Source: an uncultured Rhodopila sp. (lineage in GTDB: Bacteria > Pseudomonadota > Alphaproteobacteria > Acetobacterales > Acetobacteraceae). From it: a stretch of DNA of 64,000 nt. The translations under genes were made by a program, and so were the position numbers. Location: contig CAIZFE010000055.1 in the NCBI GenBank assembly GCA_903932145.1, positions 62,001-126,000 on the forward strand, written 5' to 3'. Below are positions 1-64,000 of the stretch, piece after piece (positions within the stretch are counted from its first letter, which is position 1; each line of letters starts with the position of its first letter). Under the pieces are notes generated by a model, which made no database searches, was not told the DNA's origin, and saw nothing but the letters and a program-made list of their open reading frames with translations.

Positions 1-107
1 TCTGAATCAGACAATGCGACGGTGGCTTTTGCGTCCACGGTGCAGGCTGACCGGGCCGCGACCGGGATCATCAGGGAAACCAGCACAACGCCTGCTTTCA
101 GGATCAT
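1..107 (-). CDS. Start of a secreted protein (partial, runs off window)
   Basis: Only about 35 codons lie in the window. On the minus strand an ATG at 105-107 follows a GGAAAGG ribosome-binding site. It opens a frame with a typical Sec signal peptide: Lys near the start, a hydrophobic core (VVLVSLMIPVAA) and a likely cleavage around ARS-A. The mature protein begins with CTVDAKATVAL. The gene is divergent from the chromate transporter genes. A short Cys-Thr-Val start of this kind can precede secreted retropepsin-like proteins, but that is a guess from too little sequence. Confidence 0.6.
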   Translation of the reverse strand, partial: MILKAGVVLVSLMIPVAARSACTVDAKATVALSDS

Positions 108-178
108 AGCCAACCTTTCCACCCGTCTCGACGTCGCGGGAATTGTCGAAACCGCACAGGTTCGTTATCCCTCACTGC

Positions 179-724
179 ATGTCCGAAACGCGCCCCAATC
201 CCACTGTGTTCGACCTGTTCGCCGGTTTCTTCATGGTGGGTGTCTGCGGCTTCGGCGGCGTCCTGCCCTGGGCCAGACGCATGATCGTCGATCAGCGAAA
301 ATGGCTCACCCCCATCGAGTTCACCGAGATGCTCGGTTTGTGCCAGTTCCTGCCTGGTGGCAACATCATGAATGTCACCATCGCGCTGGGTTCGCGGTTT
401 CGCGGCATACCGGGCGCTTTGGCCTGCTTCCTGGGATTGATGACCGCTCCGGTGGCGATCGTGATCATGCTGGGTGCGATCTACGACCAATACGCCGGTT
501 ACGCGCCGGTGCGCCGAGCGTTCGTCGCATTGTCGGCAGCCGCCGCCGCGTATCTTGTCGCGAACGCCTGGAAGATCGCCTCGCCACTCTGGGGGCGTAA
601 GCTCGCGATGGCCATCGCAGCCTGCACCTTTGTGGCGATCGCCGTGCTGCGCTTGCCGATGCTGGTCGTGATGCCGGTGCTGGCCATCGGCTCAACCTTT
701 GTGCTGTGGCGGTTCCGGGCATGA
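179..724 (+). CDS. Chromate transporter, first CHR half
   Basis: This 181-residue membrane protein is one CHR domain of the ChrA family, which exports chromate or acts in anion transport. The start of the domain is recognisable: FAGFFMVGVCGFGGVLPWARR near residues 10-30, followed by EFTEMLGLCQFLPGGN, the usual CHR 'F..L..CQ..PGP/GGN' region. Several hydrophobic helices fill the rest. The ATG at 179 is preferred over one 36 bases upstream because family similarity begins right after it. Its stop overlaps the ATG of the next gene (ATGA), so the two are translationally coupled. Single-domain CHR proteins normally work as pairs, which fits here. The substrate is inferred from the family only. Confidence 0.85.
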   Translation: MSETRPNPTVFDLFAGFFMVGVCGFGGVLPWARRMIVDQRKWLTPIEFTEMLGLCQFLPGGNIMNVTIALGSRFRGIPGALACFLGLMTAPVAIVIMLGAIYDQYAGYAPVRRAFVALSAAAAAYLVANAWKIASPLWGRKLAMAIAACTFVAIAVLRLPMLVVMPVLAIGSTFVLWRFRA

Positions 725-1245
725 ATACTCTATGGGAACTCGCCTCGGTTTACGCGCAACTGTCCCTGCTGGCCTTCGGCGGCGCCAACGCCGTCATCCC
801 CGAGATGCAGCGCCAGGTGGTCGATGTGCATCATTGGATGAGCGCGCATGATTTCGCCGCGCTGTATGCGCTCGCTCAGGCCGCCCCCGGTCCGAACATG
901 ATGGTCGTCAGTCTGGTCGGATGGCGGGTCGCCGGGTTCTGGGGCGCATTGGTCACCACCGGTTCCGTCGCGCTGCCGTCGTCCGTGCTCACGCTGTTGG
1001 TCAGCGGAGTATGGTTTCGTTTTAAGGACGCTCCGTGGCGCAAGGCGATCCAGGCGGGGCTGCTGCCCGTGACGGCCGGCCTGATCATGGCCAGCGCCGC
1101 GCTGCTGATCCAGACCACCGTGGTGGATTTAGCCGCGGCAGCGGTCGCCGTGGTGGCGGGCGGATTGTTCTTCTTCACCAAATTGCACCCGCTGCTGATC
1201 CTGGGCGGTGCCGCCGCCGCCGGCGCAATCGGGCTGGTGGGATAG
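721..1245 (+). CDS. Chromate transporter, second CHR half
   Basis: This 174-residue protein is the partner CHR domain of the preceding gene. It carries SLLAFGGANAVIPEMQRQ at residues 15-32 and ALAQAAPGPNMMVVSLVGW, the second-half version of the conserved CHR Pro-Gly-Pro motif. About five hydrophobic helices follow. It starts at an ATG overlapping the upstream stop, so both halves are made from one message in 1:1 fashion, as in other split ChrA transporters. A longer start at 706 exists but would read back into the upstream gene. No chromate-resistance regulator lies alongside. Confidence 0.85.
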   Translation: MNTLWELASVYAQLSLLAFGGANAVIPEMQRQVVDVHHWMSAHDFAALYALAQAAPGPNMMVVSLVGWRVAGFWGALVTTGSVALPSSVLTLLVSGVWFRFKDAPWRKAIQAGLLPVTAGLIMASAALLIQTTVVDLAAAAVAVVAGGLFFFTKLHPLLILGGAAAAGAIGLVG

Positions 1246-1320
1246 AAAGGATTCGTTTCGGGCTCAGGATTGACGTGTCGTTTAGTCCGGGGTAACCGGG
1301 ACGCTCAGGAGAACGAACCG

Positions 1321-2085
1321 ATGCAGGGCGACACCACACTGAATGTTTTCTGGCAGCCTGGCTGAACAAGCTGCCTGAAACTCAAAGAGTTTCTCTCGGT
1401 CCGTGCGATCGAGTTCAATTCCATCAATGTTCTGACCGACGCCGCCGGGCTAAATGAACTGCGTCGTCTGGGTGCCCGCTCCGTTCCCGTGTTGTCACGC
1501 GGTGACGATTGGATCTTCGCGCAGAATATCGGCCACGTCGTCAAATTCCTCGGTTTGAATGAGGCGACCGGCCCGGTGCTTTCCCCCGTCCAATTGATGG
1601 AGCGGATGGACCTGTTCGTGCGCACAGCGATCCAGATCGTGCCGCAAATGCCGGATTCGCTGCTGCTGACCGAAGTGCCCAATCGCCCGCGCAGCTATCT
1701 GGCGCTGGCGCATCATCTGTTCCGGATTCCGGAAGGCATGATGGAGGTCGCGCGTGGCGCTCTACTGGTGAACGACATGCTGACGGGTGGCCCGCCGGCC
1801 GGCATGACGAGCAGCGCCAGCCTTGGCGTTTATGGTCAGCAGGTTCTGGCGGAGTTGCACGCATGGTGGGACCCGAAAGCCGACAAATCCGGCACGGAAA
1901 CCGTGCAAACCTACTATGGCCCGCAGCAACTGCATGAACTGATGGAGCGAATGACCTGGCATTGCGGCCAGCATGTACGTCAATGGTTCATGCTGCTGGG
2001 CATGGCGGGACTCACGCCTGCTGTTACGTTAGACGACGCCGCGTTCGCGGGTCTGCCGATGCCCACCAACGTCTGGGACGGCTAA
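1321..2085 (+). CDS. Glutaredoxin/DinB-like fusion with in-frame UGA (candidate selenoprotein)
   Basis: An ATG at 1321 lies 9 bases after AGGAG (1308-1311 region), with a possible weak promoter before it (TTGACG at 1270, TAACCG at 1293). The frame reads MQGDTTLNVFWQPG, then TGA at 1363-1365, then TSCLKLKEFLS, and stays open to 2085 (254 residues counting the UGA). Residues 6-85 match the glutaredoxin-like family whose members read WQPGCTSCL, so the UGA sits exactly on the first, catalytic Cys of the CxxC pair. LGARSVPVLSRGDDWIFAQ is the cis-Pro region. Residues 95-254 resemble a DinB-type four-helix bundle with HxxxH-like motifs (LAHHLF, WHCGQHVRQ). Either UGA is read as selenocysteine or this is a recent nonsense mutation or read error. 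The intact 240 codons downstream favour a functional or very young allele. A start inside the frame (1489 or later) would drop the redox site. Confidence 0.7.
1377..1393 (+). promoter_or_regulatory. Stem-loop just downstream of the in-frame UGA (possible SECIS-like element)
   Basis: GAAACTC, AAA, GAGTTTC forms a perfect 7-bp stem with a 3-base loop. It starts 11 bases after the UGA and its loop lies about 19 bases after it, within the distance range of bacterial SECIS hairpins. The AAA loop lacks the G usually found in the apical loop unless the closing C-G pair opens, so the match to the known consensus is incomplete. Confidence 0.35.
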
Positions 2086-2225
2086 CCGGCGTAGGCCAGG
2101 ACAATTCATTTCGACTGATACGATCCGGGTCGCGGCCCGGGCCGGGCTGTCCGGCCGCGCGCACAAAATTGAAGACACAGACAGCGGGATTTGCTTCAAT
2201 CCCTCGTGATACTTCGCGAGGCGGA

Positions 2226-4187
2226 ATGTTTGCATCGTTATTCGACCTGGACTTTACGCCATATGCGCCCGTCCTGCCGTGGCTGCAGGCCTTGTCGGAC
2301 ATGACAATGGGATTGTCCTGGTTCGCGGTTGCGATCTGCCTGGCCAGACTGGCGATCAAACGTCCGGAATTCGCCCGGCGGCCGACGATGTGGCTGTTGG
2401 GCCTTGGCATCCTCGCTCTTGGTATCGCCCGATTCATCGATGCCGGCCTGTTCGGGCTCCCGAACGCAGCTAGTCAGGGCATCATCAAGGCGTTGACGGC
2501 TGTCGCCTCCATCCTGATCGCGGCGCTGATCTGGCGGGTGCTGCCGAAACAGGTGGCCGCGGCAAACCCGGTTCAATCGCAGCACATCACTGAACGGTTG
2601 GATACCGAAGCCGTTCGTCACAACCACACCGTCGAGCAATTGCACCGTGCCGAGGAAAGCTTCGATCTTTTCGTCGAAAGCGTGCGGGATTGTGCGATGT
2701 ATGTGTTGGACACAGCCGGAACGGTTACGTCCTGGAACGCCGGCGCACAGTTTATCAAGCAATACCGAACGGACGAAATCGTCGGGAGGCATTTTTCCTG
2801 TTTTTATACCGCTGACGATCAGGCCGCCGGCAAGCCCGCCGACGCGCTTGCGACAGCTTCGCGCGATGGCATTTATCAGGAGGAAGGTTGGCGGGTTCGC
2901 AAGGATGGCTCCTTGTTCATGGCGGATGTCGTGATCAACCCGATCCTTGACAGACAAGAGCGCCTCGTCGGGTTCGCCAAGATGACCCGCGACATTACGC
3001 GACGCAAACAAGCGGACGCCGACCTCGAACAGGCCCGGGCGGCCTTGGCTCAGTCGCAAAAAATGGAAGCCGTCGGTCAGCTTACCGGCGGGATTGCGCA
3101 TGATTTCAACAATATGCTGACGGCGATCCTGGGTAGCCTTGAGCTATTGAAGACTGGCAAGGACGAGTTCACGCCAGCCACCAAACGGTTGCTTCGGGTG
3201 ATGCAGCACGCGTCGGAGCGCGGCGCGCACCTCATCGCGCGATTGCTCACGTTCTCTCGCAAGCAGACGCTCGCTCCGGCGGTGACAGACGTCAATCGAC
3301 TTGTTGCCGACATGGCAGAGTTGTTGCGGCGGACGATTGGCGAATCGGTGTCGATAGAAACCCGACTGGGCGAACGCCTGTGGATGGTTTTCGTCGATCC
3401 CAACCAGTTGGAAAGTGCGCTGCTCAACCTCGCAGTAAACGCCCGCGATGCCATGCCGCGTGGTGGCACGCTGTCGATCGAAACCGGCAATACGGTGCTG
3501 GATGAAAATTTCGCCCGCCAGCACTGTAACCTTTCAGCCGGCGAGTACATCTTCATTGCGGTAAAAGACAACGGGTCCGGTATGACGCAGGAGGTCCTTC
3601 AGCACGCATTTGACCCCTTTTATACCACCAAAGGAGTCGGGCGCGGTACCGGGCTGGGACTCAGTCAGGTCTATGGATTCGTCAAACAGTCCGACGGACA
3701 TATCGAGGTTGCAAGCGCGCCGGGACGTGGAACCACAATCACCATGTATTTCGCGCATCCTGACGTCATGGGCGTGTCCGAGCCGCCCGCTGTCCGGCCC
3801 GACGCCGAACCTGTCCCGGAGGGGAACGAAACCATCCTGATCGTGGACGACGACGATGATGTCCGCACGTTCAGCACCGGCGCCGCTCGCTATTTAGGAT
3901 ATACGGTTCTGGACGCAGCGGACGCCGCTTCCGCCCTGGCGATGCTGAACGCGAACCAGGATATACGGCTGTTGTTCACCGATGTCGGTCTGCCCGGCAT
4001 GAGCGGGCGCGATCTGGCCACCGCCGCGCTCGCCCAAAGGCCGGACCTGAAAATCGTTTTCACAAGCGGTTACGCCCGCACCACGATCGTCCGCCTTGGC
4101 CTGTTTGACCGCGGCGTGCGCCTGTTGCCGAAGCCCTACCGGCTTCTAGACCTGGCGCAAGCGCTGCGCCAGGGTTTGGATGCGTGA
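2226..4187 (+). CDS. Hybrid sensor histidine kinase (membrane, PAS, receiver)
   Basis: The protein has 653 residues from the ATG at 2226, which follows GAGGCGGA. The N-terminus holds about three membrane helices (residues 15-110) and no large periplasmic domain. A PAS domain spans about 140-262. HisKA follows with the phospho-acceptor His292 in GGIAHDFNN, then an HATPase domain (NLAVNARDAMP near 400, GTGLGLSQVYG near 465). A C-terminal receiver begins near 534 with the acidic cluster DDDDD and a predicted phospho-acceptor Asp586 (FTDVGLPGMSG). It autophosphorylates and passes phosphate to its own receiver. No separate response regulator is adjacent, so the output partner is unknown. It converges with the OsmC gene, 9 bases away. 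Confidence 0.92.
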   Translation: MFASLFDLDFTPYAPVLPWLQALSDMTMGLSWFAVAICLARLAIKRPEFARRPTMWLLGLGILALGIARFIDAGLFGLPNAASQGIIKALTAVASILIAALIWRVLPKQVAAANPVQSQHITERLDTEAVRHNHTVEQLHRAEESFDLFVESVRDCAMYVLDTAGTVTSWNAGAQFIKQYRTDEIVGRHFSCFYTADDQAAGKPADALATASRDGIYQEEGWRVRKDGSLFMADVVINPILDRQERLVGFAKMTRDITRRKQADADLEQARAALAQSQKMEAVGQLTGGIAHDFNNMLTAILGSLELLKTGKDEFTPATKRLLRVMQHASERGAHLIARLLTFSRKQTLAPAVTDVNRLVADMAELLRRTIGESVSIETRLGERLWMVFVDPNQLESALLNLAVNARDAMPRGGTLSIETGNTVLDENFARQHCNLSAGEYIFIAVKDNGSGMTQEVLQHAFDPFYTTKGVGRGTGLGLSQVYGFVKQSDGHIEVASAPGRGTTITMYFAHPDVMGVSEPPAVRPDAEPVPEGNETILIVDDDDDVRTFSTGAARYLGYTVLDAADAASALAMLNANQDIRLLFTDVGLPGMSGRDLATAALAQRPDLKIVFTSGYARTTIVRLGLFDRGVRLLPKPYRLLDLAQALRQGLDA

Positions 4188-4196
4188 TCGTTGCGG

Positions 4197-4700
4197 TCAG
4201 ACGATTTCCATTGCCAGTTTCGGCGGCGATTTCAATGTCTGCAAGATCACGCAATACCGTTCCGTCGTCTGGATCATCCGTTCCAACTTCGCCGGGTCCG
4301 CATCGCAATCGACGTCGAATTTCACCGTAATCTCAGTCAGTCCGACCGGCGCGGCCCGGTCGATCGCCAGCGTGCCGCGCGCGTCCCAGATCCCCTCGGC
4401 GATCACTTTGCCACCACGGATGGTGACGCCCATCGCCGTCGCCACAGCGCGTAACGTGACGCCGGCACAACCCACCAGCGCCTCCAGCAGCATGTCGGCG
4501 GAGCACGCCAGTTCGCCCGACCCGCCGCCGGCCTTGTGCAGTCCGGCGGTCACCGTGCCGTGCCAGGAATTGACCACGATCGCGATGTCGTTCGGGTCCA
4601 GACTGCCCTCGGCGTGGGCGGGAATGCGGGCGGCGTCGGGGTTGTCGCGGTAGAGTTGCTTCAGCGGCGCCTGAATGGCGCGAAGTTCGTCGACGTTCAT
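4197..4700 (-). CDS. OsmC/Ohr-family protein
   Basis: The protein has 167 residues. OsmC-family proteins are thiol-dependent peroxidases that reduce organic hydroperoxides. The two redox cysteines of the family are recognisable as Cys78 (LLEALVGCAG) and Cys150 (TERYCVILQTL), with an extra Cys66. The central beta-rich core (IVVNSWHGTV, GLTEITVKFDVD) fits the fold. It lies 11 bases downstream of the lactonase-like gene and is probably the last gene of a three-gene unit with that gene and the LLM oxidoreductase. The substrate cannot be told from sequence. Confidence 0.85.
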   Translation of the reverse strand: MNVDELRAIQAPLKQLYRDNPDAARIPAHAEGSLDPNDIAIVVNSWHGTVTAGLHKAGGGSGELACSADMLLEALVGCAGVTLRAVATAMGVTIRGGKVIAEGIWDARGTLAIDRAAPVGLTEITVKFDVDCDADPAKLERMIQTTERYCVILQTLKSPPKLAMEIV

Positions 4701-4711
4701 TTGGGAAATCC

Positions 4712-5506
4712 TTATTGCACGGGCGGCACGTCAAGGCGGCAGACAATGCCTTGTAGCTCAGGTGAGGGCGCCGGATAACGCTGCATCACCAGCGGATCGT
4801 GTCCCGGAACGATCAGTTCCGGTGCGGCGGCATGGGCGCGTAACGTATCGAACGCCTCCAGCATCTCGCCTATGTGAAGAGCGGTGGTGAACGGCCGATA
4901 CGTCTCCATATTCTCATAGAAATGGGTGACATCGGAGGCGAGCACAACGACCCCTCGCTTTGTATTCACCTTCACGAATTGCAGTCCCGCCGAGTGCCCT
5001 CCGGTCGGCACCAGGCTGATCCCCGGCAGCACGTCGGCGGGACCGTTATGATACTGCACGCGGCCATCAAAATTCAGCCGCACGATGCCGCAGACGTCGT
5101 CCGGTTCGAAACTGCGCGCAAGCTGCCGGTGCCGCATGTAGCGGCCGGTGGCGTATTGCATCTCCGGTTCCTGCAAATGAAACCGGGCTTTTGGAAACTT
5201 ATGAAAATTACCGACATGATCGTAGTGCATGTGGGTCAGGATCACGTCTTCCACCGTCGCTGGATCGACACCCAGTAACGCCAACGAATCAATCGGACAC
5301 CGTTCCAGAGTCCGCCCGCGCTTGCCGCCGCTTTCGGCGGTAAAGCCGATATCGATCACCACCGCTCGGTCTTTGTTCTTCGCCAGCCACACGAAGTAAT
5401 CCATCGGCATCGGCCCGTCGTGCGGGTCGCCGCCGATGAAATGCTCATGCCGCTGCGCTTTGCGTGTGGCGTAACGAAGGGCGAACAACTCGTATTCGTC
5501 GGTCAT
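4712..5506 (-). CDS. Metallo-beta-lactamase-fold hydrolase, N-acyl homoserine lactonase-like
   Basis: The protein has 264 residues and the zinc-binding HxHxDH motif (HMHYDH, residues 92-97), with later metal-ligand candidates in PTGGHSAG (about 170), LASDVTH and VPGHD. The order matches the AttM/AiiA-like lactonase subfamily, which opens lactone rings, but many members act on other esters or lactones. The neighbours (flavin oxidoreductase upstream by 3 bases, OsmC downstream by 11) suggest a small-molecule catabolism unit rather than quorum quenching. I see no LuxR or LuxI nearby. Confidence 0.85.
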   Translation of the reverse strand: MTDEYELFALRYATRKAQRHEHFIGGDPHDGPMPMDYFVWLAKNKDRAVVIDIGFTAESGGKRGRTLERCPIDSLALLGVDPATVEDVILTHMHYDHVGNFHKFPKARFHLQEPEMQYATGRYMRHRQLARSFEPDDVCGIVRLNFDGRVQYHNGPADVLPGISLVPTGGHSAGLQFVKVNTKRGVVVLASDVTHFYENMETYRPFTTALHIGEMLEAFDTLRAHAAAPELIVPGHDPLVMQRYPAPSPELQGIVCRLDVPPVQ

Positions 5507-5509
5507 AGC

Positions 5510-6538
5510 TTAGACAATCTCCTGATGGGCGGTGATATCGGGCATCACATGCCGGGTGAACAAATCGATCGAGTGCAGCGCTTCGTCGCCGGTAATGTCA
5601 CCGAACGCGAAACGGCACAGCAGGTAGTTCAGGCCGGCGTCATCGATGGTTTGCTGCAGGAAATCCCGCACCTTATCCGGGGTGCCGGCGATGGCGCGCC
5701 CCTGGGCCTCGGCGTCCTCGTATTGTTCCGGAAAGATGGCAGCCGGGGCGGGCATTTCCCCGTTCTCCAGCCACAGCTTCAGGAAGCTGGCGCGCCATTT
5801 GGCGTAGCCGCGTTTGGCAATCTCCAACGCCTCTTTCTCGGTGTCGGCAACGACCACATGGCGCCCGACGCCCATCAACGGCAGATCGGCGGGATCGTTG
5901 CCCAATGCATCCCATTCCGCTCGGTAACGATCGGTCAGCACCCGCATCGGCGCGCCGGGCAAATTGCCAACGATGTTGATCCGGTTCTTCGCTGTCCAGG
6001 GCACAGCCTCTGCGCGAGCCAGGCCGTACCATAGGGGCGGATGCGGCGTCTGGAACGGCGTCATTTCCATCGGCACATTTTTGAACGTGTAGTATTCGCC
6101 CTCGAAATTCAGAACGGAGTTGGTCATGCCGCGTAGAATGACTTCCAGCGCCTCGGCATACATCGCCTGCGTCTTGTTCGGGTCCAGTCCGTAGAACCGC
6201 ATCTCGATGGGAGAAATCCCGCGCCCGACACCCAACTGGAACCGCCCGCCGCTCATTTGATCCAGCATGCAGATCTCTTCCAGCAGCTTGATCGGATGAT
6301 ACAGCGGCAGAAGATAGACCAGCGGCCCGAACCGGAGCTGTTTCGTGCGTTGTGCAACCGCCGATAGCCAGATGCCGGGGCACGGTGCGACACCCAGCGG
6401 CGTCGCATGGTGCTCCGCCACATGATACGCGTAGAACCCGGCCCGGTCGTATGCCTCGACCAGCTTCAACCGCTCTTCGTAGAAACGGTCGAGCGGTGTC
6501 AGGCCGCGATCCATATGGTCGAAGATGCCGAGTTTCAT
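5510..6538 (-). CDS. LLM-class flavin-dependent oxidoreductase
   Basis: The protein has 342 residues of the luciferase-like monooxygenase fold (FMNH2 or F420 dependent). Recognisable segments are the N-terminal MKLGIFDHMD, YHVAEHH near residue 40, RFGPLVYLLPLYHPI near 70-85 and the family signature GRFQLGVGRGISPIEM near 100-115. Its C-terminus ends 3 bases before the lactonase-like gene. Its ATG overlaps the stop of a small remnant reading frame (ATGA). Oxygenative cleavage followed by lactone hydrolysis would be a reasonable two-step job, but the substrate is unknown. Confidence 0.9.
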   Translation of the reverse strand: MKLGIFDHMDRGLTPLDRFYEERLKLVEAYDRAGFYAYHVAEHHATPLGVAPCPGIWLSAVAQRTKQLRFGPLVYLLPLYHPIKLLEEICMLDQMSGGRFQLGVGRGISPIEMRFYGLDPNKTQAMYAEALEVILRGMTNSVLNFEGEYYTFKNVPMEMTPFQTPHPPLWYGLARAEAVPWTAKNRINIVGNLPGAPMRVLTDRYRAEWDALGNDPADLPLMGVGRHVVVADTEKEALEIAKRGYAKWRASFLKLWLENGEMPAPAAIFPEQYEDAEAQGRAIAGTPDKVRDFLQQTIDDAGLNYLLCRFAFGDITGDEALHSIDLFTRHVMPDITAHQEIV

Positions 6539-6681
6539 GCTCGCACCATGGCGCAGCTACCGTCTGATTCAGACCGGAACAGGATTCCGAGGCGGATCGG
6601 GGACGCCGCGCGGGCTTTCCGTCCAACCGTCATTGCAGCCCGGGCGCCCAATAGCGTGCCGCGGCGCGTTACCATCGTCAT
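6535..6681 (-). pseudogene. Decayed start of a Tat-exported substrate-binding protein (48 codons)
   Basis: An ATG at 6681 follows an AGGAGG site (10-base spacing). The 48-residue frame begins MTMVTRRGTLLGARAA, a twin-arginine-type leader, and continues to ARAASPIRLGILF. This looks like the signal-peptidase site and first beta strand of a LivK-type periplasmic binding protein. Compare the intact LivK-like gene at 62297, whose mature part starts VKIAMLVPLSG. After LGILF the similarity ends and the frame stops at TGA overlapping the LLM start codon. It is best read as the 5' stump of a deleted binding-protein gene, possibly still translated and coupling translation into the LLM gene. Confidence 0.5.
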
Positions 6682-6790
6682 TGCGACGTTTCCTCCTCAA
6701 GCTGCCTGACTCGTACTCGCGGGCCAGGCGCTTGTCCAGTTTACGCCATTTTGTTCGGGCGAAAGCCAAAGGCGAGACAATTCGCCACGC

Positions 6791-7852
6791 CTAGCCGATC
6801 GGCGGCCCGACATAGGCGGACACCGGCCGGATCATGCGACCGGTCTTCTGCTGCTCCATCGCGTGCGCCAGCCATCCGGCGCTGCGGCCAACCGCGAAGA
6901 CCAGCGTGAATGCCTCGCGCGGGATATCGACCGCATCCAGCAGCAGTGCGGCCATGATCTCGACGTTCGGCGGCAGCGTGCGGCCGGGCTTGACCCGATC
7001 GATCGCGACCGCCACCGCCTTTTCCAACCTGTCCGCGAAGGCGAGACGCCCGGCGTACGGTCCCATCGCATCCATCGACCGCCGCATGGCTTGGGCACGC
7101 GGATCGTTGCCGGCGAAAACCCGATGGCCGAACCCCATCAGGCGCTCCCCGGCGCGCAGCTTGGCCTCCAACCAGCATTCCAGATCGGTTTGCGCTTCGG
7201 CTGCGTCCAGCAGATCCAGCGTTGGCCCCGGCGCCGCCCCATGCAGCACGCCGGTAAACGTGCACCATGCCCCCATCACCGACGCCGCCAATGACGCTCG
7301 GGTGGACGCGACGACCCGGGCGGTGAATACGGATGCACTCAGGCCGCTTTCCGCCATCACGGTAAAATAGGTGTCGAGCGCGGCGGCATTCTCCGCACCG
7401 GGCGGCGTTGCGTGCAACATTTGCAGCAGGTCGGCGGCCGTGGACAGCGCCGGATCGGGCGGCACCGGCGGCAAGCCGGACGCCTGTCGAACCAATACTG
7501 GCACGATGACGGTGATAGCGCCGATCAGGGAAGCGGCGTCGGCGGTATCGGGCTGGGCCGCCAGGGCGATCCGCATGCCCTCAAACAACGTCCGGCCGAC
7601 AGTGTTCGGCAGCCAACCCGGCATTGCGTCGAAGGCGATCACGCGCGCCTGACCGAGTGCGGCGGTGATGCCGGCACGGGTCAGGCCCTCGCCGACAAAA
7701 CCGTCCCACAGCAGAGCGATGGTACCCTCAAATCCATAATAAGCGACCAAATCCGGCAGATCGTGACCGCGCACCCAGACCATGCCATTGCTTCGATCAG
7801 TGTGACTCAGGATCGTTTCAGCGGCGACGACGCCGTCCAGGCCACTTGCCAT
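6791..7852 (-). CDS. Citrate-synthase-family enzyme with Asp-to-Glu change at the catalytic position
   Basis: The protein has 353 residues with the citrate synthase fold, which condenses oxaloacetate or a 2-oxo acid with an acyl-CoA. The two catalytic-site histidines are present: His204 in GVLHGAAPG and His243 in GFGHRVF. The Arg-rich C-terminal region RMIRPVSAYVGP is also present. The usual NVDFY segment holding the catalytic Asp reads PNVEIM here, giving Glu298. The protein is shorter than typical TCA enzymes and lacks the N-terminal domain. It may be a 2-methylcitrate or other acyl-CoA condensing enzyme, or have altered activity. It is divergent from the TPR gene. Confidence 0.85.
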   Translation of the reverse strand: MASGLDGVVAAETILSHTDRSNGMVWVRGHDLPDLVAYYGFEGTIALLWDGFVGEGLTRAGITAALGQARVIAFDAMPGWLPNTVGRTLFEGMRIALAAQPDTADAASLIGAITVIVPVLVRQASGLPPVPPDPALSTAADLLQMLHATPPGAENAAALDTYFTVMAESGLSASVFTARVVASTRASLAASVMGAWCTFTGVLHGAAPGPTLDLLDAAEAQTDLECWLEAKLRAGERLMGFGHRVFAGNDPRAQAMRRSMDAMGPYAGRLAFADRLEKAVAVAIDRVKPGRTLPPNVEIMAALLLDAVDIPREAFTLVFAVGRSAGWLAHAMEQQKTGRMIRPVSAYVGPPIG

Positions 7853-7906
7853 AAAATATTCTCCGATCTTTAGTGTTTGTTAACCATTCTGTCCGCAGTA
7901 TGCGTC

Positions 7907-9418
7907 ATGCACACTGTCACGGACCACGCTGGCACCCAAGCCCCACTCCCCTCGGTGGAGGACCAGGCGCTCTATGTCTCTGGATTGCGAGCTTTGCGGA
8001 ACGGCGACGCCGAACAAGCCGTTTGCCTGCTGACGCGAGCGTTACGGCGACAACCGGACCATCTCGGGATGCAGCGGAATTTGGTGCGCGCGCTGCTGAT
8101 GGCCGGCCGGTTCGAGCAAGTATTGATCCACGCGGACGCCGCCCTGGCCGGACTGCCCGACGACGCGGAACTGCATTTCGCCCGCGGCACCGCTTTGAAC
8201 GCCCTGGGGGAGTCGTCCCGCGCGTGCGCGGCCTTCGCCCGGGCACTGTCGTTACAGCCGGATCATGCGGCGTCCTGGCTGAATATGGGCAACGCGTCGG
8301 CTGATCTGGACGATCTGGCATCGGCCGAAACGCTGTACCGGACGGCGTTGCGCCTGGACCCGGGTTTGGCCGAGGCGCATACCAGTCTGGGTTATATCTT
8401 GACCCGGCGAGGTGACCTGACGGCGGCAGTCCAGGCCTGCGAAACTGCGATCCGACTGCGACCGGACTTCGCCGAGGCGCATTGGAATCTTGCGGCTGCA
8501 CTGTTGCTGAGCGGCGATCTGGCGCGCGGCTTTGCCGAGTACGAGTGGCGTAAGCTGCATCCTCGTCATCTACTGGATTTCCCGGAACTGCCGGGGCTTG
8601 CCTGGGATGGCGCCGATCCCGCCGGCCGGACGATCCTGGTGCGCGCGGAGCAAGGCTTCGGCGACACCATCCAGTTCGTTCGTTATCTGCCAATGATCCA
8701 AAACGCCGGGGGCGTTCCCATTCTGGTATGCGCGCCGCCGCTGATGCGGCTGTTTCAGTCGATGGCCGGCGTCCAGATCGTCTCCACGTCAGATCCACTG
8801 CCCGATTTCGATCTGTGGATCGACGCCATGAGCTTGCCTCGAGCTTTTGGCACGACCCTGGCGTCCGTTCCGTCCTGCGACCGGTATCTTGCCGCAGATC
8901 CCTTGCTTGCCGAGGCATGGCGGGAGCGATTGCCCGACGGCGTCAGAGTCGGGATCGCCCTGGCCGGCAATCCCCGGCACACGGCCGACCGGCGGCGGTC
9001 GATACCGCCGGATATGTTCGGATCGCTGGCAGACGTCGCCGATGTCAGTTTCATCAACCTTCACCACGGCAATGCGGTTTGCGGTCCTGGACTGCCGGAT
9101 CTGACGCCGTGGATGACCGACTACGCCGAAACCGCCGCGCTGATTGAAACCTTGGATCTTGTCATCACCGTCGATACATCCGCGGCCCATCTGGCCGGGG
9201 CGTTGGGCAAACCGGTGTGGCTGCTGCTGCCGCATGCGCCCGATTGGCGGTGGTTACTCGGACGGACTGACAGTCCCTGGTACCGGTCGGTGCGATTGTT
9301 CCGGCAGGAAACAGCGGGCGACTGGACCGCTGTGCTGGATACCGTGCGGCGGGATCTATGCCAAACCTTACCGCTATTACACTTCCGTCATGGCCCGGCT
9401 TGTCCGGGCCACCCTTGA
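7907..9418 (+). CDS. TPR-repeat protein with glycosyltransferase-family-9-like C-terminal domain
   Basis: From the ATG at 7907 the protein has 503 residues; a TTG at 7877 would add 10. Residues about 15-210 form five or so tetratricopeptide repeats (for example AEAHTSLGYILTRRGDLTAA, FAEAHWNLAAALLLSG). Residues about 240-490 match the heptosyltransferase/GT9-like domain commonly fused to such TPRs (EQGFGDTIQFVRYLP, then DLVITVDTSAAHLAGALGKPVW). These proteins are thought to modify or scaffold surface polymers; no donor is evident. The last dozen codons and the stop lie inside a dispersed palindromic repeat, so the native C-terminus has probably been replaced. Confidence 0.85.
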   Translation: MHTVTDHAGTQAPLPSVEDQALYVSGLRALRNGDAEQAVCLLTRALRRQPDHLGMQRNLVRALLMAGRFEQVLIHADAALAGLPDDAELHFARGTALNALGESSRACAAFARALSLQPDHAASWLNMGNASADLDDLASAETLYRTALRLDPGLAEAHTSLGYILTRRGDLTAAVQACETAIRLRPDFAEAHWNLAAALLLSGDLARGFAEYEWRKLHPRHLLDFPELPGLAWDGADPAGRTILVRAEQGFGDTIQFVRYLPMIQNAGGVPILVCAPPLMRLFQSMAGVQIVSTSDPLPDFDLWIDAMSLPRAFGTTLASVPSCDRYLAADPLLAEAWRERLPDGVRVGIALAGNPRHTADRRRSIPPDMFGSLADVADVSFINLHHGNAVCGPGLPDLTPWMTDYAETAALIETLDLVITVDTSAAHLAGALGKPVWLLLPHAPDWRWLLGRTDSPWYRSVRLFRQETAGDWTAVLDTVRRDLCQTLPLLHFRHGPACPGHP

Positions 9419-9463
9419 CTCGACGGTGCCGCAATAGGTGGCCCGGACAAGCCGAGCCATGAC
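9387..9463. repeat. Dispersed palindromic repeat, copy 1
   Basis: The copy begins GTCATGGCCCGGCTTGTCC and ends with its near reverse complement (GGACAAGCCGAGCCATGAC), with a short central region. It overlaps the last codons of the TPR gene and lies between two convergent genes, where the hairpin could help end transcription from both sides. Other copies are at 27743, 32217 and 40787. Confidence 0.85.
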
Positions 9464-9524
9464 AGATCGGGGCAGAACGCGCCGTATCGAAACGAGAGGT
9501 CGGCGCAAAAGAACCGACGAAAGC

Positions 9525-10259
9525 CTACACGTCACCCATGTAAAATTTCCGGATCAGCTCGTTATTACTCAGTTCCGCGACCGAACCGCCCTCGAACTCG
9601 ATATGGCCGTGTACGATCACATAGCCTCGGTTAGCGATCCGCACTGCCTGCGTAAAATTCTGTTCCGCCATCAGCACGGCGAGTTGGAAGCTTTCCTTCA
9701 ACTCCTTGATCTTATCGATCGTGCGCGCCACCAGCAGCGGCGCCAGGCCCACCGAAGGCTCGTCAATCAGCAACAACCGCGGCGCCGACATCAACGCTCG
9801 GCCCAGCGCCAGCATCTGCTGTTCGCCGCCGCTCATGGAGCCGGCGAGCTGCTTGCGGCGTTCCGCCAGACGCGGAAAAACCTCGAAGCAGAACGCAAGA
9901 TTTTTATCAATCGCCGGGCGCGCCGCTTTCCGGAAAGCGCCCATCAGCAGGTTTTCGGTCACCGTCAGGCGCGGAAACAGCCGCCGTCCTTCCGGCACGA
10001 TGGCGATCCCAAGATCGACAATTTCCTCGGTGGACAGTCCCACCAGTTCATGCCGGACGCCGTCGATCGTTGCGGCAATAGACCCGGCGGTCGGCTTCAC
10101 CATGCCCATGATGCATTTCATCAGGGTGGATTTGCCATTGCCGTTGGTGCCCAGCAGCGCGACCGTTTCGCCCTCGTGCACTGACAAGGAAACGTCGTGC
10201 AGGATGCGCACGGCGCCATAGCCGGCATCGAGGCCGGTGATGGAAAGACTAGCTGCCAA
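9525..10259 (-). CDS. livF: Branched-chain amino acid-type ABC transporter ATPase LivF
   Basis: The protein has 244 residues, an ABC ATPase of the LivF type. Walker A is GTNGNGKST near residue 37, the signature is SMSGGEQQM near 145, and Walker B is RLLLIDEPSVGLAP. The end (FYMGDV) fits LivF length. It appears to start at a TTG (10257-10259) that lies inside the last codons of livG, so translation is coupled. It is the last gene of a livHMGF operon on this strand. Transported substrate unknown; no binding protein gene is adjacent. Confidence 0.9.
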   Translation of the reverse strand: MAASLSITGLDAGYGAVRILHDVSLSVHEGETVALLGTNGNGKSTLMKCIMGMVKPTAGSIAATIDGVRHELVGLSTEEIVDLGIAIVPEGRRLFPRLTVTENLLMGAFRKAARPAIDKNLAFCFEVFPRLAERRKQLAGSMSGGEQQMLALGRALMSAPRLLLIDEPSVGLAPLLVARTIDKIKELKESFQLAVLMAEQNFTQAVRIANRGYVIVHGHIEFEGGSVAELSNNELIRKFYMGDV

Positions 10260-10980
10260 GGTAAGCCGCCACGACGTCGGGTTGACGGATGACGTCCTGC
10301 GGCATGCCGTCCGCGATCTTGCGGCCGGCGACCAGAACGACCAGCCGTTGCGAAAAGGCCAGCACGGCGCGCATGATATGCTCGATCATGATGATCGTGA
10401 CACCTTGTCCGTTCAGCTTGAGCAGCAGTGCCAAAATCTCATCCACCTCCTGATTAGACAGGCCGGCCATGGCCTCGTCGGCGATCAACAGCCTCGGGTC
10501 GGACGCCATCGCCCGCGCCAGTTCCAGCTTGCGCATTTCGATCTGTGTCAGGTCGGCGGGTTTCAAATCGGCCTTCGGGAGGAGTCCGACCATATCCAGC
10601 AAGGCGTCGCACCGCTCACGCGGATCAACCGCATGGCCGCCGGTCTTGACGTTCGCGGCATACAGGATCGGCACGCGGATATTCTCGGCCAATGTCAGCG
10701 TGGTGAACGGCCGGGGAAGCTGGAAGCTACGCGCCATGCCCAAACGGGTGCGCCGGTGCGCCGACATGCCGTTCAACGCGTGACCGCCGAAAGTCACCTT
10801 ACCCATGTCGTTACGCAACGTGCCGCATAGGCAATTCACCAGTGTGCTCTTGCCCGATCCGTTGGGACCGATCAGACCCAGCCGCTCGCCCTCCGCGACC
10901 TGTAGATCGACATCGTTCAGCGCGGTAAACCCACCGAAGCGCTTACCCAAACCGGCCACTGTCAGAAGTACGTTGCTCAT
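10249..10980 (-). CDS. livG: Branched-chain amino acid-type ABC transporter ATPase LivG
   Basis: The protein has 243 residues. Walker A is GPNGSGKST near residue 38. The ABC signature has the degenerate LivG form (LTQIEMRKLELARAM), and Walker B is RLLIADEAMAGLS. The characteristic LivG segment RLGMARSFQLPRPF is present. Its ATG overlaps the livM stop and its end overlaps the livF start. With LivF it would power import through the LivH/LivM channel. Confidence 0.9.
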   Translation of the reverse strand: MSNVLLTVAGLGKRFGGFTALNDVDLQVAEGERLGLIGPNGSGKSTLVNCLCGTLRNDMGKVTFGGHALNGMSAHRRTRLGMARSFQLPRPFTTLTLAENIRVPILYAANVKTGGHAVDPRERCDALLDMVGLLPKADLKPADLTQIEMRKLELARAMASDPRLLIADEAMAGLSNQEVDEILALLLKLNGQGVTIIMIEHIMRAVLAFSQRLVVLVAGRKIADGMPQDVIRQPDVVAAYLGS

Positions 10981-11906
10981 TTCTTGAACCAGCCGACGAT
11001 GCCCTTGGGCGCCGCGATGACAAACGTCACCAGCAAGACACCGACGAGCAAAAGCGATAGTGCCGACGAAATCGTCACGGTCGCGACCTGTTGCAGCGTG
11101 CCCAACAAAATGGCGCCGATCACCGGCCCAAGCCAGGTCGCGGTGCCGCCGATCAAAGGCATGGCGATTGTATTGACGGCATAACTGAGGCTGAAGCCGG
11201 AGGCCGGATCGAGATAGGTCACATAATATGGCAACGGCGCACCGGCCATGCCCATCAGTCCACCCGACAAGGCGGTGGCGATCAGCTTCAGCTTTAACGT
11301 CGGCACGCCGGACGCCTCGGCCGCCCCCTCGTCATCGCGGATGGCAGAAAATCCAAAGCCCAGGCGGGAGAATTGAATGGCTCGCGCCAGCGAAACGGAA
11401 ATCACCGAAAGCGCCAGCATCACAACAAACAGATACTGAATGTAATCACCCGAGAAGATCGGTGAATCGGACGGCCGGATGATGTAGGCGCCGCGAGATC
11501 CGCCAACAAAATTCCAGTTGGTGATCAAGGTCTGGGCAACTACCGCCATCGCCAATGTGGCAATGGAGAAAAACGTCCCTCGCAACCTCAGTGTCAAATA
11601 CCCCATGCCGAGACCGATCAGGCCGGAGACCACCCCGCCGACCAGCATCATCGCCGGCAGCGGCAGGAACGGCATGGTTTTATGCAGCACCACGGTCGTA
11701 TAGGCGCCCAGCGCGAAGAACGCGGCGGTGCCGAAATTCACGTAACCGGTGAAGCCGCCCAGGATGTTCCACGCTGTTGCCAGCACGATATATTGCAGCA
11801 CGACGTAGCCGGCGAAGAACACGTAGGCGTTGTCGATCAACCGCGCGACGGCGAAGGTAACGACCGCGACGGCCAGCGCGGCCAGGACGAAATATGCGTT
11901 GCGCAT
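10977..11906 (-). CDS. livM: Branched-chain amino acid-type ABC transporter permease LivM
   Basis: The protein has 309 residues with about eight to ten hydrophobic segments. The LivM hallmark NILGGFTGYVNFGTAAFFALGAY lies near residues 47-70 (shown in part), and the Gly/Pro-rich loop SGVPTLKLKLIATALSG near 200. It ends with IVGWFKK just before livG (4-base overlap) and overlaps livH by one base. It forms half of the inner-membrane channel. Confidence 0.9.
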   Translation of the reverse strand: MRNAYFVLAALAVAVVTFAVARLIDNAYVFFAGYVVLQYIVLATAWNILGGFTGYVNFGTAAFFALGAYTTVVLHKTMPFLPLPAMMLVGGVVSGLIGLGMGYLTLRLRGTFFSIATLAMAVVAQTLITNWNFVGGSRGAYIIRPSDSPIFSGDYIQYLFVVMLALSVISVSLARAIQFSRLGFGFSAIRDDEGAAEASGVPTLKLKLIATALSGGLMGMAGAPLPYYVTYLDPASGFSLSYAVNTIAMPLIGGTATWLGPVIGAILLGTLQQVATVTISSALSLLLVGVLLVTFVIAAPKGIVGWFKK

Positions 11907-12784
11907 CAGGTGCGTCCAAACAGGCCGGACGGCCTCACCGCGAGTGTGATCAACAGGAAGCCGAACGCCACCGCCGGCGACCAGGACGGGCCGTAAAACG
12001 TCGAGGTCAGGCTTTCCATGACGCCCAGGATGACCGCCGCGATGATCGTTCCGCCGAAGCTACCCAGGCCGCCCATGACGCAGATGGCAAATATCCGGCC
12101 GATGTAGTCACGCGCGATGGAGGGCTCGACCGGCTGGATGATGATCAGGATGGCGCCGGCAACGGAACAACTCGCGATCGACAACCCGAAGGCGATGCGT
12201 TTGATCTTGCTGGGATTGGCGCCCATCAGCCGCAATGCCATCGGGTCCTGCGCCACCGCCTGAACGGCTCGGCCCAAAAACGTATAAGACATGAACAGTT
12301 GCAACGAGCCAATCAGCGCGCAGGACACCAGGAACGGAACCAGCAGCCGCAGCGGCAGGTCGATCACGCCGAAATGCAGGCTGGGTCCAACGTAAGGCGC
12401 ATCCACCAATCGATAATCGACGCCGAAGACCAGGACCAGGGTGACTTCCGTGATGAACAGAACACCAAAGAAGAACGCCAGTCCGCGGATGGAGGCGTCT
12501 CCTCGTCGTTCGAACGATACGTCGTACACATGATAGATCGCCATGCCCAGCAGATAGAACGCCGGCAGCAGGACGATGCTGGACAGTATCGGGTCGAAAC
12601 CGAACACGCTGTTGGCAATATACGCCGTGTAAGACCCGAGGATGATGAACGCCGGATGCGCGATATTGACGATGTCGAGCATGCCGAAAGATATCGACAC
12701 CCCGATCGTCACCGCAGCGTAAAAGCCGCCCAACAACAACCCCGAGACGAGCGCGTTGCCTAATAGATCGAAAGATAGGTCCAT
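11906..12784 (-). CDS. livH: Branched-chain amino acid-type ABC transporter permease LivH
   Basis: The protein has 292 residues from the ATG at 12784; a start 39 bases upstream is possible but adds a non-homologous tail. The N-terminus GLLLGGFYAAVTIGVSIS followed by GMLDIVNIAHPAF is the LivH channel signature. The end RPSGLFGR is typical of the family. It is the first gene of livHMGF and is divergent from the four-PAS kinase at 13056. The 271-base spacer must hold both promoters. Confidence 0.9.
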   Translation of the reverse strand: MDLSFDLLGNALVSGLLLGGFYAAVTIGVSISFGMLDIVNIAHPAFIILGSYTAYIANSVFGFDPILSSIVLLPAFYLLGMAIYHVYDVSFERRGDASIRGLAFFFGVLFITEVTLVLVFGVDYRLVDAPYVGPSLHFGVIDLPLRLLVPFLVSCALIGSLQLFMSYTFLGRAVQAVAQDPMALRLMGANPSKIKRIAFGLSIASCSVAGAILIIIQPVEPSIARDYIGRIFAICVMGGLGSFGGTIIAAVILGVMESLTSTFYGPSWSPAVAFGFLLITLAVRPSGLFGRT

Positions 12785-13055
12785 TGATTCGCTTATGACG
12801 TTTCCCGACTCCAATGTGGCCAATGTCGAACGCTTTGGCTAGCCCCTCCCCCGCCGCCTTGGCGCCGGACGCCAAACGAACGGCGCTCGACATTATACCC
12901 GGCCTGCTGTCCGGGACCATTCGCACCACATTTTATCACGTCTCCGTGATCGCCTGCGGCTGCATCGTCCTATCGAGTGGCATTCCAAATATTTTCGGAT
13001 ATGTGACGAAGGGGCATCTCACAATGATCCCGACGCCGGGCGGTAGGAGATCGGA

Positions 13056-16000
13056 TTGGCTGGCCTTTCCAGCAAACTGTTGTTGATCGTGGGGGCCGCG
13101 CTACTGCCTGCGCTCGGGTCGCAGATTTACAGCGAATCACAGGCACGCGCCGTTCGCCAGCAGCTCACCGAAGACGCGGGCCTGCGTCTGCTGCATCTGG
13201 CCCGCGCCGAACAACGGCGGATCGTCGAGGGTGCGGAGCAGGTGTTGAGCGTGATCGCCAACGCGCCCTCTGTGCGAAACCACGAGCCAGAGCATTGTCA
13301 ACCACTGTTGGCGAATCTTCTGAAAGAGCAAATCCGTTACCTCTATGCCGACGCGATGACGCTGGATGGAACGCCGTTCTGCGCGTCGGGACTGACCGAT
13401 CAGACGCTCAACCCATCCGACCGCCCCTGGTTCAAGCGAGCCCTGCAAACCGGGGGCTTCGTCGTCGGCGACTACGCGATCGGCCGGGTTTCCGGCCAGC
13501 CGAGCATCCATATGGCGAGACCGTTCCGCGACAACGACGGCAACGTCGCCGGCGTGGTGGAGGTCGCGCTCGGCCTGGAATGGTTGAACGGGCAGTTCGC
13601 GAAGCTGGACCTGCCGCCCGGCAGCATTGTGACGATCGGGGACGAGAATGGTGTCATTCTGGCCCGCCATCCAGGCGGCATGACGTTGGTCGGCCGGTCC
13701 CAGCCCCCAGACCGCGCTCTTCTGATGCATGGGAACACCATCCAATCCTTTCACGGACTGAGCGCCCTGGATACTGGCCGGCCCAGGTTTGTGATGGCGT
13801 CGCCGCCGGGTGCCGATCGAAGCGGCCTGATGGTGGCCGTTTCGCTGGACGAGGAAACCGGACTCGCCGCCATGATGCAGGCAAACCGATTGGGGCTGGC
13901 GCTGATCATCGCTGGCGCGTTCGTCGCGCTGGCGCTAACCGCCGTAATCGGCCGCCGCCTGATCCGTAGCCCGGTCGCGGCGCTGATCGATGCCGCGGAT
14001 CAATGGCGCGCCGGCGCGCTGGATGCCCGCACCACTTTACGCCACAGCCGGGATGAGTTCGGCCGCCTGGCAAACGCGTTTGACCACATGGCCGAAACTC
14101 TGGAAGCCCGAGAGAATGCCCTGCGAGAAAGCGAGGAGCGATTGCGCCTCGCGTTGGGAGCAGCCCGCATGGGCGTCCGGGATGTTAATCTTATTACTAA
14201 TGTCGGAACCTGGGACCTCGAGGCCTGCAAAGTGCTCGGGTTGGAGCAAGGTGGCCGCCTGACCGTGGGCGAGTGGTTGGATAGGGTCCACTCTGATGAT
14301 CGAGCGCGCGTGCGGGCGCATTTCGAAAACGCGATCACCGCACCCGGCAACACCTATGGGGTCGAATACCGGTTCCGTCACCCGGACGGAAATTGGCACT
14401 GGGTCGCAGCATCCGGCCGCACGATCTTCGATGCCGAACGCCCGGTTCGGCAGATCGCCGTGGTCCAGGACATCGACGAACGCAAACGGGTCGAAGCGGC
14501 GTTACGCGAGAGCGATGTCCTGTTCCGTGCTGCCTTCGAACAAGCCGCCGTCGGCATGATCGTGATCAACGCGAACCATACGGTGCTACAGGTCAACGAC
14601 AAGCTATGCGAGATCGCCGGCTATCAAAGCGAAGAAATGGTGGGTCGCGACAGCGGCGACCTCTCGCATCCCGATCATCGTGACATCGGCCGTCGGCGGA
14701 AGAACGAGTTACTGGCTGGTGAACGCGATTCGATTGTCATCACAAAACGCTGGCTGCGCAAAGACGGGTCGGTCATCTGGGTCAATCTCGTCGGATCGCG
14801 GTTGCAGAGCATCGACGACCGTCCAAACCGGATGTTCGCGGTGATCGAGGACGTGACCGAGCGTAAGCGGACCGAAACGGAACTACAGCTCGGCGAGGAG
14901 CGTTTGCGGGTGTCGATGGAGGCGGCGCGGCTTCGTGTCCGGGAATTCGATCTCGTTACGAACCAGAGAACCTGGCCGCCCGCGGTCGGAGGCGTATCGG
15001 GATCGGAACAGCCGGTCGCAGCCCTATATGATGCGTGGCTTGCCCGGGTACACCCTGACGACCGGGATCAGGTGCAGACCGAATGGCAGCGCGCCCTTGC
15101 TGATCCGGACCATTATTACGAAGCGGAATACCGCTATCGGCAGCCTGACGATCGCTGGCGCTGGACCGCTTCATACGGCCGGGCCTTATTCGACGATGGG
15201 CGGCCGGTTCGTAGCATCGTCGTGCTGCGGGACATCAGCCGGCGCAAGCGTATCGAGGATACCCTTCGCGATAACGAGACACGGCTGCGCATGAGCCAGG
15301 AAGCCGGAGGGATCGGCAGTTGGGACTGGGACCTGGTGACCAACACGGGGCATTGGTCCGCACTGCAATGCCACCGGTTCGGCGTCGATCCGGCGCTGTG
15401 CGACAACGTGCCGTTTGAGGCATGGTCTCGCGCCGTGCATCCCGATGACCTTGCCAGGATTCTGGAGACGCGAGCGGCCAACCTCGCGAAGGGTGGCGAG
15501 ACAGAAATAGAATATCGGATCGTCGTCTCGGGCCGTGTTCTGTGGATCAATTCCCGCAGCACGACGCACTTCAACGCAGTCGGCAAGCCGATACGGCGGA
15601 TCGGCATCGACATGGACATCACCGAACGCCGCGCATTGGAAGATGAGCTACGTAGCCTGAACGCGGACCTGGAAACCCGCGTGCGGGAAGAAGTCGCGTC
15701 TCGAGAAGCCGCCCAGGCGCGCGCCGCGCACGCCGAACGGTTGCAGGCGCTCGGTCAGCTGGCTGGCGGCATCGCGCACGACATCAATAATGTCCTTCAG
15801 GCGGTCGCCGGCTCATTGGCATTGATCCAGCGGCGGTCCGGAGATGCAGCCGCGCTCAAACGTTACGCTCAGCTTGGAACAGAAGCCATCGAGCGTGGCG
15901 CCTCCGTCACCGGCCGGCTGTTGGCCTTCGGGCGGCGTAGCGACTTGTGTGCCGAAGCCGTCGAACTGGTGCCGTTGCTGAACGGGGTCGGTGAGCTGCT

Positions 16001-16886
16001 GATTCACACTTTGGGGGCGGACATTGACGTGCGGGTCGCGCTGCCCGGCCACCTGCCGCGGGCGGTCGCTGACAAAGGGCAACTTGAAACAGTCCTGGTC
16101 AATTTGGCGACCAACGCCCGCGACGCGATGCCGAACGGTGGACGCCTGCTTATTTCGGCCGAAACGGACATCGTCGCCGACGGCGATCCACCGCACCCGG
16201 CCGGTTTGCGTCCCGGTGCTTACGTCAGGCTGGCGGTCGCCGACACTGGCACCGGCATGGATGCGGCGACGCTTGCCCGCGCCCGCGAGCCGTTCTTCAC
16301 GACCAAACAATCAGGCGCCGGCACCGGCCTCGGCCTTTCCATGGCGCTCGGCTTCGCGGAGCAGTCGGGCGGCGCACTGACGATCGACAGCACCCGGGGG
16401 CAAGGTACCACGGTGACGCTGTGGCTGCCGCGGGCGGTCGCCGAACCGGTTACCCGGGATCAGTTGAAGTTGCCCGCGGGGGTGGGTCGCGAACCCGCCC
16501 GGATTCTGGTGGTTGACGATGAGGACACCATCCGCGAGGTGTTTGCGGAACGTCTGGCCGATGCTGGTTACGCTGTCCTGATTGCTTCAAATGGCGCCGA
16601 GGCGCTTGCTCTGCTCGCCGCCGGTGAAGTCGTGGACCTCGTGCTGACTGACCTGTCCATGCCGGGAATGAATGGGCTGACCCTGATCAGGACAGTGCAG
16701 GACCGCTACCCCACGATGCCGGCCCTTTTGCTGACCGGTTACGCCGAGGATAGCGGGCATCTTTTCTCCGGCGATACCGTCAGCGGCCTCGTCGGCCTGC
16801 TGCACAAACCGGTCAACGACGTCCAGCTTTTGGACCGGATTGAGGCGATGCTGACGCGACCCACTGCGGGCCGGCCAATGGGTTAG
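13056..16886 (+). CDS. Hybrid sensor histidine kinase with periplasmic sensor, HAMP and four PAS domains
   Basis: The protein has 1276 residues. It starts at TTG 13056, supported by TAGGAG seven bases upstream. Order: TM helix (7-24), extracytoplasmic Cache-like sensor (about 26-280), second TM (281-302), HAMP (303-355), four PAS domains (about 361-480, 488-605, 612-735, 740-865), a short coiled coil, HisKA with His908 in GGIAHDINN, HATPase (NLATNARDAMP, GTGLGLSMALG), and receiver from 1147 with Asp1199 (LTDLSMPGMNG). It is a close paralogue of the kinase at 34836 and differs mainly in PAS number. Ligand unknown. The livHMGF operon is divergent from it, but a functional link is only a possibility. 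Confidence 0.92.
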   Translation: MAGLSSKLLLIVGAALLPALGSQIYSESQARAVRQQLTEDAGLRLLHLARAEQRRIVEGAEQVLSVIANAPSVRNHEPEHCQPLLANLLKEQIRYLYADAMTLDGTPFCASGLTDQTLNPSDRPWFKRALQTGGFVVGDYAIGRVSGQPSIHMARPFRDNDGNVAGVVEVALGLEWLNGQFAKLDLPPGSIVTIGDENGVILARHPGGMTLVGRSQPPDRALLMHGNTIQSFHGLSALDTGRPRFVMASPPGADRSGLMVAVSLDEETGLAAMMQANRLGLALIIAGAFVALALTAVIGRRLIRSPVAALIDAADQWRAGALDARTTLRHSRDEFGRLANAFDHMAETLEARENALRESEERLRLALGAARMGVRDVNLITNVGTWDLEACKVLGLEQGGRLTVGEWLDRVHSDDRARVRAHFENAITAPGNTYGVEYRFRHPDGNWHWVAASGRTIFDAERPVRQIAVVQDIDERKRVEAALRESDVLFRAAFEQAAVGMIVINANHTVLQVNDKLCEIAGYQSEEMVGRDSGDLSHPDHRDIGRRRKNELLAGERDSIVITKRWLRKDGSVIWVNLVGSRLQSIDDRPNRMFAVIEDVTERKRTETELQLGEERLRVSMEAARLRVREFDLVTNQRTWPPAVGGVSGSEQPVAALYDAWLARVHPDDRDQVQTEWQRALADPDHYYEAEYRYRQPDDRWRWTASYGRALFDDGRPVRSIVVLRDISRRKRIEDTLRDNETRLRMSQEAGGIGSWDWDLVTNTGHWSALQCHRFGVDPALCDNVPFEAWSRAVHPDDLARILETRAANLAKGGETEIEYRIVVSGRVLWINSRSTTHFNAVGKPIRRIGIDMDITERRALEDELRSLNADLETRVREEVASREAAQARAAHAERLQALGQLAGGIAHDINNVLQAVAGSLALIQRRSGDAAALKRYAQLGTEAIERGASVTGRLLAFGRRSDLCAEAVELVPLLNGVGELLIHTLGADIDVRVALPGHLPRAVADKGQLETVLVNLATNARDAMPNGGRLLISAETDIVADGDPPHPAGLRPGAYVRLAVADTGTGMDAATLARAREPFFTTKQSGAGTGLGLSMALGFAEQSGGALTIDSTRGQGTTVTLWLPRAVAEPVTRDQLKLPAGVGREPARILVVDDEDTIREVFAERLADAGYAVLIASNGAEALALLAAGEVVDLVLTDLSMPGMNGLTLIRTVQDRYPTMPALLLTGYAEDSGHLFSGDTVSGLVGLLHKPVNDVQLLDRIEAMLTRPTAGRPMG

Positions 16887-16903
16887 GCCGTCCACACATA
16901 GTA

Positions 16904-17971
16904 TTAAACCGCCACCTTCTGCCGATTGGCCTCCAAACGCTGATCGACCAGCGCTACCTGCGCATCGATCGCTGGATGGCTCATGCCCTTCTGCCGGGCA
17001 ATCAACTGCACCAGCTTGTCCGCGCGTTCGATCGTTGTCGCGCCTTTCTGCAACGCGCGCGCGGCAGATGACGGGCGCGACAACCCATTCGCCGCCGCCG
17101 CGTATTTATCGAACGGCACAAGATCGTCCGGCGAAGCTCCCAGTTTCACGCACAGATCGAACACGAAATCATAGACCGACCGCGATTCCGCCAGGTTGGA
17201 ATGCACGGCCTCTTGCGCGCTTCGCATCCCGTCTTTGGTGACACAGCGGTAATTCCCGGCCAGCAGCATCGACCACTTAGCGAGCGGCACGAACAGCGAG
17301 TCGCTGACACGCAGTTTCACCGGCAATTCGATCTCGCCTTCCGGTGTCGCGAAGCGAACCGCATCGACATCCTGTTCAAGCTGGCGAAGGATCGCAACGC
17401 CCGGACCAGCGTCGAACGCCGCGACCTTGAAGTTGGTCGGCAGAGTCACCTGCAACACGTTGACCTTTTCGTCTGGCGGACGAAACGCCTGTGGATCGGG
17501 GCTGCACAGCGTCAGCGTGGCCGGATCGAAATTATCCCAAACGCTCGGGTCGGTATAAGCGGGCCGGAGCGCATCATAATCCAAACCCGGAATGCGCTTC
17601 ACATATGGCAACGGCGGCATGTTCATGATGGACATGCACGGAACCCGCGATGTCGCCACCGCGTCCAGCAATTCGCGCACACCGCTCGCGCCGAACTGTG
17701 GTTCCTGCATGGCCAGCGCGATCAAATCGTAGTCATTCGGGTTCGCGTCTCCGACCCCGCAGGCGGACACCCGGCCCACCAGCTTACGGGAATCGATCTC
17801 AATCGGATCATTGCGGCCCTTGATCGGCATCCGCACCCGGAAACCGTCAGCATTGATCAGCTCGGCCGTCGCCGGCCGGCACACCATTGTTACGTTATGG
17901 CCGCCGAACATCAATTTGGAAGCGAGCAACGACCCATAGGATGCACCTAGGATGAGAATATTATACGGCAT
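16904..17971 (-). CDS. Ketopantoate reductase-family (ApbA/PanE-like) oxidoreductase
   Basis: The protein has 355 residues from the ATG at 17971, which follows AGGGTGG. A TTG at 18013 overlapping the upstream stop is an alternative. The N-terminal Rossmann segment YNILILGASYGSLLASKLMF and an NADP-like CRPATAELI stretch match the 2-dehydropantoate 2-reductase family; a C-terminal helical domain follows. It is longer than PanE (about 300) and sits in a catabolic-looking operon with a MaoC-type hydratase and a fumarase/aspartase-family lyase. It therefore more likely reduces or oxidises an intermediate of that pathway than acts in pantothenate synthesis. Confidence 0.75.
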   Translation of the reverse strand: MPYNILILGASYGSLLASKLMFGGHNVTMVCRPATAELINADGFRVRMPIKGRNDPIEIDSRKLVGRVSACGVGDANPNDYDLIALAMQEPQFGASGVRELLDAVATSRVPCMSIMNMPPLPYVKRIPGLDYDALRPAYTDPSVWDNFDPATLTLCSPDPQAFRPPDEKVNVLQVTLPTNFKVAAFDAGPGVAILRQLEQDVDAVRFATPEGEIELPVKLRVSDSLFVPLAKWSMLLAGNYRCVTKDGMRSAQEAVHSNLAESRSVYDFVFDLCVKLGASPDDLVPFDKYAAAANGLSRPSSAARALQKGATTIERADKLVQLIARQKGMSHPAIDAQVALVDQRLEANRQKVAV

Positions 17972-18009
17972 CGGACCACCCTGAGTTTTCTCTGCCACGT
18001 CATACAGAG

Positions 18010-18885
18010 TCAAACACAGAATGACAGACGATTTTTCGCGAGGGTCGCCTCAGCCTCCATCGCCACATGTCCGGCAGCGTTCCGCGCCCAAATCGAAGCT
18101 CCGCCCGTGTCATCCGGAGCCCCATGCACCGAGAACGGTGCGATGTCGAACAACGGACTGACCGCTCTGAACCGGAACGAAGCCACCGTCCGATCGGTAT
18201 TCCGCCGCAGCAAGTCGATCAGCAACGTCGCGATCAACGGACCATGCACGATCAGGCCGGGGTAACCCTCAGTTTCGGTCACATAGCGACGATCATAATG
18301 GATACGATGGCTGTTGAAGGTCAGCGCGGAATAGCGGAACAGCAACGGGTCGGTCGGGTGGATTTCGCGGCTCCAGGTATCGTCCGTCCGCACCGGTTTC
18401 GGGGCGGCCGGCGCCTCCCCCGGTTGCGGCATATCGCGATAGACGATGTCGTGCTCCTCGACCAACGCGAGTCCGTTCTGCCCGGACACCTCGTGCTTCA
18501 CCAACACGAAACAAAGCGCACCATTGCGGCCGTGCTTCACCGTCACATCCTGAACGGTCGAAACGCGGGTGATGGTTTCGTCCACCCGCAAAGGCTGATG
18601 GAACGTAAACCGCCCGCCGGCCCACATGCGGCGCGGCAGCGGAACGGGAGGTAGAAAGCCGCCACGCGCCGGGTGTCCGTCCGGTCCCAAAATGGATTGT
18701 CGAGCGGTGGGGAGGAAATACAGCCAGTGCCACAGCGGAGGCAGCGCGTCGCCGGCCTGAGGTGCCGGATCGTCACGATCCAGCGTCGCCGACAACGCCG
18801 CAATCGGGAATCGCGTGACCTGATCGCGCAGTGTTTCCTGCTTACCGATCCACGACCGCAGGTGATCCACATCCAAAACAGTCAT
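18010..18885 (-). CDS. MaoC/FAS1-type dehydratase, mesaconyl-C4-CoA hydratase-like
   Basis: The protein has 291 residues with a double hot-dog arrangement. The N-terminal half is FAS1-like (LPPLWHWLYFLP, LPRRMWAGGRFTFHQPL). The C-terminal half has the MaoC hydratase motif FRYSALTFNSHRIHYD, with the catalytic Asp/His positions in SHRIHYDRRY, then YPGLIVHGPLIATLL. This architecture is seen in mesaconyl-C4-CoA hydratases and related 3-hydroxyacyl-CoA dehydratases. Its ATG overlaps the stop of the upstream lyase gene. Substrate probably a branched or dicarboxylic CoA ester, inferred from the family. Confidence 0.8.
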   Translation of the reverse strand: MTVLDVDHLRSWIGKQETLRDQVTRFPIAALSATLDRDDPAPQAGDALPPLWHWLYFLPTARQSILGPDGHPARGGFLPPVPLPRRMWAGGRFTFHQPLRVDETITRVSTVQDVTVKHGRNGALCFVLVKHEVSGQNGLALVEEHDIVYRDMPQPGEAPAAPKPVRTDDTWSREIHPTDPLLFRYSALTFNSHRIHYDRRYVTETEGYPGLIVHGPLIATLLIDLLRRNTDRTVASFRFRAVSPLFDIAPFSVHGAPDDTGGASIWARNAAGHVAMEAEATLAKNRLSFCV

Positions 18886-20240
18886 TTCAGCAACTCCATC
18901 GCGACGTTTCGCGCCCGTACAGCACCCTCGCGGGCCATATCCGCACATAACCCGGTATAGGCGGTCGGGTCGAGCAGTCCACTAATCTGGTCAGCACTCA
19001 GATGCGCCGTGACGCGCGGATCGGCCGCCAGCAGTTCACCGAACGATTTACCCTTCACGAAAGCATCCTGCGCCGCGTCATACACCGCGTCATGCGCATG
19101 CTGACGGCCGATCGCCGCCCCCAGATCGAGCATCACCGCCTCCGCCATGATCAAACCGCCGCCCAGGTCCAGGTTGGTCCGCATCCGAACCGGGTCAAGA
19201 CGCAGGCCGCGCATGATCTCGGTCAGACGGCTGAGCATGTCGCCGGTGGCGATGCAGGCCCGAGACTCCGCTGTGTCCATCATCAGGCTGGTGGTGCGAT
19301 CGGCCTCATGCTCCGTCGTCATCGCCTCCAGCGCCAACGGCACCATCGCCCGGATTTCGGCGGCGGCGGCGATGATGTCCTGGCACAGTTTCGGATTGCG
19401 CTTCTGCGGCATGGTGGAACTACCGACCGTGCCGGGGGGAACGGGTTCTTCCACCTCGCCGAACTCGGTCTTCATCAGTGTGTAGATTTCGCGGCCGATC
19501 TTGCCGCACGTCGCGGCGAGCAGCCCCAGCAGCAGGACGTTTTCCGCGAGATGATCGCCGATGGCGCGGGACGGCACGGTCATCGAGCCAAAGCCAAGCT
19601 GGCGGCCGATCCCCTGCTGCACCGGCGGCCCGTTTTTGCCGAGCGAGGCATAGGTCCCTGCCCCGCCACCGAGCATGGCGACGAATAACCGGGGCGCGGC
19701 CTGACGGAAGCGTTCGGTATGGCGGATCAGTTCATCGATCCAGACCGCGACCTTGTAGCCAAATGTGGCGGGAACCGCGTGCTGGCCATGGGTGCGGCCG
19801 GCAATCGGCATCTCGGCACCACGGTCGGCAAGGTCGGCCATCGCGGACAAGATGTCACCAATCTGGCGCAGGAAAACCGCATGCGCCTGCCGCAACACCA
19901 GAAGGTCGCCGGTCTGAGTGATGTTTTGCGTCGTCGCGCCCCAGTGGACCCAGCCGCCGTGCGGCTCCCCGACAATGCGCCCGAGTTCCCAAACCAGCGG
20001 CACAATGGTGTGGCCGGTGCGGGCAAAGCCTTCGTCGATCCGCGCCCGGTCCATCTTCTCCAGCCGCGCGGCGGCGGCGATGGCTTCGGCGGCTTCGATC
20101 GGAATGATTGCCAGTTCGGCCTGGGCCCGAGCGAGGGCGACCTCCACATCCAGCCAGGCCTGCCAGCGGTTTTCCAGGCGATACAGCGCCCGGATGCCAG
20201 GATCGGCCACGCGGGTGGCGGTCGGTAATGTGTCGCTCAT
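18882..20240 (-). CDS. Fumarase/aspartase-superfamily lyase (PcaB/adenylosuccinate lyase-like)
   Basis: The protein has 452 residues. The superfamily signature GSSTMPQKRNP lies near residue 272, with the Ser-containing mobile loop, and other conserved regions are WVHWGATTQNITQTGD (near 97-112) and GRTHGQHAVPATFG (near 148). The closest broad matches are 3-carboxy-cis,cis-muconate cycloisomerase and related lyases, not PurB in its usual context. It is first of a coupled trio with the MaoC-type hydratase and the ketopantoate-reductase-like protein. It probably adds or eliminates across a C=C bond of a dicarboxylate. No other protocatechuate genes are in the window. Confidence 0.82.
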   Translation of the reverse strand: MSDTLPTATRVADPGIRALYRLENRWQAWLDVEVALARAQAELAIIPIEAAEAIAAAARLEKMDRARIDEGFARTGHTIVPLVWELGRIVGEPHGGWVHWGATTQNITQTGDLLVLRQAHAVFLRQIGDILSAMADLADRGAEMPIAGRTHGQHAVPATFGYKVAVWIDELIRHTERFRQAAPRLFVAMLGGGAGTYASLGKNGPPVQQGIGRQLGFGSMTVPSRAIGDHLAENVLLLGLLAATCGKIGREIYTLMKTEFGEVEEPVPPGTVGSSTMPQKRNPKLCQDIIAAAAEIRAMVPLALEAMTTEHEADRTTSLMMDTAESRACIATGDMLSRLTEIMRGLRLDPVRMRTNLDLGGGLIMAEAVMLDLGAAIGRQHAHDAVYDAAQDAFVKGKSFGELLAADPRVTAHLSADQISGLLDPTAYTGLCADMAREGAVRARNVAMELLK

Positions 20241-20303
20241 GGGTATTCTCCCGGACGGTCCTCGTTCAGACGAGGATCGCAGCAGGAGGCCCAGCCGGCA
20301 AGC

Positions 20304-21152
20304 TTAGTCGGCGCGGATCAACCCACGATGGCTGGGTGCGTCGATGAATGCCAGGATTTCGGCCACCAACGGATCCTCACCGAACTTGGCCCGCATCGCC
20401 TCCAGGCGCTGCGCGAAGATGCCTTCTTTGCTGTAGAGCGCCTTGAACGCGATGTGCAGCCGTTGAATCTGCGCCTTGTCGAAGCCGCGACGACGCAGCC
20501 CGATAACGTTCAACGAGGCCAACCGGGCGCGGTTGCCGATCACGCTGCCGAACGGGATGACATCGGCCTCGACGCCGGACACGCCACCAATCATCGCCGC
20601 GCGGCCGATGCGCACGAACTGATGGATCGCCGCCGCGCCGCCGATTACGGCGTACTCGCCAATGCTGACATGCCCGCCCATCACCGCGTTGTTCGCGACG
20701 ATGACGTTGTTGCCCAGGGTGCAGTCATGCGCCACGTGCACCACCGCCATCAGCATGCAATCGGCACCAACCGTCGTAATACCGAGGCCGGTCGCGGTGC
20801 CGCGATGGATGGTGCAATGCTCCCGCACCAAGGTGCGTGCCCCGATCTCGCAGCGAGTCGGTTCGCCTTTGTATTTCAAATCCTGCGGCGGCAAGCCGAC
20901 AGTGCAGAACGGGAACAACCGGGCGCCTTCGCCAATGCGGGTGTGACCTTCCACAACGACATGCGACACCAGCTTCGCGCCGGCTTCGATCACCACGTTT
21001 GGACCGACCGTGCAAAAGGGTCCGATCTCCACCCCAGGACCGAGTTCGGCGCCATGCGCCACGATCGCCGTCGGGTGAATACTGGCGCGTTCGGTATCGT
21101 GCAATCTGACAGTCGTCATCGAATCCATGGTGTTCCGTTCCGAAGCGCTCAT
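20304..21152 (-). CDS. lpxA: UDP-N-acetylglucosamine O-acyltransferase
   Basis: LpxA carries out the first step of lipid A synthesis, moving a 3-hydroxyacyl chain from ACP to UDP-GlcNAc. The left-handed beta-helix hexapeptide repeats are clear (IHPTAIVAHGAELGPGVEIG, IGGAAAIHQFVRIGR). The catalytic His is in AHDCTLGNNV. The C-terminal helical part (FDKAQIQRLHIAFKALY) is typical. Start chosen at ATG 21152; ATGs at 21128 and 21119 are equally credible because no strong ribosome-binding site is seen. It follows fabZ after a 154-base gap. The usual lpxB partner is not next to it. Confidence 0.93.
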   Translation of the reverse strand: MSASERNTMDSMTTVRLHDTERASIHPTAIVAHGAELGPGVEIGPFCTVGPNVVIEAGAKLVSHVVVEGHTRIGEGARLFPFCTVGLPPQDLKYKGEPTRCEIGARTLVREHCTIHRGTATGLGITTVGADCMLMAVVHVAHDCTLGNNVIVANNAVMGGHVSIGEYAVIGGAAAIHQFVRIGRAAMIGGVSGVEADVIPFGSVIGNRARLASLNVIGLRRRGFDKAQIQRLHIAFKALYSKEGIFAQRLEAMRAKFGEDPLVAEILAFIDAPSHRGLIRAD

Positions 21153-21306
21153 GATCACAGGAAGATCGGGGCAAGGCTAAGATCGGTTCGTGTCACCACC
21201 AACTCAATCATTGTTGCCCGATGTTTCCCAAATCACCCTGTAACACTCTGTTTCGCATGGCATTTTGGCGTTACTAAGGCTAAAATGCGATCAAGGCGGT
21301 CTTTTA

Positions 21307-21801
21307 TCAGGCAGCCGGCGCGCGATCCATGATCATCGCGGAATAGGTCGCTTCGGCAACGGCTACGCCATCGACCCTGGCAATGCCGTGGAACTTCCAG
21401 ACATTGCCGCGGCGGCGTTCCTTAACGATATGGATGCGCAATTGATCGCCCGGCACGACCGGACGGCGGAACTTCGCGCCTTCGATCGACATGAAATACA
21501 CCACCTTACCGGCCGCATCCGGCCCCAGGCTTTCCACCACCAGCACGGCGGCGGTTTGGGCCATGCTCTCGACAATAAGAACGCCCGGCATCACCGGGTG
21601 GTTCGGGAAATGCCCGGCAAAAAAGTTCTCATTCACCGTGACATTTTTTACACCGACCGCCGAGATGCCCAGGACGACATCGACGACCCGGTCCAACAAC
21701 AAGAACGGATAGCGATGCGGGATGTCGTGCATGATGCGATGGATATCGATCAGTTCGACGGTCGTTCCTTCGACAGGCACCAGATTTTCAACGTCATCCA
21801 T
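21307..21801 (-). CDS. fabZ: 3-hydroxyacyl-[ACP] dehydratase FabZ
   Basis: The protein has 164 residues with a hot-dog fold. The conserved start IPHRYPFLLLDRV and the catalytic His in FFAGHFPNHPVMPGVL near residue 65, with the Glu in LIVESMAQ, are all present. It dehydrates 3-hydroxyacyl-ACP in fatty acid elongation and competes with LpxA/LpxD for the same hydroxyacyl-ACP pool. Its position between lpxD (5 bases away) and lpxA is the standard proteobacterial order. Confidence 0.95.
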   Translation of the reverse strand: MDDVENLVPVEGTTVELIDIHRIMHDIPHRYPFLLLDRVVDVVLGISAVGVKNVTVNENFFAGHFPNHPVMPGVLIVESMAQTAAVLVVESLGPDAAGKVVYFMSIEGAKFRRPVVPGDQLRIHIVKERRRGNVWKFHGIARVDGVAVAEATYSAMIMDRAPAA

Positions 21802-21806
21802 GATCT

Positions 21807-22931
21807 TTAATCCACGTCGGAGTTCGGTTTCGCGCCACGCGCGGGGCTTTTTGTGGTGAGTCCGCCATTACGCACCCAGCGGCGGATGCTGGCGATTTCC
21901 TTGAAGAAGGCTTTGACCGGCTGGGCGGGTGAGCCAAGCAGTTCGGATCGTGCGGGCACATCCGCCATCACGCCAGCTTGCGCGCCGATCCGTGATCCGG
22001 CGCCGATCCGCAAATGCCCGGCTATGCCCGCCTGCCCCGCCAGAACGACCTGATTTTCCAGCACCGTGGAGCCGGAGATACCCACCTGAGCCACGATCAC
22101 GCAGGCTTTGCCGATCCGCACGTTGTGGCCGATCTGCACCAGATTATCGATCCGTGAACCCGCGCCGATAATCGTGTCCTCCATAGTTCCGCGATCAATC
22201 GTGGTATTGGCACCGACTTCGACATCGTTCTCGATCAGCACACGACCTAACTGTGGGACGGTATGGAAGCCCTGAGGGGTGATGGCAAAACCAAAACCAT
22301 CCTGGCCAACGCAGGCGCCCGGATAGATATAGACCCGGTCACCGATCAGCGCGTGGGACAGCGAGGCATGCGGGCCAATCCGGACATCGCGGCCGATTTC
22401 AACACCGTCGCCGATCACAACCATCGCCCCGACCCGGCCACGCGGTCCGATCGTTACGTTTTCGCCGATCACCGCCAGCGGGCCGATTTCCGTGCTCGGA
22501 TCGATCCGAGCGGAAGCAGCGACCACGGCCGATGGATGAATCCCGGGTTTAGCGGGTGGCAGCGGATGAAACAGCGCCGCCACGCGCGACCAGGCGACCA
22601 ATGGATCGTCAGCGAGGATCGCGACGGTGGCGTCGGGAACCTGGCCTTGCATATCCGGATGGACAATCACCGCTCCGGCTCTGGTCTCGGCCAGCGCCGC
22701 TGCATACTTGCGGTTATTGAGGCAAAAACTGACGTCCTCGCCGGTCGCGGCAGCCAGCGGGGCAATCCGATGCAGCATCAGCCGGCGGGGAGGCGCTTCC
22801 GCGCCTTCCCCATCGACCCCGGCCGCATCCACGACGGCCGCCAGCGTATGGGGGCCGGCGCATTGAAAGAACCGAGGATCGCCCGCCAGCGCCGGACGGT
22901 CCCGGCCGAACGCCAGCGGATCGGACGGCAC
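21807..22931 (-). CDS. lpxD: UDP-3-O-(3-hydroxyacyl)glucosamine N-acyltransferase
   Basis: The protein has 374 residues. The N-terminal uridine-binding domain ([18 protein letters not shown]) is followed by a long left-handed beta helix ([20 protein letters not shown], then [20 protein letters not shown]). The catalytic-His region is [13 protein letters not shown]. It adds the N-linked acyl chain in lipid A synthesis. It lies 2 bases after skp and 5 bases before fabZ. Length and architecture are ordinary for LpxD. Confidence 0.95.
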
Positions 22932-22933
22932 GG

Positions 22934-23821
22934 TTATGGCTTCGCGGGCGGCTTGGCGGGTGCGGCAGCAGCCGACGCAGGTGCTGCCGTCGCGGATACC
23001 GGAGCCGCCTTCGCCGCGGCGGGCTGCGCCATGGCCAACGGCGACACACCGTCAGGCGGCACAACCACGGTCGGCAAGGCCTTGTTCAAGACTTCGGCGA
23101 CCGCCGGTGTCAGATCGAAATCCGCCGTTGTGCCCAGAATCTGAGCTCGGTTGAGCACCAAATTGATACCCCGCGACAGAGCTACCTGCTGCGCGCCCTG
23201 CTCCATGGTACGATTGATTTGCATCATAACGTATTGGCCGGCTTCCTGGATGATCCGATTCCGCTCACCAAAGCGACGCTGCGCCTCGGTCGCGCGATCC
23301 GTAATTTCCTTTTCCTTCGATCGGACCTGTTCCGGCGACAGCTTGCCACGTTCCCCGGATAAGGTTTGACCCAGGTCACGCAACGCAACCTGCTCCTTCT
23401 GCGCGTCCTCGTTCAGTTTCTGGCCGCGCAGGTTCAGTTCTTTATAGGCCGTCTGATAGGCGGTGGAGACCCGCAGAACATCGGGAACCGACAGGATGCC
23501 GACAATGGCGGCCGGGGTTGCCTGGCCCTTGGGAATCGGCGGCAGTTCCGGCGCGGGCGGCAGTTGGACCTGAAGCGCGGGCAGCCCACCAGACTGATCG
23601 CCACCACCCTGATCGCCAGGGAGGACAAGCCCCCCGGGACCGCCGGACGGACCGGGCGCCATGCGCGGTCCGGGCCGCGGTGCCGGCGGTGCGGCCGGGC
23701 GGGCTTGTCCGGGCACGAACCATTCACCATTCGGCGCCTGCTGCGCGAAGGCCGGAGCAGCCTGAAAGGCCATAGCCAGCGCGACAAGCGCGCCAGCACT
23801 CTTGATGTATTTTTGAACCAC
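22934..23821 (-). CDS. OmpH/Skp-family periplasmic chaperone with Pro-rich insert and Ala/Pro tail
   Basis: The protein has 295 residues. It starts at GTG 23819-23821, which overlaps the bamA TAG; GAGGTT precedes it. A signal peptide ends near AFAQQ (residue 22). A Pro/Gly-rich segment (about 25-90) precedes the helical OmpH/Skp core (about 100-235: [20 protein letters not shown], coiled coil, then [12 protein letters not shown]). A 40-residue Ala/Pro/Lys tail ends the protein. Typical Skp proteins are 160-200 residues, so both low-complexity ends are additions. It holds unfolded outer-membrane proteins for delivery to BamA, its upstream neighbour. Confidence 0.88.
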
Positions 23822-26265
23822 TAGAACCTCGTGCCGAAACCAAAGCGGAAAACTTGTGTCTGATCGCCCGGTTGCTTGATCGTAAACGGAGCCAGGTCGA
23901 TGTTTATCAGGCCGAACGCGGTGCGCCAGGAAATACCGACACCCGCACCGAGACGCGGTGCCGCCGATGCGGAGATTTGGCAAGCCGTGGTGACCGACGC
24001 AGTGCTACCGCTCGCGACCGTAACGCCCGCAAGGGTGGCGGGTCCCGTCAGGTTATAGGTACACGGCGTGCTGCTTCGGAAATTCGCCTCGCTCAGCGCG
24101 CCGACATCGACGAAGGCGCGACCATTCAGGCCCAGATCAGGCGGAACCGGCAGCGGAAACCGCAGTTCGGTCGTCTGTGTCCAGAGGAACCGGCCACCGA
24201 GCGGATCGCCGGTGACCGTATCGTGCGGTCCGGCACCACCGGTTTGGAAGCCGCGCAGATTGTCGCCACCCAGGAAGAACCGATCGATGATTTCCTCGCG
24301 ACCGCCCGGCAGCAACTCCATGAAGCCCGAACTGGCCGCGACCTTAATCCCCCAATCCGGATTACCCATCAGGCGTTCCAAAGGAATATAGTACGCAGCG
24401 TTCAGATTGGCGCGCGCATAACGGGCGTCTCCACCAATACCGGCGAAATCGGTCCCGGCCTCAATAACATAGCCGCTGTGCGGATAAAGGCGGCTGTCGC
24501 GGAAATCGAGCGTCATGACCTGACCGATCTGCGACAGCAAGGTGGTGCCGGCCTCATTCAGGATGAATGGGCTGGCGCCGGCCTCGACGTTGAACACATC
24601 TCGATTGACCAGTGAGTAGCTCCAGCTCTGGCGCAGATGTTCGTTGAACGCGTAGCCCATGCGCAGCGCGAAGCCTTCCCTCCGCTCGTCGTAAGGTTCG
24701 GTGCCCAGGTAGTTCGTTTGGATCAGGAAGACATCCGCTCCCGCGACCAGATTACGATCCAGGAAATACGGATCGGTGATCGAGGTGTTGATGGAACTCC
24801 GCCGCTGGGCGAGCACGCCGTTGATGCTGGCATTGACGCCAGTGCCAACAAGGTTGCGTTCCGCCAGGCCGATGTCCAGCAGCGCACCCGCGTCGGTGGA
24901 ATAACCGCCACCGAACGACAATTCACCGGTCGCCTTTTCCGAAATGTTGGTCGCCAGCACCGCCTTATCCGGCGCCGAGCCGGGCGTGGTGTTGATATCG
25001 ACGGCCTGGAAGTAACCCAGGTCTGTCAACCGGGTCTTGGTCCGCCGAACGGCTTCGGCACTGTACGGATCACCTTCCACCAGACGGAACTCGCGCCGTA
25101 TGACCTTATCCTCGGTGCGGGTGTTACCGACGATGTCGATGCGTTCAACGTAAACGCGCGGGCCTTCGCCCACATCGAAGGTGAGATCGACCGTGTGTTT
25201 CACCGGATCACGGATCGCGCGCGGTTTGACATCAACAAACGCGTAGCCGCGATTATGCACCGCTTCCTCGATCAGGTCGGTGATGCGTATGACGGCGTCG
25301 CCGTCATACCAGTCACCTTCCTCCAACTGCAGGGTCGATTGCAGGTCCTGCTGAGACAGGTTGCGAAGCTGCGAATTGATGCTGACCTTACCGATTTTGT
25401 AACGGGGTCCCTCGTTCAGTGTGAACGATAGGAAGATCCCCTTCCGGTCAGGCGACAGTTCGGCGCTGGCGTCGGTGACCTGCACGTCGGCATAGCCGTT
25501 CTTCAGATAGAACCGCCGCAACAGCTCTTTATCATAGGCCAGCCGATCCGGTTCGTACGAATCCGAACTGGACAGGAAGCGCCACCAACGGGATTCGCGG
25601 CTGTTGATGACTTCCTGCAGGCGGTCTTCGCTGAAGGCCTTGTTGCCGTTCACCACGATCTTGCTGATCAGCGCGGCAGAACCGTCATTCACCTGAAAGA
25701 CCACATCGACGCGATTCTGGTCCAACCGGATGATCTTGGGCTCGACCGTCGCATCGTAATAGCCGCGCTTGCCGTACATCCCCAGAATGGTTTGCCGGTC
25801 GGTTTCGGCCAATGCCGGCGTGAACACCGCGCGAGCGCGAAGCTGCACCACCGGCTTCAACACTTCATCGGTAAGCTTGTGGTTGCCCTCGAACGCCACG
25901 CGATTGACAATCGGGTTTTCAACCACCCGCACCAACAGCGTATCGCCGACGCGGCCCAACTGCACGTCCCGGAACAGACCGGTCGCATACAGTGTCTTCA
26001 GGCTGCGATCGATGCGATCCGGATCGAAGCGATCGCCCGGTTGCACCAACAGGTAGGAACGGACAGTCCCTTCCTCGATGCGTTGGGCGCCTTCGATCTT
26101 GATCGATTGAATGGTACCGCCCGCTGCGACCGGAGCCGAACGGGGAGTGGGTGCCGCAGCAACAACCAGACGCTCTTGCGTCTGATCCTGAGCGGTGGCG
26201 GTTCCGATGACCAGCACTGGCATCAGGCAGGCGGCGACAAGCCGCACAGCACGGATCGTCAACAA
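23821..26265 (-). CDS. bamA: Outer membrane protein assembly factor BamA
   Basis: About 814 residues from TTG 26265, chosen because GGGGGGA precedes it and it opens directly on a signal peptide (LLTIRAVRLVAACLMPVLV, cleavage near TATAQ). Longer starts up to 26400 lack homology. Five POTRA domains occupy about residues 50-430 (IQSIKIEGAQRIEEGTVRSY, then IYVERIDIVGNTRTEDKVIR-like repeats). The C-terminal beta-barrel follows with GGDNLRGFQTGGAGP and a terminal Phe (GFGTRF), the outer-membrane targeting signal. It inserts beta-barrel proteins and overlaps skp by one base. Confidence 0.94.
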   Translation of the reverse strand: MLTIRAVRLVAACLMPVLVIGTATAQDQTQERLVVAAAPTPRSAPVAAGGTIQSIKIEGAQRIEEGTVRSYLLVQPGDRFDPDRIDRSLKTLYATGLFRDVQLGRVGDTLLVRVVENPIVNRVAFEGNHKLTDEVLKPVVQLRARAVFTPALAETDRQTILGMYGKRGYYDATVEPKIIRLDQNRVDVVFQVNDGSAALISKIVVNGNKAFSEDRLQEVINSRESRWWRFLSSSDSYEPDRLAYDKELLRRFYLKNGYADVQVTDASAELSPDRKGIFLSFTLNEGPRYKIGKVSINSQLRNLSQQDLQSTLQLEEGDWYDGDAVIRITDLIEEAVHNRGYAFVDVKPRAIRDPVKHTVDLTFDVGEGPRVYVERIDIVGNTRTEDKVIRREFRLVEGDPYSAEAVRRTKTRLTDLGYFQAVDINTTPGSAPDKAVLATNISEKATGELSFGGGYSTDAGALLDIGLAERNLVGTGVNASINGVLAQRRSSINTSITDPYFLDRNLVAGADVFLIQTNYLGTEPYDERREGFALRMGYAFNEHLRQSWSYSLVNRDVFNVEAGASPFILNEAGTTLLSQIGQVMTLDFRDSRLYPHSGYVIEAGTDFAGIGGDARYARANLNAAYYIPLERLMGNPDWGIKVAASSGFMELLPGGREEIIDRFFLGGDNLRGFQTGGAGPHDTVTGDPLGGRFLWTQTTELRFPLPVPPDLGLNGRAFVDVGALSEANFRSSTPCTYNLTGPATLAGVTVASGSTASVTTACQISASAAPRLGAGVGISWRTAFGLINIDLAPFTIKQPGDQTQVFRFGFGTRF

Positions 26266-26503
26266 AAGGCTGGTCCCCCCAACGGTATGTCCGTTGCAAA
26301 AAAATGCACGTCGGCAGGTCGCACGATGTGTCGGGGCGCACCATAGCGATGGGAGGTCGCCGAAGCTAGTAGCGGGTTTCGTCCGCGACCAATCTGTCAC
26401 TCTTTGTATAAGTTAATGAATTCTATAAATAAATTTTCAGTAACACGCCGCCGCGAGCGGTTCCGGCAGAGATTTGCCGGATTTGCCGCCGCGACTCGGG
26501 GTC

Positions 26504-27622
26504 TCAGCCGATCAGGCTGGCAACCCAACGGAAGAGACCCAGATGGGTCAGATCGTTCCATGTCGCAAATACGAACAAACATGCGAGGAACGCCATTCCG
26601 GCTTTAAACCCATACTCCTGGGCCCGTTGCGGCAGTGGCCGGCCGCGAACCGCCTCGGCCAGATAGAACAGTAGATGGCCGCCATCCAAAATCGGAATCG
26701 GGAACAGGTTGATCAGTCCGAGGTTTACCGACAGCACCGCGATGAACGAGATCAGGCTGGCGATACCAAGCTGGGCGACCTGGCCGGACAATTGCGCGAT
26801 GCGCAGAGGTCCGCCAAGTTCCTCGGTGCCGCGGCCGCCGCTGATCATTTGCCCCAGGCCGGCAAAAGTTTCCCGGGTGATCGTCCAGGTTTGCGTCACG
26901 CCGCCGACCAGTGCGGCCGGCACGCTGGTGTGGCGGTATTCGACCGCGCCACCGCGAATGCCGAGCAAGCCAATCTGATGGCCGCCGGCGTCGCGCGACT
27001 CGGTGGTCACCTCAATCTGCTGTTCGGCCCCGTCGCGCTGGATGGTCAGCGCCAGTTTTTGGGCCGGATGCGCCATGACGATGCGCTGCAGATCCTCGAA
27101 TGTGGCGATCGGCTCCCCGGCGATTGTGACGACCCGGTCGTTGATGATCAGGCCGGCACGCGACGCGGCGCTATCGGGCAGCACGGCGCCGACGACCGGC
27201 ATTGTGACAGGCGTGCCGACAGCAATGAACAATGTGGCAAACAACACCATCGCGAGCAGGAAATTGGCGATCGGGCCGGCCGCGACGACGATCGCTCGGG
27301 ACAGCACCGGCTTATCGTGGAAGGTTTTGCCCGCAATCCAGGCTGCGCGAACCTCCGGGGCGACGTCCTGGGGCCGCTCTTGCCCGTGCAACTTGACATA
27401 CCCGCCGAGTGGCAACCACGCGAGCTTCCACACCGTGCCGTGCTTGTCGGTCCAGGAGGTAAGCGCCTGACCGAAACCGATCGAGAACGCCTCGACCCGA
27501 ACGCCGCGCCAGCGGGCCGCGAGATAGTGCCCCATCTCGTGAACGAAAACGAGCACGCCAAGGACAAGCACGAAAGCCGCCGCGCTGCGTACGAAATCCG
27601 GAATGAAACTCAGCAATGTCAT
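26504..27622 (-). CDS. rseP: Site-2 zinc metalloprotease RseP
   Basis: The protein has 372 residues from the ATG at 27622 behind GAAAGG. The HExxH zinc site is H28-E-M-G-H32 in the first membrane helix. A periplasmic PDZ domain covers about 120-200 (INDRVVTIAGEPIATFEDL). The third zinc ligand motif LDGGH lies in a late membrane helix. It cleaves anti-sigma factors and signal-peptide remnants within the membrane. The position between dxr and bamA is the standard one. A palindromic repeat copy separates it from dxr, and an inverted repeat (CACCTG, 5 bases, CAGGTG at 27658-27674) lies just upstream of its start. Confidence 0.94.
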   Translation of the reverse strand: MTLLSFIPDFVRSAAAFVLVLGVLVFVHEMGHYLAARWRGVRVEAFSIGFGQALTSWTDKHGTVWKLAWLPLGGYVKLHGQERPQDVAPEVRAAWIAGKTFHDKPVLSRAIVVAAGPIANFLLAMVLFATLFIAVGTPVTMPVVGAVLPDSAASRAGLIINDRVVTIAGEPIATFEDLQRIVMAHPAQKLALTIQRDGAEQQIEVTTESRDAGGHQIGLLGIRGGAVEYRHTSVPAALVGGVTQTWTITRETFAGLGQMISGGRGTEELGGPLRIAQLSGQVAQLGIASLISFIAVLSVNLGLINLFPIPILDGGHLLFYLAEAVRGRPLPQRAQEYGFKAGMAFLACLFVFATWNDLTHLGLFRWVASLIG

Positions 27623-27742
27623 GCCTTTCGGCTGCAAGTCGTTAATCGGTGGGGCGACACCTGTACGTCAGGTGACACCCGAACATAGGCAAGCCGGCAA
27701 CGTGATACCAACCGGCGTTGGGGCCGACTCTCGCCCCTCATC

Positions 27743-27817
27743 GTTATGGCCCGGCGTCCGGACCACCTATCGCGGCACCGCCATGGCATAGGTGGCCCGG
27801 ACAAGCCAGGACATGAC
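27743..27817. repeat. Dispersed palindromic repeat, copy 2
   Basis: A more diverged copy of the element at 9387. It begins GTTATGGCCCGGCGTCCGG and ends GGTGGCCCGGACAAGCCAGG followed by ACATGAC. It lies in the 278-base gap between dxr and rseP, both on the minus strand, together with a GATACCAACCGGCG segment about 40 bases before it that is also seen next to copy 3. Confidence 0.75.
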
Positions 27818-27900
27818 GATGGAGGTCATGACGTTGAAGGCCATGCACGCAACCAGTCGATCGTACGAGTCAAAAGCCGGTTCGCCCACCCGGCGCCCTA

Positions 27901-29097
27901 TTATGCGGCTTGAGCAGGGAGTACGTCGAGCGCAATGCGCCGAGCGAGAGCGTCGAGAGCAATCACGTCATCAAGCGTATCCGCCGTCCGTGTTCCCAAC
28001 CGATGAAGCACCCGGCCGACCGTGTCTGCAATGTCGAGAAAGCCAATGCGCCGCTGCAGGAATGCCTCGACGGCGATTTCATTGGCCGCATTCAGAATTG
28101 TGGGGGCGCCACCGCCCGCTTGCAATGCTTCGCGTGCCAAACGCAGGGCCGGAAAGCGCACCATATCCGGCTCTTCGAACTCCAGGCGGCTGACCGCGAC
28201 GAGATTCAGCCGGCGCGACACCGTCGCCATGCGCCGAGGCCATGCCAGTGTATGAGCAATCGGAATGCGCATGTCAGGAGAACCGAGCTGCGCCATGACT
28301 GAACCGTCGTGGTAGTAAACCAGTCCGTGGATGACCGATTGCGGATGCACCAGCACCTCGATCTCGGCTGCGTCCAGGCTGAACAGACGGGCGGCCTCGA
28401 TGACCTCCAGCCCTTTGTTCATCATGGTCGCCGAATCGATGCTGATTTTGGCGCCCATCGACCAGACCGGATGCCGCAGTGCCACTTCCGGCGTCGCTCG
28501 GCGCATATCGTCAAGGCTGCTGGTACGGAACGGACCACCCGAGGCCGTCAGCACGATTTTTTCGACCGATCCGCGATTGCCGTCGGCGAGCGACTGGAAA
28601 ATGGCGTTGTGTTCCGAATCCACCGGCAACAACGTCGCCCCGGCTTCTTTGACCGCGCGCAGCATCACATCGCCGGCGGACACCAGCGCTTCCTTGTTGG
28701 CCAACCCGACGAAGGCGCCCCGGCGGATCGCGGCGAGTGTTGGGGCCAGTCCGGCTGCGCCGGTGATTGCGGCCATGGTCCAATCGGCCTGAAGCGCGGC
28801 GGCCTGATTGACGGCATCGGCACCGGCGGCGGCTTCTATGCCCGTGCCGGCGAGGGCATCGCGCAGAACGCCATAGACCGAGGGATCGGCGACCACAGCA
28901 ATCTCGGCTCGCAGGGCGATCGCCTGCTCCGCCAGCAACGCGGCGTTACGGCCGGCAACCAATGCCCGCACGCGAAAACTGTCCGGATCAGCGGTCAGCA
29001 ATTCGATGGTCTGAGTGCCGACACTGCCGGTGCTGCCGAGAACCGAAACGGTTCGCGGCGTCGAGGAAGGGGAGAAGGAAGCCTGAGCGGGATTCAT
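27901..29097 (-). CDS. dxr: 1-deoxy-D-xylulose 5-phosphate reductoisomerase
   Basis: The protein has 398 residues and is the second enzyme of the MEP isoprenoid pathway (NADPH and divalent metal). The Rossmann motif VLGSTGSVGTQT lies near residue 20, and LLPVDSEHNAIFQSL near 150 holds metal ligands. The substrate loop is TASGGPFR. The ATG at 29097 overlaps the cdsA stop (ATGA). The GTG six bases upstream is an alternative. Its isoprenoid product feeds UppS, encoded two genes upstream. Confidence 0.95.
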   Translation of the reverse strand: MNPAQASFSPSSTPRTVSVLGSTGSVGTQTIELLTADPDSFRVRALVAGRNAALLAEQAIALRAEIAVVADPSVYGVLRDALAGTGIEAAAGADAVNQAAALQADWTMAAITGAAGLAPTLAAIRRGAFVGLANKEALVSAGDVMLRAVKEAGATLLPVDSEHNAIFQSLADGNRGSVEKIVLTASGGPFRTSSLDDMRRATPEVALRHPVWSMGAKISIDSATMMNKGLEVIEAARLFSLDAAEIEVLVHPQSVIHGLVYYHDGSVMAQLGSPDMRIPIAHTLAWPRRMATVSRRLNLVAVSRLEFEEPDMVRFPALRLAREALQAGGGAPTILNAANEIAVEAFLQRRIGFLDIADTVGRVLHRLGTRTADTLDDVIALDALARRIALDVLPAQAA

Positions 29098-29951
29098 TCC
29101 CACAGCATTACTCCACGTCCCATGATCAACGCCAGTAGGGCCGCAACAGGGGCCGCGGTCAACACCGCATCCAATCGGTCAAGAAGACCGCCATGGCCCG
29201 GGATCATGCGGCCGGAATCCTTCACACCGAAATGCCGCTTCAGCAGACTTTCAAAAAGATCGCCCACCTGACTGACGAACCCGATCAGCACCGCAAATGC
29301 CGCCGCCCGCCAGGAAATCGGCCCGCCGCCGAGGATTGCCGAGGCGACCAGGCCCATCGCAGCCGCACCGGCCAGGCCGCCGATCGCACCCGACCAGGTC
29401 TTTCCGGGGGAAATCAAGGGGGCCAGACGGGGGCCGCCGAGAGCGCGTCCTGCCATGTAGGCGCCGATGTCACTCGACCAGACGATCAGCAACAGCACGA
29501 TCACATTGGCGCCACCGCCGACGGGAGATTGCCGCAACCAGACCAGCGAAACCGCGCCGAATCCGAGATATGGGATGCCGAACGCGAGCGGCCTGGATAC
29601 CGAAATACCGCCGCTGACCGCGATCGCGGCAAGGCCGGCCACTGCCAACAAGGACAGTCCAGCGGCCGGGTGACCCGACGCGGTCAATACGACCGCCGCC
29701 GGCAGGGCCGCGAACACGGCAATGGCGGCCAACGACTCGCGCCGGTGGCATAGGCCCAACCATTCATAGGAAAGACCCGCCGCGATCAGCGCGACCAACA
29801 GCGTGAAGGCAAGACCCCCGAGCCAGATGCACAGCAGAGCCACCGGCGCCAGGACCGCGGCCGACAGAACGCGCAGTCTCAGGTCGCCCCACTGCCCCCC
29901 GGCGCGGGCAGGCACCCGGCGCACCGGGTCGGGTTCAGTCTTTACGGGCAC
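29094..29951 (-). CDS. cdsA: Phosphatidate cytidylyltransferase
   Basis: About 285 residues. It makes CDP-diacylglycerol from phosphatidate and CTP for all phospholipids. It has seven or so membrane helices and the CdsA signature near the C-terminal third ([14 protein letters not shown], then [12 protein letters not shown]). The end [13 protein letters not shown] fits the family. I chose GTG 29951, preceded by GGGAG; a TTG at 29975 and later GTGs are possible. All overlap the end of uppS, so coupling is clear even if the exact start is not. Confidence 0.9.
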
Positions 29952-30720
29952 CGAAACGCCGCTCCCGGCCTGCAAACTCCCGCAGCGCCGCGCTGAAATG
30001 GGCGTCGGAAAAGTCCGGCCAAAACACGTCGAGAAAGATCAGTTCCGCATAGGCGGCCTGCCAAAGCAGGAAATTGGATAGCCGTTGTTCGCCGGACGTC
30101 CGAATGATCAGGTCGGGATCGGGCATCCCGGCGGTGGCGAGGAAGCGCGAAAAACTCTCCTCCCCGAGATCGGCCGCATCCAGCGTTCCAGCCTGGACGG
30201 CGGCAATGGCGGCACGGGCGGCGGCAGCGATTTCGGCCCGCGCACCATAGGACAGGGCGATCGTCAGATTGAGACGGCTGTTCGCGATGGTATCGCGCTC
30301 CGCCACCTCCAGGTCCTTTTGGATATCAGGATCGAACCGGGCTCGGTCGCCAATAAAGCGAAGCCGGACGCCGGCTTGCTTCAGTTCGGCCACTTCCGAC
30401 CGCAAATAGCGGCGCAGCAGACCGGTCAGATCGAGGATTTCGCCCAACGGGCGGCGCCAGTTCTCACTGCTGAAGGCATAGATGGTCAGCCAGGAAACGC
30501 CAGATTGGATGGCGGCCTCGACCGTGCGGCGCACAGCGCGAGACCCTTCGCGGTGCCCCGCAATCCTGGGGAGCCCGCGCGCCTTGGCCCAGCGGCCATT
30601 GCCATCCATGATAATGGCGACATGACCGGGTACCGTTACGCTTCCGGAGGTGACCGATTGCGCGACGCCTGCGGCTAAAGGAGGCGCCGCGATGGTTGTT
30701 GACAACTCGTCCTCCGACAC
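29935..30720 (-). CDS. uppS: Undecaprenyl (isoprenyl) pyrophosphate synthase
   Basis: The protein has 261 residues, a cis-prenyltransferase making the lipid carrier for peptidoglycan and O-antigen. [17 protein letters not shown] near residue 33 carries the catalytic Asp. Other conserved blocks are [11 protein letters not shown] (about 80) and the C-terminal [15 protein letters not shown]. It starts at GTG 30720 after AAGG. It lies downstream of frr with an 85-base gap. Confidence 0.95.
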
Positions 30721-30805
30721 GACGACCTTGACTGGATCCGGGATGCTGCCCGACGGGCGATAACAGGCACCGATGGTGAATGGCGCTGGATGCCGTGGAC
30801 CGGGT

Positions 30806-31381
30806 TCAGACCTGCTTAATGTCTTTTTCCTTATCCGCGACCGCTTCGTCCACCTTTTTAATGAACTGGTCAGTGAGTTTCTGCACCTCCTCCGACCAGT
30901 TCTTGGCCAGATCCTCGCCGATATCGTGCTTTTTCTCGTGGCTTTTGATCTGTTCCATGCCGTCGCGGCGCACGCCGCGCACTGAAATCTTGGCGCCTTC
31001 GGCGTATTTATGCGCCATCTTCACCAGATCGTTGCGACGTTCGGTGGTCAGCATCGGAATCGGCACCCGGATGATCATGCCGTCGGAGGCGGGGTTAAGG
31101 CCGAGACCAGCCTCTCGAATCGCCTTTTCCACGGCGAGAACCATGGATTTATCCCAGACCTGCACCGTTAGCATGCGCGGTTCCGGCACGCCGACGGTGC
31201 CGACCTGGTTCAGCGGCATTTCGGTGCCATAGGCGACGACCTTCACCGGATCGAGCAGACCCGGATGGGCGCGCCCGGTGCGCAGGCCGGCGAATTCGCG
31301 GCGCAGCGTTTCCAGCGCGCCATCCATCCGGCGGGTCAGATCCTGCTTCAGCGTGTTCAGGTCAACGGGTGCGGTTGCCAT
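30806..31381 (-). CDS. frr: Ribosome recycling factor
   Basis: The protein has 191 residues. RRF splits the post-termination ribosome together with EF-G. The conserved [15 protein letters not shown] near residue 34 and the C-terminal helix ending DKEKDIKQV are present. It follows pyrH by 18 bases, as in most bacteria. Length is normal for the family. Confidence 0.96.
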
Positions 31382-31399
31382 GGCGATGCCTCCTGCTTC

Positions 31400-32122
31400 T
31401 TAGTTTTCGATGATCTTGGTGAAGGCGCCCTCGCCGCGCATCACCTGCGCGAAGGCGCCCGGGGCGTGGATATTGAACACAATAATCGGCAAGCGATTTT
31501 CCCGCGCCAGACTGATCGCGGCAGCGTCCATCACAGCGAGGTCATTCGCCAGGACGTTGAGATAGGTCAGTTGCTGGAACCGTTTGGCATCGGGTACTTT
31601 GCGGGGATCGGCGGAATACACACCGTCCACCTGGGTACCCTTCAGCAGCGCGTCGCAGTTCATCTCGTTAGCCCGCAGCGCCGCGGCGGTGTCGGTCGTA
31701 AAGTAAGGATTGCCGGTGCCGGCGGCGAACACCACCACCCGTCCCTTCTCCATATGCCGCTCGGCTCGGCGGCGGATATAGGGTTCGCACACCGTGGCCA
31801 TCGGAATGGCCGACTGGACACGGGTGGGAACGCCGCGCTGTTCCAGCACAGATTGCATGGCCAGCGCGTTCATGACGGTGGCCAGCATGCCCATGTAGTC
31901 TGCCTGAGCGCGATCCATACCGGATGCCGCACCGGACACGCCGCGGAAGATGTTACCGCCGCCGATGACGACGCACACCTCCACGCCCATGCCCACGACA
32001 GCTTTGATGTCGTTAGCGATGCCACCAACCGTGTCCATATCCAGGCCGTACTCGCGCCGGCCCATCAGGGCCTCGCCAGACAGCTTCAACAGAACACGCT
32101 TATAAACTGCGGGCTGCGTCAT
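31400..32122 (-). CDS. pyrH: Uridylate kinase
   Basis: The protein has 240 residues and phosphorylates UMP to UDP (amino-acid-kinase fold). [14 protein letters not shown] lies at the N-terminus, GGGNIFRG near residue 55, and [20 protein letters not shown] near the C-terminus. ATG 32122 is chosen because AGGGAG precedes it by five bases. The frame is open 40 codons further upstream, but that stretch merely translates part of a palindromic repeat. Confidence 0.96.
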
Positions 32123-32216
32123 TGGACTCCCTGCGGTCATGAAGAACGGGCGGCACCCTAGTGATACCGCCCGTTCCGAACAAGTCATACCAATCGGCGG
32201 TGACTTACCTACGTCG

Positions 32217-32293
32217 GTCACGGCCCGGCTTGTCCGGGCCACCTATGCCATGGCGGTGCCGCGACAGGTGGCCCGGACAAGCCGGGCCATGAC
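32217..32293. repeat. Dispersed palindromic repeat, copy 3
   Basis: Begins GTCACGGCCCGGCTTGTCC and ends CCCGGACAAGCCGGGCCATGAC in reverse-complement fashion. It lies in the spacer between tsf and pyrH. A CATACCAATCGGCG segment lies just before it, as with copy 2, so the unit may be longer than 77 bp. Confidence 0.85.
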
Positions 32294-32305
32294 GGGTTGA
32301 GCAAG

Positions 32306-32346
32306 GCCGCCCCGAGCCGGTTAAAGCCCGGGGCGGCTTGTTTTTT
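32306..32346. terminator. Strong hairpin with T6 tract at the tsf 3' end
   Basis: GCCGCCCCG (32306-32314) pairs with CGGGGCGGC (32329-32337), a 9-bp GC stem. The run of six T (32341-32346) follows on the plus strand and touches the tsf stop codon. For tsf itself, transcribed on the minus strand, the hairpin has the A-tract before it and no U-tract after it. It is an ordinary terminator only for plus-strand transcription; for tsf it may act as an end-stabiliser or a weak, bidirectional stop. Confidence 0.6.
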
Positions 32347-33254
32347 CAGACGCCGGCCGTGGCTGCAACCTCGGCGGCGAAGTCGTCCTTCGGCTTCTCG
32401 ATGCCTTCGCCGAGCGTGAACCGGGCAAAACCCGTTAACGCGACTCCGGCCTTCTTGACGACGGCGCGCACGCGGCTTTCACCGTCATGCACCCAGACCT
32501 GCTCCAGCAGCACCACTTCCTCGTAGTACTTACGGACGCGGCCTTCGACCATCTTCTCGATGATGGCTTCGGGTTTGCCGGAGGCACGGGCCTGTTCGGT
32601 CAACACGGCCCGCTCCCGCTCCAACGCCGCCGGATCGACCGCGTCGATGTCGAGGGCTTCGGGACGGGTCGCCGCGACATGCATGCCAACCTGACGGCCG
32701 AGGATTTCCAGCGTGCCGATTTCCCCGGGGCCTTCGATGGCCGCGAGAACACCGATCTTGCCGAGACCCGGCTTCAGCGCCTGATGGATATACGACGCGA
32801 CCACGCCATTCGTCACGGTCAGCACCTTGGCGCGGCGGATCGACATATTCTCGCCGATCGTGGCGATCAGATGCGTGAGCTGCTCGGCCACGGTGCGATC
32901 CGTGCCGGGGAACGGCGCCGCGGCGATCGTTTCGAGATTGTCGCCAACCTGCAAAGCGATCGCGGCGATGTTCGCGACGAGATCCTGGAACGCATCGTTG
33001 CGCGCCACGAAATCGGTCTCGGCATTCACCTCGACCATCGCGGCCCGATTCGGGCCGGTCGCGACGCCGATCAAGCCTTCGGCCGCAATGCGTCCGGACT
33101 TCTTGGCGGCAGCGGCAAGGCCCTTCGTGCGGAGCCAGTCGATGGCGACTTCGATGTCGCCGTCGTTTTCGACGAGCGCCTTCTTGCAGTCCATCATGCC
33201 TGCGCCAGTCTTTTCGCGCAGGTCTTTCACCAGGGCAGCGGTGATCGCGGCCAT
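32346..33254 (-). CDS. tsf: Translation elongation factor Ts
   Basis: The protein has 302 residues and is the nucleotide exchange factor for EF-Tu. The N-terminal [18 protein letters not shown] and the region [16 protein letters not shown] near residue 75 are diagnostic. The C-terminal subdomain ending in [12 protein letters not shown] is present. It lies 24 bases downstream of rpsB in the universal rpsB-tsf pair. Confidence 0.97.
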
Positions 33255-33278
33255 GTCTTTATCTCCTGGTAGTGGGGT

Positions 33279-34061
33279 TCAGGCGGTCGCTTGGGCGGTT
33301 TCAGCTTCGATTTCCGCGAGCACCGCATCCGGCAATTCCTCACGTCCGCCGATATCGGCGCCGGAGTGTGCCATTTCAGCGCTGATGCCATCCAGCACCG
33401 CGCCCGCGATCAGATCGCAATACAAGGTGATGGCGCGAATCGCGTCGTCGTTGCCGGGAATCGGGAAGGTCACGCCGGTGGGGTCAGAGTTGCTGTCCAG
33501 GATCGCAACAACCGGGATACCCAGCTTGTTCGCCTCTTCGACGGCCAGCTTTTCCTTGTTGGTGTCGATGATGAACAGAATGTCCGGCAGGCCGCCCATG
33601 TCCTTGATGCCACCCAGCGCGCGCTCCAGCTTATCCTTGTCGCGCGTGATGTTCAGGACTTCCTTCTTGGTCAGACCCTCGGTCTGGCCGCCAACGAGGT
33701 CCTCGATCTGGCGCAGGCGCTTGATCGAACCGGTGATGGTCTTCCAGTTGGTCAGCGTGCCGCCGAGCCAGCGGTGGTTGATATAGTACTGGCCGCACTT
33801 CTTGGCGGCGTCAGCGACGTGTTCGGCCGCGGCGCGCTTGGTGCCGACGAACAGAACGCGGCCGCCGGCGGCGGTGACATCACGGACGGCGCGCAGGGCG
33901 CGGTCCAGCATCGGCACGGTCTGCTGCAGATCGATGATGTGGACCTGATTGCGGATGCCATACAGGAACGGCGCCATGCGCGGGTTCCAGCGGCGGGTGT
34001 GGTGACCAAAGTGAACGCCAGCTTCGAGTAGCTGACGCATGGTGAAATCGGGCATCGCCAT
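33279..34061 (-). CDS. rpsB: 30S ribosomal protein S2
   Basis: The protein has 260 residues. It starts [20 protein letters not shown], with [15 protein letters not shown] following, the S2 signature. It is preceded by a strong AGGAAAGGAG site. As first gene of the rpsB-tsf operon it probably has its promoter within the 236-base upstream spacer. S2 is known to repress its own mRNA in other bacteria, but I could not identify the leader structure here. Confidence 0.97.
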
Positions 34062-34297
34062 CGGCGTGCTCCTTTCCTGTGTCCGGTTGAACCTCCGCGG
34101 GGGTTGCTGTCAGGCACCGGCTCCAGGCTTTTGGCCAGGAAAGGCTCCCCGCGTGCGAATTACCGGCAGCCGGGAGGGTCCCGGTGCCAGCGGGCGGGGA
34201 TATGCAACAGAAACCTGGTTGACGCAAGACACGCGTCACACAGAGGTCCCGCTGCGGAATCAGCCCGGCTCCGTTTCGGAAACAGAGCGGCGCCCTA

Positions 34298-34579
34298 TTG
34301 GGCGGCCTTCATTCGTTTCAAACCGATATCCATGACGGCTTTCGCACACTGCCCCCTTTTATCGAAGGACTCGCTACCGTCGGCGAGATCGACCGTGCGC
34401 CGCTCGCTCGGATAGCTGCGATCCTCGTGGTTCGTTCGACCGGGAAGCCAATCAGGGCCAATTTGTCCCTCGACGAGGGCATCGTCTCGGCCATTGATGC
34501 CGCCGCCCATAAACAAGGTATCACGCGATCGGCGATGGTCGAAATGCTCGCCCGTCAGCATCTTTTCGAACTAACGTAG
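34298..34579 (+). pseudogene. HicB-like antitoxin fragment (ribbon-helix-helix C-terminus)
   Basis: The last 45 codons read GKPIRANLSLDEGIVSAIDA followed by AAHKQGITRSAMVEMLARQ. This is the ribbon-helix-helix DNA-binding tail of HicB antitoxins. The preceding part of the frame (from TTG 34298) does not resemble the HicB N-terminal RNase-H-like domain, and no HicA toxin gene is adjacent. It is most likely the 3' remnant of a hicB gene. A short independent RHH protein is the alternative. Confidence 0.5.
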
Positions 34580-34740
34580 ATCGGACGCCGCGCTCCACAG
34601 AACCCGGCACCGAACCATCAGAACCGTAACGGATTGAAGCAGGCCCCGGGGCACGCAATCCTCGCTGTTATTGCGAATTGAAACCGAACGGATTGTGTCA
34701 CACCAAAATTATGAATCACGGAAAAGTGAGGAAAAATACT

Positions 34741-34752
34741 CACGAATTCGTG
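34741..34752. promoter_or_regulatory. Perfect 12-bp palindrome upstream of the two-PAS kinase
   Basis: CACGAATTCGTG is fully self-complementary and lies 84 bases before the kinase start, in an AT-rich stretch (34680-34750) that probably holds the promoter. It could be an operator. A 12-bp palindrome can also occur by chance. Confidence 0.25.
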
Positions 34753-34835
34753 TGACCTCACGCTGGCCCGGAGGACACAATGCCATCCATGCCAGAGACC
34801 ACAGCAGCCCTTGTCGATCGAAATCCGGAGATGCG

Positions 34836-37800
34836 ATGAGCAGCCTTTTGGGGCGGCTGTTGCTGGTGGTATCGATCGCGCTTCTGCCCGCCCTCGCCTT
34901 TCAAACCTATAGTGAGATCACCGCCCGCGACATCCGGCGGCAACTCATGGAAGACGAGGCCTTGCGGCTCGTCCAACTCCTGAGCGCCGACCAGCAGCAA
35001 ATGATCGAACGGGCCAACCAACTGCTGACGGGAATCGGCAGCGCACCGGTCGTGCAGGACAAGCAGTCGGACCTGTGCCAGCGCTTGCTCACCAACCTGC
35101 GGGACGCCTCGCCGCGGTACCAAACCCTGGCCGTCATCGGACTCGATGGACATCCGTTTTGCGCATCGGCGCCGTTCGATCATGCCGCCGACCTGTCCGG
35201 CAACGCCACCATCCAGCACGCGCTGCGAACCGGCACATTCGTCCCCGGCGTTTACGCCCCAGACTGGTTGACGGGACAGCCGGCGATCGACATGGCCAAA
35301 CCGTTTAAGGACCCCAGCGGTGCGCTGGCGGGCGTCGCCGTGCTCTCCATCGACCTACGCTGGCTGGGCGAACATCTCGCCCGTTTTCCGCTACCGGACG
35401 GCGCGACAGCGACCATCGTGGACAGCAATGGCACAATTCTGGCCCGAACGCCGGACGGGGATGACTGGGTCGGCCGGCCCATCCTGGATAGAAATCGTTT
35501 CCTCCTTCACGGGTCGCGGGTCGGGACCGTCGTGATCGCAGGAGCCGATGAGCGCCCGCGAATCCTTGGCTATGCCCCACTCGGCGCCGGATCGGACGGT
35601 CTGTTCGCATCCGTCGGGCTGGACCCGGACGTTGCGTTCGCCGCCGTGGCCCAAGCCAATCGAACCGGCCTTGTGCTGATCGCCGTGGCTTCCGTACTCA
35701 CTTTGGCACTGACCGTTCTGCTCGGCACCAGGCTGATCCGCCGGCCGGTCAACCGGCTGCTGGGTGCCGCCGAACAGTGGCGAACCGGAGATCTAGCCGC
35801 ACGCACCGGACTGCCCGAAGGCGGCGACGAGTTCGGGCGCCTCAGCGTCGCATTGAATGCCATGGCCGCCGCGCTCGGCGCGCGCGAACAGGCGCTGCGT
35901 AATGCGCTTGAGAGCACAACGGATATCGTGTTCGTTTTGGACCGCAACTGGCGCTACACATTTCTCAACACCCGAGCCAACGACCTGTTCGCACACCGAC
36001 ACGATCTGTTGGGCGTGGCTCTCTGGGACGCTTTCCCGGACTATAAAAGCAATGTCTTCGGCGCGGCATACCGGGAAGCGATGGAAACCGGCGTCCCCAC
36101 CCGGGTCGAGGGTTACTTCGCGCCGCTCGATGCCTGGTGGCAGGCGCATGCGTACCCGTCGAAAGATGGCCTGACCGTATTTGCCCGGAACATGACCGAC
36201 GAACATCGTTTGGCGTCGCAACTGCGTGAAAGCGAAACAAGGCTGCAATTGGCGCGCGAGGCGTCCGGTCTCGGCGTCTGGGACTGGGACTTCATCGCCG
36301 GCACGCGCATCTGGTCCGACGAGCAATGGCGGCTGTACGGATTGGAGCCGCGGGCCGGCGCCCCAACCATGAAGACCTGGGAATCCCTCATTCACCCCGA
36401 GGACCTTGGACGGATCATGGCTGAATGGGCCGAATCGATGTCCGGACATTCCGGGCTCATTCATAATGAATTCAGAATCGTCTTCCCCGACGGCGGCATC
36501 CGCTGGCTGGTGACGAAGGCCCGGATCGTCCGCGACGACGAAGACAAGATCGCCCGCATCGTCGGCGCCACGCTGGATGTGACGACCAGCCGCCAAACCG
36601 AAGCCGACCTGCGCGATTTAAGCGCCAGGCTGGAAACCCGCGTGGAAGAAGAGGTCGCGGCACGCGAGGCAGCCCAGGTTCGCGCCGTCCATGCCGAACG
36701 CATGCAGGCGCTCGGCCGGCTCGCCGGCGGCATCGCACATGACTTTAACAATGTGCTGCAGGCGGTTTCCGGCGCGATGGCCTTGATCGAACGCCGCCCT
36801 GACGACCCGGCCGGCATTCGCCGCATCGCGCGGTTGGCTGGTGAGGCGACCGAACGCGGTGCCTCCATTACCCGTCGGCTCCTGGCGTTCGGCCGCCGTG
36901 GCGACCTGCGGGCCGAGGCCATCGATGCCGCGCTGTTGTTGCATGATCTGAGTGAAATACTGGTCCATACCCTGGGCGCCGCGATCCATGTGCGGGTCTG
37001 CCATGACGAGGGTCTGCGTCCGTTTCTGGCCGATAAAAGCCAGCTTGAGACGTCGATCATCAATCTCGCCACCAATGCCCGTGACGCGATGCCGGATGGT
37101 GGCACACTGACCCTGGCCGCGGGGGTGGAGACGGTGACGAAGGCCGGGCATCCGTATGGGCTGGACCCGGGCCGCTACGTGAGGTTGACGATCGAAGACA
37201 CCGGCGTCGGGATGGACGCGGCCATCCTGGCCCGAGCCAGCGAGCCATTTTTCACGACCAAGAATGTCGGGTCCGGCACCGGACTAGGACTCGCGATGGC
37301 AAAGGGATTTGCCGAGCAATCCGGTGGTGGAATGAAGATTGCGAGCACCCGGGGGGCGGGGACGACGATCACACTGTGGTTTCCCGAAACCGACCCGGCC
37401 CTGGTGGCCGCCCCGGCGGAACCGGCGGCGTCGGACGATCGCCGTGAGGACGTGCAAACCCGGATTCGCGTGCTGCTGGTGGACGACGAAGAGCCGGTGC
37501 GTGAGGTCCTTGGCCTACAGTTGGAAGATGCCGGCTATACCGTGTTAAGCGCCGCGAGCGGCAATGAGGCGATTTCGATGCTCACCGCGGGTCTGGCCGT
37601 GGATATCCTGGTCACCGACCTGTCGATGCCGGGCATGGACGGCCTGGCGGTGATCCGAACGGTGCAGGAGCGGTACCCGGGACTACCGGCGGTGCTGCTG
37701 ACCGGGTATGCCGGGGATGCCGCCGCTTTGGCGCTGGGCAGCGCGGTCAAGGGTCCGTTCGCGCTGCTGCGCAAGCCGGTGCGCGGCGACCAACTGGCCG

Positions 37801-37886
37801 ACCGTCTGCGTGCGTTGCTGGCAGTCCCGACTGAAACCGGCGCCGGGACAGAAAACAGGATTCGCTATCGCGTGGATTTGCGCTAG
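34836..37886 (+). CDS. Hybrid sensor histidine kinase with periplasmic sensor, HAMP and two PAS domains
   Basis: The protein has 1016 residues from ATG 34836 (CGGAG five bases before). TM (7-25), Cache-like periplasmic sensor (26-270), TM (275-296), HAMP (297-350), PAS (355-465), PAS (467-590), coiled coil, HisKA with His635 (GGIAHDFNN), HATPase, receiver from 874 with Asp928 (VTDLSMPGMDG). The sensor half is clearly homologous to the kinase at 13056: both read LLPAL then YSE, and both have GxPFCAS near residue 110. The two arose by duplication, with gain or loss of two PAS units. No adjacent response regulator. Confidence 0.92.
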   Translation: MSSLLGRLLLVVSIALLPALAFQTYSEITARDIRRQLMEDEALRLVQLLSADQQQMIERANQLLTGIGSAPVVQDKQSDLCQRLLTNLRDASPRYQTLAVIGLDGHPFCASAPFDHAADLSGNATIQHALRTGTFVPGVYAPDWLTGQPAIDMAKPFKDPSGALAGVAVLSIDLRWLGEHLARFPLPDGATATIVDSNGTILARTPDGDDWVGRPILDRNRFLLHGSRVGTVVIAGADERPRILGYAPLGAGSDGLFASVGLDPDVAFAAVAQANRTGLVLIAVASVLTLALTVLLGTRLIRRPVNRLLGAAEQWRTGDLAARTGLPEGGDEFGRLSVALNAMAAALGAREQALRNALESTTDIVFVLDRNWRYTFLNTRANDLFAHRHDLLGVALWDAFPDYKSNVFGAAYREAMETGVPTRVEGYFAPLDAWWQAHAYPSKDGLTVFARNMTDEHRLASQLRESETRLQLAREASGLGVWDWDFIAGTRIWSDEQWRLYGLEPRAGAPTMKTWESLIHPEDLGRIMAEWAESMSGHSGLIHNEFRIVFPDGGIRWLVTKARIVRDDEDKIARIVGATLDVTTSRQTEADLRDLSARLETRVEEEVAAREAAQVRAVHAERMQALGRLAGGIAHDFNNVLQAVSGAMALIERRPDDPAGIRRIARLAGEATERGASITRRLLAFGRRGDLRAEAIDAALLLHDLSEILVHTLGAAIHVRVCHDEGLRPFLADKSQLETSIINLATNARDAMPDGGTLTLAAGVETVTKAGHPYGLDPGRYVRLTIEDTGVGMDAAILARASEPFFTTKNVGSGTGLGLAMAKGFAEQSGGGMKIASTRGAGTTITLWFPETDPALVAAPAEPAASDDRREDVQTRIRVLLVDDEEPVREVLGLQLEDAGYTVLSAASGNEAISMLTAGLAVDILVTDLSMPGMDGLAVIRTVQERYPGLPAVLLTGYAGDAAALALGSAVKGPFALLRKPVRGDQLADRLRALLAVPTETGAGTENRIRYRVDLR

Positions 37887-37973
37887 CATTTCCCGGCGAG
37901 GACGCTCCAGCGTGCCCGCTTTGCTTGGGCCCGCGTCGTCAGGGCGCCTTCGGTAAACGAAGGAGGCATGTCC

Positions 37974-39920
37974 ATGTCAGGCACAAAAAACGGCAGAAGT
38001 CCCCGCTCGGTGGCTTTGGTTGGCCCCTACAGCAGCGGAAAATCCACGCTTTTCGAAGCCTTGCTCGATGCGGCGGGTGCGCCCGTCAAGCGACCGGCCG
38101 ATCCGCGCAACCGCCCGATGACCACCGAGATCCGATTGGGACACTGCACGTATTTGGGTGACCCGTGGTGCATCCTGGACTGCCCCGGCTCGATCGAATT
38201 CGCCCACCAGACGTGTGCGGCGCTGGCGATGGTCGATATCGCCATTGTGGTGTGCGAGCCCTCCCCGGCCAAGGCGGCGATGGTGGCACCGCTGCTGAAG
38301 ACGCTGCGCGACGAGGGCGTGCCGCACATGGTTTTTATCAACAAAATTGATACGCTGGACGGCAGTGTCGCGGATACGCTGGCCGGTTTGCAGCAATACG
38401 CGGGAAGCCCGCTGGTGTTGCGGCAGATGCCGATTTTCGACGGCCAGACCGTCACCGGTTACGTCGATCTGATGAGCGAACGCGCCTATCGTTATCGCAA
38501 GGGCGAGGCGTCGGAACTGATGCAAATTCCGGCCGCCATGCTGGCCGAAGAGCAGGAAGCGCTGGGCCGTCTCGTGGAAACCCTGGCCGACCACGACGAC
38601 GCGCTGCTGGAAAAAGTCCTGGAGGACATCAAGCCGACGCCCGAGGAACTGTATCGCGACATGCGCAAGGATTTAGTGAACGGCGCGGTCATCGAGGTTC
38701 TTCTGGGCGCGGCCGAAAACACCAACGGCGTGCGCCGTCTGTGGAAGGCCTTGCGGCACGACACCCCTGCCCCGACCGAAGCCGCCGAACGCCGGTCGAT
38801 CATTCCGGGTGGCGCGGCGCGGGCGCAGGTGTTCAAGACGGTCTATGCCGGGCACACCGGCAAACTATCGTTCGTTCGGGTATGGAGCGGATCAATACAG
38901 GATGGCGCGCAATTGGGCGGAACCCGCCTGGGCGGGATTTATCGCTATGTGAACGGAGACCTGACGAAAGTACCGGAAGCAAAACAAGGCGATATCGTTG
39001 CATTCGGACGGTTGGATGCCGTGCATACGGGGGCCACGTTGTCACCCGGCGGACAGCCGGAGGCGTTGCCGTTCCCACGCCCGACGCCACCGGTTTATGC
39101 GATGGCCGTGGCCACCACGGATCGCAAAGACGATGTGAAACTATCCGGTGCTTTGCATAAGCTGGCCGAGGAGGATCCCTCGCTGTTCATCACGCAAGAC
39201 GGCGAGACGGTGTTGCATGGCCAAGGCGAGATGCATCTACAAACCACCGTGGAACATCTGGCCAGGGATTACGGGCTGACACTGGCAACGCATAAGCCGG
39301 CCATCGCGTATAAGGAAACGATCCGCAAACCGGTGCATGAGCATGGGCGGTTGAAGCGCCAGACCGGCGGGCACGGTCAGTTCGCTGACGTCAAGATCGA
39401 TATCGCCCCGCGTGCCAGGGGGGAAGGTTTCCAGTTTATCGACAAGATCGTGGGCGGGACGGTGCCGCGGAATTTCATTCCGGCGGTTGGTGCGGCGGCA
39501 GAGGAAGCAACCCATAAAGGGCCGTTCGGGTATCCGGTGGTCGATGTGTCGGTAACGTTGGTGGATGGGGGATTCCACTCGGTCGATAGTTCAGACATGG
39601 CGTTCAAGACGGCCACCCAGATCGCCATGAAAGAGGGGCTGGCGAAGGCTGATCCGGTTCTGCTGGAACCGGTGGATCATGTCACGATTTCTGTCCCTAA
39701 CGACTATACGGCGCGGGCGCAGCGGCTGCTGACGGGGCGGCGCGGCCAGATCCTGGGGTTTGCGGAACGGTCGGACTGGCCGGGCTGGGACAATGTGGAA
39801 GCGCTGGTGCCCGAGGCGGAAATGCATGACCTGATTATCGAATTACGGTCGCAGACGATGGGTCTTGGCACGTTCTGGCGGAAGTTCGATCATCTGGCGG
39901 AGACCCGCGCGGTGCCGTGA
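37974..39920 (+). CDS. Elongation factor G-like GTPase (EF-G paralogue)
   Basis: The protein has 648 residues. P-loop GPYSSGKST lies at 17-25, DCPGS forms the G3 region and NKID the G4 motif. C-terminal EF-G domains IV and V follow (QTGGHGQFADVKI, then LTGRRGQILGF). It is shorter than housekeeping EF-G (about 690-700) and not in a str operon, so it belongs to the EF-G2-like group whose role is poorly defined. AGGAGG ends one base before an ATG at 37968, too close to use it. The ATG at 37974 has ideal seven-base spacing. Confidence 0.88.
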   Translation: MSGTKNGRSPRSVALVGPYSSGKSTLFEALLDAAGAPVKRPADPRNRPMTTEIRLGHCTYLGDPWCILDCPGSIEFAHQTCAALAMVDIAIVVCEPSPAKAAMVAPLLKTLRDEGVPHMVFINKIDTLDGSVADTLAGLQQYAGSPLVLRQMPIFDGQTVTGYVDLMSERAYRYRKGEASELMQIPAAMLAEEQEALGRLVETLADHDDALLEKVLEDIKPTPEELYRDMRKDLVNGAVIEVLLGAAENTNGVRRLWKALRHDTPAPTEAAERRSIIPGGAARAQVFKTVYAGHTGKLSFVRVWSGSIQDGAQLGGTRLGGIYRYVNGDLTKVPEAKQGDIVAFGRLDAVHTGATLSPGGQPEALPFPRPTPPVYAMAVATTDRKDDVKLSGALHKLAEEDPSLFITQDGETVLHGQGEMHLQTTVEHLARDYGLTLATHKPAIAYKETIRKPVHEHGRLKRQTGGHGQFADVKIDIAPRARGEGFQFIDKIVGGTVPRNFIPAVGAAAEEATHKGPFGYPVVDVSVTLVDGGFHSVDSSDMAFKTATQIAMKEGLAKADPVLLEPVDHVTISVPNDYTARAQRLLTGRRGQILGFAERSDWPGWDNVEALVPEAEMHDLIIELRSQTMGLGTFWRKFDHLAETRAVP

Positions 39921-39983
39921 CGGCTTGCGCGGCATGGTGGCCGGCACCATGCTGCGCTGAACGTCTTAGCGGGAATCAGTCCG

Positions 39984-40748
39984 ATGAATTTGTTCGACCT
40001 CAAGGGTAAAGTCGCCGTTGTCACCGGTGGCAATGGCGGCATCGGGCTTGGCATGGCGCAGGGAATCGCCTCCCTGGGCGCCAGCATCGTCATCGCGGGA
40101 CGTAACGAAGCCAAGGCGGCGGAGGCGCTTAAGACGCTGCGCGACATGGGTGCCGAGGCCAGCTTCATCGTTGCCGATGTGACGCATAAAGCCGAATGCG
40201 TGGCGTTGATCGCCGCCGCCGCCGCCAAGTACGGGCGCGTCGATATTCTGGTGAACAATGCCGGCACGTCGGTGCGCAAGGCGCCGGAGGACATTACCGA
40301 GGAGGAATGGCACCACGTTCTGGATACCAACCTGACCAGTGCGTTCCTGTGTTCTCAGGCGGCCTATCCAGAGATGGTCAAGGCCGGCGGCGGCAAGATG
40401 ATCAACATCGGATCGATGATGTCGCTGTTCGGCGCTCCGTTCTCCGCGGCGTACGGGTCGAGTAAGGGCGGCATCGTGCAGATGACGCGGGCGATGGCGA
40501 CGGCGTGGGCGAAGGACAATATCCAGGTTAATGCCGTATTGCCGGGCTGGATCGATACCGATCTGACCGTTGGCGCCAGGGCGTATGTGCCAACGTTGCA
40601 GAACAGCGTGGAGAAGCGGACACCAAGCGGAAGATGGGGAACGCCGCATGATATGGCGGGGGTGGCGGCGTTCCTGGCCAGCGCGGCGTCGGATTTCGTT
40701 ACGGGAACCGCGATACCGGTGGATGGCGGGTTTTCGATATCGATGTAG
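39984..40748 (+). CDS. SDR-family oxidoreductase (glucose/gluconate dehydrogenase-like)
   Basis: The protein has 254 residues. It is a classical short-chain dehydrogenase: cofactor motif TGGNGGIG (14-21), NNAG (91-94), catalytic Ser144, Tyr157 and Lys161 (YGSSK), and the C-terminal GTAIPVDGGFS. Arg40 after the second strand (IAGRNE) suggests NADP. Close relatives include gluconate 5-dehydrogenase and glucose 1-dehydrogenase types, so a sugar or polyol substrate is plausible. It stands alone between the EF-G-like gene and a repeat copy. Confidence 0.88.
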   Translation: MNLFDLKGKVAVVTGGNGGIGLGMAQGIASLGASIVIAGRNEAKAAEALKTLRDMGAEASFIVADVTHKAECVALIAAAAAKYGRVDILVNNAGTSVRKAPEDITEEEWHHVLDTNLTSAFLCSQAAYPEMVKAGGGKMINIGSMMSLFGAPFSAAYGSSKGGIVQMTRAMATAWAKDNIQVNAVLPGWIDTDLTVGARAYVPTLQNSVEKRTPSGRWGTPHDMAGVAAFLASAASDFVTGTAIPVDGGFSISM

Positions 40749-40786
40749 CGCGTTCACTTTCACAGGCAACAATAGGAGTACACGAC

Positions 40787-40863
40787 GTCATGGCTCGGCT
40801 TGTCCGAGCCACCTATGCCACGACGGTGCCGAGACAGTTGGCCCGGACAAGCCGGGCCATGAC
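40787..40863. repeat. Dispersed palindromic repeat, copy 4
   Basis: Begins GTCATGGCTCGGCTTGTCC and ends GGCCCGGACAAGCCGGGCCATGAC in near reverse complement. The inner ACCTATGCCA segment is shared with copy 3. It lies between two convergent genes (SDR and cupin), where it can form a hairpin on either transcript. Confidence 0.85.
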
Positions 40864-40918
40864 GATCCGGGAGGCCGGCGCGACTCCAGGCAGAATAAAA
40901 ATTGTCTGAAGCAACGAA

Positions 40919-41188
40919 TCAGACTGACTTGCGGCCGGCGATATAGGCGACGCCTTGCGGCCCGACCGTTTCCGCATGTAGTTCCCCTGCCGCGACGGTG
41001 CAGTGGTCGCCAAGGACAAACCGATCCGCGTGTCCGTTACGTGTGATCGTGATTTCGCCGCCGATTACCATGATCTTTGCGTTCCAGTCATGGGCGTGTT
41101 CCGCGTTTACTTCGTTGGGCTTCAGGCCGCCATAGTAAACGCCGTATCCTTCGCGCTTAAGGTCGGCTTCGAATTCGCTCTGGTTCAT
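40919..41188 (-). CDS. Small cupin protein (first of a tandem pair by position)
   Basis: The protein has 89 residues from an ATG after ACAGGAG. It is a single cupin barrel: KPNEVNAEHAHDWNAKIMV carries two His and an acidic ligand, then GDHCTVAAGELHAETVGP holds the third His. It ends YIAGRKSV. It is paralogous to the next cupin and lies 14 bases downstream of it, so the two are co-transcribed. Such minimal cupins can bind metal and small molecules. No function can be assigned. Confidence 0.8.
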   Translation of the reverse strand: MNQSEFEADLKREGYGVYYGGLKPNEVNAEHAHDWNAKIMVIGGEITITRNGHADRFVLGDHCTVAAGELHAETVGPQGVAYIAGRKSV

Positions 41189-41202
41189 GTCGAAAACTCC
41201 TG

Positions 41203-41478
41203 TCAGGACGGTTTGCGGCGGCCGGCGACATAGGTCGCGCCGGCCGGTCCGGCGGTTTCGGAATGACGGCAACCGAGTGGCATCTCGAAGGTTTCGCCTG
41301 CCTGGTATGTCCGCACCGGCGCGCCTTCCCGGTCGATTGTCATGGCACCCTCGACCACCAGCAGACGGGCTTCAAAGTCGTGGACATGCGAGGCGTTGAC
41401 CGCATCGGGCTTCATCGAAACGCAGACGATCTTAAATCCATCGCCGGTCAGCGCCGTCTCAAAACTAGAACGATCCAT
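41203..41478 (-). CDS. Small cupin protein, paralogue of the neighbouring cupin
   Basis: The protein has 91 residues. Metal-ligand pattern: KPDAVNASHVHDFEARLLV, then GETFEMPLGCRHSETAGP, ending YVAGRRKPS, matching the neighbour position by position. The pair arose by tandem duplication. It follows glycerol kinase by 57 bases on the same strand and may belong to its transcript. Confidence 0.8.
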   Translation of the reverse strand: MDRSSFETALTGDGFKIVCVSMKPDAVNASHVHDFEARLLVVEGAMTIDREGAPVRTYQAGETFEMPLGCRHSETAGPAGATYVAGRRKPS

Positions 41479-41535
41479 GGCGTTGTTATCTCCCTGTGTT
41501 TCGACGACTTTAGCCGACCGATGCCGCGATGCCAA

Positions 41536-43014
41536 TCACGACCACCCCATCGACCGATCCACCGCTTTGTGCCAGGACGCCGACAGCGCATCCCGCCGTC
41601 CCGCATCCATTGCCGGAGACCACCGCTCTGCCTCCGCCCAATTCGCCCGCAGATCGTCCAGCCCCGCCCAATATCCGACCGCCAGTCCGGCGGCATACGC
41701 GGCACCCAACGCGGTCGTTTCGACACACGATGGACGCACCACCGCGACGTTCAGCATATCAGCCTGGAACTGCATCAGTGTCCGATTGACCACCATCCCG
41801 CCATCGACCCGCAGCGAGGCCATCGGTATCCCGCTGTCCTGCTCCATCGCGCGCACCACATCCATCACCTGATACGCGGTTGCCTCCAGCGCCGCTCGCG
41901 CGATGTGCCCGCCGGAGGCGAACCGGGTCAGCCCGGCGATGGTTCCGCGCGCATCCGCCCGCCAGTACGGAGCGTACAGGCCGGAAAATGCCGGCACGAA
42001 ATACACGTCGCCATTGTCCGGCACCGACAGTGCCAGCGCCTCCACATCCGCACTGTTTTTGATCAATCCCAGATTGTCCCGCAGCCACTGCACCAGCGCG
42101 CCGGTGATCGCGATCGAGCCCTCCAGCGCATAGGTCGCCGGCTGATCACCCAACTGAGCCGCCACGGTCGTAATCAGCCCATGCGCCGACGGCATCGGCG
42201 CGGTTCCGGTGTGCATCAGCAGGAAACATCCGGTGCCGTACGTGTTTTTCGCCTCGCCCGGCCGGAAACACGCCTGCCCCATCAATGCCGCCTGCTGGTC
42301 GCCCAGAATGCCCGCGACCGGCACGCCGGCCAATGGGCCGCGCGCCTCCCCATACACGCATGACGACGGCACAATGCGCGGCAGCACCGCGCGCGGCACC
42401 CCGAACGCGGCCAGCAACCCGTCGTCCCACTGCAATGTCGAAATATCCATCAATTGCGTGCGGCTGGCGTTGGTCACGTCGGTGATGTGCTGGCCGGTCA
42501 GGTGCCGCAGCAACCAACTGTCCATCGTGCCGAACGCCAGATCGCCTGCCTCGCCCCGAGCCCGCACGCCCGGCACGGTGTCGAGCAGCCAGCGCAGTTT
42601 GAGCGCCGAAAAATAGCTGGCCAGAGGCAAACCGGTCTGCGCGCGAAACCGGTCCTGCCCGCCTTCACGCGCGTAAGCAGCCACCATCGGATCGACGCGC
42701 GTGTCCTGCCAGACCAGCGCGTTATAAACCGGCTGACCGGTCGCCCGGTCCCACAGCAGCGTCGTCTCCCGCTGGTTGGTGATGCCCACCGCCGCCAGAT
42801 CGGAAGGTTGCAGGCCGGCGGAGCGCAACGCCTGGTCGATCACCGCCATCGTGTTGTCGCGGATTTCGATCGGATCGTGCTCCACCCAACCGGGCTGAGG
42901 GTAAATCTGCCGGTGCTCCTTCTGCGCCACGGCGATCGTGTTGCCGCCGCGATCAAACACAATAAAGCGGCTGGATGTGGTGCCCTGGTCGATCGCGCCG
43001 ACAAAGCGAGTCAT
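41536..43014 (-). CDS. glpK: Glycerol kinase
   Basis: The protein has 492 residues of the FGGY family. It phosphorylates glycerol to sn-glycerol 3-phosphate. The N-terminal [16 protein letters not shown], the glycerol-site block [15 protein letters not shown] and the C-terminal [18 protein letters not shown] are all typical GlpK. ATG 43014 follows AAGGGG. No glpF or glpD lies beside it. It is divergent from an SDR gene that may share a polyol pathway. Confidence 0.93.
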
Positions 43015-43125
43015 GTCGTTTCCCCTTTGCCGCATCCTGCCGCACGCCCGCCGGCCCCGACAACCCATCTTGCGGGAAGGCGCGCCTCGGCCTTCACTGC
43101 CGCCAACCATTTTGGAGTCTAGCCT

Positions 43126-43854
43126 ATGTCACAACGCTTCGCAGGCCGCACCGCCGTCGTCACCGGGGGCGTTTCCGGTATCGGCGCCGGGGTCGCAACC
43201 CGCCTCGCGGCCGAGGGCGCCGTGCTGTCGTTGTGGGACATGGACGAGGCCGGCCTGGCGCAATCGGGCGCCGCGCACAGCGTGACCCTGGACATCACCG
43301 ACCCCGACGCGGTGCATCGCGCCGCCACGGACACCGCCGCGGCGCTGGGGAAAATCGATATTCTGGTCACCTCGGCCGGGGTGACCGGCCCCAATGCGAC
43401 GACCTGGGACTATCCGGTCGCCGCCTGGGACCGGGTCATCGACATCAACCTGAAGGGCGTCTTCTACTGCTGCCACGCCGTCGTGCCGTTCATGCGGACC
43501 AACGGCTATGGACGGGTCGTCAACATCGCCTCGATCGCCGGCAAGGAAGGCAATCCGAACGCCTCCGCCTATTCCGCCTCCAAAGCCGGCGTCATCGGGC
43601 TGACGAAATCGCTGGGTAAGGAACTGGCGGCGAGCGAAATCCGCGTCAACTGCGTGACCCCGGCAGCGGTGAAGACGCCAATTTTCGACCAGATGACGCA
43701 AGAACAGATCGACTGGATGCTGTCGAAAATCCCCATCGGCCGGTTCGGTGCGATCGATGAGGTGGCGTCGCTGATCCTGTGGCTTGCGAGCGAGGAATGC
43801 AGTTTCTCCACCGGCGCGGTGTTCGACGTGTCCGGCGGCCGGGCGACGTATTGA
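43126..43854 (+). CDS. SDR-family NAD-dependent oxidoreductase
   Basis: The protein has 242 residues. TGGVSGIG (13-20) binds the cofactor, and Asp38 at the end of the second strand suggests NAD. The catalytic residues are Ser136, Tyr149 and Lys153 (YSASK). The C-terminal [13 protein letters not shown] is standard. It is divergent from glycerol kinase (111-base spacer), which hints at a polyol or sugar-acid substrate without proving it. Confidence 0.88.
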
Positions 43855-43989
43855 ATGCGGGGGCGGCCGGGTCGAACAGCCCCGGCTGCGCCGCGTTAAG
43901 GCCGCGGAACATTCTTGACAGGCTCCCAACCTGATTCGACAGTGGAATAGCTGGATAGCGGAATCGCTGTTCGAGGAGGAAACACCGTC

Positions 43990-45219
43990 GTGTCCAAAAT
44001 TACCACCTGGTCCGGGATCCGCTATGTCCGGTTGGCCGCGATGCTGCTGGCCCTGTGCGACGGTGTCGCAAAAGCGCAGGCACCGGAACGTACCATTGAC
44101 GAAATCCGCACCGAGGCGCAGGCGCGCGCCGACCGAGGCAACTACCCTCTGATCGGGCTGGACCCGGCGGACGTGCGCGACGCCCTCGCCCCGCTACACA
44201 CCCGCGATCCCGACGATTGGGCTGCAAGTTGGAGCCGGGTCGCCGATCGTTACATGGCAGACGCGGTGGCGCATCCGGAGAAGGCCGATGCCAACTATGT
44301 TCGGGCGTGGCGGCTGTATTACTTCGCGCAATGGCCTGTGCCGTCTTCCACTGGCAAGAAGGAGGCCTACCGCAAGGCATTGGACGCCTATGCAAGGCAT
44401 GCCGCCACGCTGGACCCGAAACTCGAAACCGTGCGCATTCCGTTCGAGGGTGAAACCATCACCGGCTATCTGCGGCTGCCGAAGGGCGCGTCCGGTCCGG
44501 TGCCGCTGATCCTGGCGATCAGCGGGCTGGATAGCCGCAAGGAGACGGTGGCCGAGACCTACAACGCTATCCTGGCGTCCGGAGTCGGCTATTTCGCCGT
44601 GGATAGCCCCGGCACCGGGCAGGCGCCGATCAAGGTCAGTCCCACCGCCGATCGCATGTTCTCCGCTGTGCTCGATTACTTGCAGACGCGGCCGGAGGTG
44701 GACTCGCATCGGATCGTCGCGCACGGCGTCAGCTTCGGCGGTTATTGGGCGACCAAGCTGGCGATCACCGAACATGGCCGCCTGCTGGGCGTGGTGGCGC
44801 AATCGCCGCCCGTCGATACCGCGCTGCATGCTGATTTCCTGCGTAGTAATTTACTCGGTAACCGCGAATATCTGTTCGATGTCGTGCCCGCCTTTCTGAA
44901 CGTGGTGGAGGGCGGCGAGACGATCGAAACGCTTTCCGACGCGTTTCCAAAACTGTCCCTGGTGGCGCAGGGACTGATCGGCAAGCCGACCGGGCCGATG
45001 CTGATCGTGGGCGGAGCGAAGGACACGCAAGTGCCGATCAGCGACCTCGATCTGCTGCTGCACAGCGGCGATGTGCCGAAGGACGCCTGGATCAATCCGC
45101 AAGGCGGCCATCTGGGGCGAGAACCGCGCGGCTGGACCGATCCGGTCATTTTCCGGCGCGTGATCATGCCGTGGGAGTTGCGGCTGCTGCGGGGCGAGGC
45201 CGGGTCCGGGGTGCCGTGA
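43990..45219 (+). CDS. Secreted alpha/beta hydrolase, FrsA/DUF1100-like
   Basis: The protein has 409 residues from GTG 43990 (AGGAGG about ten bases before). The signal peptide is cleaved near AKAQA (residue 31). A helical N-terminal region (35-145) precedes an alpha/beta hydrolase core: VPLILAISGLDSRKE, nucleophile Ser248 in HGVSFGG, probable acid in VGGAKDTQVP and His in PQGGHLG. The helical cap plus core resembles FrsA and 2,6-dihydropseudooxynicotine hydrolase. It probably acts on an ester or C-C bond in the periplasm. A TTGACA at 43915 may be part of its promoter. Confidence 0.82.
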   Translation: MSKITTWSGIRYVRLAAMLLALCDGVAKAQAPERTIDEIRTEAQARADRGNYPLIGLDPADVRDALAPLHTRDPDDWAASWSRVADRYMADAVAHPEKADANYVRAWRLYYFAQWPVPSSTGKKEAYRKALDAYARHAATLDPKLETVRIPFEGETITGYLRLPKGASGPVPLILAISGLDSRKETVAETYNAILASGVGYFAVDSPGTGQAPIKVSPTADRMFSAVLDYLQTRPEVDSHRIVAHGVSFGGYWATKLAITEHGRLLGVVAQSPPVDTALHADFLRSNLLGNREYLFDVVPAFLNVVEGGETIETLSDAFPKLSLVAQGLIGKPTGPMLIVGGAKDTQVPISDLDLLLHSGDVPKDAWINPQGGHLGREPRGWTDPVIFRRVIMPWELRLLRGEAGSGVP

Positions 45220-45457
45220 CGAAGACCCCCGAAGAAACAAAATGTGGTCTGATGAATACAGATGCGTGTTGCTCGTCGCGTATCCATGGGAAGCAACAGT
45301 TCTCGGGCGACTATGGCAAGCCATTTGGCCATTAAATTTGGCATGGCGGCAGAAATCGTGCGAGCGGTCGCACAAAATAGGTGACATGCGTCTCAATTTC
45401 AGGTAAAAATACAACTACAGATAGATGTATGCAAATTGATCGCTTCAGGAGCGAACG

Positions 45458-45757
45458 ATGTTGAAACTGACGGATGGTCGCACTACTTTTGCATTTGGTT
45501 GGCCATTGAAGGTCAGCCGCATCAGCATAGCGGAGCGTGCAGTCGTGGCACAAGCAGGCGTTTCGGTCCTCGGAAGACACCCCAGCCGCTTCTCGCTCAT
45601 GGTGCGGGGTGGCACGGTGATCGGGCTACTGGCATCGGCTGCGGGGGGTGTGGTCTTCCAGATGGCCGGGTGGGACTACTCCCCAATCGCGCAGACGGTT
45701 GTCGCTGTGGCGGGCGTCCTGGCAGGCGCAGTGATCGGTGCGCGCGAGCAGGTGTGA
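45458..45757 (+). CDS. Small membrane protein, coupled to the next gene
   Basis: The protein has 99 residues and starts at an ATG six bases after AGGAG. The C-terminal half holds two hydrophobic segments (TVIGLLASAAGGVVFQMAG and TVVAVAGVLAGAVIGA) around a short polar loop. Its TGA overlaps the GTG of the next gene. Size, pairing and hydrophobicity are reminiscent of phage or gene-transfer-agent holin cassettes, but no lysin or phage gene is adjacent and I do not recognise the family. Confidence 0.6.
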   Translation: MLKLTDGRTTFAFGWPLKVSRISIAERAVVAQAGVSVLGRHPSRFSLMVRGGTVIGLLASAAGGVVFQMAGWDYSPIAQTVVAVAGVLAGAVIGAREQV

Positions 45758-46080
45758 GCATTCCCGACTGGCTGACGGCGCCGCCTGAGACCACCGCCAG
45801 CGTCCGTCTCTGGTTTATCGCTCTGTTCGCGCTCTATCTGTTCGGCCGCAAAAGCCTCGCGCGTCTGCATGGCGGAGCCGCCCCCACCAACATGGCTCGG
45901 CTGTCCGATGCGGCGACGTTTGCCGGGTCCCTGCTGTTGTTGGCCGGGGTCGTCGATCCGGAAACGCTGAAGGCTGTCGGCGATACGACCGTGTTTCTGA
46001 TCATCGCCGGGATTGGCGGCCTGTTCTATGCGGGTGAGCAGTTTCTCGACGAGCGGGGTGATGGCCGTTTAGCGGGGTGA
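45754..46080 (+). CDS. Small membrane protein, second of pair
   Basis: The protein has 108 residues from GTG 45754, overlapping the previous stop (GTGA). Two or three hydrophobic segments (LWFIALFALYLFG, FAGSLLLLAGVV, TVFLIIAGIGGLFYAG) and a charged end (DERGDGRLAG) are visible. It is co-translated with the preceding small membrane protein. Function unknown; a holin-like or small-transporter pair is possible. Together they border the accessory segment. Confidence 0.6.
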   Translation: MSIPDWLTAPPETTASVRLWFIALFALYLFGRKSLARLHGGAAPTNMARLSDAATFAGSLLLLAGVVDPETLKAVGDTTVFLIIAGIGGLFYAGEQFLDERGDGRLAG

Positions 46081-46112
46081 TCGGGGGATGCGATTATCTG
46101 ACATTCTCAGGC

Positions 46113-46229
46113 CAGAGTATTTTCAGCCCGACTGGAATCGCTCTGGTTTCCCTGGTGGTCATGGGCCGGACAAGGCAATCCATGACGATGGGTAGTCACA
46201 ATGTTTCCAGTCAGCTTGAAAATGCTCTA
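46113..46229. repeat. Nested palindromic (MITE-like) element
   Basis: The left arm 46113-46137 and the reverse complement of the right arm 46205-46229 agree at about 20 of 25 positions (both contain ATTTTCA and GACTGGAA; the outer end reads TAGAGC/CAGAGT). Between them lies an inner palindrome, GTCATGG to CCATGAC (46158-46186), which resembles the ends of the dispersed repeat family. It has no coding capacity. Confidence 0.6.
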
Positions 46230-46288
46230 GCGTTTCGGTACGAAATGGTACTTATTCGTGACTGGGGCACGAATCGAGAGGAGTCGCG

Positions 46289-47297
46289 GTGAGTACGGTT
46301 GAGTTAAGGGTCGGCGACATGTTCGACGGGCCGTGCGATCTGATCGTCCTCCCCTGTTCAACAGCAGGAACAATCACGTCATTCGTTCGCCAAAAGCTCT
46401 CCCACTTTCGTATCCCCGCACGCCCTGAGCGAGGAATGTCTCTCGGTGACCTCACCATGCACCCATTCGAAGGTGGCGAGAATATTGCTCAGTTTGTGGC
46501 CTATGCTGCATCCGTTGAGGGTACGCGATCGGCGCCCGAGGCAATACGCAGTATCGGCCTTCAGCTCGGAGAATATACACAAAAAAAACCCGTCTATCCG
46601 ACGCGTTTCGGCCCCACTCTTAGGTGCCGGTGCCGGTAACCTACCCAGTGAAGTAGTTGTGACAAGTCTCACTGAGGGATTTCATCAATCGAGCCATAAA
46701 GATGCAAGTCTTGTTATCAGCGTCCTACACGATATGGTGTTCCAGAGAATCCAAAAAAGTTTGAATGCAACCACCACTGCATACGAACCACCCTCCGCTA
46801 CGACACAAACGCCAGAGAGGGCACCACGGGTATTCATCAGCTATTCCCATACCTCGACCGAGCACGAAGACTGGGTTGAGGCTCTTGGGAAATTCCTTCG
46901 AGAAAATGGTGTTGATGCTCGCCTCGATGCTTGGCATCTTCGACGCGGAATGGACCTTCCGCAGTTCATGACCAACGAACTGACACTCGCCGATCGAGTC
47001 GTTTTGGTTTCCGACGAAAAATATGCTGAGAAGGCTGATGGCAGGGTCGGAGGGGTCGGTTGGGAGACGATGATAATTCAAGGGGACATGGCCCGATTAA
47101 GCCCAGAAAGCACCAAATATGTAGTTGTCGTTAGAAGCCCGACTGTTGACGGCGGACTTCCGAATTATTTGAGAACAAAATTCGTGTTACATTGGAACGG
47201 TACAATAACCGATGAGAAAAATCGTCTGTTGATGCTACAGGAGCTTTTCGACGTTGTCCGTGTGCCTCCATTGGGACGACGACCGATATTCCTTTGA
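46289..47297 (+). CDS. Macro-SEFIR fusion protein, interrupted by a frameshift in an A8 tract
   Basis: GTG 46289 follows GAGAGGAG. The first frame encodes a macro-like domain start (VGDMFDGPCDLIVLPCSTAG) and stops at 46639. The continuation lies in the +1 frame: APLLGAGAGNLPSEVV is the macro-domain end, then a linker, then a SEFIR (TIR-like) domain with RVFISYSHTSTEHEDWVEAL, LDAWHLRRGMDLPQFM and KYAEKADGRVGGVGWE. The two meet at eight A (46582-46589); with seven A the frame would be continuous, giving about 335 residues. SEFIR/TIR proteins fused to nucleotide-sensing domains are known anti-phage effectors. The split may be a real mutation, phase variation, programmed frameshifting or a read error. 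The region is visibly more AT-rich than its surroundings. Confidence 0.75.
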
Positions 47298-47409
47298 AAT
47301 CCACCGCACGCGTTTTGGTGCCCCGAAACATCTTCGGCGACAGCAAAAATTCCAACTTGACCTGATCTTGATCCATAACGTGAAATCACGTCTCGGTCCT
47401 CATTGAAAT

Positions 47410-48075
47410 TTACTGAGGAATCCTCTCATAATCCTCGATCAACCATTCCACTGGCTCCGCCGCCGCACCGTCATACCATTCCGCCACCAACGGATGCGCC
47501 CGCACCGCCGCGCAGTAAGCCGCGCTCTCCGCCGTCAACTCCGGCTTCCAGCCTAAAAACCGAGCGACCACCGGCGCGAACATGGCATCCGCCGCGCCAA
47601 ACGACGCCCCGAACAGAAACGGCCCGCCGTCCCCGAACCGCGCCCGCGTCTCGGCCCACAAAGCCTCAATCCGTGCGATATCCTTCAGCGCCCCTGGCGT
47701 CCGCCCAAGCCCCGCGAAATCGCGCCCCAAATTCATCCACATCGCCATGCGCAACTCGCGAAACCCGGCATGCATCTCCGCCGAGATCGACCGCGCGTGC
47801 GCCCGCGCCACCCGATCCGCCGGCCACAACGATGGACACATCTCCGCGCAGTAATCGCAGATCGCCAGCGACTCCCACACGCGCGCGCCATTATGTTCAA
47901 GAAACGGCACCAACCCGTTCGGCGACAATTCGGCGATGGCTGTCGTCGGGCCGGGGCGTGTGAAACGGATCACCCGCACATCCACGTCCAGCCCCGCCAA
48001 TCGAACCGGTAGCCACCCGCGCATCGACCACGACGAATAGCGCTTGTGGCCGATATACAGAACGCCCTCGGACAT
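47410..48075 (-). CDS. Glutathione S-transferase-family protein
   Basis: The protein has 221 residues. The thioredoxin-like N-terminal domain opens YIGHKRYSSWSMRGWLPVRL with the Ser of the activation site, the cis-Pro in GLVPFLEHNG and the glutathione gamma-glutamyl contact WESLAICDY. A helical C-terminal domain follows (LFGASFGAADAMFAPV). Its ATG overlaps the stop of the uronate dehydrogenase gene. Reaction unknown. Confidence 0.88.
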   Translation of the reverse strand: MSEGVLYIGHKRYSSWSMRGWLPVRLAGLDVDVRVIRFTRPGPTTAIAELSPNGLVPFLEHNGARVWESLAICDYCAEMCPSLWPADRVARAHARSISAEMHAGFRELRMAMWMNLGRDFAGLGRTPGALKDIARIEALWAETRARFGDGGPFLFGASFGAADAMFAPVVARFLGWKPELTAESAAYCAAVRAHPLVAEWYDGAAAEPVEWLIEDYERIPQ

Positions 48076-48905
48076 CAGTCTTCTCCCCAAACCGGCGCCG
48101 GCGCGCCCCTGGTGTATTCGATCGAACAATACCCGCCGCCCATGTAACGTTCCTCCACGGGATCGCCACTGACCGCCGCCGCCAACTGTCCGGCGAACGG
48201 ATCGGCGCTGTCCACCGGGACCCAACCCAGCTCGGCACGGGCGTCGTCTCGCCACCAGGTCATTCTGCTGTTGTTTGAAGCCCCCCAGATCACCACGTTA
48301 CCCACTGTCGGGGTCAGCACGCAGCGTTCCATCAGGCGGGAGAAATCGCCATACGACATCCACGACGCCAGCATCCGCGCGTTCACCGGCTCCGCCGTTG
48401 CCGACCCGATCCGCACATTGACGGATTCCACGCCATGCTTGAACCAGTACATCCGGCCCATCAGCTCGCCATAGGCTTTCGACAAACCGTAGTATCCGTC
48501 GGGCAGGAACTGCGTATCGGCGGGCAGGCTTTCTGTCCGCTCATGGAACCCGACCGAGTGGTTCGACGACGCGAAGATCACCCGCGCCTTCTCCCGCCGC
48601 GCCGCCTCATAGATATGATACAGGCCGCGAATATTCGGCCCGATGACTTCCTCGAACGGCCGCTCCACCGAGACGCCGCCCAGATGGATAATCGTGCCGC
48701 AACCCTCGGCCAGCCGCAGCATCGTCACGCCGTCGGACAGGTCGGCTTTGATGAACTGCGCACCGGCTGGCACCGCGTCCGGAAACGGCGCCAGATCGGT
48801 CAGCACCAGCCGCCAGCCCTGCGCTCCGAGTGCCTTGACCAGGACGCGGCCGAGCGCGCCGGAGGCTCCGGTGATAAGGATGGGTTTGGCAGGCGTGTCA
48901 GTCAT
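48075..48905 (-). CDS. NAD-dependent uronate dehydrogenase-like SDR
   Basis: The protein has 276 residues of the extended SDR family. TGASGALG (12-19) binds NAD, IFASSNHSVGFHER near 110 is typical of uronate dehydrogenases, and the catalytic YYGLSKAYGE gives Tyr and Lys. It would oxidise D-glucuronate or D-galacturonate to the aldarolactone. It is divergent from the amidase gene (34-base spacer) and translationally coupled to the GST gene. No other uronate catabolic genes are in the window, so substrate specificity is inferred. Confidence 0.82.
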   Translation of the reverse strand: MTDTPAKPILITGASGALGRVLVKALGAQGWRLVLTDLAPFPDAVPAGAQFIKADLSDGVTMLRLAEGCGTIIHLGGVSVERPFEEVIGPNIRGLYHIYEAARREKARVIFASSNHSVGFHERTESLPADTQFLPDGYYGLSKAYGELMGRMYWFKHGVESVNVRIGSATAEPVNARMLASWMSYGDFSRLMERCVLTPTVGNVVIWGASNNSRMTWWRDDARAELGWVPVDSADPFAGQLAAAVSGDPVEERYMGGGYCSIEYTRGAPAPVWGED

Positions 48906-48939
48906 GGCATGCTCCTGTGGATTCGCATCGGGAGGCATC

Positions 48940-50277
48940 ATGCGCAAAATTGACGAACTCGCCCAGGCCCTGGCCGACGGAACGACGACCAGCCGGTCGC
49001 TGATTGAAGAAAGCCTGGCCAGGATCGCCGATCCGGATGGCGAGGGCGCACGCGCGTTCATCAAGGTCCATGCCGATCAGGCCCGCGCGATGGCGGATAC
49101 GGCGGATAGTCTGCGCAAACACGGCCGCTCCCCCGGTCCCTATGCCGGCATCCCGATTGCACTGAAGGACCTGTTCGACATCGCGGGGGAACCGACCCCC
49201 GCCGGGTCGGCTGTGCTCGCCAACGCACCCGACGCCAAGGTCAACGCCCCGGTCGTCGCCCGCATGATCGCGGCCGGCTTCATCCCGGTGGGACGCACGA
49301 ACATGACGGAGTTTGCGTTCTCCGGCCTGGGCATCAACCCGCATTACGGCACGCCGGCCAGCCCGTGGGATCGCGCGTCGAAGCGCATTCCGGGCGGTAG
49401 TTCGTCCGGCACGGCGGTGGCGGTCGCCGACGGCATGGCGGCGGCCGGGCTCGGCACGGATACCGGCGGATCCTGCCGCATCCCCGCCGCGTTCTGCGGC
49501 ATCGTCGGCTACAAGCCGACGGCGCGACGGATCCCGATCGATGGAGTCCTGCCGCTGGCCCCGTCGTTGGATTCGGTCGGACCACTCGCCCCCAGCGTGG
49601 CCTGCTGCGCGGAGATCGACGCGATCCTGGCGGGCAAGGCCCCTGCCGCCCCGACGCCCGCTCGCCTGAATGGCCTGCGGCTGGCGGTGCCGGACAATAT
49701 GGTCCTGGACGGGATGGACGACACCGTCGCCGCCGCCTTTGACGCGGCCCTGTCGAGTCTGTCCGCCGCCGGTGCCCGAATCGAACAGACGCATTTCCAC
49801 GATTTCGCCGAACTCCCCGGCGTCAATGCCAAGGGCGGCTTCGCGGCGTCGGAGGCGTACGCCTGGCATCGCCACCTGCTGGCGACACAAGGCTCCGGCT
49901 ACGATCCCCGCATTCGGGTTCGCATCGCGCGCGGCGAACACCTGAGCGCGGCGGACTATCTGGACTTAACGCACGCCCGCGCCCGCCTGATCGCCAGCTT
50001 CGACCGCGCGACCGAACCTTACGACTGCATACTGATGCCGAGCGTGCCGATCATCGCACCACGCATCGCCGACCTGGATGATGAACGTGCATACAACAGT
50101 ATCAACATGCTGATTTTGCGGAACACCGCGCTCGGTAACTTCTTTGACCGTTGCGCGATTTCGGTTCCCTGTCATCGGATCGGAGATGCCCCGGTCGGCC
50201 TGATGTTGATGGGCGAAACGATGGGCGATGCCAGGCTGTTCAGTATCGCCGCGGCGGTGGAAGCCGTGCTCCGATAG
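48940..50277 (+). CDS. Amidase (amidase-signature family)
   Basis: The protein has 445 residues from an ATG after GGGAGG. The Ser-cisSer-Lys triad is visible: Lys76 (IALKDLFD), the GGSSSG stretch (152-157) and Ser178 (TDTGGSCR). These hydrolases cleave amide bonds, and GatA belongs to the same family. The lack of gatB or gatC neighbours and the length argue for a catabolic amidase. It converges with the ABC exporter ATPase, 4 bases away. Confidence 0.9.
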   Translation: MRKIDELAQALADGTTTSRSLIEESLARIADPDGEGARAFIKVHADQARAMADTADSLRKHGRSPGPYAGIPIALKDLFDIAGEPTPAGSAVLANAPDAKVNAPVVARMIAAGFIPVGRTNMTEFAFSGLGINPHYGTPASPWDRASKRIPGGSSSGTAVAVADGMAAAGLGTDTGGSCRIPAAFCGIVGYKPTARRIPIDGVLPLAPSLDSVGPLAPSVACCAEIDAILAGKAPAAPTPARLNGLRLAVPDNMVLDGMDDTVAAAFDAALSSLSAAGARIEQTHFHDFAELPGVNAKGGFAASEAYAWHRHLLATQGSGYDPRIRVRIARGEHLSAADYLDLTHARARLIASFDRATEPYDCILMPSVPIIAPRIADLDDERAYNSINMLILRNTALGNFFDRCAISVPCHRIGDAPVGLMLMGETMGDARLFSIAAAVEAVLR

Positions 50278-50281
50278 TCGG

Positions 50282-51061
50282 CTACCCCAGCGCACCAACC
50301 GGCTCGTCGGCGGGCAGACCAAGGTACTGGTTCAGCACGTCGGCGGCCGGGCCGTCGGCGATGATCCGGCCCTGATCCAGCCACAGGACCCGGCTGCACC
50401 ATTCTTTTACGATGGCTGTGTTGTGGCTGGACAGCACGAGGATATCCGCACCGCGCACCATCTCCTCCAGCCGGGCACGCGCCTTGTCCATGAACGCCGC
50501 GTCGCCGGCCAGAAACCACTCGTCCATCAGCAGAATCTGCGGCCGGATCGCGGTGGCCAGGGCAAAACCCAGCCGCACGACCATGCCGGCCGAATAAATC
50601 CGGACCGGAAGGTCGAGAAAGTCGGAAAGCTGGGCAAACTCAGCGACATCATCCTCGAGCCGGGGCAGCGCCGATTTCGGCAGGCCGTTATACAGCCCCC
50701 GCAGCAGAATGTTCTCCCGCCCCGTCAGTTCCATGTTCATCCCGAGATTGGGATCGAGCAGCGCGTTCAGGCTACCATGTACCTTCAGGCGGCCCATCGC
50801 CGGTTCATAAATCCCGGCCAGCACGCGCAAAAGCGTGGTCTTTCCCGCACCATTGGATCCGACCAGACCCAGCCGGTCGCCACGTCCCAGTTGCAGGTTG
50901 ATATCGGTCAGTGCCCGCACCACGACACGCTGCTGCGTGTCCTGCGCCAGCCGGCCGGACGCGGCCGCCACGACCATTTTTTTCAGGCTGCGGGAACTGC
51001 CATGATACAGCGGAAACTGAACCGAAACATTCTCTACGGTGATCGACGCGCTATGCGGCAT
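50282..51061 (-). CDS. Polysaccharide-export ABC transporter ATPase (KpsT/Wzt-like)
   Basis: The protein has 259 residues. The N-terminus ITVENVSVQFPLYH and the insertion before Walker A are typical of KpsT/TagH/Wzt. Walker A is GSNGAGKTT (68-76), the signature YSAGMVVRLGFALAT, and Walker B ILLMDEWFLAGD. There is no C-terminal carbohydrate-binding extension. The permease is encoded 2 bases upstream. Together they would export an O-antigen, capsule or teichoic-like polymer across the inner membrane. No glycosyltransferase cluster adjoins. Confidence 0.88.
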   Translation of the reverse strand: MPHSASITVENVSVQFPLYHGSSRSLKKMVVAAASGRLAQDTQQRVVVRALTDINLQLGRGDRLGLVGSNGAGKTTLLRVLAGIYEPAMGRLKVHGSLNALLDPNLGMNMELTGRENILLRGLYNGLPKSALPRLEDDVAEFAQLSDFLDLPVRIYSAGMVVRLGFALATAIRPQILLMDEWFLAGDAAFMDKARARLEEMVRGADILVLSSHNTAIVKEWCSRVLWLDQGRIIADGPAADVLNQYLGLPADEPVGALG

Positions 51062-51063
51062 GT

Positions 51064-51921
51064 TCAAATCCAGAATGTGATGCGACCGCGCGCCCGGGCA
51101 AAGAATGCCCAGGAAATGCTGCACAACGCCAGGCTGTAGATCATCGCACCTGCCCACGTCATGGCAGCCGAACCGGGCTCGTTCAATAGGGGGCCGCGGA
51201 CGATCTCCAACAGGTCGTAGAACGGATTGAACGGCAGATTATCGACTCCAGCCCCAAGCTGACTGGGTTTCCAGATCACCGGTGTCACGAAAAACGCGAT
51301 CTGCATCACGCTATTGACGATCGGCTGGATATCCCGGAACCGGGCGCAAAATGCCCCAAGCAACAGGGTCAGAGCCAGCGAATCGATCACCCACAGCAGC
51401 AACCCGGGAATCGCCTGGATCAAGCCCCAGCCGGGCCATATTTCGAAGATCGCGAAGACGACCACGATCACCACGATGTTGTGACCCAACGCGATAAAGT
51501 TGCGGATAAGGGTGCGCGCGGAAAACACGAAAAACGGCATGCGAACCGATCGGATGACGCTCTCGGCGTCAGTGAACGTTGTGCACGCCTCCGATACCAG
51601 CGCCGCCAAGAAGCCCCACAAAACCTGCGACAGCGCCAGAAACGGCAGATATTCGCGCAAATCCATCTTGAACAGCGTCGAATACAGAAAACCCAGCGCC
51701 GTCACCATGACGCCGGTGGAGATCGTCAGCCAGAACGGACCGAGCATGGAACCGCGGTAACGCAGGCGAATGTCGAGCCAGCCAAGAGCCAGGGCCAGGC
51801 GCCACAGGCGAGCGCCGCGCATCAGATCGTCCACCGCCAACCGGTTGCGGCCGATCGCCGTAATCTCGGCCTTCAGGTCCAGGTCGGTCGTTGCGGCGAT
51901 CGTCGATATAGAGGTGCTCAT
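51064..51921 (-). CDS. Polysaccharide-export ABC transporter permease (KpsM/Wzm-like)
   Basis: The protein has 285 residues. ABC-2-type permease with about six membrane helices; GSMLGPFWLTISTGVMVTAL near residue 65 and the terminal block LPFNPFYDLLEIVRGP are characteristic of Wzm/KpsM. ATG 51921 is chosen; MGYAPGD seven codons upstream is a possible longer start. It pairs with the ATPase 2 bases downstream. The 296-base spacer before the divergent transglycosylase gene contains an AT-rich stretch around 51980-52020 with an ATTAC-G-GTAAT inverted repeat; otherwise I see nothing in it. Confidence 0.88.
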   Translation of the reverse strand: MSTSISTIAATTDLDLKAEITAIGRNRLAVDDLMRGARLWRLALALGWLDIRLRYRGSMLGPFWLTISTGVMVTALGFLYSTLFKMDLREYLPFLALSQVLWGFLAALVSEACTTFTDAESVIRSVRMPFFVFSARTLIRNFIALGHNIVVIVVVFAIFEIWPGWGLIQAIPGLLLWVIDSLALTLLLGAFCARFRDIQPIVNSVMQIAFFVTPVIWKPSQLGAGVDNLPFNPFYDLLEIVRGPLLNEPGSAAMTWAGAMIYSLALCSISWAFFARARGRITFWI

Positions 51922-52217
51922 GTCGCCGGGCGCATAGCCCATCCGGCAGCGTGGCACAACATCCGGCCCAACCGGCAGGGTGATGACAAAAATTGCATTA
52001 CGGTAATATTTTTGTGTACGTTGTGATCTTCACCCCCGACCGAAACACGATAAAACCGGGCGCAACCTGATTAGACGGGACAAGTTCGAGATGACTTGCC
52101 TAAAAGATCGAAGCCCGTTAATGATTTAGACATCGTTCCTGAGTGTTTGGGTAAGCGGCGACGTCTCGCGTCCCGTGACGTATCCTGTTTGTCGCGCCGC
52201 CACGGAGACGCCTTCGT

Positions 52218-53384
52218 ATGACTGTACCGGACCGACTCGCCGTCACCCGCACGGGCGCCCAAAAGCGCCTCCGAATCGCCGGCACCCTGGCTCTTTTGGC
52301 CGGTCTAGCCGCCTGCGGCACCGTCCCGCATCAGGATGCCATGCAGGAATCGGCCCGCTACGCCGCGCACGCGAAACACGATTACAACCCGCCGGGTCCG
52401 CCGGAAGACCCGTGGGGTCCGTATATTCGCGAAGCCTCGGCTCGGTTCGATCTGCCGGACATCTGGATTCGCTCCCTCATGCGGGTAGAATCCGGCGGCA
52501 AGGAATTCCAAAACGGTAAGTTGATCACCTCCGGCGCCGGCGCCATGGGCCTGATGCAGGTGATGCCCGGCACGTATGATGAGCTGCGGGACCGCTATAA
52601 TCTGGGCGACGATCCGTTCGATCCGCATGACAACATCATGGCCGGCGTCGCCTATATGCGGGAAATGTACGAACTATACGGCTCGCCGGGCTTCCTGGCC
52701 GCCTACAATGCCGGCCCGGCGCGCCTGGACGATTACCTCGCCAACGTACGGCCGCTGCCGGACGAGACCCGCCACTACGTTGCGATGATCGGACCCAACC
52801 TGCGGGGGATTTATCCGAACAACCGCTCCGCCGCCGACGAACTGGCGATGAACACGCTGCCGATCAACATTCCGGCGGGTAAGCGCTACAGCCGTCCGGT
52901 CATGCTGGCCAACGCCAGGCCGGCCGGTGGCGGTCGCGTACCGCAGCGTTCCGCGGTTGAGGTGGCCCAGCTTCCCGAACCCACCCGTAGGGGCGGACCG
53001 GCCGGCCAGCAACTCGCCTTCCTGACCACCAACCCGACGCCACCACCGGCGCCACACGGTGGCTTCCGGCTGATCGGTTCGGCGAACGCCGCCGACGCGG
53101 CGCCCGCTCGTCACGGCGCCGCCACAACCGGCCAATGGGCGATCCAGATCGGCGCATTCGGCAATCAGGGTCTGGCGCATAGCGCCTTGGTCACGGCGCA
53201 CGGCAAGGCCGAGGCGGAACTGGCGGTTGCCCATCCCTTTGTCGCCAGCGTGCATCAAGGCCATGGCACTCTATGGCGGGCTCGGATGACTGGAATGTCG
53301 CGCGACACCGCGATTCAGGCCTGCGAGAAAATCACGCACGGCCGGTCCAACTGCATCGTGCTGTCGCCCGACGCCCAATCGTAA
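52218..53384 (+). CDS. Lytic murein transglycosylase lipoprotein with SPOR domain
   Basis: The protein has 388 residues. A lipobox LAAC places lipidated Cys33 after a hydrophobic leader. The SLT domain (about 65-200) has catalytic Glu91 (MRVESGGKEF), then GAMGLMQVMPGTY and FLAAYNAGPARLDDYL. A Pro/Ala-rich linker leads to a C-terminal SPOR-like domain (about 315-385: WAIQIGAFGNQGLAHSAL), which binds denuded septal peptidoglycan. It cleaves glycan strands, probably at the division site. A good terminator follows. Confidence 0.9.
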   Translation: MTVPDRLAVTRTGAQKRLRIAGTLALLAGLAACGTVPHQDAMQESARYAAHAKHDYNPPGPPEDPWGPYIREASARFDLPDIWIRSLMRVESGGKEFQNGKLITSGAGAMGLMQVMPGTYDELRDRYNLGDDPFDPHDNIMAGVAYMREMYELYGSPGFLAAYNAGPARLDDYLANVRPLPDETRHYVAMIGPNLRGIYPNNRSAADELAMNTLPINIPAGKRYSRPVMLANARPAGGGRVPQRSAVEVAQLPEPTRRGGPAGQQLAFLTTNPTPPPAPHGGFRLIGSANAADAAPARHGAATTGQWAIQIGAFGNQGLAHSALVTAHGKAEAELAVAHPFVASVHQGHGTLWRARMTGMSRDTAIQACEKITHGRSNCIVLSPDAQS

Positions 53385-53400
53385 CTGAATTGTAGCCAGG

Positions 53401-53433
53401 GGGGCAGCCGGCATCAGCCGCCTGCCCCGTTTT
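53401..53433 (+). terminator. Rho-independent terminator after the transglycosylase gene
   Basis: GGGGCAG (53401-53407) pairs with CTGCCCC (53422-53428), with an inner CGGC/GCCG pairing around an ATCA loop, followed by TTTT (53430-53433). It lies between two convergent genes and 17 bases after the transglycosylase stop. Confidence 0.8.
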
Positions 53434-53437
53434 CCGA

Positions 53438-54001
53438 TCAGAGCGGCTTCAACAGCGGCTCCACGCCTTCCGGCAACGGCACCTGTGCGACGTTCAGCAC
53501 CATCGACACCAGGCTGTAGTACCCGACGGCGCCGACCATATCCATGATCCCGCGCTCACCGAACCGGTCCATCGCGGCGGCATAGCGGCTGTCGGACACG
53601 TGGCCGGTCGAGAGCAGGTCCGTGACGAACTCATAAACGATGGTCTCGTCGCCGCTCATCTCCGCCGGGCGGCGGCCGAGTACGACCGCATCCAGGATCG
53701 CCGGGTTCAGGCCGGCATCGATGCCCAGGCGGCGGTGCGCATAGAATTCATACTGCGCGCCCCATTTGCGGCCGGCCATGCAGATTGCCAGCTCGTTCAA
53801 CGGCGCGGGCAGCGAGGTGCCGAAGCGCACATAGGCGCCGACTCGCTGCACCAGATCGCACAGCACCGGGCTGCGCACCAATGCGTTGAACGGGCCGCGC
53901 AAGCCGGCGCCGCGCGGGCCAGCCTGGATCGCCTCGACAACGGCGCGCTGCTCTTCGGTCATCTGCTCATCGGTGAGCGGGGGGAAACGGGTCTCGGACA
54001 T
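53438..54001 (-). CDS. Carboxymuconolactone decarboxylase-family protein
   Basis: The protein has 187 residues, an all-alpha AhpD/CMD-like fold. The block ELAICMAGRKWGAQYEFYAHRRLG near residues 70-93 (shown in part as in family members) has the Glu and His of the active region but not a CxxC pair, so it is not a redox AhpD. Such proteins are often annotated only by family. The role is unknown. It follows no obvious operon partner. Confidence 0.82.
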   Translation of the reverse strand: MSETRFPPLTDEQMTEEQRAVVEAIQAGPRGAGLRGPFNALVRSPVLCDLVQRVGAYVRFGTSLPAPLNELAICMAGRKWGAQYEFYAHRRLGIDAGLNPAILDAVVLGRRPAEMSGDETIVYEFVTDLLSTGHVSDSRYAAAMDRFGERGIMDMVGAVGYYSLVSMVLNVAQVPLPEGVEPLLKPL

Positions 54002-54113
54002 CGTGGATTTCTTCCCTTCGAATCGGACGTCATGCCTCGGGCATGTGGACTGACAGTATGCCGTCGGATCGCATCATAGACGGGATGTTACGAATGAACG
54101 AGGGGCAGCCCGG

Positions 54114-54578
54114 CTATGGCGCCGATCCCGCGCTGATGGACAGGCCGCGCGCCATCATCAATCCCAGCTCACTGGGACGGTCGCTGAATTCTTTCATCGT
54201 CCGGTATGGCACCGCCGTGACCTCCGCGATGAAGTTGATCTTTTGGGCGACGTCCAGCGCACTGAACCGGCCGGCCCGGGGTCGCCGCTCGAACAACGCC
54301 GTCACTGACTGCAGGGTGCGCGGCGGAATGATGGACAGCACCTTGCGATGTTCGGCCGTGATGTCGTTGCTGGTCAGCACCCGGGATGGAACGGCGGCGG
54401 CTGGGGTCGCCGCCGTTGGCCCTTTGCCGCGTGGCGGTGTGGCGGTCAGATCGGCGGTGCGAAACTCGATCTCGACGCCGTTTTCCTGCACGAGATAGAC
54501 GGTGTCCCCGTCGCACTCCAGGACCTTGCCGCTGGTGTTGCGGGTCCGGTGGTAGAGCATTTGTCCGACCGAAAACAT
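54114..54578 (-). CDS. Conserved hypothetical protein with an SH3-like N-terminus
   Basis: The protein has 154 residues. Residues 1-45 (FSVGQMLYHRT, then GDTVYLVQENGVEIEFRTADL) look like a small beta barrel of the CarD/SH3 kind. A Pro/Ala linker (50-65) leads to a helical part (SNDITAEHRKVLSIIPPRTL onwards). I do not recognise the family. A role in nucleic-acid or transcription contact is only a guess from the barrel. It is divergent from arsM. Confidence 0.65.
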   Translation of the reverse strand: MFSVGQMLYHRTRNTSGKVLECDGDTVYLVQENGVEIEFRTADLTATPPRGKGPTAATPAAAVPSRVLTSNDITAEHRKVLSIIPPRTLQSVTALFERRPRAGRFSALDVAQKINFIAEVTAVPYRTMKEFSDRPSELGLMMARGLSISAGSAP

Positions 54579-54749
54579 GGGCCCACTTTCTATTTGGCGT
54601 CACGGCAATGATACGCCCGCGTTCGGCAGGCGATAAGGGGCATAGTGGCGCCATTCGCCGGGGCCGCGCTTGCGAGAACAGATGCGGCGCGGCAGGGTGA
54701 GGCCATGGCCCCCTCGGGATACACGGCCGATTTTGAAGGAACTCCCCGC

Positions 54750-55535
54750 ATGGACACACCGGACATCAAGACCATGGTTCGCGAGCGGTATGGCAGCATC
54801 GCCGCCGCCGAAAGCTGTTGCGCCCCTGCCCCATCCTGCTGCGCCCCGACCTCAACGCCAGATGCGAAAGCAAAGGCGCGGGCGATGGGGTACTCCGATG
54901 CCGACGTGGAAGCGGTGCCGGAGGGTGCCAACCTCGGGCTTGGCTGCGGCAATCCCGGCGCGATCGCCGCGCTACGGCCGGGCGAGACGGTGATCGACCT
55001 GGGCAGCGGCGCCGGGTTCGACTGTTTCCTGGCGGCGAAGGCGGTAGGTCCCGGGGGGCATGTCATCGGCGTCGATATGACGCAGCAGATGCTGGCCAAG
55101 GCGCGCGCCAATGCCGTCGCCATCGCGGCGACCAACGTTGAGTTCCGGCTTGGAGAGTTGGAGCATCTGCCGGTCGCCGACAATACCGCCGACGTTATTC
55201 TGTCGAACTGTGTGATCAATCTGGTGCCGAATAAGGAGCAGGTCTTTCGCGAGGCGTTCCGCGTGCTGAAGTCAGGCGGGCGGCTGGCGATCTCGGACGT
55301 GGTGAATACCGTGACGCTGCCGGCCGATCTGTGCGGCGATGCGGACCTGATCTGCGGCTGCGTGTCGGGCGCTGCCCCGGCGGCGAAGATCGAGGCCTGG
55401 CTGACAGCCGCCGGGTTTACCGGCGTCGCGGTGACGGTGAAGCCGGAGAGCCGGGAGATGATCGCGAGTTGGGCGCCCGGACGCGGCGTGGAGAATTTCG
55501 TTGTTTCGGCGTTTATCGAGGGACGCAAGCCGTGA
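54750..55535 (+). CDS. arsM: Arsenite S-adenosylmethionine methyltransferase
   Basis: The protein has 261 residues from ATG 54750 (AAGGA about ten bases before); longer starts at 54645 and 54705 are not supported. ArsM methylates As(III) to volatile or less retained forms. The SAM motif is DLGSGAGFD (83-91). Arsenic-binding Cys are expected at Cys66 (LGLGCGNPG), in ILSNCVINL and in LICGCVSG. Two CC pairs (23-24, 30-31) at the N-terminus are typical of bacterial ArsM. No arsR, arsB or arsC is nearby, so it is an orphan gene. Confidence 0.92.
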   Translation: MDTPDIKTMVRERYGSIAAAESCCAPAPSCCAPTSTPDAKAKARAMGYSDADVEAVPEGANLGLGCGNPGAIAALRPGETVIDLGSGAGFDCFLAAKAVGPGGHVIGVDMTQQMLAKARANAVAIAATNVEFRLGELEHLPVADNTADVILSNCVINLVPNKEQVFREAFRVLKSGGRLAISDVVNTVTLPADLCGDADLICGCVSGAAPAAKIEAWLTAAGFTGVAVTVKPESREMIASWAPGRGVENFVVSAFIEGRKP

Positions 55536-55816
55536 GACAGGCCGATCCCTTGACGGGCGCGCTAGGTTAACCGTCATGGTACGCGGTAATTTTCCGATCG
55601 CTCCACGATCATCAACGGCCGTTACGGCGATCTCGCATGGTCGTTGATTGTCCGGTGGGCCGTGGGGCGTCCGAATAGAGGCGAGGCGATGACGACGATG
55701 CGGTCGGATTGAAAGGCACTGAGGTTTCCCCCCCCTCGACGGAAAACGCGCGTAGCCATTGGCAATGGCCGCAACTTTCGTTCCTGCCATTGCCCGTCAC
55801 GGAAAACAAAAGCGAG

Positions 55817-56965
55817 TCACCCCCCGTTCCGCTTCCTCGCCCCATTCTTCCGCAACAAGAACTCCCGCCCGATCTTCACCATCGGCACGCCGTCATACTC
55901 AACAATATCCGCCGTCGCGTACGTCTCATGCCACGAGTCCGGGATAAAGCTCCCCGTCCCCACCACATCGATCGGCGCCTTCGCATCCGCCATCACGCGG
56001 CACTTCTCAACGCCGAATCCCGACGATGCAACGATCCGCACCTTCGGATACCCGGCCTGGTCCAACGCCTCCCGCATCCGCCAGATCGCCGCCGCCGAAA
56101 CCCCGGTTCCCACCAGCGTCCGCAATTCCGCATCACTGCGATACCGCCGGATCGCACCAGGAGCATACCGTTCCAGCACCGCATAGCTCGAAGCCGGATC
56201 AAGCCCCTCCAGGAACCGCCCGCCATGCGTATCCAACCGAAACGACAGCTCGCCCGCCGCCGCCACATCGGGAAACCGGTCGCACACCGCCAAACCGTCG
56301 GTGATCTCGCGCCCGAAATAATCCACCAGCACGGTCATCGCCTCATCCGGAAACGTCTCCCGGAACATTTCGGCCGCGCGCACCGTCGAACCGGCATAAC
56401 CGATCAGCGAATGCGGCATCGTCCCGAAGCCTCTCGCCGCCCCGAACCAATGCGCCGTCCCGTCATTAGCGCCGCCAATAAATCCTTTCGCACCTTCCTT
56501 CTGAGCCGCCGCGCTGCCAACCGACGCAGCGTACGACATCATGTCCTGCATTTCCGCCCCGGCGCAGTGCCGCGCCTCCATCGCCAGGAACGCAACCGAG
56601 GGCAGCGACAATGCCATTTGATAGGCGTTGTGCGCCGCGACGCACACAGGCCCGATTTTCTGCAGCAGCAGCGTTTCCAGGTCGGACAAATGCACCATGC
56701 TGCCGGTCAGATACACGATCGGCTCACCGGCCCCGACCCAGTCGCCCTCCTGATAAATCAGATCGACATCGATGTCCGTGGCCCGCAGGGCGGCCGCCGT
56801 CTGCAACCACCCCAGCATCAACCGCGGCGCACAGATCACCGGGCGCCGCAAGAACAGCGCGTAGGTGACCCGTTTGTCGCCAAACCTGGCAACGACCTGT
56901 TTGGTGCGGTTGAAATAGCTGTCGGTTCTGGCGGAGATATCGGCCGCCAACGGGTCCACGGTCAT
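55817..56965 (-). CDS. pncB: Nicotinate phosphoribosyltransferase
   Basis: The protein has 382 residues. It converts nicotinate to nicotinate mononucleotide in NAD salvage. The N-terminal DISARTDSYFNRTK, the block YAGSTVRAAEMFRETFPDEA and the C-terminal ASSGFGVEKCRVMADAKAPIDVVGTGSF match the family (only parts quoted). It lies 4 bases downstream of DAHP synthase on the same strand and so falls under the same attenuator. The 281-base gap to arsM holds a GCCATTG-G-CAATGGC inverted repeat (55755-55769) and nothing else I can identify. Confidence 0.9.
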   Translation of the reverse strand: MTVDPLAADISARTDSYFNRTKQVVARFGDKRVTYALFLRRPVICAPRLMLGWLQTAAALRATDIDVDLIYQEGDWVGAGEPIVYLTGSMVHLSDLETLLLQKIGPVCVAAHNAYQMALSLPSVAFLAMEARHCAGAEMQDMMSYAASVGSAAAQKEGAKGFIGGANDGTAHWFGAARGFGTMPHSLIGYAGSTVRAAEMFRETFPDEAMTVLVDYFGREITDGLAVCDRFPDVAAAGELSFRLDTHGGRFLEGLDPASSYAVLERYAPGAIRRYRSDAELRTLVGTGVSAAAIWRMREALDQAGYPKVRIVASSGFGVEKCRVMADAKAPIDVVGTGSFIPDSWHETYATADIVEYDGVPMVKIGREFLLRKNGARKRNGG

Positions 56966-56969
56966 GATC

Positions 56970-58367
56970 TTACTGCGCCGCCAGAGCCGTAACGACCGGC
57001 ACGCGCCGCGTCTTCAACTCCTCCGCCACCAGGAACGCCAACTCCAACGACTGTTCAGCATTCAAACGCGGATCGCAGAAGGTTTCGTAACGGTCGCCCA
57101 GATCGGCCTCCGACAAACGCCGCGCCCCACCGATGCACTCCGTCACGTCCTGCCCGGTCATTTCGACATGCACCCCGCCAGCCCAGGTTCCCTCGGCTTC
57201 ATGGATATCGAAGAACCCGCGCACTTCCTGAAGAATAGAATCGAAATTGCGGGTCTTCACCTTCGACGACGTGCTGATCGTGTTGCCGTGCATCGGATCG
57301 GACAGCCACACCACCTTGTGCCCGGATCGCTGCACCGCCCGCACCAGCGGCGGCAGTTTCGTTGCAACCTTATCGGCGCCCATCCGGCTGATCAGCGTGA
57401 TCCGACCAGCCTCGTTCCGAGGATTCAGAATATCCAGCAACTTCAGCAAATCGTCCGGGTCCTGGGTCGGCCCGACCTTCATGCCCAGCGGATTTTCCAA
57501 CCCACGCAGGAATTCCACATGCGCGCCCTCGGCCTGCCGCGTCCGGTCGCCAATCCACAGGAAGTGCGCCGAACAGCCGTACCAGTCGCCGGTCGTGGAA
57601 TCGACCCGAGCCAGCGCCTGTTCGTAGGGCAGCAGCAACGCTTCATGGCTGATGTAGAAATCAGTTTCCCGCATGTCGCGTTGCGTCGTGCTGGTCATGC
57701 CGCACGCCGCCATAAACCGCAGCGTCTCATCGATCCGCCCCGCCAAATCCTGATATTTGTCCGCCAGCGGCGAGCGCTTGGCAAAGTCCAAATTCCAGCG
57801 ATGCACTTCATGCAGATCGGCATAACCGCCCGACGAAAACGCCCGCAGCAGGTTCAACGTGCTGGCGGACTGGAAATAACCGAACTCCATCCGCGCCGGA
57901 TCGGGAATACGGGACGCCGGCGAAAACTCCGGCCCATTGATAATGTCCCCGCGATAGCTCGGCAGCGTCACGTCGCCCACCGTTTCAGTATCAGAAGACC
58001 GCGGCTTGGCGAACTGCCCGGCCATGCGCCCCATCTTCACCACCGGCAAAGACGCGCCAAACGTCAGCACGACCGACATCTGTAACAACACCCGGAATGT
58101 GTCACGGATGATGTTGGCGGTGAAATCCGAGAAACTTTCGGCGCAATCGCCGCCTTGCAATACGAAGGCCTTGCCCTCGGACGCCAGCGCCAGTTGCGCC
58201 TTCAGCCGGCGGGCCTCACCCGCGAAAACCAGCGGCGGATACTTGCCCAACCGAGCCTCCATATCCTGGAGTTTGGTCAGGTCCGGATAGCTCGGTACCT
58301 GACGGATCGGGCAGTCGCGCCAGGAATTCGGGTTCCAGGCAGGTGTGGCAGGGTTCATGGACGGCAT
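56970..58367 (-). CDS. Class II 3-deoxy-D-arabino-heptulosonate 7-phosphate synthase
   Basis: The protein has 465 residues, the plant/mycobacterial-type DAHP synthase. It joins PEP and erythrose 4-phosphate in the first step of the shikimate pathway. Recognisable: [14 protein letters not shown] near the start, [10 protein letters not shown] near residue 70, the [18 protein letters not shown] region, and [18 protein letters not shown] near the end. ATG 58367 follows GAGGAG. Upstream is a complete attenuator with an aromatic-rich leader peptide and a small intervening gene. pncB is downstream in the same unit. Confidence 0.94.
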
Positions 58368-58377
58368 AACGATCTCC

Positions 58378-58524
58378 TCAATCTGCTTTATGTCGCGAAA
58401 TGGCCGAATTGGCTACAGCCGCCGGATGACCAGCGTCGGCCGGACGCGGTTCAGCAGCAGGCTTCAGCGCCGGAAGGCGCGGAGCCGGGTCGGTGATCAC
58501 ATCGAAATCAAAACGCGCGGACAT
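58378..58524 (-). CDS. 48-residue small protein between the attenuator and DAHP synthase
   Basis: An ATG at 58524 has an excellent AAGGAG site (eight-base spacing region AAGGAGTGTCCC). The frame ends TGA at 58378, ten bases before the DAHP synthase ATG. The sequence begins [20 protein letters not shown] and is rich in Ala and Pro, with no membrane segment. Its stop lies against the next ribosome-binding site, so it could couple translation into the synthase gene. No family recognised. Confidence 0.55.
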
Positions 58525-58589
58525 GGGACACTCCTTGGTTTGTTGACCAGAAGCCGTTCCATCTCAGACGATTTTCGCAGTGGGGGTAG

Positions 58590-58620
58590 AAAAACGAAAG
58601 CCGCCTGAGTGGGGCGGCTT
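58590..58620 (-). terminator. Attenuator terminator upstream of the DAHP synthase gene
   Basis: On the minus strand AAGCCGCC (58620-58613) pairs with GGCGGCTT (58605-58598) across a 7-base loop, followed by TCG and five T (58594-58590). It is a rho-independent terminator placed between the leader peptide and the structural genes. The upstream GGCGGC (58656-58651), inside the last leader codons, can pair with the same GCCGCC arm as an antiterminator. Confidence 0.8.
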
Positions 58621-58646
58621 GTTGGTCTTGCTACGTAAGCACGATC

Positions 58647-58706
58647 CTAGGCCGCCGGGAAATACCGACGGTACCAAAATCGCGAGGCGGGACGAACTAT
58701 TGCCAT
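58647..58706 (-). CDS. Aromatic amino-acid leader peptide (attenuation control of DAHP synthase)
   Basis: A 19-residue frame, MAIVRPASRFWYRRYFPAA, on the minus strand. It carries Phe, Trp, Tyr, Tyr and Phe within seven codons, which are the end products of the pathway that the downstream DAHP synthase begins. The stop TAG is at 58647. The predicted transcription start falls on or next to this ATG, so it would be a leaderless message, as described for trpL of rhizobia. An ATG two codons upstream (58712) would lie before the predicted start site. Ribosome stalling on the aromatic codons would leave GGCGGC free to pair with the terminator's 5' arm and allow read-through. Confidence 0.8.
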   Translation of the reverse strand: MAIVRPASRFWYRRYFPAA

Positions 58707-58713
58707 AGCCATC

Positions 58714-58742
58714 GTATAATCCGCCGTCCGAACCCAATGCAA
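58714..58742 (-). promoter_or_regulatory. Sigma-70-type promoter of the DAHP synthase leader
   Basis: On the minus strand TTGCAT (58742-58737), a 17-base spacer and TTATAC (58719-58714). The expected start is about 58707, directly at the leader-peptide ATG. In this 473-base intergenic region, 58743-58840 shows nothing further except space for the promoter of the divergent livH gene. Confidence 0.65.
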
Positions 58743-58840
58743 GAGGCCGCGTCGCTTGAGCCCCGGGTCCGTACCGGCTAGACAGATCACGGAAACAGAA
58801 GCCGCCCGAATGGGCAGCCGGTTCAGGGGGCAGCGGAAAC

Positions 58841-59797
58841 GTGGATCTAGAGGTTCTCATTGAGAACGTGTTGAACGCGCTTGCCGCGGGAATCACGATC
58901 GGCTGTATCTACGGTTTGATGTGCATCGGCCTCGGGCTGATCTTCGGCATCATGAAAATCGTCAACTTCGCCCAGGGCGAACTGCTCATGCTCGGCATGT
59001 TCTCCAGCCTGTATCTGGTGACCGGCGGCGGCATCCTGGCCTTCATGGGACCCTATATCGGCCCCTTCGTCGGCGCTTTGTTGGCCGGTCCGATCGTCTT
59101 CGCCGGCGGGTGCCTGCTGCACAAATTCCTGATTGCCCGAGTCTCCGGCCTGCGCACCGCCGGATCGCTGGATGAGGGCCATTTCGGCCAGTTGATCGTC
59201 ACGCTCGGCATCTCGCTGATCCTGCAGAACGGTGGCCTGATCCTGTTCGGCTCCAGCCCGATGACCGTTCGCACCCCGCTGGCCTCCAGCGCGATCGAGG
59301 TCGGCCCGATCTACGGCGATGCCACGGTGTTTCTGAACAAAGCCCGCATGATCTCGTGCGCCATCGCCATCATCGTCGCGGTCAGCCTGTATCTGGTGCT
59401 GGAATACACACGGATGGGCAAGGCGCTAAGAGCCGCCGCCGATAACCCGACCGCCGCGACCTACATGGGTATCGACACCGACAAGGTCTATCGGCTGGCG
59501 TTCGGCCTGGGCTGCGGCATCACCGCCATCGCCGGCGGCCTGATGGCGACGTATCTGTCATTCGGCCCGTTCGTCGGCCTCGACTACGTCATCATCATGT
59601 ATTCCGGCGTCGTGCTGGGCGGCATGGGCAGCATCCTGGGCGCGTTCTGGGGAGGCCTGACGGTCGGCTTCGTGCAACAATGTTCGGCCCTGATCCTGCC
59701 GCCGCAACTGCAGAACGCGGCGATCTTCGTCGTCTTCCTGCTCATCGTCCTGCTGCGTCCCCAAGGCCTGTTCGGCCGTTCGGCGGAGCGCGCCTGA
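58841..59797 (+). CDS. livH: Branched-chain amino acid-type ABC transporter permease LivH (second system)
   Basis: The protein has 318 residues from GTG 58841 (GGGGGC upstream). About eight membrane helices; GLMCIGLGLIFGIMKIVNFA is the LivH channel signature near residues 24-43, and the C-terminus ends RPQGLFGRS. Its TGA overlaps the ATG of the livM-livG fusion. It is the first gene of a complete second Liv-type operon, distinct from the one at 9.5-12.8 kb. Confidence 0.9.
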   Translation: MDLEVLIENVLNALAAGITIGCIYGLMCIGLGLIFGIMKIVNFAQGELLMLGMFSSLYLVTGGGILAFMGPYIGPFVGALLAGPIVFAGGCLLHKFLIARVSGLRTAGSLDEGHFGQLIVTLGISLILQNGGLILFGSSPMTVRTPLASSAIEVGPIYGDATVFLNKARMISCAIAIIVAVSLYLVLEYTRMGKALRAAADNPTAATYMGIDTDKVYRLAFGLGCGITAIAGGLMATYLSFGPFVGLDYVIIMYSGVVLGGMGSILGAFWGGLTVGFVQQCSALILPPQLQNAAIFVVFLLIVLLRPQGLFGRSAERA

Positions 59798-61563
59798 TGC
59801 GCTACGGTTCCGCCCCCAGACTGAAGAAAGATCTGATCACACTCGGGATCGTGTCGGTCGCGTACCTCGCGGCATCGGCGTTCGTCAGCAACAGCTATTA
59901 CCAGTTGATCATGACGCTGGTGCCGATCTGGGCCTTGTTCGGCGTGTCCTGGAACATCCTGTCCGGTTACGGAGGACAGTTGTCGTTCGGCCATGCGTCG
60001 TTCTTCGGCATCGGCGCCTACGTCGTGACGTTGGCGCTGGTTTACTGGAACCTGACACCCTGGTTCGGCATCCCACTCGGCATGATCGTCGCCGCGGGAG
60101 CCGCCATTCTGATTGGCCTGCCGACGTTTCGTCTGAAAGGCCATTACTTCGCGCTGTCGATGCTCGCCTACCCGCTGGCGATCCTGTATTTCCTGCAATA
60201 TCTGGGCTTCCAGGAGATGTCGCTGCCGATGCACCGGGAAAACCCGGCGGCGTTCCTGGAATTCACCAATCCGCACTATTACACGCTGGTCGGCGTGGTG
60301 CTGCTGATCCTCGGCGTCTTCGTCTCCATGCTGGTGGAGAATTCCCGCTTCGGGCTGGCCCTCTTGTCGATTCGCCAGAACGAGCTGGCAGCCGAGGCAG
60401 CCGGCATCGACACCAAACTGTGGAAGATGCGCGCGCTGGTCGTCTCGGGAATGCTGGCCGCGGCGGCGGGCGGTTTCTACGCCTGCGTGCTGCTCGTCGT
60501 AACGCCCGATTCGGTGTTCGGTATGCTGGTCTCCGCCCAGGCCGTCGTTGTGACTTTGTTCGGCGGTGTCGCCTCCATCTGGGGGCCGGTGATCGGTGCC
60601 GCGATCCTGGTGCCGCTGGCTGAATCGCTGAACGCCGAGCTGGGCAACATTTTGCCCGGCATTCAGGGCGTCGTGTACGGCGTGGCGATCATTGCCATCA
60701 TGCTGGCCTCCCCCGACGGCCTGTTCTGGACCATCCGGGACAAATATTTCATTCCCAAACCCCCTGCCCCGCTACCGAGATCACTTGCCGCCAATGCCCC
60801 TTCCATCGCGCAGCCAGCCGCCGCCGGTTCGCTGCTGATGAAAGTCGAGGGTCTGTCGAAAACGTTTGGCGGCCTGCGCGCCGTCAGCGGTGTCACCTTC
60901 GACGTCCGAGCCGGAGAGATTTTGGGCATCATCGGACCCAATGGCGCCGGCAAGACCACGTTGTTCAACCTGCTGAACGGCGTTCTCTCCGCCAACGAGG
61001 GCACCGCCGTGCTGGGTGGCCAATCCATGCTCGGCAAGAAGGTCCACGCGGTTGCCCGCATGGGCGTCGGCCGCACCTTCCAGGTCGTACGCAGTTTCCC
61101 CAGGTTGCCGCTGCTGGATAACGTCATCGTCGGGGCCTATGGCGCCGGCTTCACGGACACCGACGCGATCGCCTCCGCCGCGCACGCGCTGGAACGGGTC
61201 GGGTTATCGGATCAGGCCGGCACCCCCGCCGGGCAATTGACCAATAAGCAACTCCGGCTGATGGAACTGGCCCGAGCATTGGCCGGCGCCCCACGCGTTT
61301 TGCTGCTGGATGAAACACTGGCCGGGCTGGGTCGCGACGAATGCGACGACGTGCTCGACGTGCTGCAAAGGCTAAGAACCGAGGGCACCACGGTCGTCAT
61401 CATCGAGCACACCATGCACGCCATGATGCGCATCGCCGACCGCTTCGTGGTGTTGGATCACGGCCGGGTGCTGGCCAGCGGCCTGCCGCGAGATGTGGTG
61501 GAAAACCGTTCGGTGATCGAGGCGTATCTCGGTAAAAAATGGGCGGCGAAACAAGATGCTTGA
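59797..61563 (+). CDS. Fused LivM permease-LivG ATPase
   Basis: The protein has 588 residues. Residues 1-315 form a LivM permease (WNILSGYGGQLSFGHASFFG near 50-70). A Pro/Ala linker (about 320-345) joins a complete LivG ATPase: Walker A GPNGAGKTT near 383, the LivG block GVGRTFQVVRSFPRL, a degenerate signature LTNKQLRLMELARAL, and Walker B RVLLLDETLAGLG. Fusion fixes permease and ATPase in one chain. Its end overlaps livF by eight bases. Confidence 0.92.
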   Translation: MRYGSAPRLKKDLITLGIVSVAYLAASAFVSNSYYQLIMTLVPIWALFGVSWNILSGYGGQLSFGHASFFGIGAYVVTLALVYWNLTPWFGIPLGMIVAAGAAILIGLPTFRLKGHYFALSMLAYPLAILYFLQYLGFQEMSLPMHRENPAAFLEFTNPHYYTLVGVVLLILGVFVSMLVENSRFGLALLSIRQNELAAEAAGIDTKLWKMRALVVSGMLAAAAGGFYACVLLVVTPDSVFGMLVSAQAVVVTLFGGVASIWGPVIGAAILVPLAESLNAELGNILPGIQGVVYGVAIIAIMLASPDGLFWTIRDKYFIPKPPAPLPRSLAANAPSIAQPAAAGSLLMKVEGLSKTFGGLRAVSGVTFDVRAGEILGIIGPNGAGKTTLFNLLNGVLSANEGTAVLGGQSMLGKKVHAVARMGVGRTFQVVRSFPRLPLLDNVIVGAYGAGFTDTDAIASAAHALERVGLSDQAGTPAGQLTNKQLRLMELARALAGAPRVLLLDETLAGLGRDECDDVLDVLQRLRTEGTTVVIIEHTMHAMMRIADRFVVLDHGRVLASGLPRDVVENRSVIEAYLGKKWAAKQDA

Positions 61564-62266
61564 GGTCACCAACCTATCGGTTTCGTACGGCGGCCTGCGC
61601 GCCCTGACAGATGTGACTCTGTCGGTCAAGGAAGGCCAGTTCGTCACGGTTGTCGGGCCGAACGGCGCCGGCAAAACGACCCTGTTCAAGACGATTTCGG
61701 GCATCGTCCCCGCCGCCTCGGGCCAAATCACCTTCATGGGTGAAAACCTGTTCGGCCTTCACCCGGCCAGACGGGCGCATCTCGGCATCGCCCATGTCCC
61801 CGAGGGCCGCCAAGTGTTCAAAACGCTGACGGTGCTGGAAAACCTTGAGATGGGGGCTTACCCGCAGGCCGGACAAAGGGCATGGCATCACACGCTTGAC
61901 CGCATCCACACGCTGTTCCCCATCCTCGCCGAACGCGCCACGCAATTGGCCGGCACGTTGTCGGGCGGCGAGCAGCAGATGGTCGCGATCGGCCGAGGCC
62001 TCGCCTGCGCGCCCCGCCTGCTGATGCTTGACGAACCCTCGATGGGCCTGGCACCCGCCGTCGCGGACACCATTTTCGAACGGGTTTCACAGATCCACAA
62101 GGAAGACGGCGTCACCATCCTACTGGTGGAGCAACGTGTTGCCGAAGCGCTGGAACTGTCCGATCATGGCTACGTGCTGGAGACCGGCCGGATGGTGCTG
62201 GACGGGCCTTACGAAACCCTGTTGCAGGATGACAGGGTCAGGAAGTCGTATCTGGGGCTAAGCTAA
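61556..62266 (+). CDS. livF: Branched-chain amino acid-type ABC transporter ATPase LivF (second system)
   Basis: The protein has 236 residues. Walker A GPNGAGKTT near residue 32, signature TLSGGEQQM near 138, Walker B RLLMLDEPSMGLAP. The end RVRKSYLGLS is typical LivF. Its ATG lies within the end of the livM-livG gene. With the fused LivG it forms the ATPase pair of the second Liv-type importer. Confidence 0.92.
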   Translation: MLEVTNLSVSYGGLRALTDVTLSVKEGQFVTVVGPNGAGKTTLFKTISGIVPAASGQITFMGENLFGLHPARRAHLGIAHVPEGRQVFKTLTVLENLEMGAYPQAGQRAWHHTLDRIHTLFPILAERATQLAGTLSGGEQQMVAIGRGLACAPRLLMLDEPSMGLAPAVADTIFERVSQIHKEDGVTILLVEQRVAEALELSDHGYVLETGRMVLDGPYETLLQDDRVRKSYLGLS

Positions 62267-62296
62267 ATCACTAATAAATCTGGGAAAAACGCTACC

Positions 62297-63538
62297 ATGA
62301 CAGACCTGTCTCGCCGTTCCACCGTCGGCCTCGGCCTCGCCGCCGGAGCAGCCGCGCTCTCCAGCCGCCGCGCCAGGGCGCAAACGCCGTCCGAAGTCAA
62401 AATCGCCATGCTGGTGCCGCTGTCCGGCCCGTGGGCACGGCAGGGCATCCTGGAACAGATGGGCGCCCGCCTCGCGATCGAGGACATCAACGCGGCCGGC
62501 GGCATCAAGTCGATGGGCGGCGCCAGGATGAAGCTGATCGAATACGACACCCAGGACAGTTCCGAAAAAGCCAAGGACGCCGCCCAGCGCATGGTTGCGC
62601 AAGAACCCGATCTTGTTGGTGGTTTCGGCTGCTGGTTGTCCAGCTTCACACTCGCCGCGACCGAGGTGACCGAACGCGTTTCCTTGCCCTGGCTGACGCT
62701 GTCCTACTCCGACGCGATCACCGGCCGCGGCTTCAAGCATGTGTTCCAGTCATCGCCCACCGCCGACAAGCAGGCGGATGAACTGCTGCCAATGATCGTC
62801 GAACTCGCGGGCCGGGCGCGGTCCGGATGGAAGCCGACGAAGTTTGCCTATATCGGGGACAACACTGCGTCGTCGGTCAGCTTCATGAAGTCAATCCGCG
62901 GTCCCGCCGCCGCGGCGCTGGGCCTGACGCTGGTCGCCGATGAGGTCTATACGCCGCCACTATCCGACGCCACGACGATGATCCAGCACATCCGTTCGAC
63001 AAAGCCCGACTTCCTCGGGTTCCAATCGACCAATGTGCCCGATGACAAGCTGCTGGTCGATAAATTCGCCGAATTCAATCTGAAGAGCGACAAGCTGCCG
63101 AAAATCGGCGGTGGCGGTCATTGGGCGGTGCCGGAACTGTTGAACGTCGCGGGTGCGGAAAATCTGGAAGGCATTCTCGTTGCTCTGGCAAACTGGCCTG
63201 GCAAGCGTCAGGCGGACCTGGAAAAGCGATTCATGGCGAAAACCGGCGAGCCCTGGTTCGGTCACGATTCGATTTTTGCGTATGTCCACGTCATGATTCT
63301 GAAGGAGGCGCTGGAAAGAACCGGCGTCGCCGACCGGGTGAAGGTCAGCGAGGCGATCCACGCGCTTGATATGACCGACGGCCCGGCATTGTTCTTCCCC
63401 GACGGCACGTTGAAGTATGACGAAAAAGGCCGTCGCGTCGGCGCCAAGCTGTGCGTCGTGCAGTGGCGCAAGGGCAAGCCGGTGCCGGTGTATCCGCCCT
63501 CCATCGCCACCAGCGAAGTCATCTGGCCGAAGATCTGA
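62297..63538 (+). CDS. Tat-exported LivK-like substrate-binding protein
   Basis: The protein has 413 residues. A twin-arginine leader (LSRRSTVGLGLAAGAAAL) ends near RARAQ, residue 29. The mature type I periplasmic binding protein begins VKIAMLVPLSGPWARQG and holds INAAGGIKSMGG and the hinge VGGFGCWLSSFT. It delivers an amino-acid-like or organic-acid ligand to the LivH/LivMG/LivF complex encoded just upstream (30-base gap). The ligand cannot be named. Confidence 0.9.
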   Translation: MTDLSRRSTVGLGLAAGAAALSSRRARAQTPSEVKIAMLVPLSGPWARQGILEQMGARLAIEDINAAGGIKSMGGARMKLIEYDTQDSSEKAKDAAQRMVAQEPDLVGGFGCWLSSFTLAATEVTERVSLPWLTLSYSDAITGRGFKHVFQSSPTADKQADELLPMIVELAGRARSGWKPTKFAYIGDNTASSVSFMKSIRGPAAAALGLTLVADEVYTPPLSDATTMIQHIRSTKPDFLGFQSTNVPDDKLLVDKFAEFNLKSDKLPKIGGGGHWAVPELLNVAGAENLEGILVALANWPGKRQADLEKRFMAKTGEPWFGHDSIFAYVHVMILKEALERTGVADRVKVSEAIHALDMTDGPALFFPDGTLKYDEKGRRVGAKLCVVQWRKGKPVPVYPPSIATSEVIWPKI

Positions 63539-63540
63539 AC

Positions 63541-64000
63541 ATGCCGGCGGTCGCGGCCTTACTGAGCAGGCTGCGACTGCCGCTGATCGCGGCGCCGATG
63601 TTCCGGGTGTCAGGCGTAGACCTGGTGGTCGCCGCCTGCCGCAACGGGGTGATCGGGGCGTTTCCCACCGCCAATTGCCGGTCTGTCGAGGAACTCGATG
63701 CCTGGCTGACGGCGATCCGAGCGGTTGAGGCCGCGGCGCCGTGGTGCGCGAATTTAATCGTGCATCGGTCCAATCCCCGCATGCGGGACGATTTGTCCGT
63801 GCTGCTGCGGCACAAGCCGGAACTGGTCATTACCAGTGTCGGGTCACCCGCCGGGGTCGTGGCACCGCTGCATGACGCCGGGGCGCTGGTGTTCTCCGAT
63901 GTCGCCTCCATCCGGCATGCCGAACGGGCTATTGAGGCCGGTGCTGATGGGCTGATCCTGTTGACCGCCGGCGCGGGCGGCCAGACCGGATGGCTGAACC
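63541..64000 (+). CDS. Nitronate monooxygenase/2-nitropropane dioxygenase-like (partial, runs off window)
   Basis: The ATG lies two bases after the binding-protein stop, and 153 codons are in the window. PLIAAPMFRVSGVDLVVAAC is the FMN-barrel start of the NMO/2-nitropropane dioxygenase family, and AGADGLILLTAGAGGQTGW corresponds to the glycine-rich FMN loop (GGHTG in relatives, here GGQTG). Tight spacing suggests co-transcription with the Liv-type operon, so the transported compound may be its substrate. The 3' end is outside. Confidence 0.82.
   Translation, partial: MPAVAALLSRLRLPLIAAPMFRVSGVDLVVAACRNGVIGAFPTANCRSVEELDAWLTAIRAVEAAAPWCANLIVHRSNPRMRDDLSVLLRHKPELVITSVGSPAGVVAPLHDAGALVFSDVASIRHAERAIEAGADGLILLTAGAGGQTGWLN

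Follow-up and report, generated by a model that had tools for sequence, protein, structure and literature searches.

A probable selenocysteine codon in a glutaredoxin–DinB fusion gene of an uncultured Rhodopila and its alphaproteobacterial relatives

The gene and its interrupted reading frame

The window analysed here is a stretch of 64,000 nucleotides from an uncultured Rhodopila sp. (contig CAIZFE010000055.1), whose 6.66 Mb genome is estimated by computation to be 100% complete and 0.13% contaminated. Two chromate transporter genes lie near its 5' end and are followed on the forward strand by a gene that starts with ATG at 1321, runs for 14 codons into an in-frame TGA (1363-1365), continues for 239 sense codons and ends with TAA at 2083-2085. 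The features of the locus are as follows.

143..724, forward strand: chromate transporter half-protein (PF02417); context, also found 5' of the gene in loci L002 and L103
721..1245, forward strand: chromate transporter half-protein (PF02417); context, likewise 5' of the gene in L002 and L103
1307..1311, forward strand: AGGAG, putative ribosome-binding site seen in the sequence, 9 bases 5' of ATG 1321
1321..2085, forward strand: selenoprotein gene, predicted 254 residues with Sec15; glutaredoxin and DinB/S-transferase-like domains
1363..1365, forward strand: in-frame TGA taken as selenocysteine (Sec) codon, position 1 of UTSC (CxxC); 40 loci with TGA vs 25 relatives with TGC/TGT
1377..1393, forward strand: hairpin of the initial annotation, loop AAA, which may assist; complete in 28/39 Sec genes and 0/25 Cys genes
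1397..1411, forward strand: preferred SECIS hairpin (candidate), stem 1397-1401/1407-1411, loop CGTGC at 1402-1406; the consensus fold extends to 1395-1413

The initial annotation had described the AGGAG motif, the start codon, the 14 codons, the single UGA and the flanking residues WQPG-U-TSCL, all of which are seen in the sequence. The frame 3' of the UGA is open as claimed, except that the 240 codons counted there include the stop. In our reading the apparent stop is very probably a Sec codon, and we infer that Sec is incorporated in the cell. We rate the gene as a new selenoprotein architecture based on a known redoxin.

The TGA codon in relatives and the selenocysteine machinery

The codon was read in loci from several sets of genomes: 40 loci yielded 23 TGA and 17 TGC/TGT, another 23 loci yielded 15 TGA and 8 TGC/TGT, and two further loci both carry TGA. 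TGA therefore occupies the exact same codon in 40 loci, 38 of which were placed by alignment (L010 and L075 represent one sequence within the 40), while L008 and L039 were left out because their matches stop short of the codon. In all 25 non-TGA relatives whose codon was read, the counterpart is Cys, as the initial annotation had assumed for the family. A conserved in-frame UGA with Cys at the same site elsewhere, as expected for a bacterial selenoprotein, is hence found here.

The underlying searches differed in reach. A scan of genome contigs returned 10 loci, of which the nine that cover the codon all have TGA. Protein searches (E <= 0.001) gave matches in 20/200 and 41/397 family genomes and in 21/398 phylum genomes, a good part of them short glutaredoxin matches. 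A profile search of class genomes (E <= 1e-20) matched 32 of 385; single-TGA rows came from the window genome and 18 others, and stop-free rows only from 13 genomes. Weak stop-bearing matches in G122, G173 (one TGA and three TAA) and G521 (one TGA), with E values of 6e-5 to 8e-4, were not counted as relatives. The same applies to a second, broken fusion copy in G676 (C182:10914-11653), whose pieces contain two TGA and one TAG; an intact Cys copy lies elsewhere in that genome.

An ordinary Cys glutaredoxin fusion could have received the TGA through a sequencing error or a recent nonsense mutation, the competing explanation named in the initial annotation; this would take little, as TGA is one base away from TGC/TGT and Cys relatives exist. 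Yet 40 loci share this TGA, and they come from several alphaproteobacterial families and many assemblies, with the frame intact and synonymous constraint 3' of the TGA. The lowest identity listed for a TGA relative is 54% (G337, from another family). Cys in near-identical strains, combined with frame decay here, would have spoken for such a mutation, and alignment of the close homologues gave the opposite picture: near relatives whose codon was read have TGA, not Cys, and the frame is intact on both sides. Since one and the same codon would have to be hit in some 40 loci, we reject error or mutation as almost certainly wrong.

A second alternative takes the UGA as a true stop, which would end a 14-codon leader peptide that regulates a separate, downstream-starting DinB protein. 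Databases present the protein in this way: the best 120 of 1985 matches to the Sec query measure 197-236 aa and all begin after the TGA, and in the window GTG 1489 opens a frame of 198 aa. A start at GTG 1489 would, however, remove the catalytic site together with the first strand of the glutaredoxin domain, and the Cys relatives are translated straight through. The best 120 of 1066 matches to a Cys-relative query are 250-315 aa long, with precomputed PF00462 and often PF12867 assignments, and the length difference indicates that the Sec form is annotated with its N-terminus missing, at least among the matches listed. Upstream of the TGA the codons vary and the residues FWxP stay; Pro is kept in 29/29 distinct sequences by means of three codons. 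Both sides of the TGA thus appear to be under constraint at the protein level. Moreover, the confinement of the hairpin to TGA genes and the co-occurrence with selA (see below) fit recoding, and a leader peptide is very improbable. TGA recurrence and Cys relatives together served to rule out leader peptide, base error and nonsense mutation alike.

Decoding of the UGA as Sec finds the required machinery in the window genome, which the initial annotation had proposed to search for selA, selB, selC and selD. Matches to selA (554.8 bits), selB (409.5 bits) and selD (300.4 bits) each lie above cut-off, and so does a tRNA-Sec (71.8 bits) with anticodon UCA, located 22 bases 3' of the selA match (L023). 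The complete set expected in the genome of a Sec-decoding bacterium is therefore present. ARAGORN, applied to eight loci, found the UCA anticodon in L023 only, and the second tRNA-Sec match above cut-off (L024) is a tRNA-Ser. The selD match (L020, G000:C86:269266-270138) covers 302 profile positions inside a 706-aa open frame and may be fused to another domain.

Beyond this genome, selA tracks the TGA form: it is above cut-off in 38/40 TGA-form genomes vs 4/32 genomes without that form (Fisher test, 1.7e-13, kinship ignored). The former count is composed of 19/19, 4/5 and 17/18, where G337 occurs in two of the sets but is counted once, and G599 and G666, which share selA coordinates, are merged; the latter is composed of 1/7, 0/12 and 3/13, and the selA listing threshold was 1e-60 for the 4/5, 17/18, 0/12 and 3/13 sets. 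The 32 genomes comprise 24 in which the codon was read as Cys and eight (G774, G720, G1025, G1061, G936, G1098, G867, G1126) known by a stop-free match in which the codon itself is unread. Two TGA-form genomes yielded no selA: G759 (estimated completeness 100%) and G808 (77%). A member of the window's genus, G156, has selA and no fusion match, which implies that Sec has other uses. G036, G846, G847 and G969 carry only the form without TGA and still have selA, their Sec machinery probably being kept by other selenoproteins.

Readthrough with an amino acid other than Sec, by a near-cognate or suppressor tRNA, would likewise yield a full-length protein. The presence of tRNA-Sec (UCA), selA, selB and selD, the association of selA with the TGA form and the invariable Cys counterpart argue against it, and we hold this explanation to be highly improbable. 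The replacement of the catalytic Cys by Sec, which the initial annotation had recognized as a selenoprotein pattern, is accordingly supported by TGA recurrence, Cys counterparts and Sec machinery.

Both forms occur in one genome, G1071 (L119 with Cys, L157 with TGA), forming a natural Sec/Cys pair. On a tree of 62 rows the Sec/Cys label requires two changes, one of which depends on the very long branch of L079; the root is the midpoint and the direction of change is thus not fixed by the tree. The gene at L010, recorded as Nitrosovibrio sp. Nv4 MAG, is identical to that at L075 (G666, from the window's genus) and the selA coordinates are also shared, so the betaproteobacterial label seems to stem from misnaming or mis-binning of the assembly.

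Candidate SECIS hairpins

The hairpin that the initial annotation had placed at SECIS distance (1377-1393, GAAACTC-AAA-GAGTTTC) is present and perfect, and its AAA loop does lack the usual G. This hairpin is complete only in part of the Sec genes, and the better candidate at 1397-1411 possesses a G in its loop. The latter starts 36 nt 3' of the UGA, and the usual SECIS distance has an upper limit of about 37 nt from the UGA. Its five-pair core (1397-1401/1407-1411) is found in 39/39 Sec genes and 0/25 Cys genes; when codons were randomised synonymously, all five pairs arose in 12.5% of 78,000 cases. Synonymous codon identity over codons +11 to +16 is 0.947 in the Sec genes vs 0.617 in the Cys genes, and 0.478 vs 0.601 over codons +17 to +59.

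A consensus fold of 36 distinct sequences, each covering 60 bases from the UGA, contains one hairpin, window 1395-1413, that is, the second hairpin only. The core forms in 36/36 of these sequences, three of which have C-G for U-A at one pair, while others change one side. Paired cells amount to 85.7%, above 500/500 shuffles and every slide of the partner register. Covariation, in contrast, is weak: shuffles equal the observed score in 233/500 cases (both hairpins scored together), and two-sided changes are more frequent in a register shifted by +1 (10 cells vs 3). The stronger argument for a SECIS element is the difference between Sec and Cys genes.

The loop CGUG is nearly invariant. Bacterial SECIS loops contain G (PMC1088965). 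A hairpin just 3' of the UGA with a G in a small apical loop is thus offered by 1397-1411 (loop CGUGC), which on sequence grounds appears to be the better SECIS candidate. Alternatively, Sec insertion is correct and the working element is 1377-1393, or both hairpins jointly. The upstream hairpin is closer to the UGA, its complete form is restricted to Sec genes, and by eye a shifted stem seems feasible in some of the sequences where it is broken. Nevertheless, 11/39 Sec genes break the stem as drawn, for which reason 1377-1393 was discarded as the sole SECIS, and the consensus fold with its conserved loop retains only the second hairpin. We regard a decisive or joint role of 1377-1393 as unlikely and prefer 1397-1411.

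Domains, related systems and possible function

The initial annotation had called the protein a glutaredoxin-like fusion. The glutaredoxin part (about residues 4-80) stands: PF00462 scores 31.1 bits with TGA read as Cys vs 21.0 bits for the part after the TGA (cut-off 22.9), and the predicted fold is of the glutaredoxin/NrdH type with CxxC where helix 1 begins. The C-terminal part (about residues 85-240) is now assigned to a DinB/S-transferase-like domain by its predicted four-helix DinB fold. The window protein scores 18.3 bits with Pfam DinB_2, under the cut-off of 24.8, and 43 of the 58 family members in the alignment match that model (E <= 0.01; best 5.9e-12). H132, H214, H218 and H205 are invariant in 58 alignment rows, and the first three, of which H214 and H218 have HxxxH spacing, probably bind a metal.

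We propose that the ribosome would decode UGA 1363-1365 as Sec with tRNA-Sec and SelB, guided by the intragenic hairpin 1397-1411. Sec15 would be the attacking residue of the glutaredoxin-fold domain (U-T-S-C18) and might react with a disulfide, a glutathionylated thiol or a thiol adduct, to be resolved by Cys18. In the DinB-type helical domain, a metal held by H132, H214 and H218 could activate a small thiol, perhaps glutathione. The DinB site would then perform a thiol-transfer step by giving or taking the metal-bound thiol, and the Sec/Cys redoxin would resolve or supply the mixed (seleno)disulfide. This coupled model is put forward tentatively, in its present form as rather less likely than not, together with the metal, thiol, reaction and substrate that it assumes.

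Several known systems resemble parts of this architecture. One counterpart is the Cys form of the fusion, found in Belnapia, Falsiroseomonas, Roseococcus and others, where databases call it a DinB family or a glutaredoxin domain-containing protein. It shares both domains, the length and the CxxC site and is 33-41% identical to the window protein, yet has TGC/TGT for TGA, is devoid of the conserved hairpin and mostly occurs without selA. Sec-glutaredoxin (Grx, PF00462, UxxC) has the glutaredoxin fold and Sec as the leading residue of UxxC in common with the window protein and is given as experimentally verified in Table 1 of a 2026 inventory covering 119 families of prokaryotic selenoproteins, which also includes UXX-star forms (PMC13188914). 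The window protein adds a DinB-type domain, and in the consulted parts of that inventory the fusion appears neither in Table 1 nor among the 119 families. UXX-star selenoproteins and the HUGP/GUXX-star fusion (NCBIfam) share a small glutaredoxin-like domain with Sec, but the window protein scores far under the cut-offs of the UXX-star-type models (27.9/66, 19.0/100, 20.1/97 and 17.6/325 bits). For the second domain, the close known systems are the DinB/S-transferase-like (STL) thiol transferases BstA-H, mycothiol S-transferase (8f5v) and mycothiol-dependent maleylpyruvate isomerase (2nsf). The consulted portions of PMC9312934, PMC12013277 and PMC5029168 list no DinB-fusion selenoprotein, and the matches listed from open-licence main texts included no paper on a glutaredoxin/DinB selenoprotein, nor on a selenoprotein of such kind in Acetobacteraceae or Rhodopila.

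More broadly, it is possible, if rather doubtful, that the gene represents a widespread alphaproteobacterial selenoprotein family absent from the inventories examined, in which one and the same chain would combine Sec with a metal-thiol transferase site to form a Sec-dependent S-transferase-like enzyme. In some genomes the Sec machinery may even be maintained mainly or solely for this selenoprotein. The last idea arises because the best formate dehydrogenase match of the window genome is a Cys form and a second site of the hairpin type was not found. The best match to TIGR01591 (FdhA) has TGC at the Cys/Sec position, and neither the 16/16 TIGR01591 matches listed nor the best selD match contain an internal stop. 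A search of the window genome with RNA model R1 returned its own site (87.1 bits, used to build R1) and one 14-bit match only. A 2006 survey (PMC1794560) recognized no selenoprotein but FdhA in the Sec-decoding Alphaproteobacteria that it covered, and the glutaredoxin-DinB family would add another use of selenium in this class. It also adds a selenoprotein architecture that annotation shortens in all of the best 120 of 1985 Sec-query matches. Given natural Sec/Cys pairs, a two-form genome and a compact conserved SECIS candidate, the reasons for keeping or losing selenium at a single active site become directly testable.

The gene neighbourhood suggests catabolic or detoxifying settings and nothing further. 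Neighbour genes were taken from an ORF caller without a gene model, and antisense frames were also clustered. No neighbour is common to all loci compared; the neighbours vary by lineage, and the substrate can therefore not be read from context. Hydantoinase A lies directly 5' of the gene in seven loci (L003-L007, L009, L011), an isochorismatase-domain hydrolase lies 5' of it in 9/17 family-level Cys loci, and six Sec loci have an OsmC-type gene in the vicinity (PF02566, 64.6 bits for the copy in the window). Downstream in the window, the reverse strand (4197-6538) carries this OsmC-like gene, a metallo-beta-lactamase-fold gene and a luciferase-like monooxygenase. Upstream of the gene in L103 (G636:C36), chromate transporters 1 and 2, hydantoinase B, hydantoinase A and an HpcH/HpaI-type gene precede the selenoprotein in this order, possibly the fuller arrangement of which other loci retain parts.
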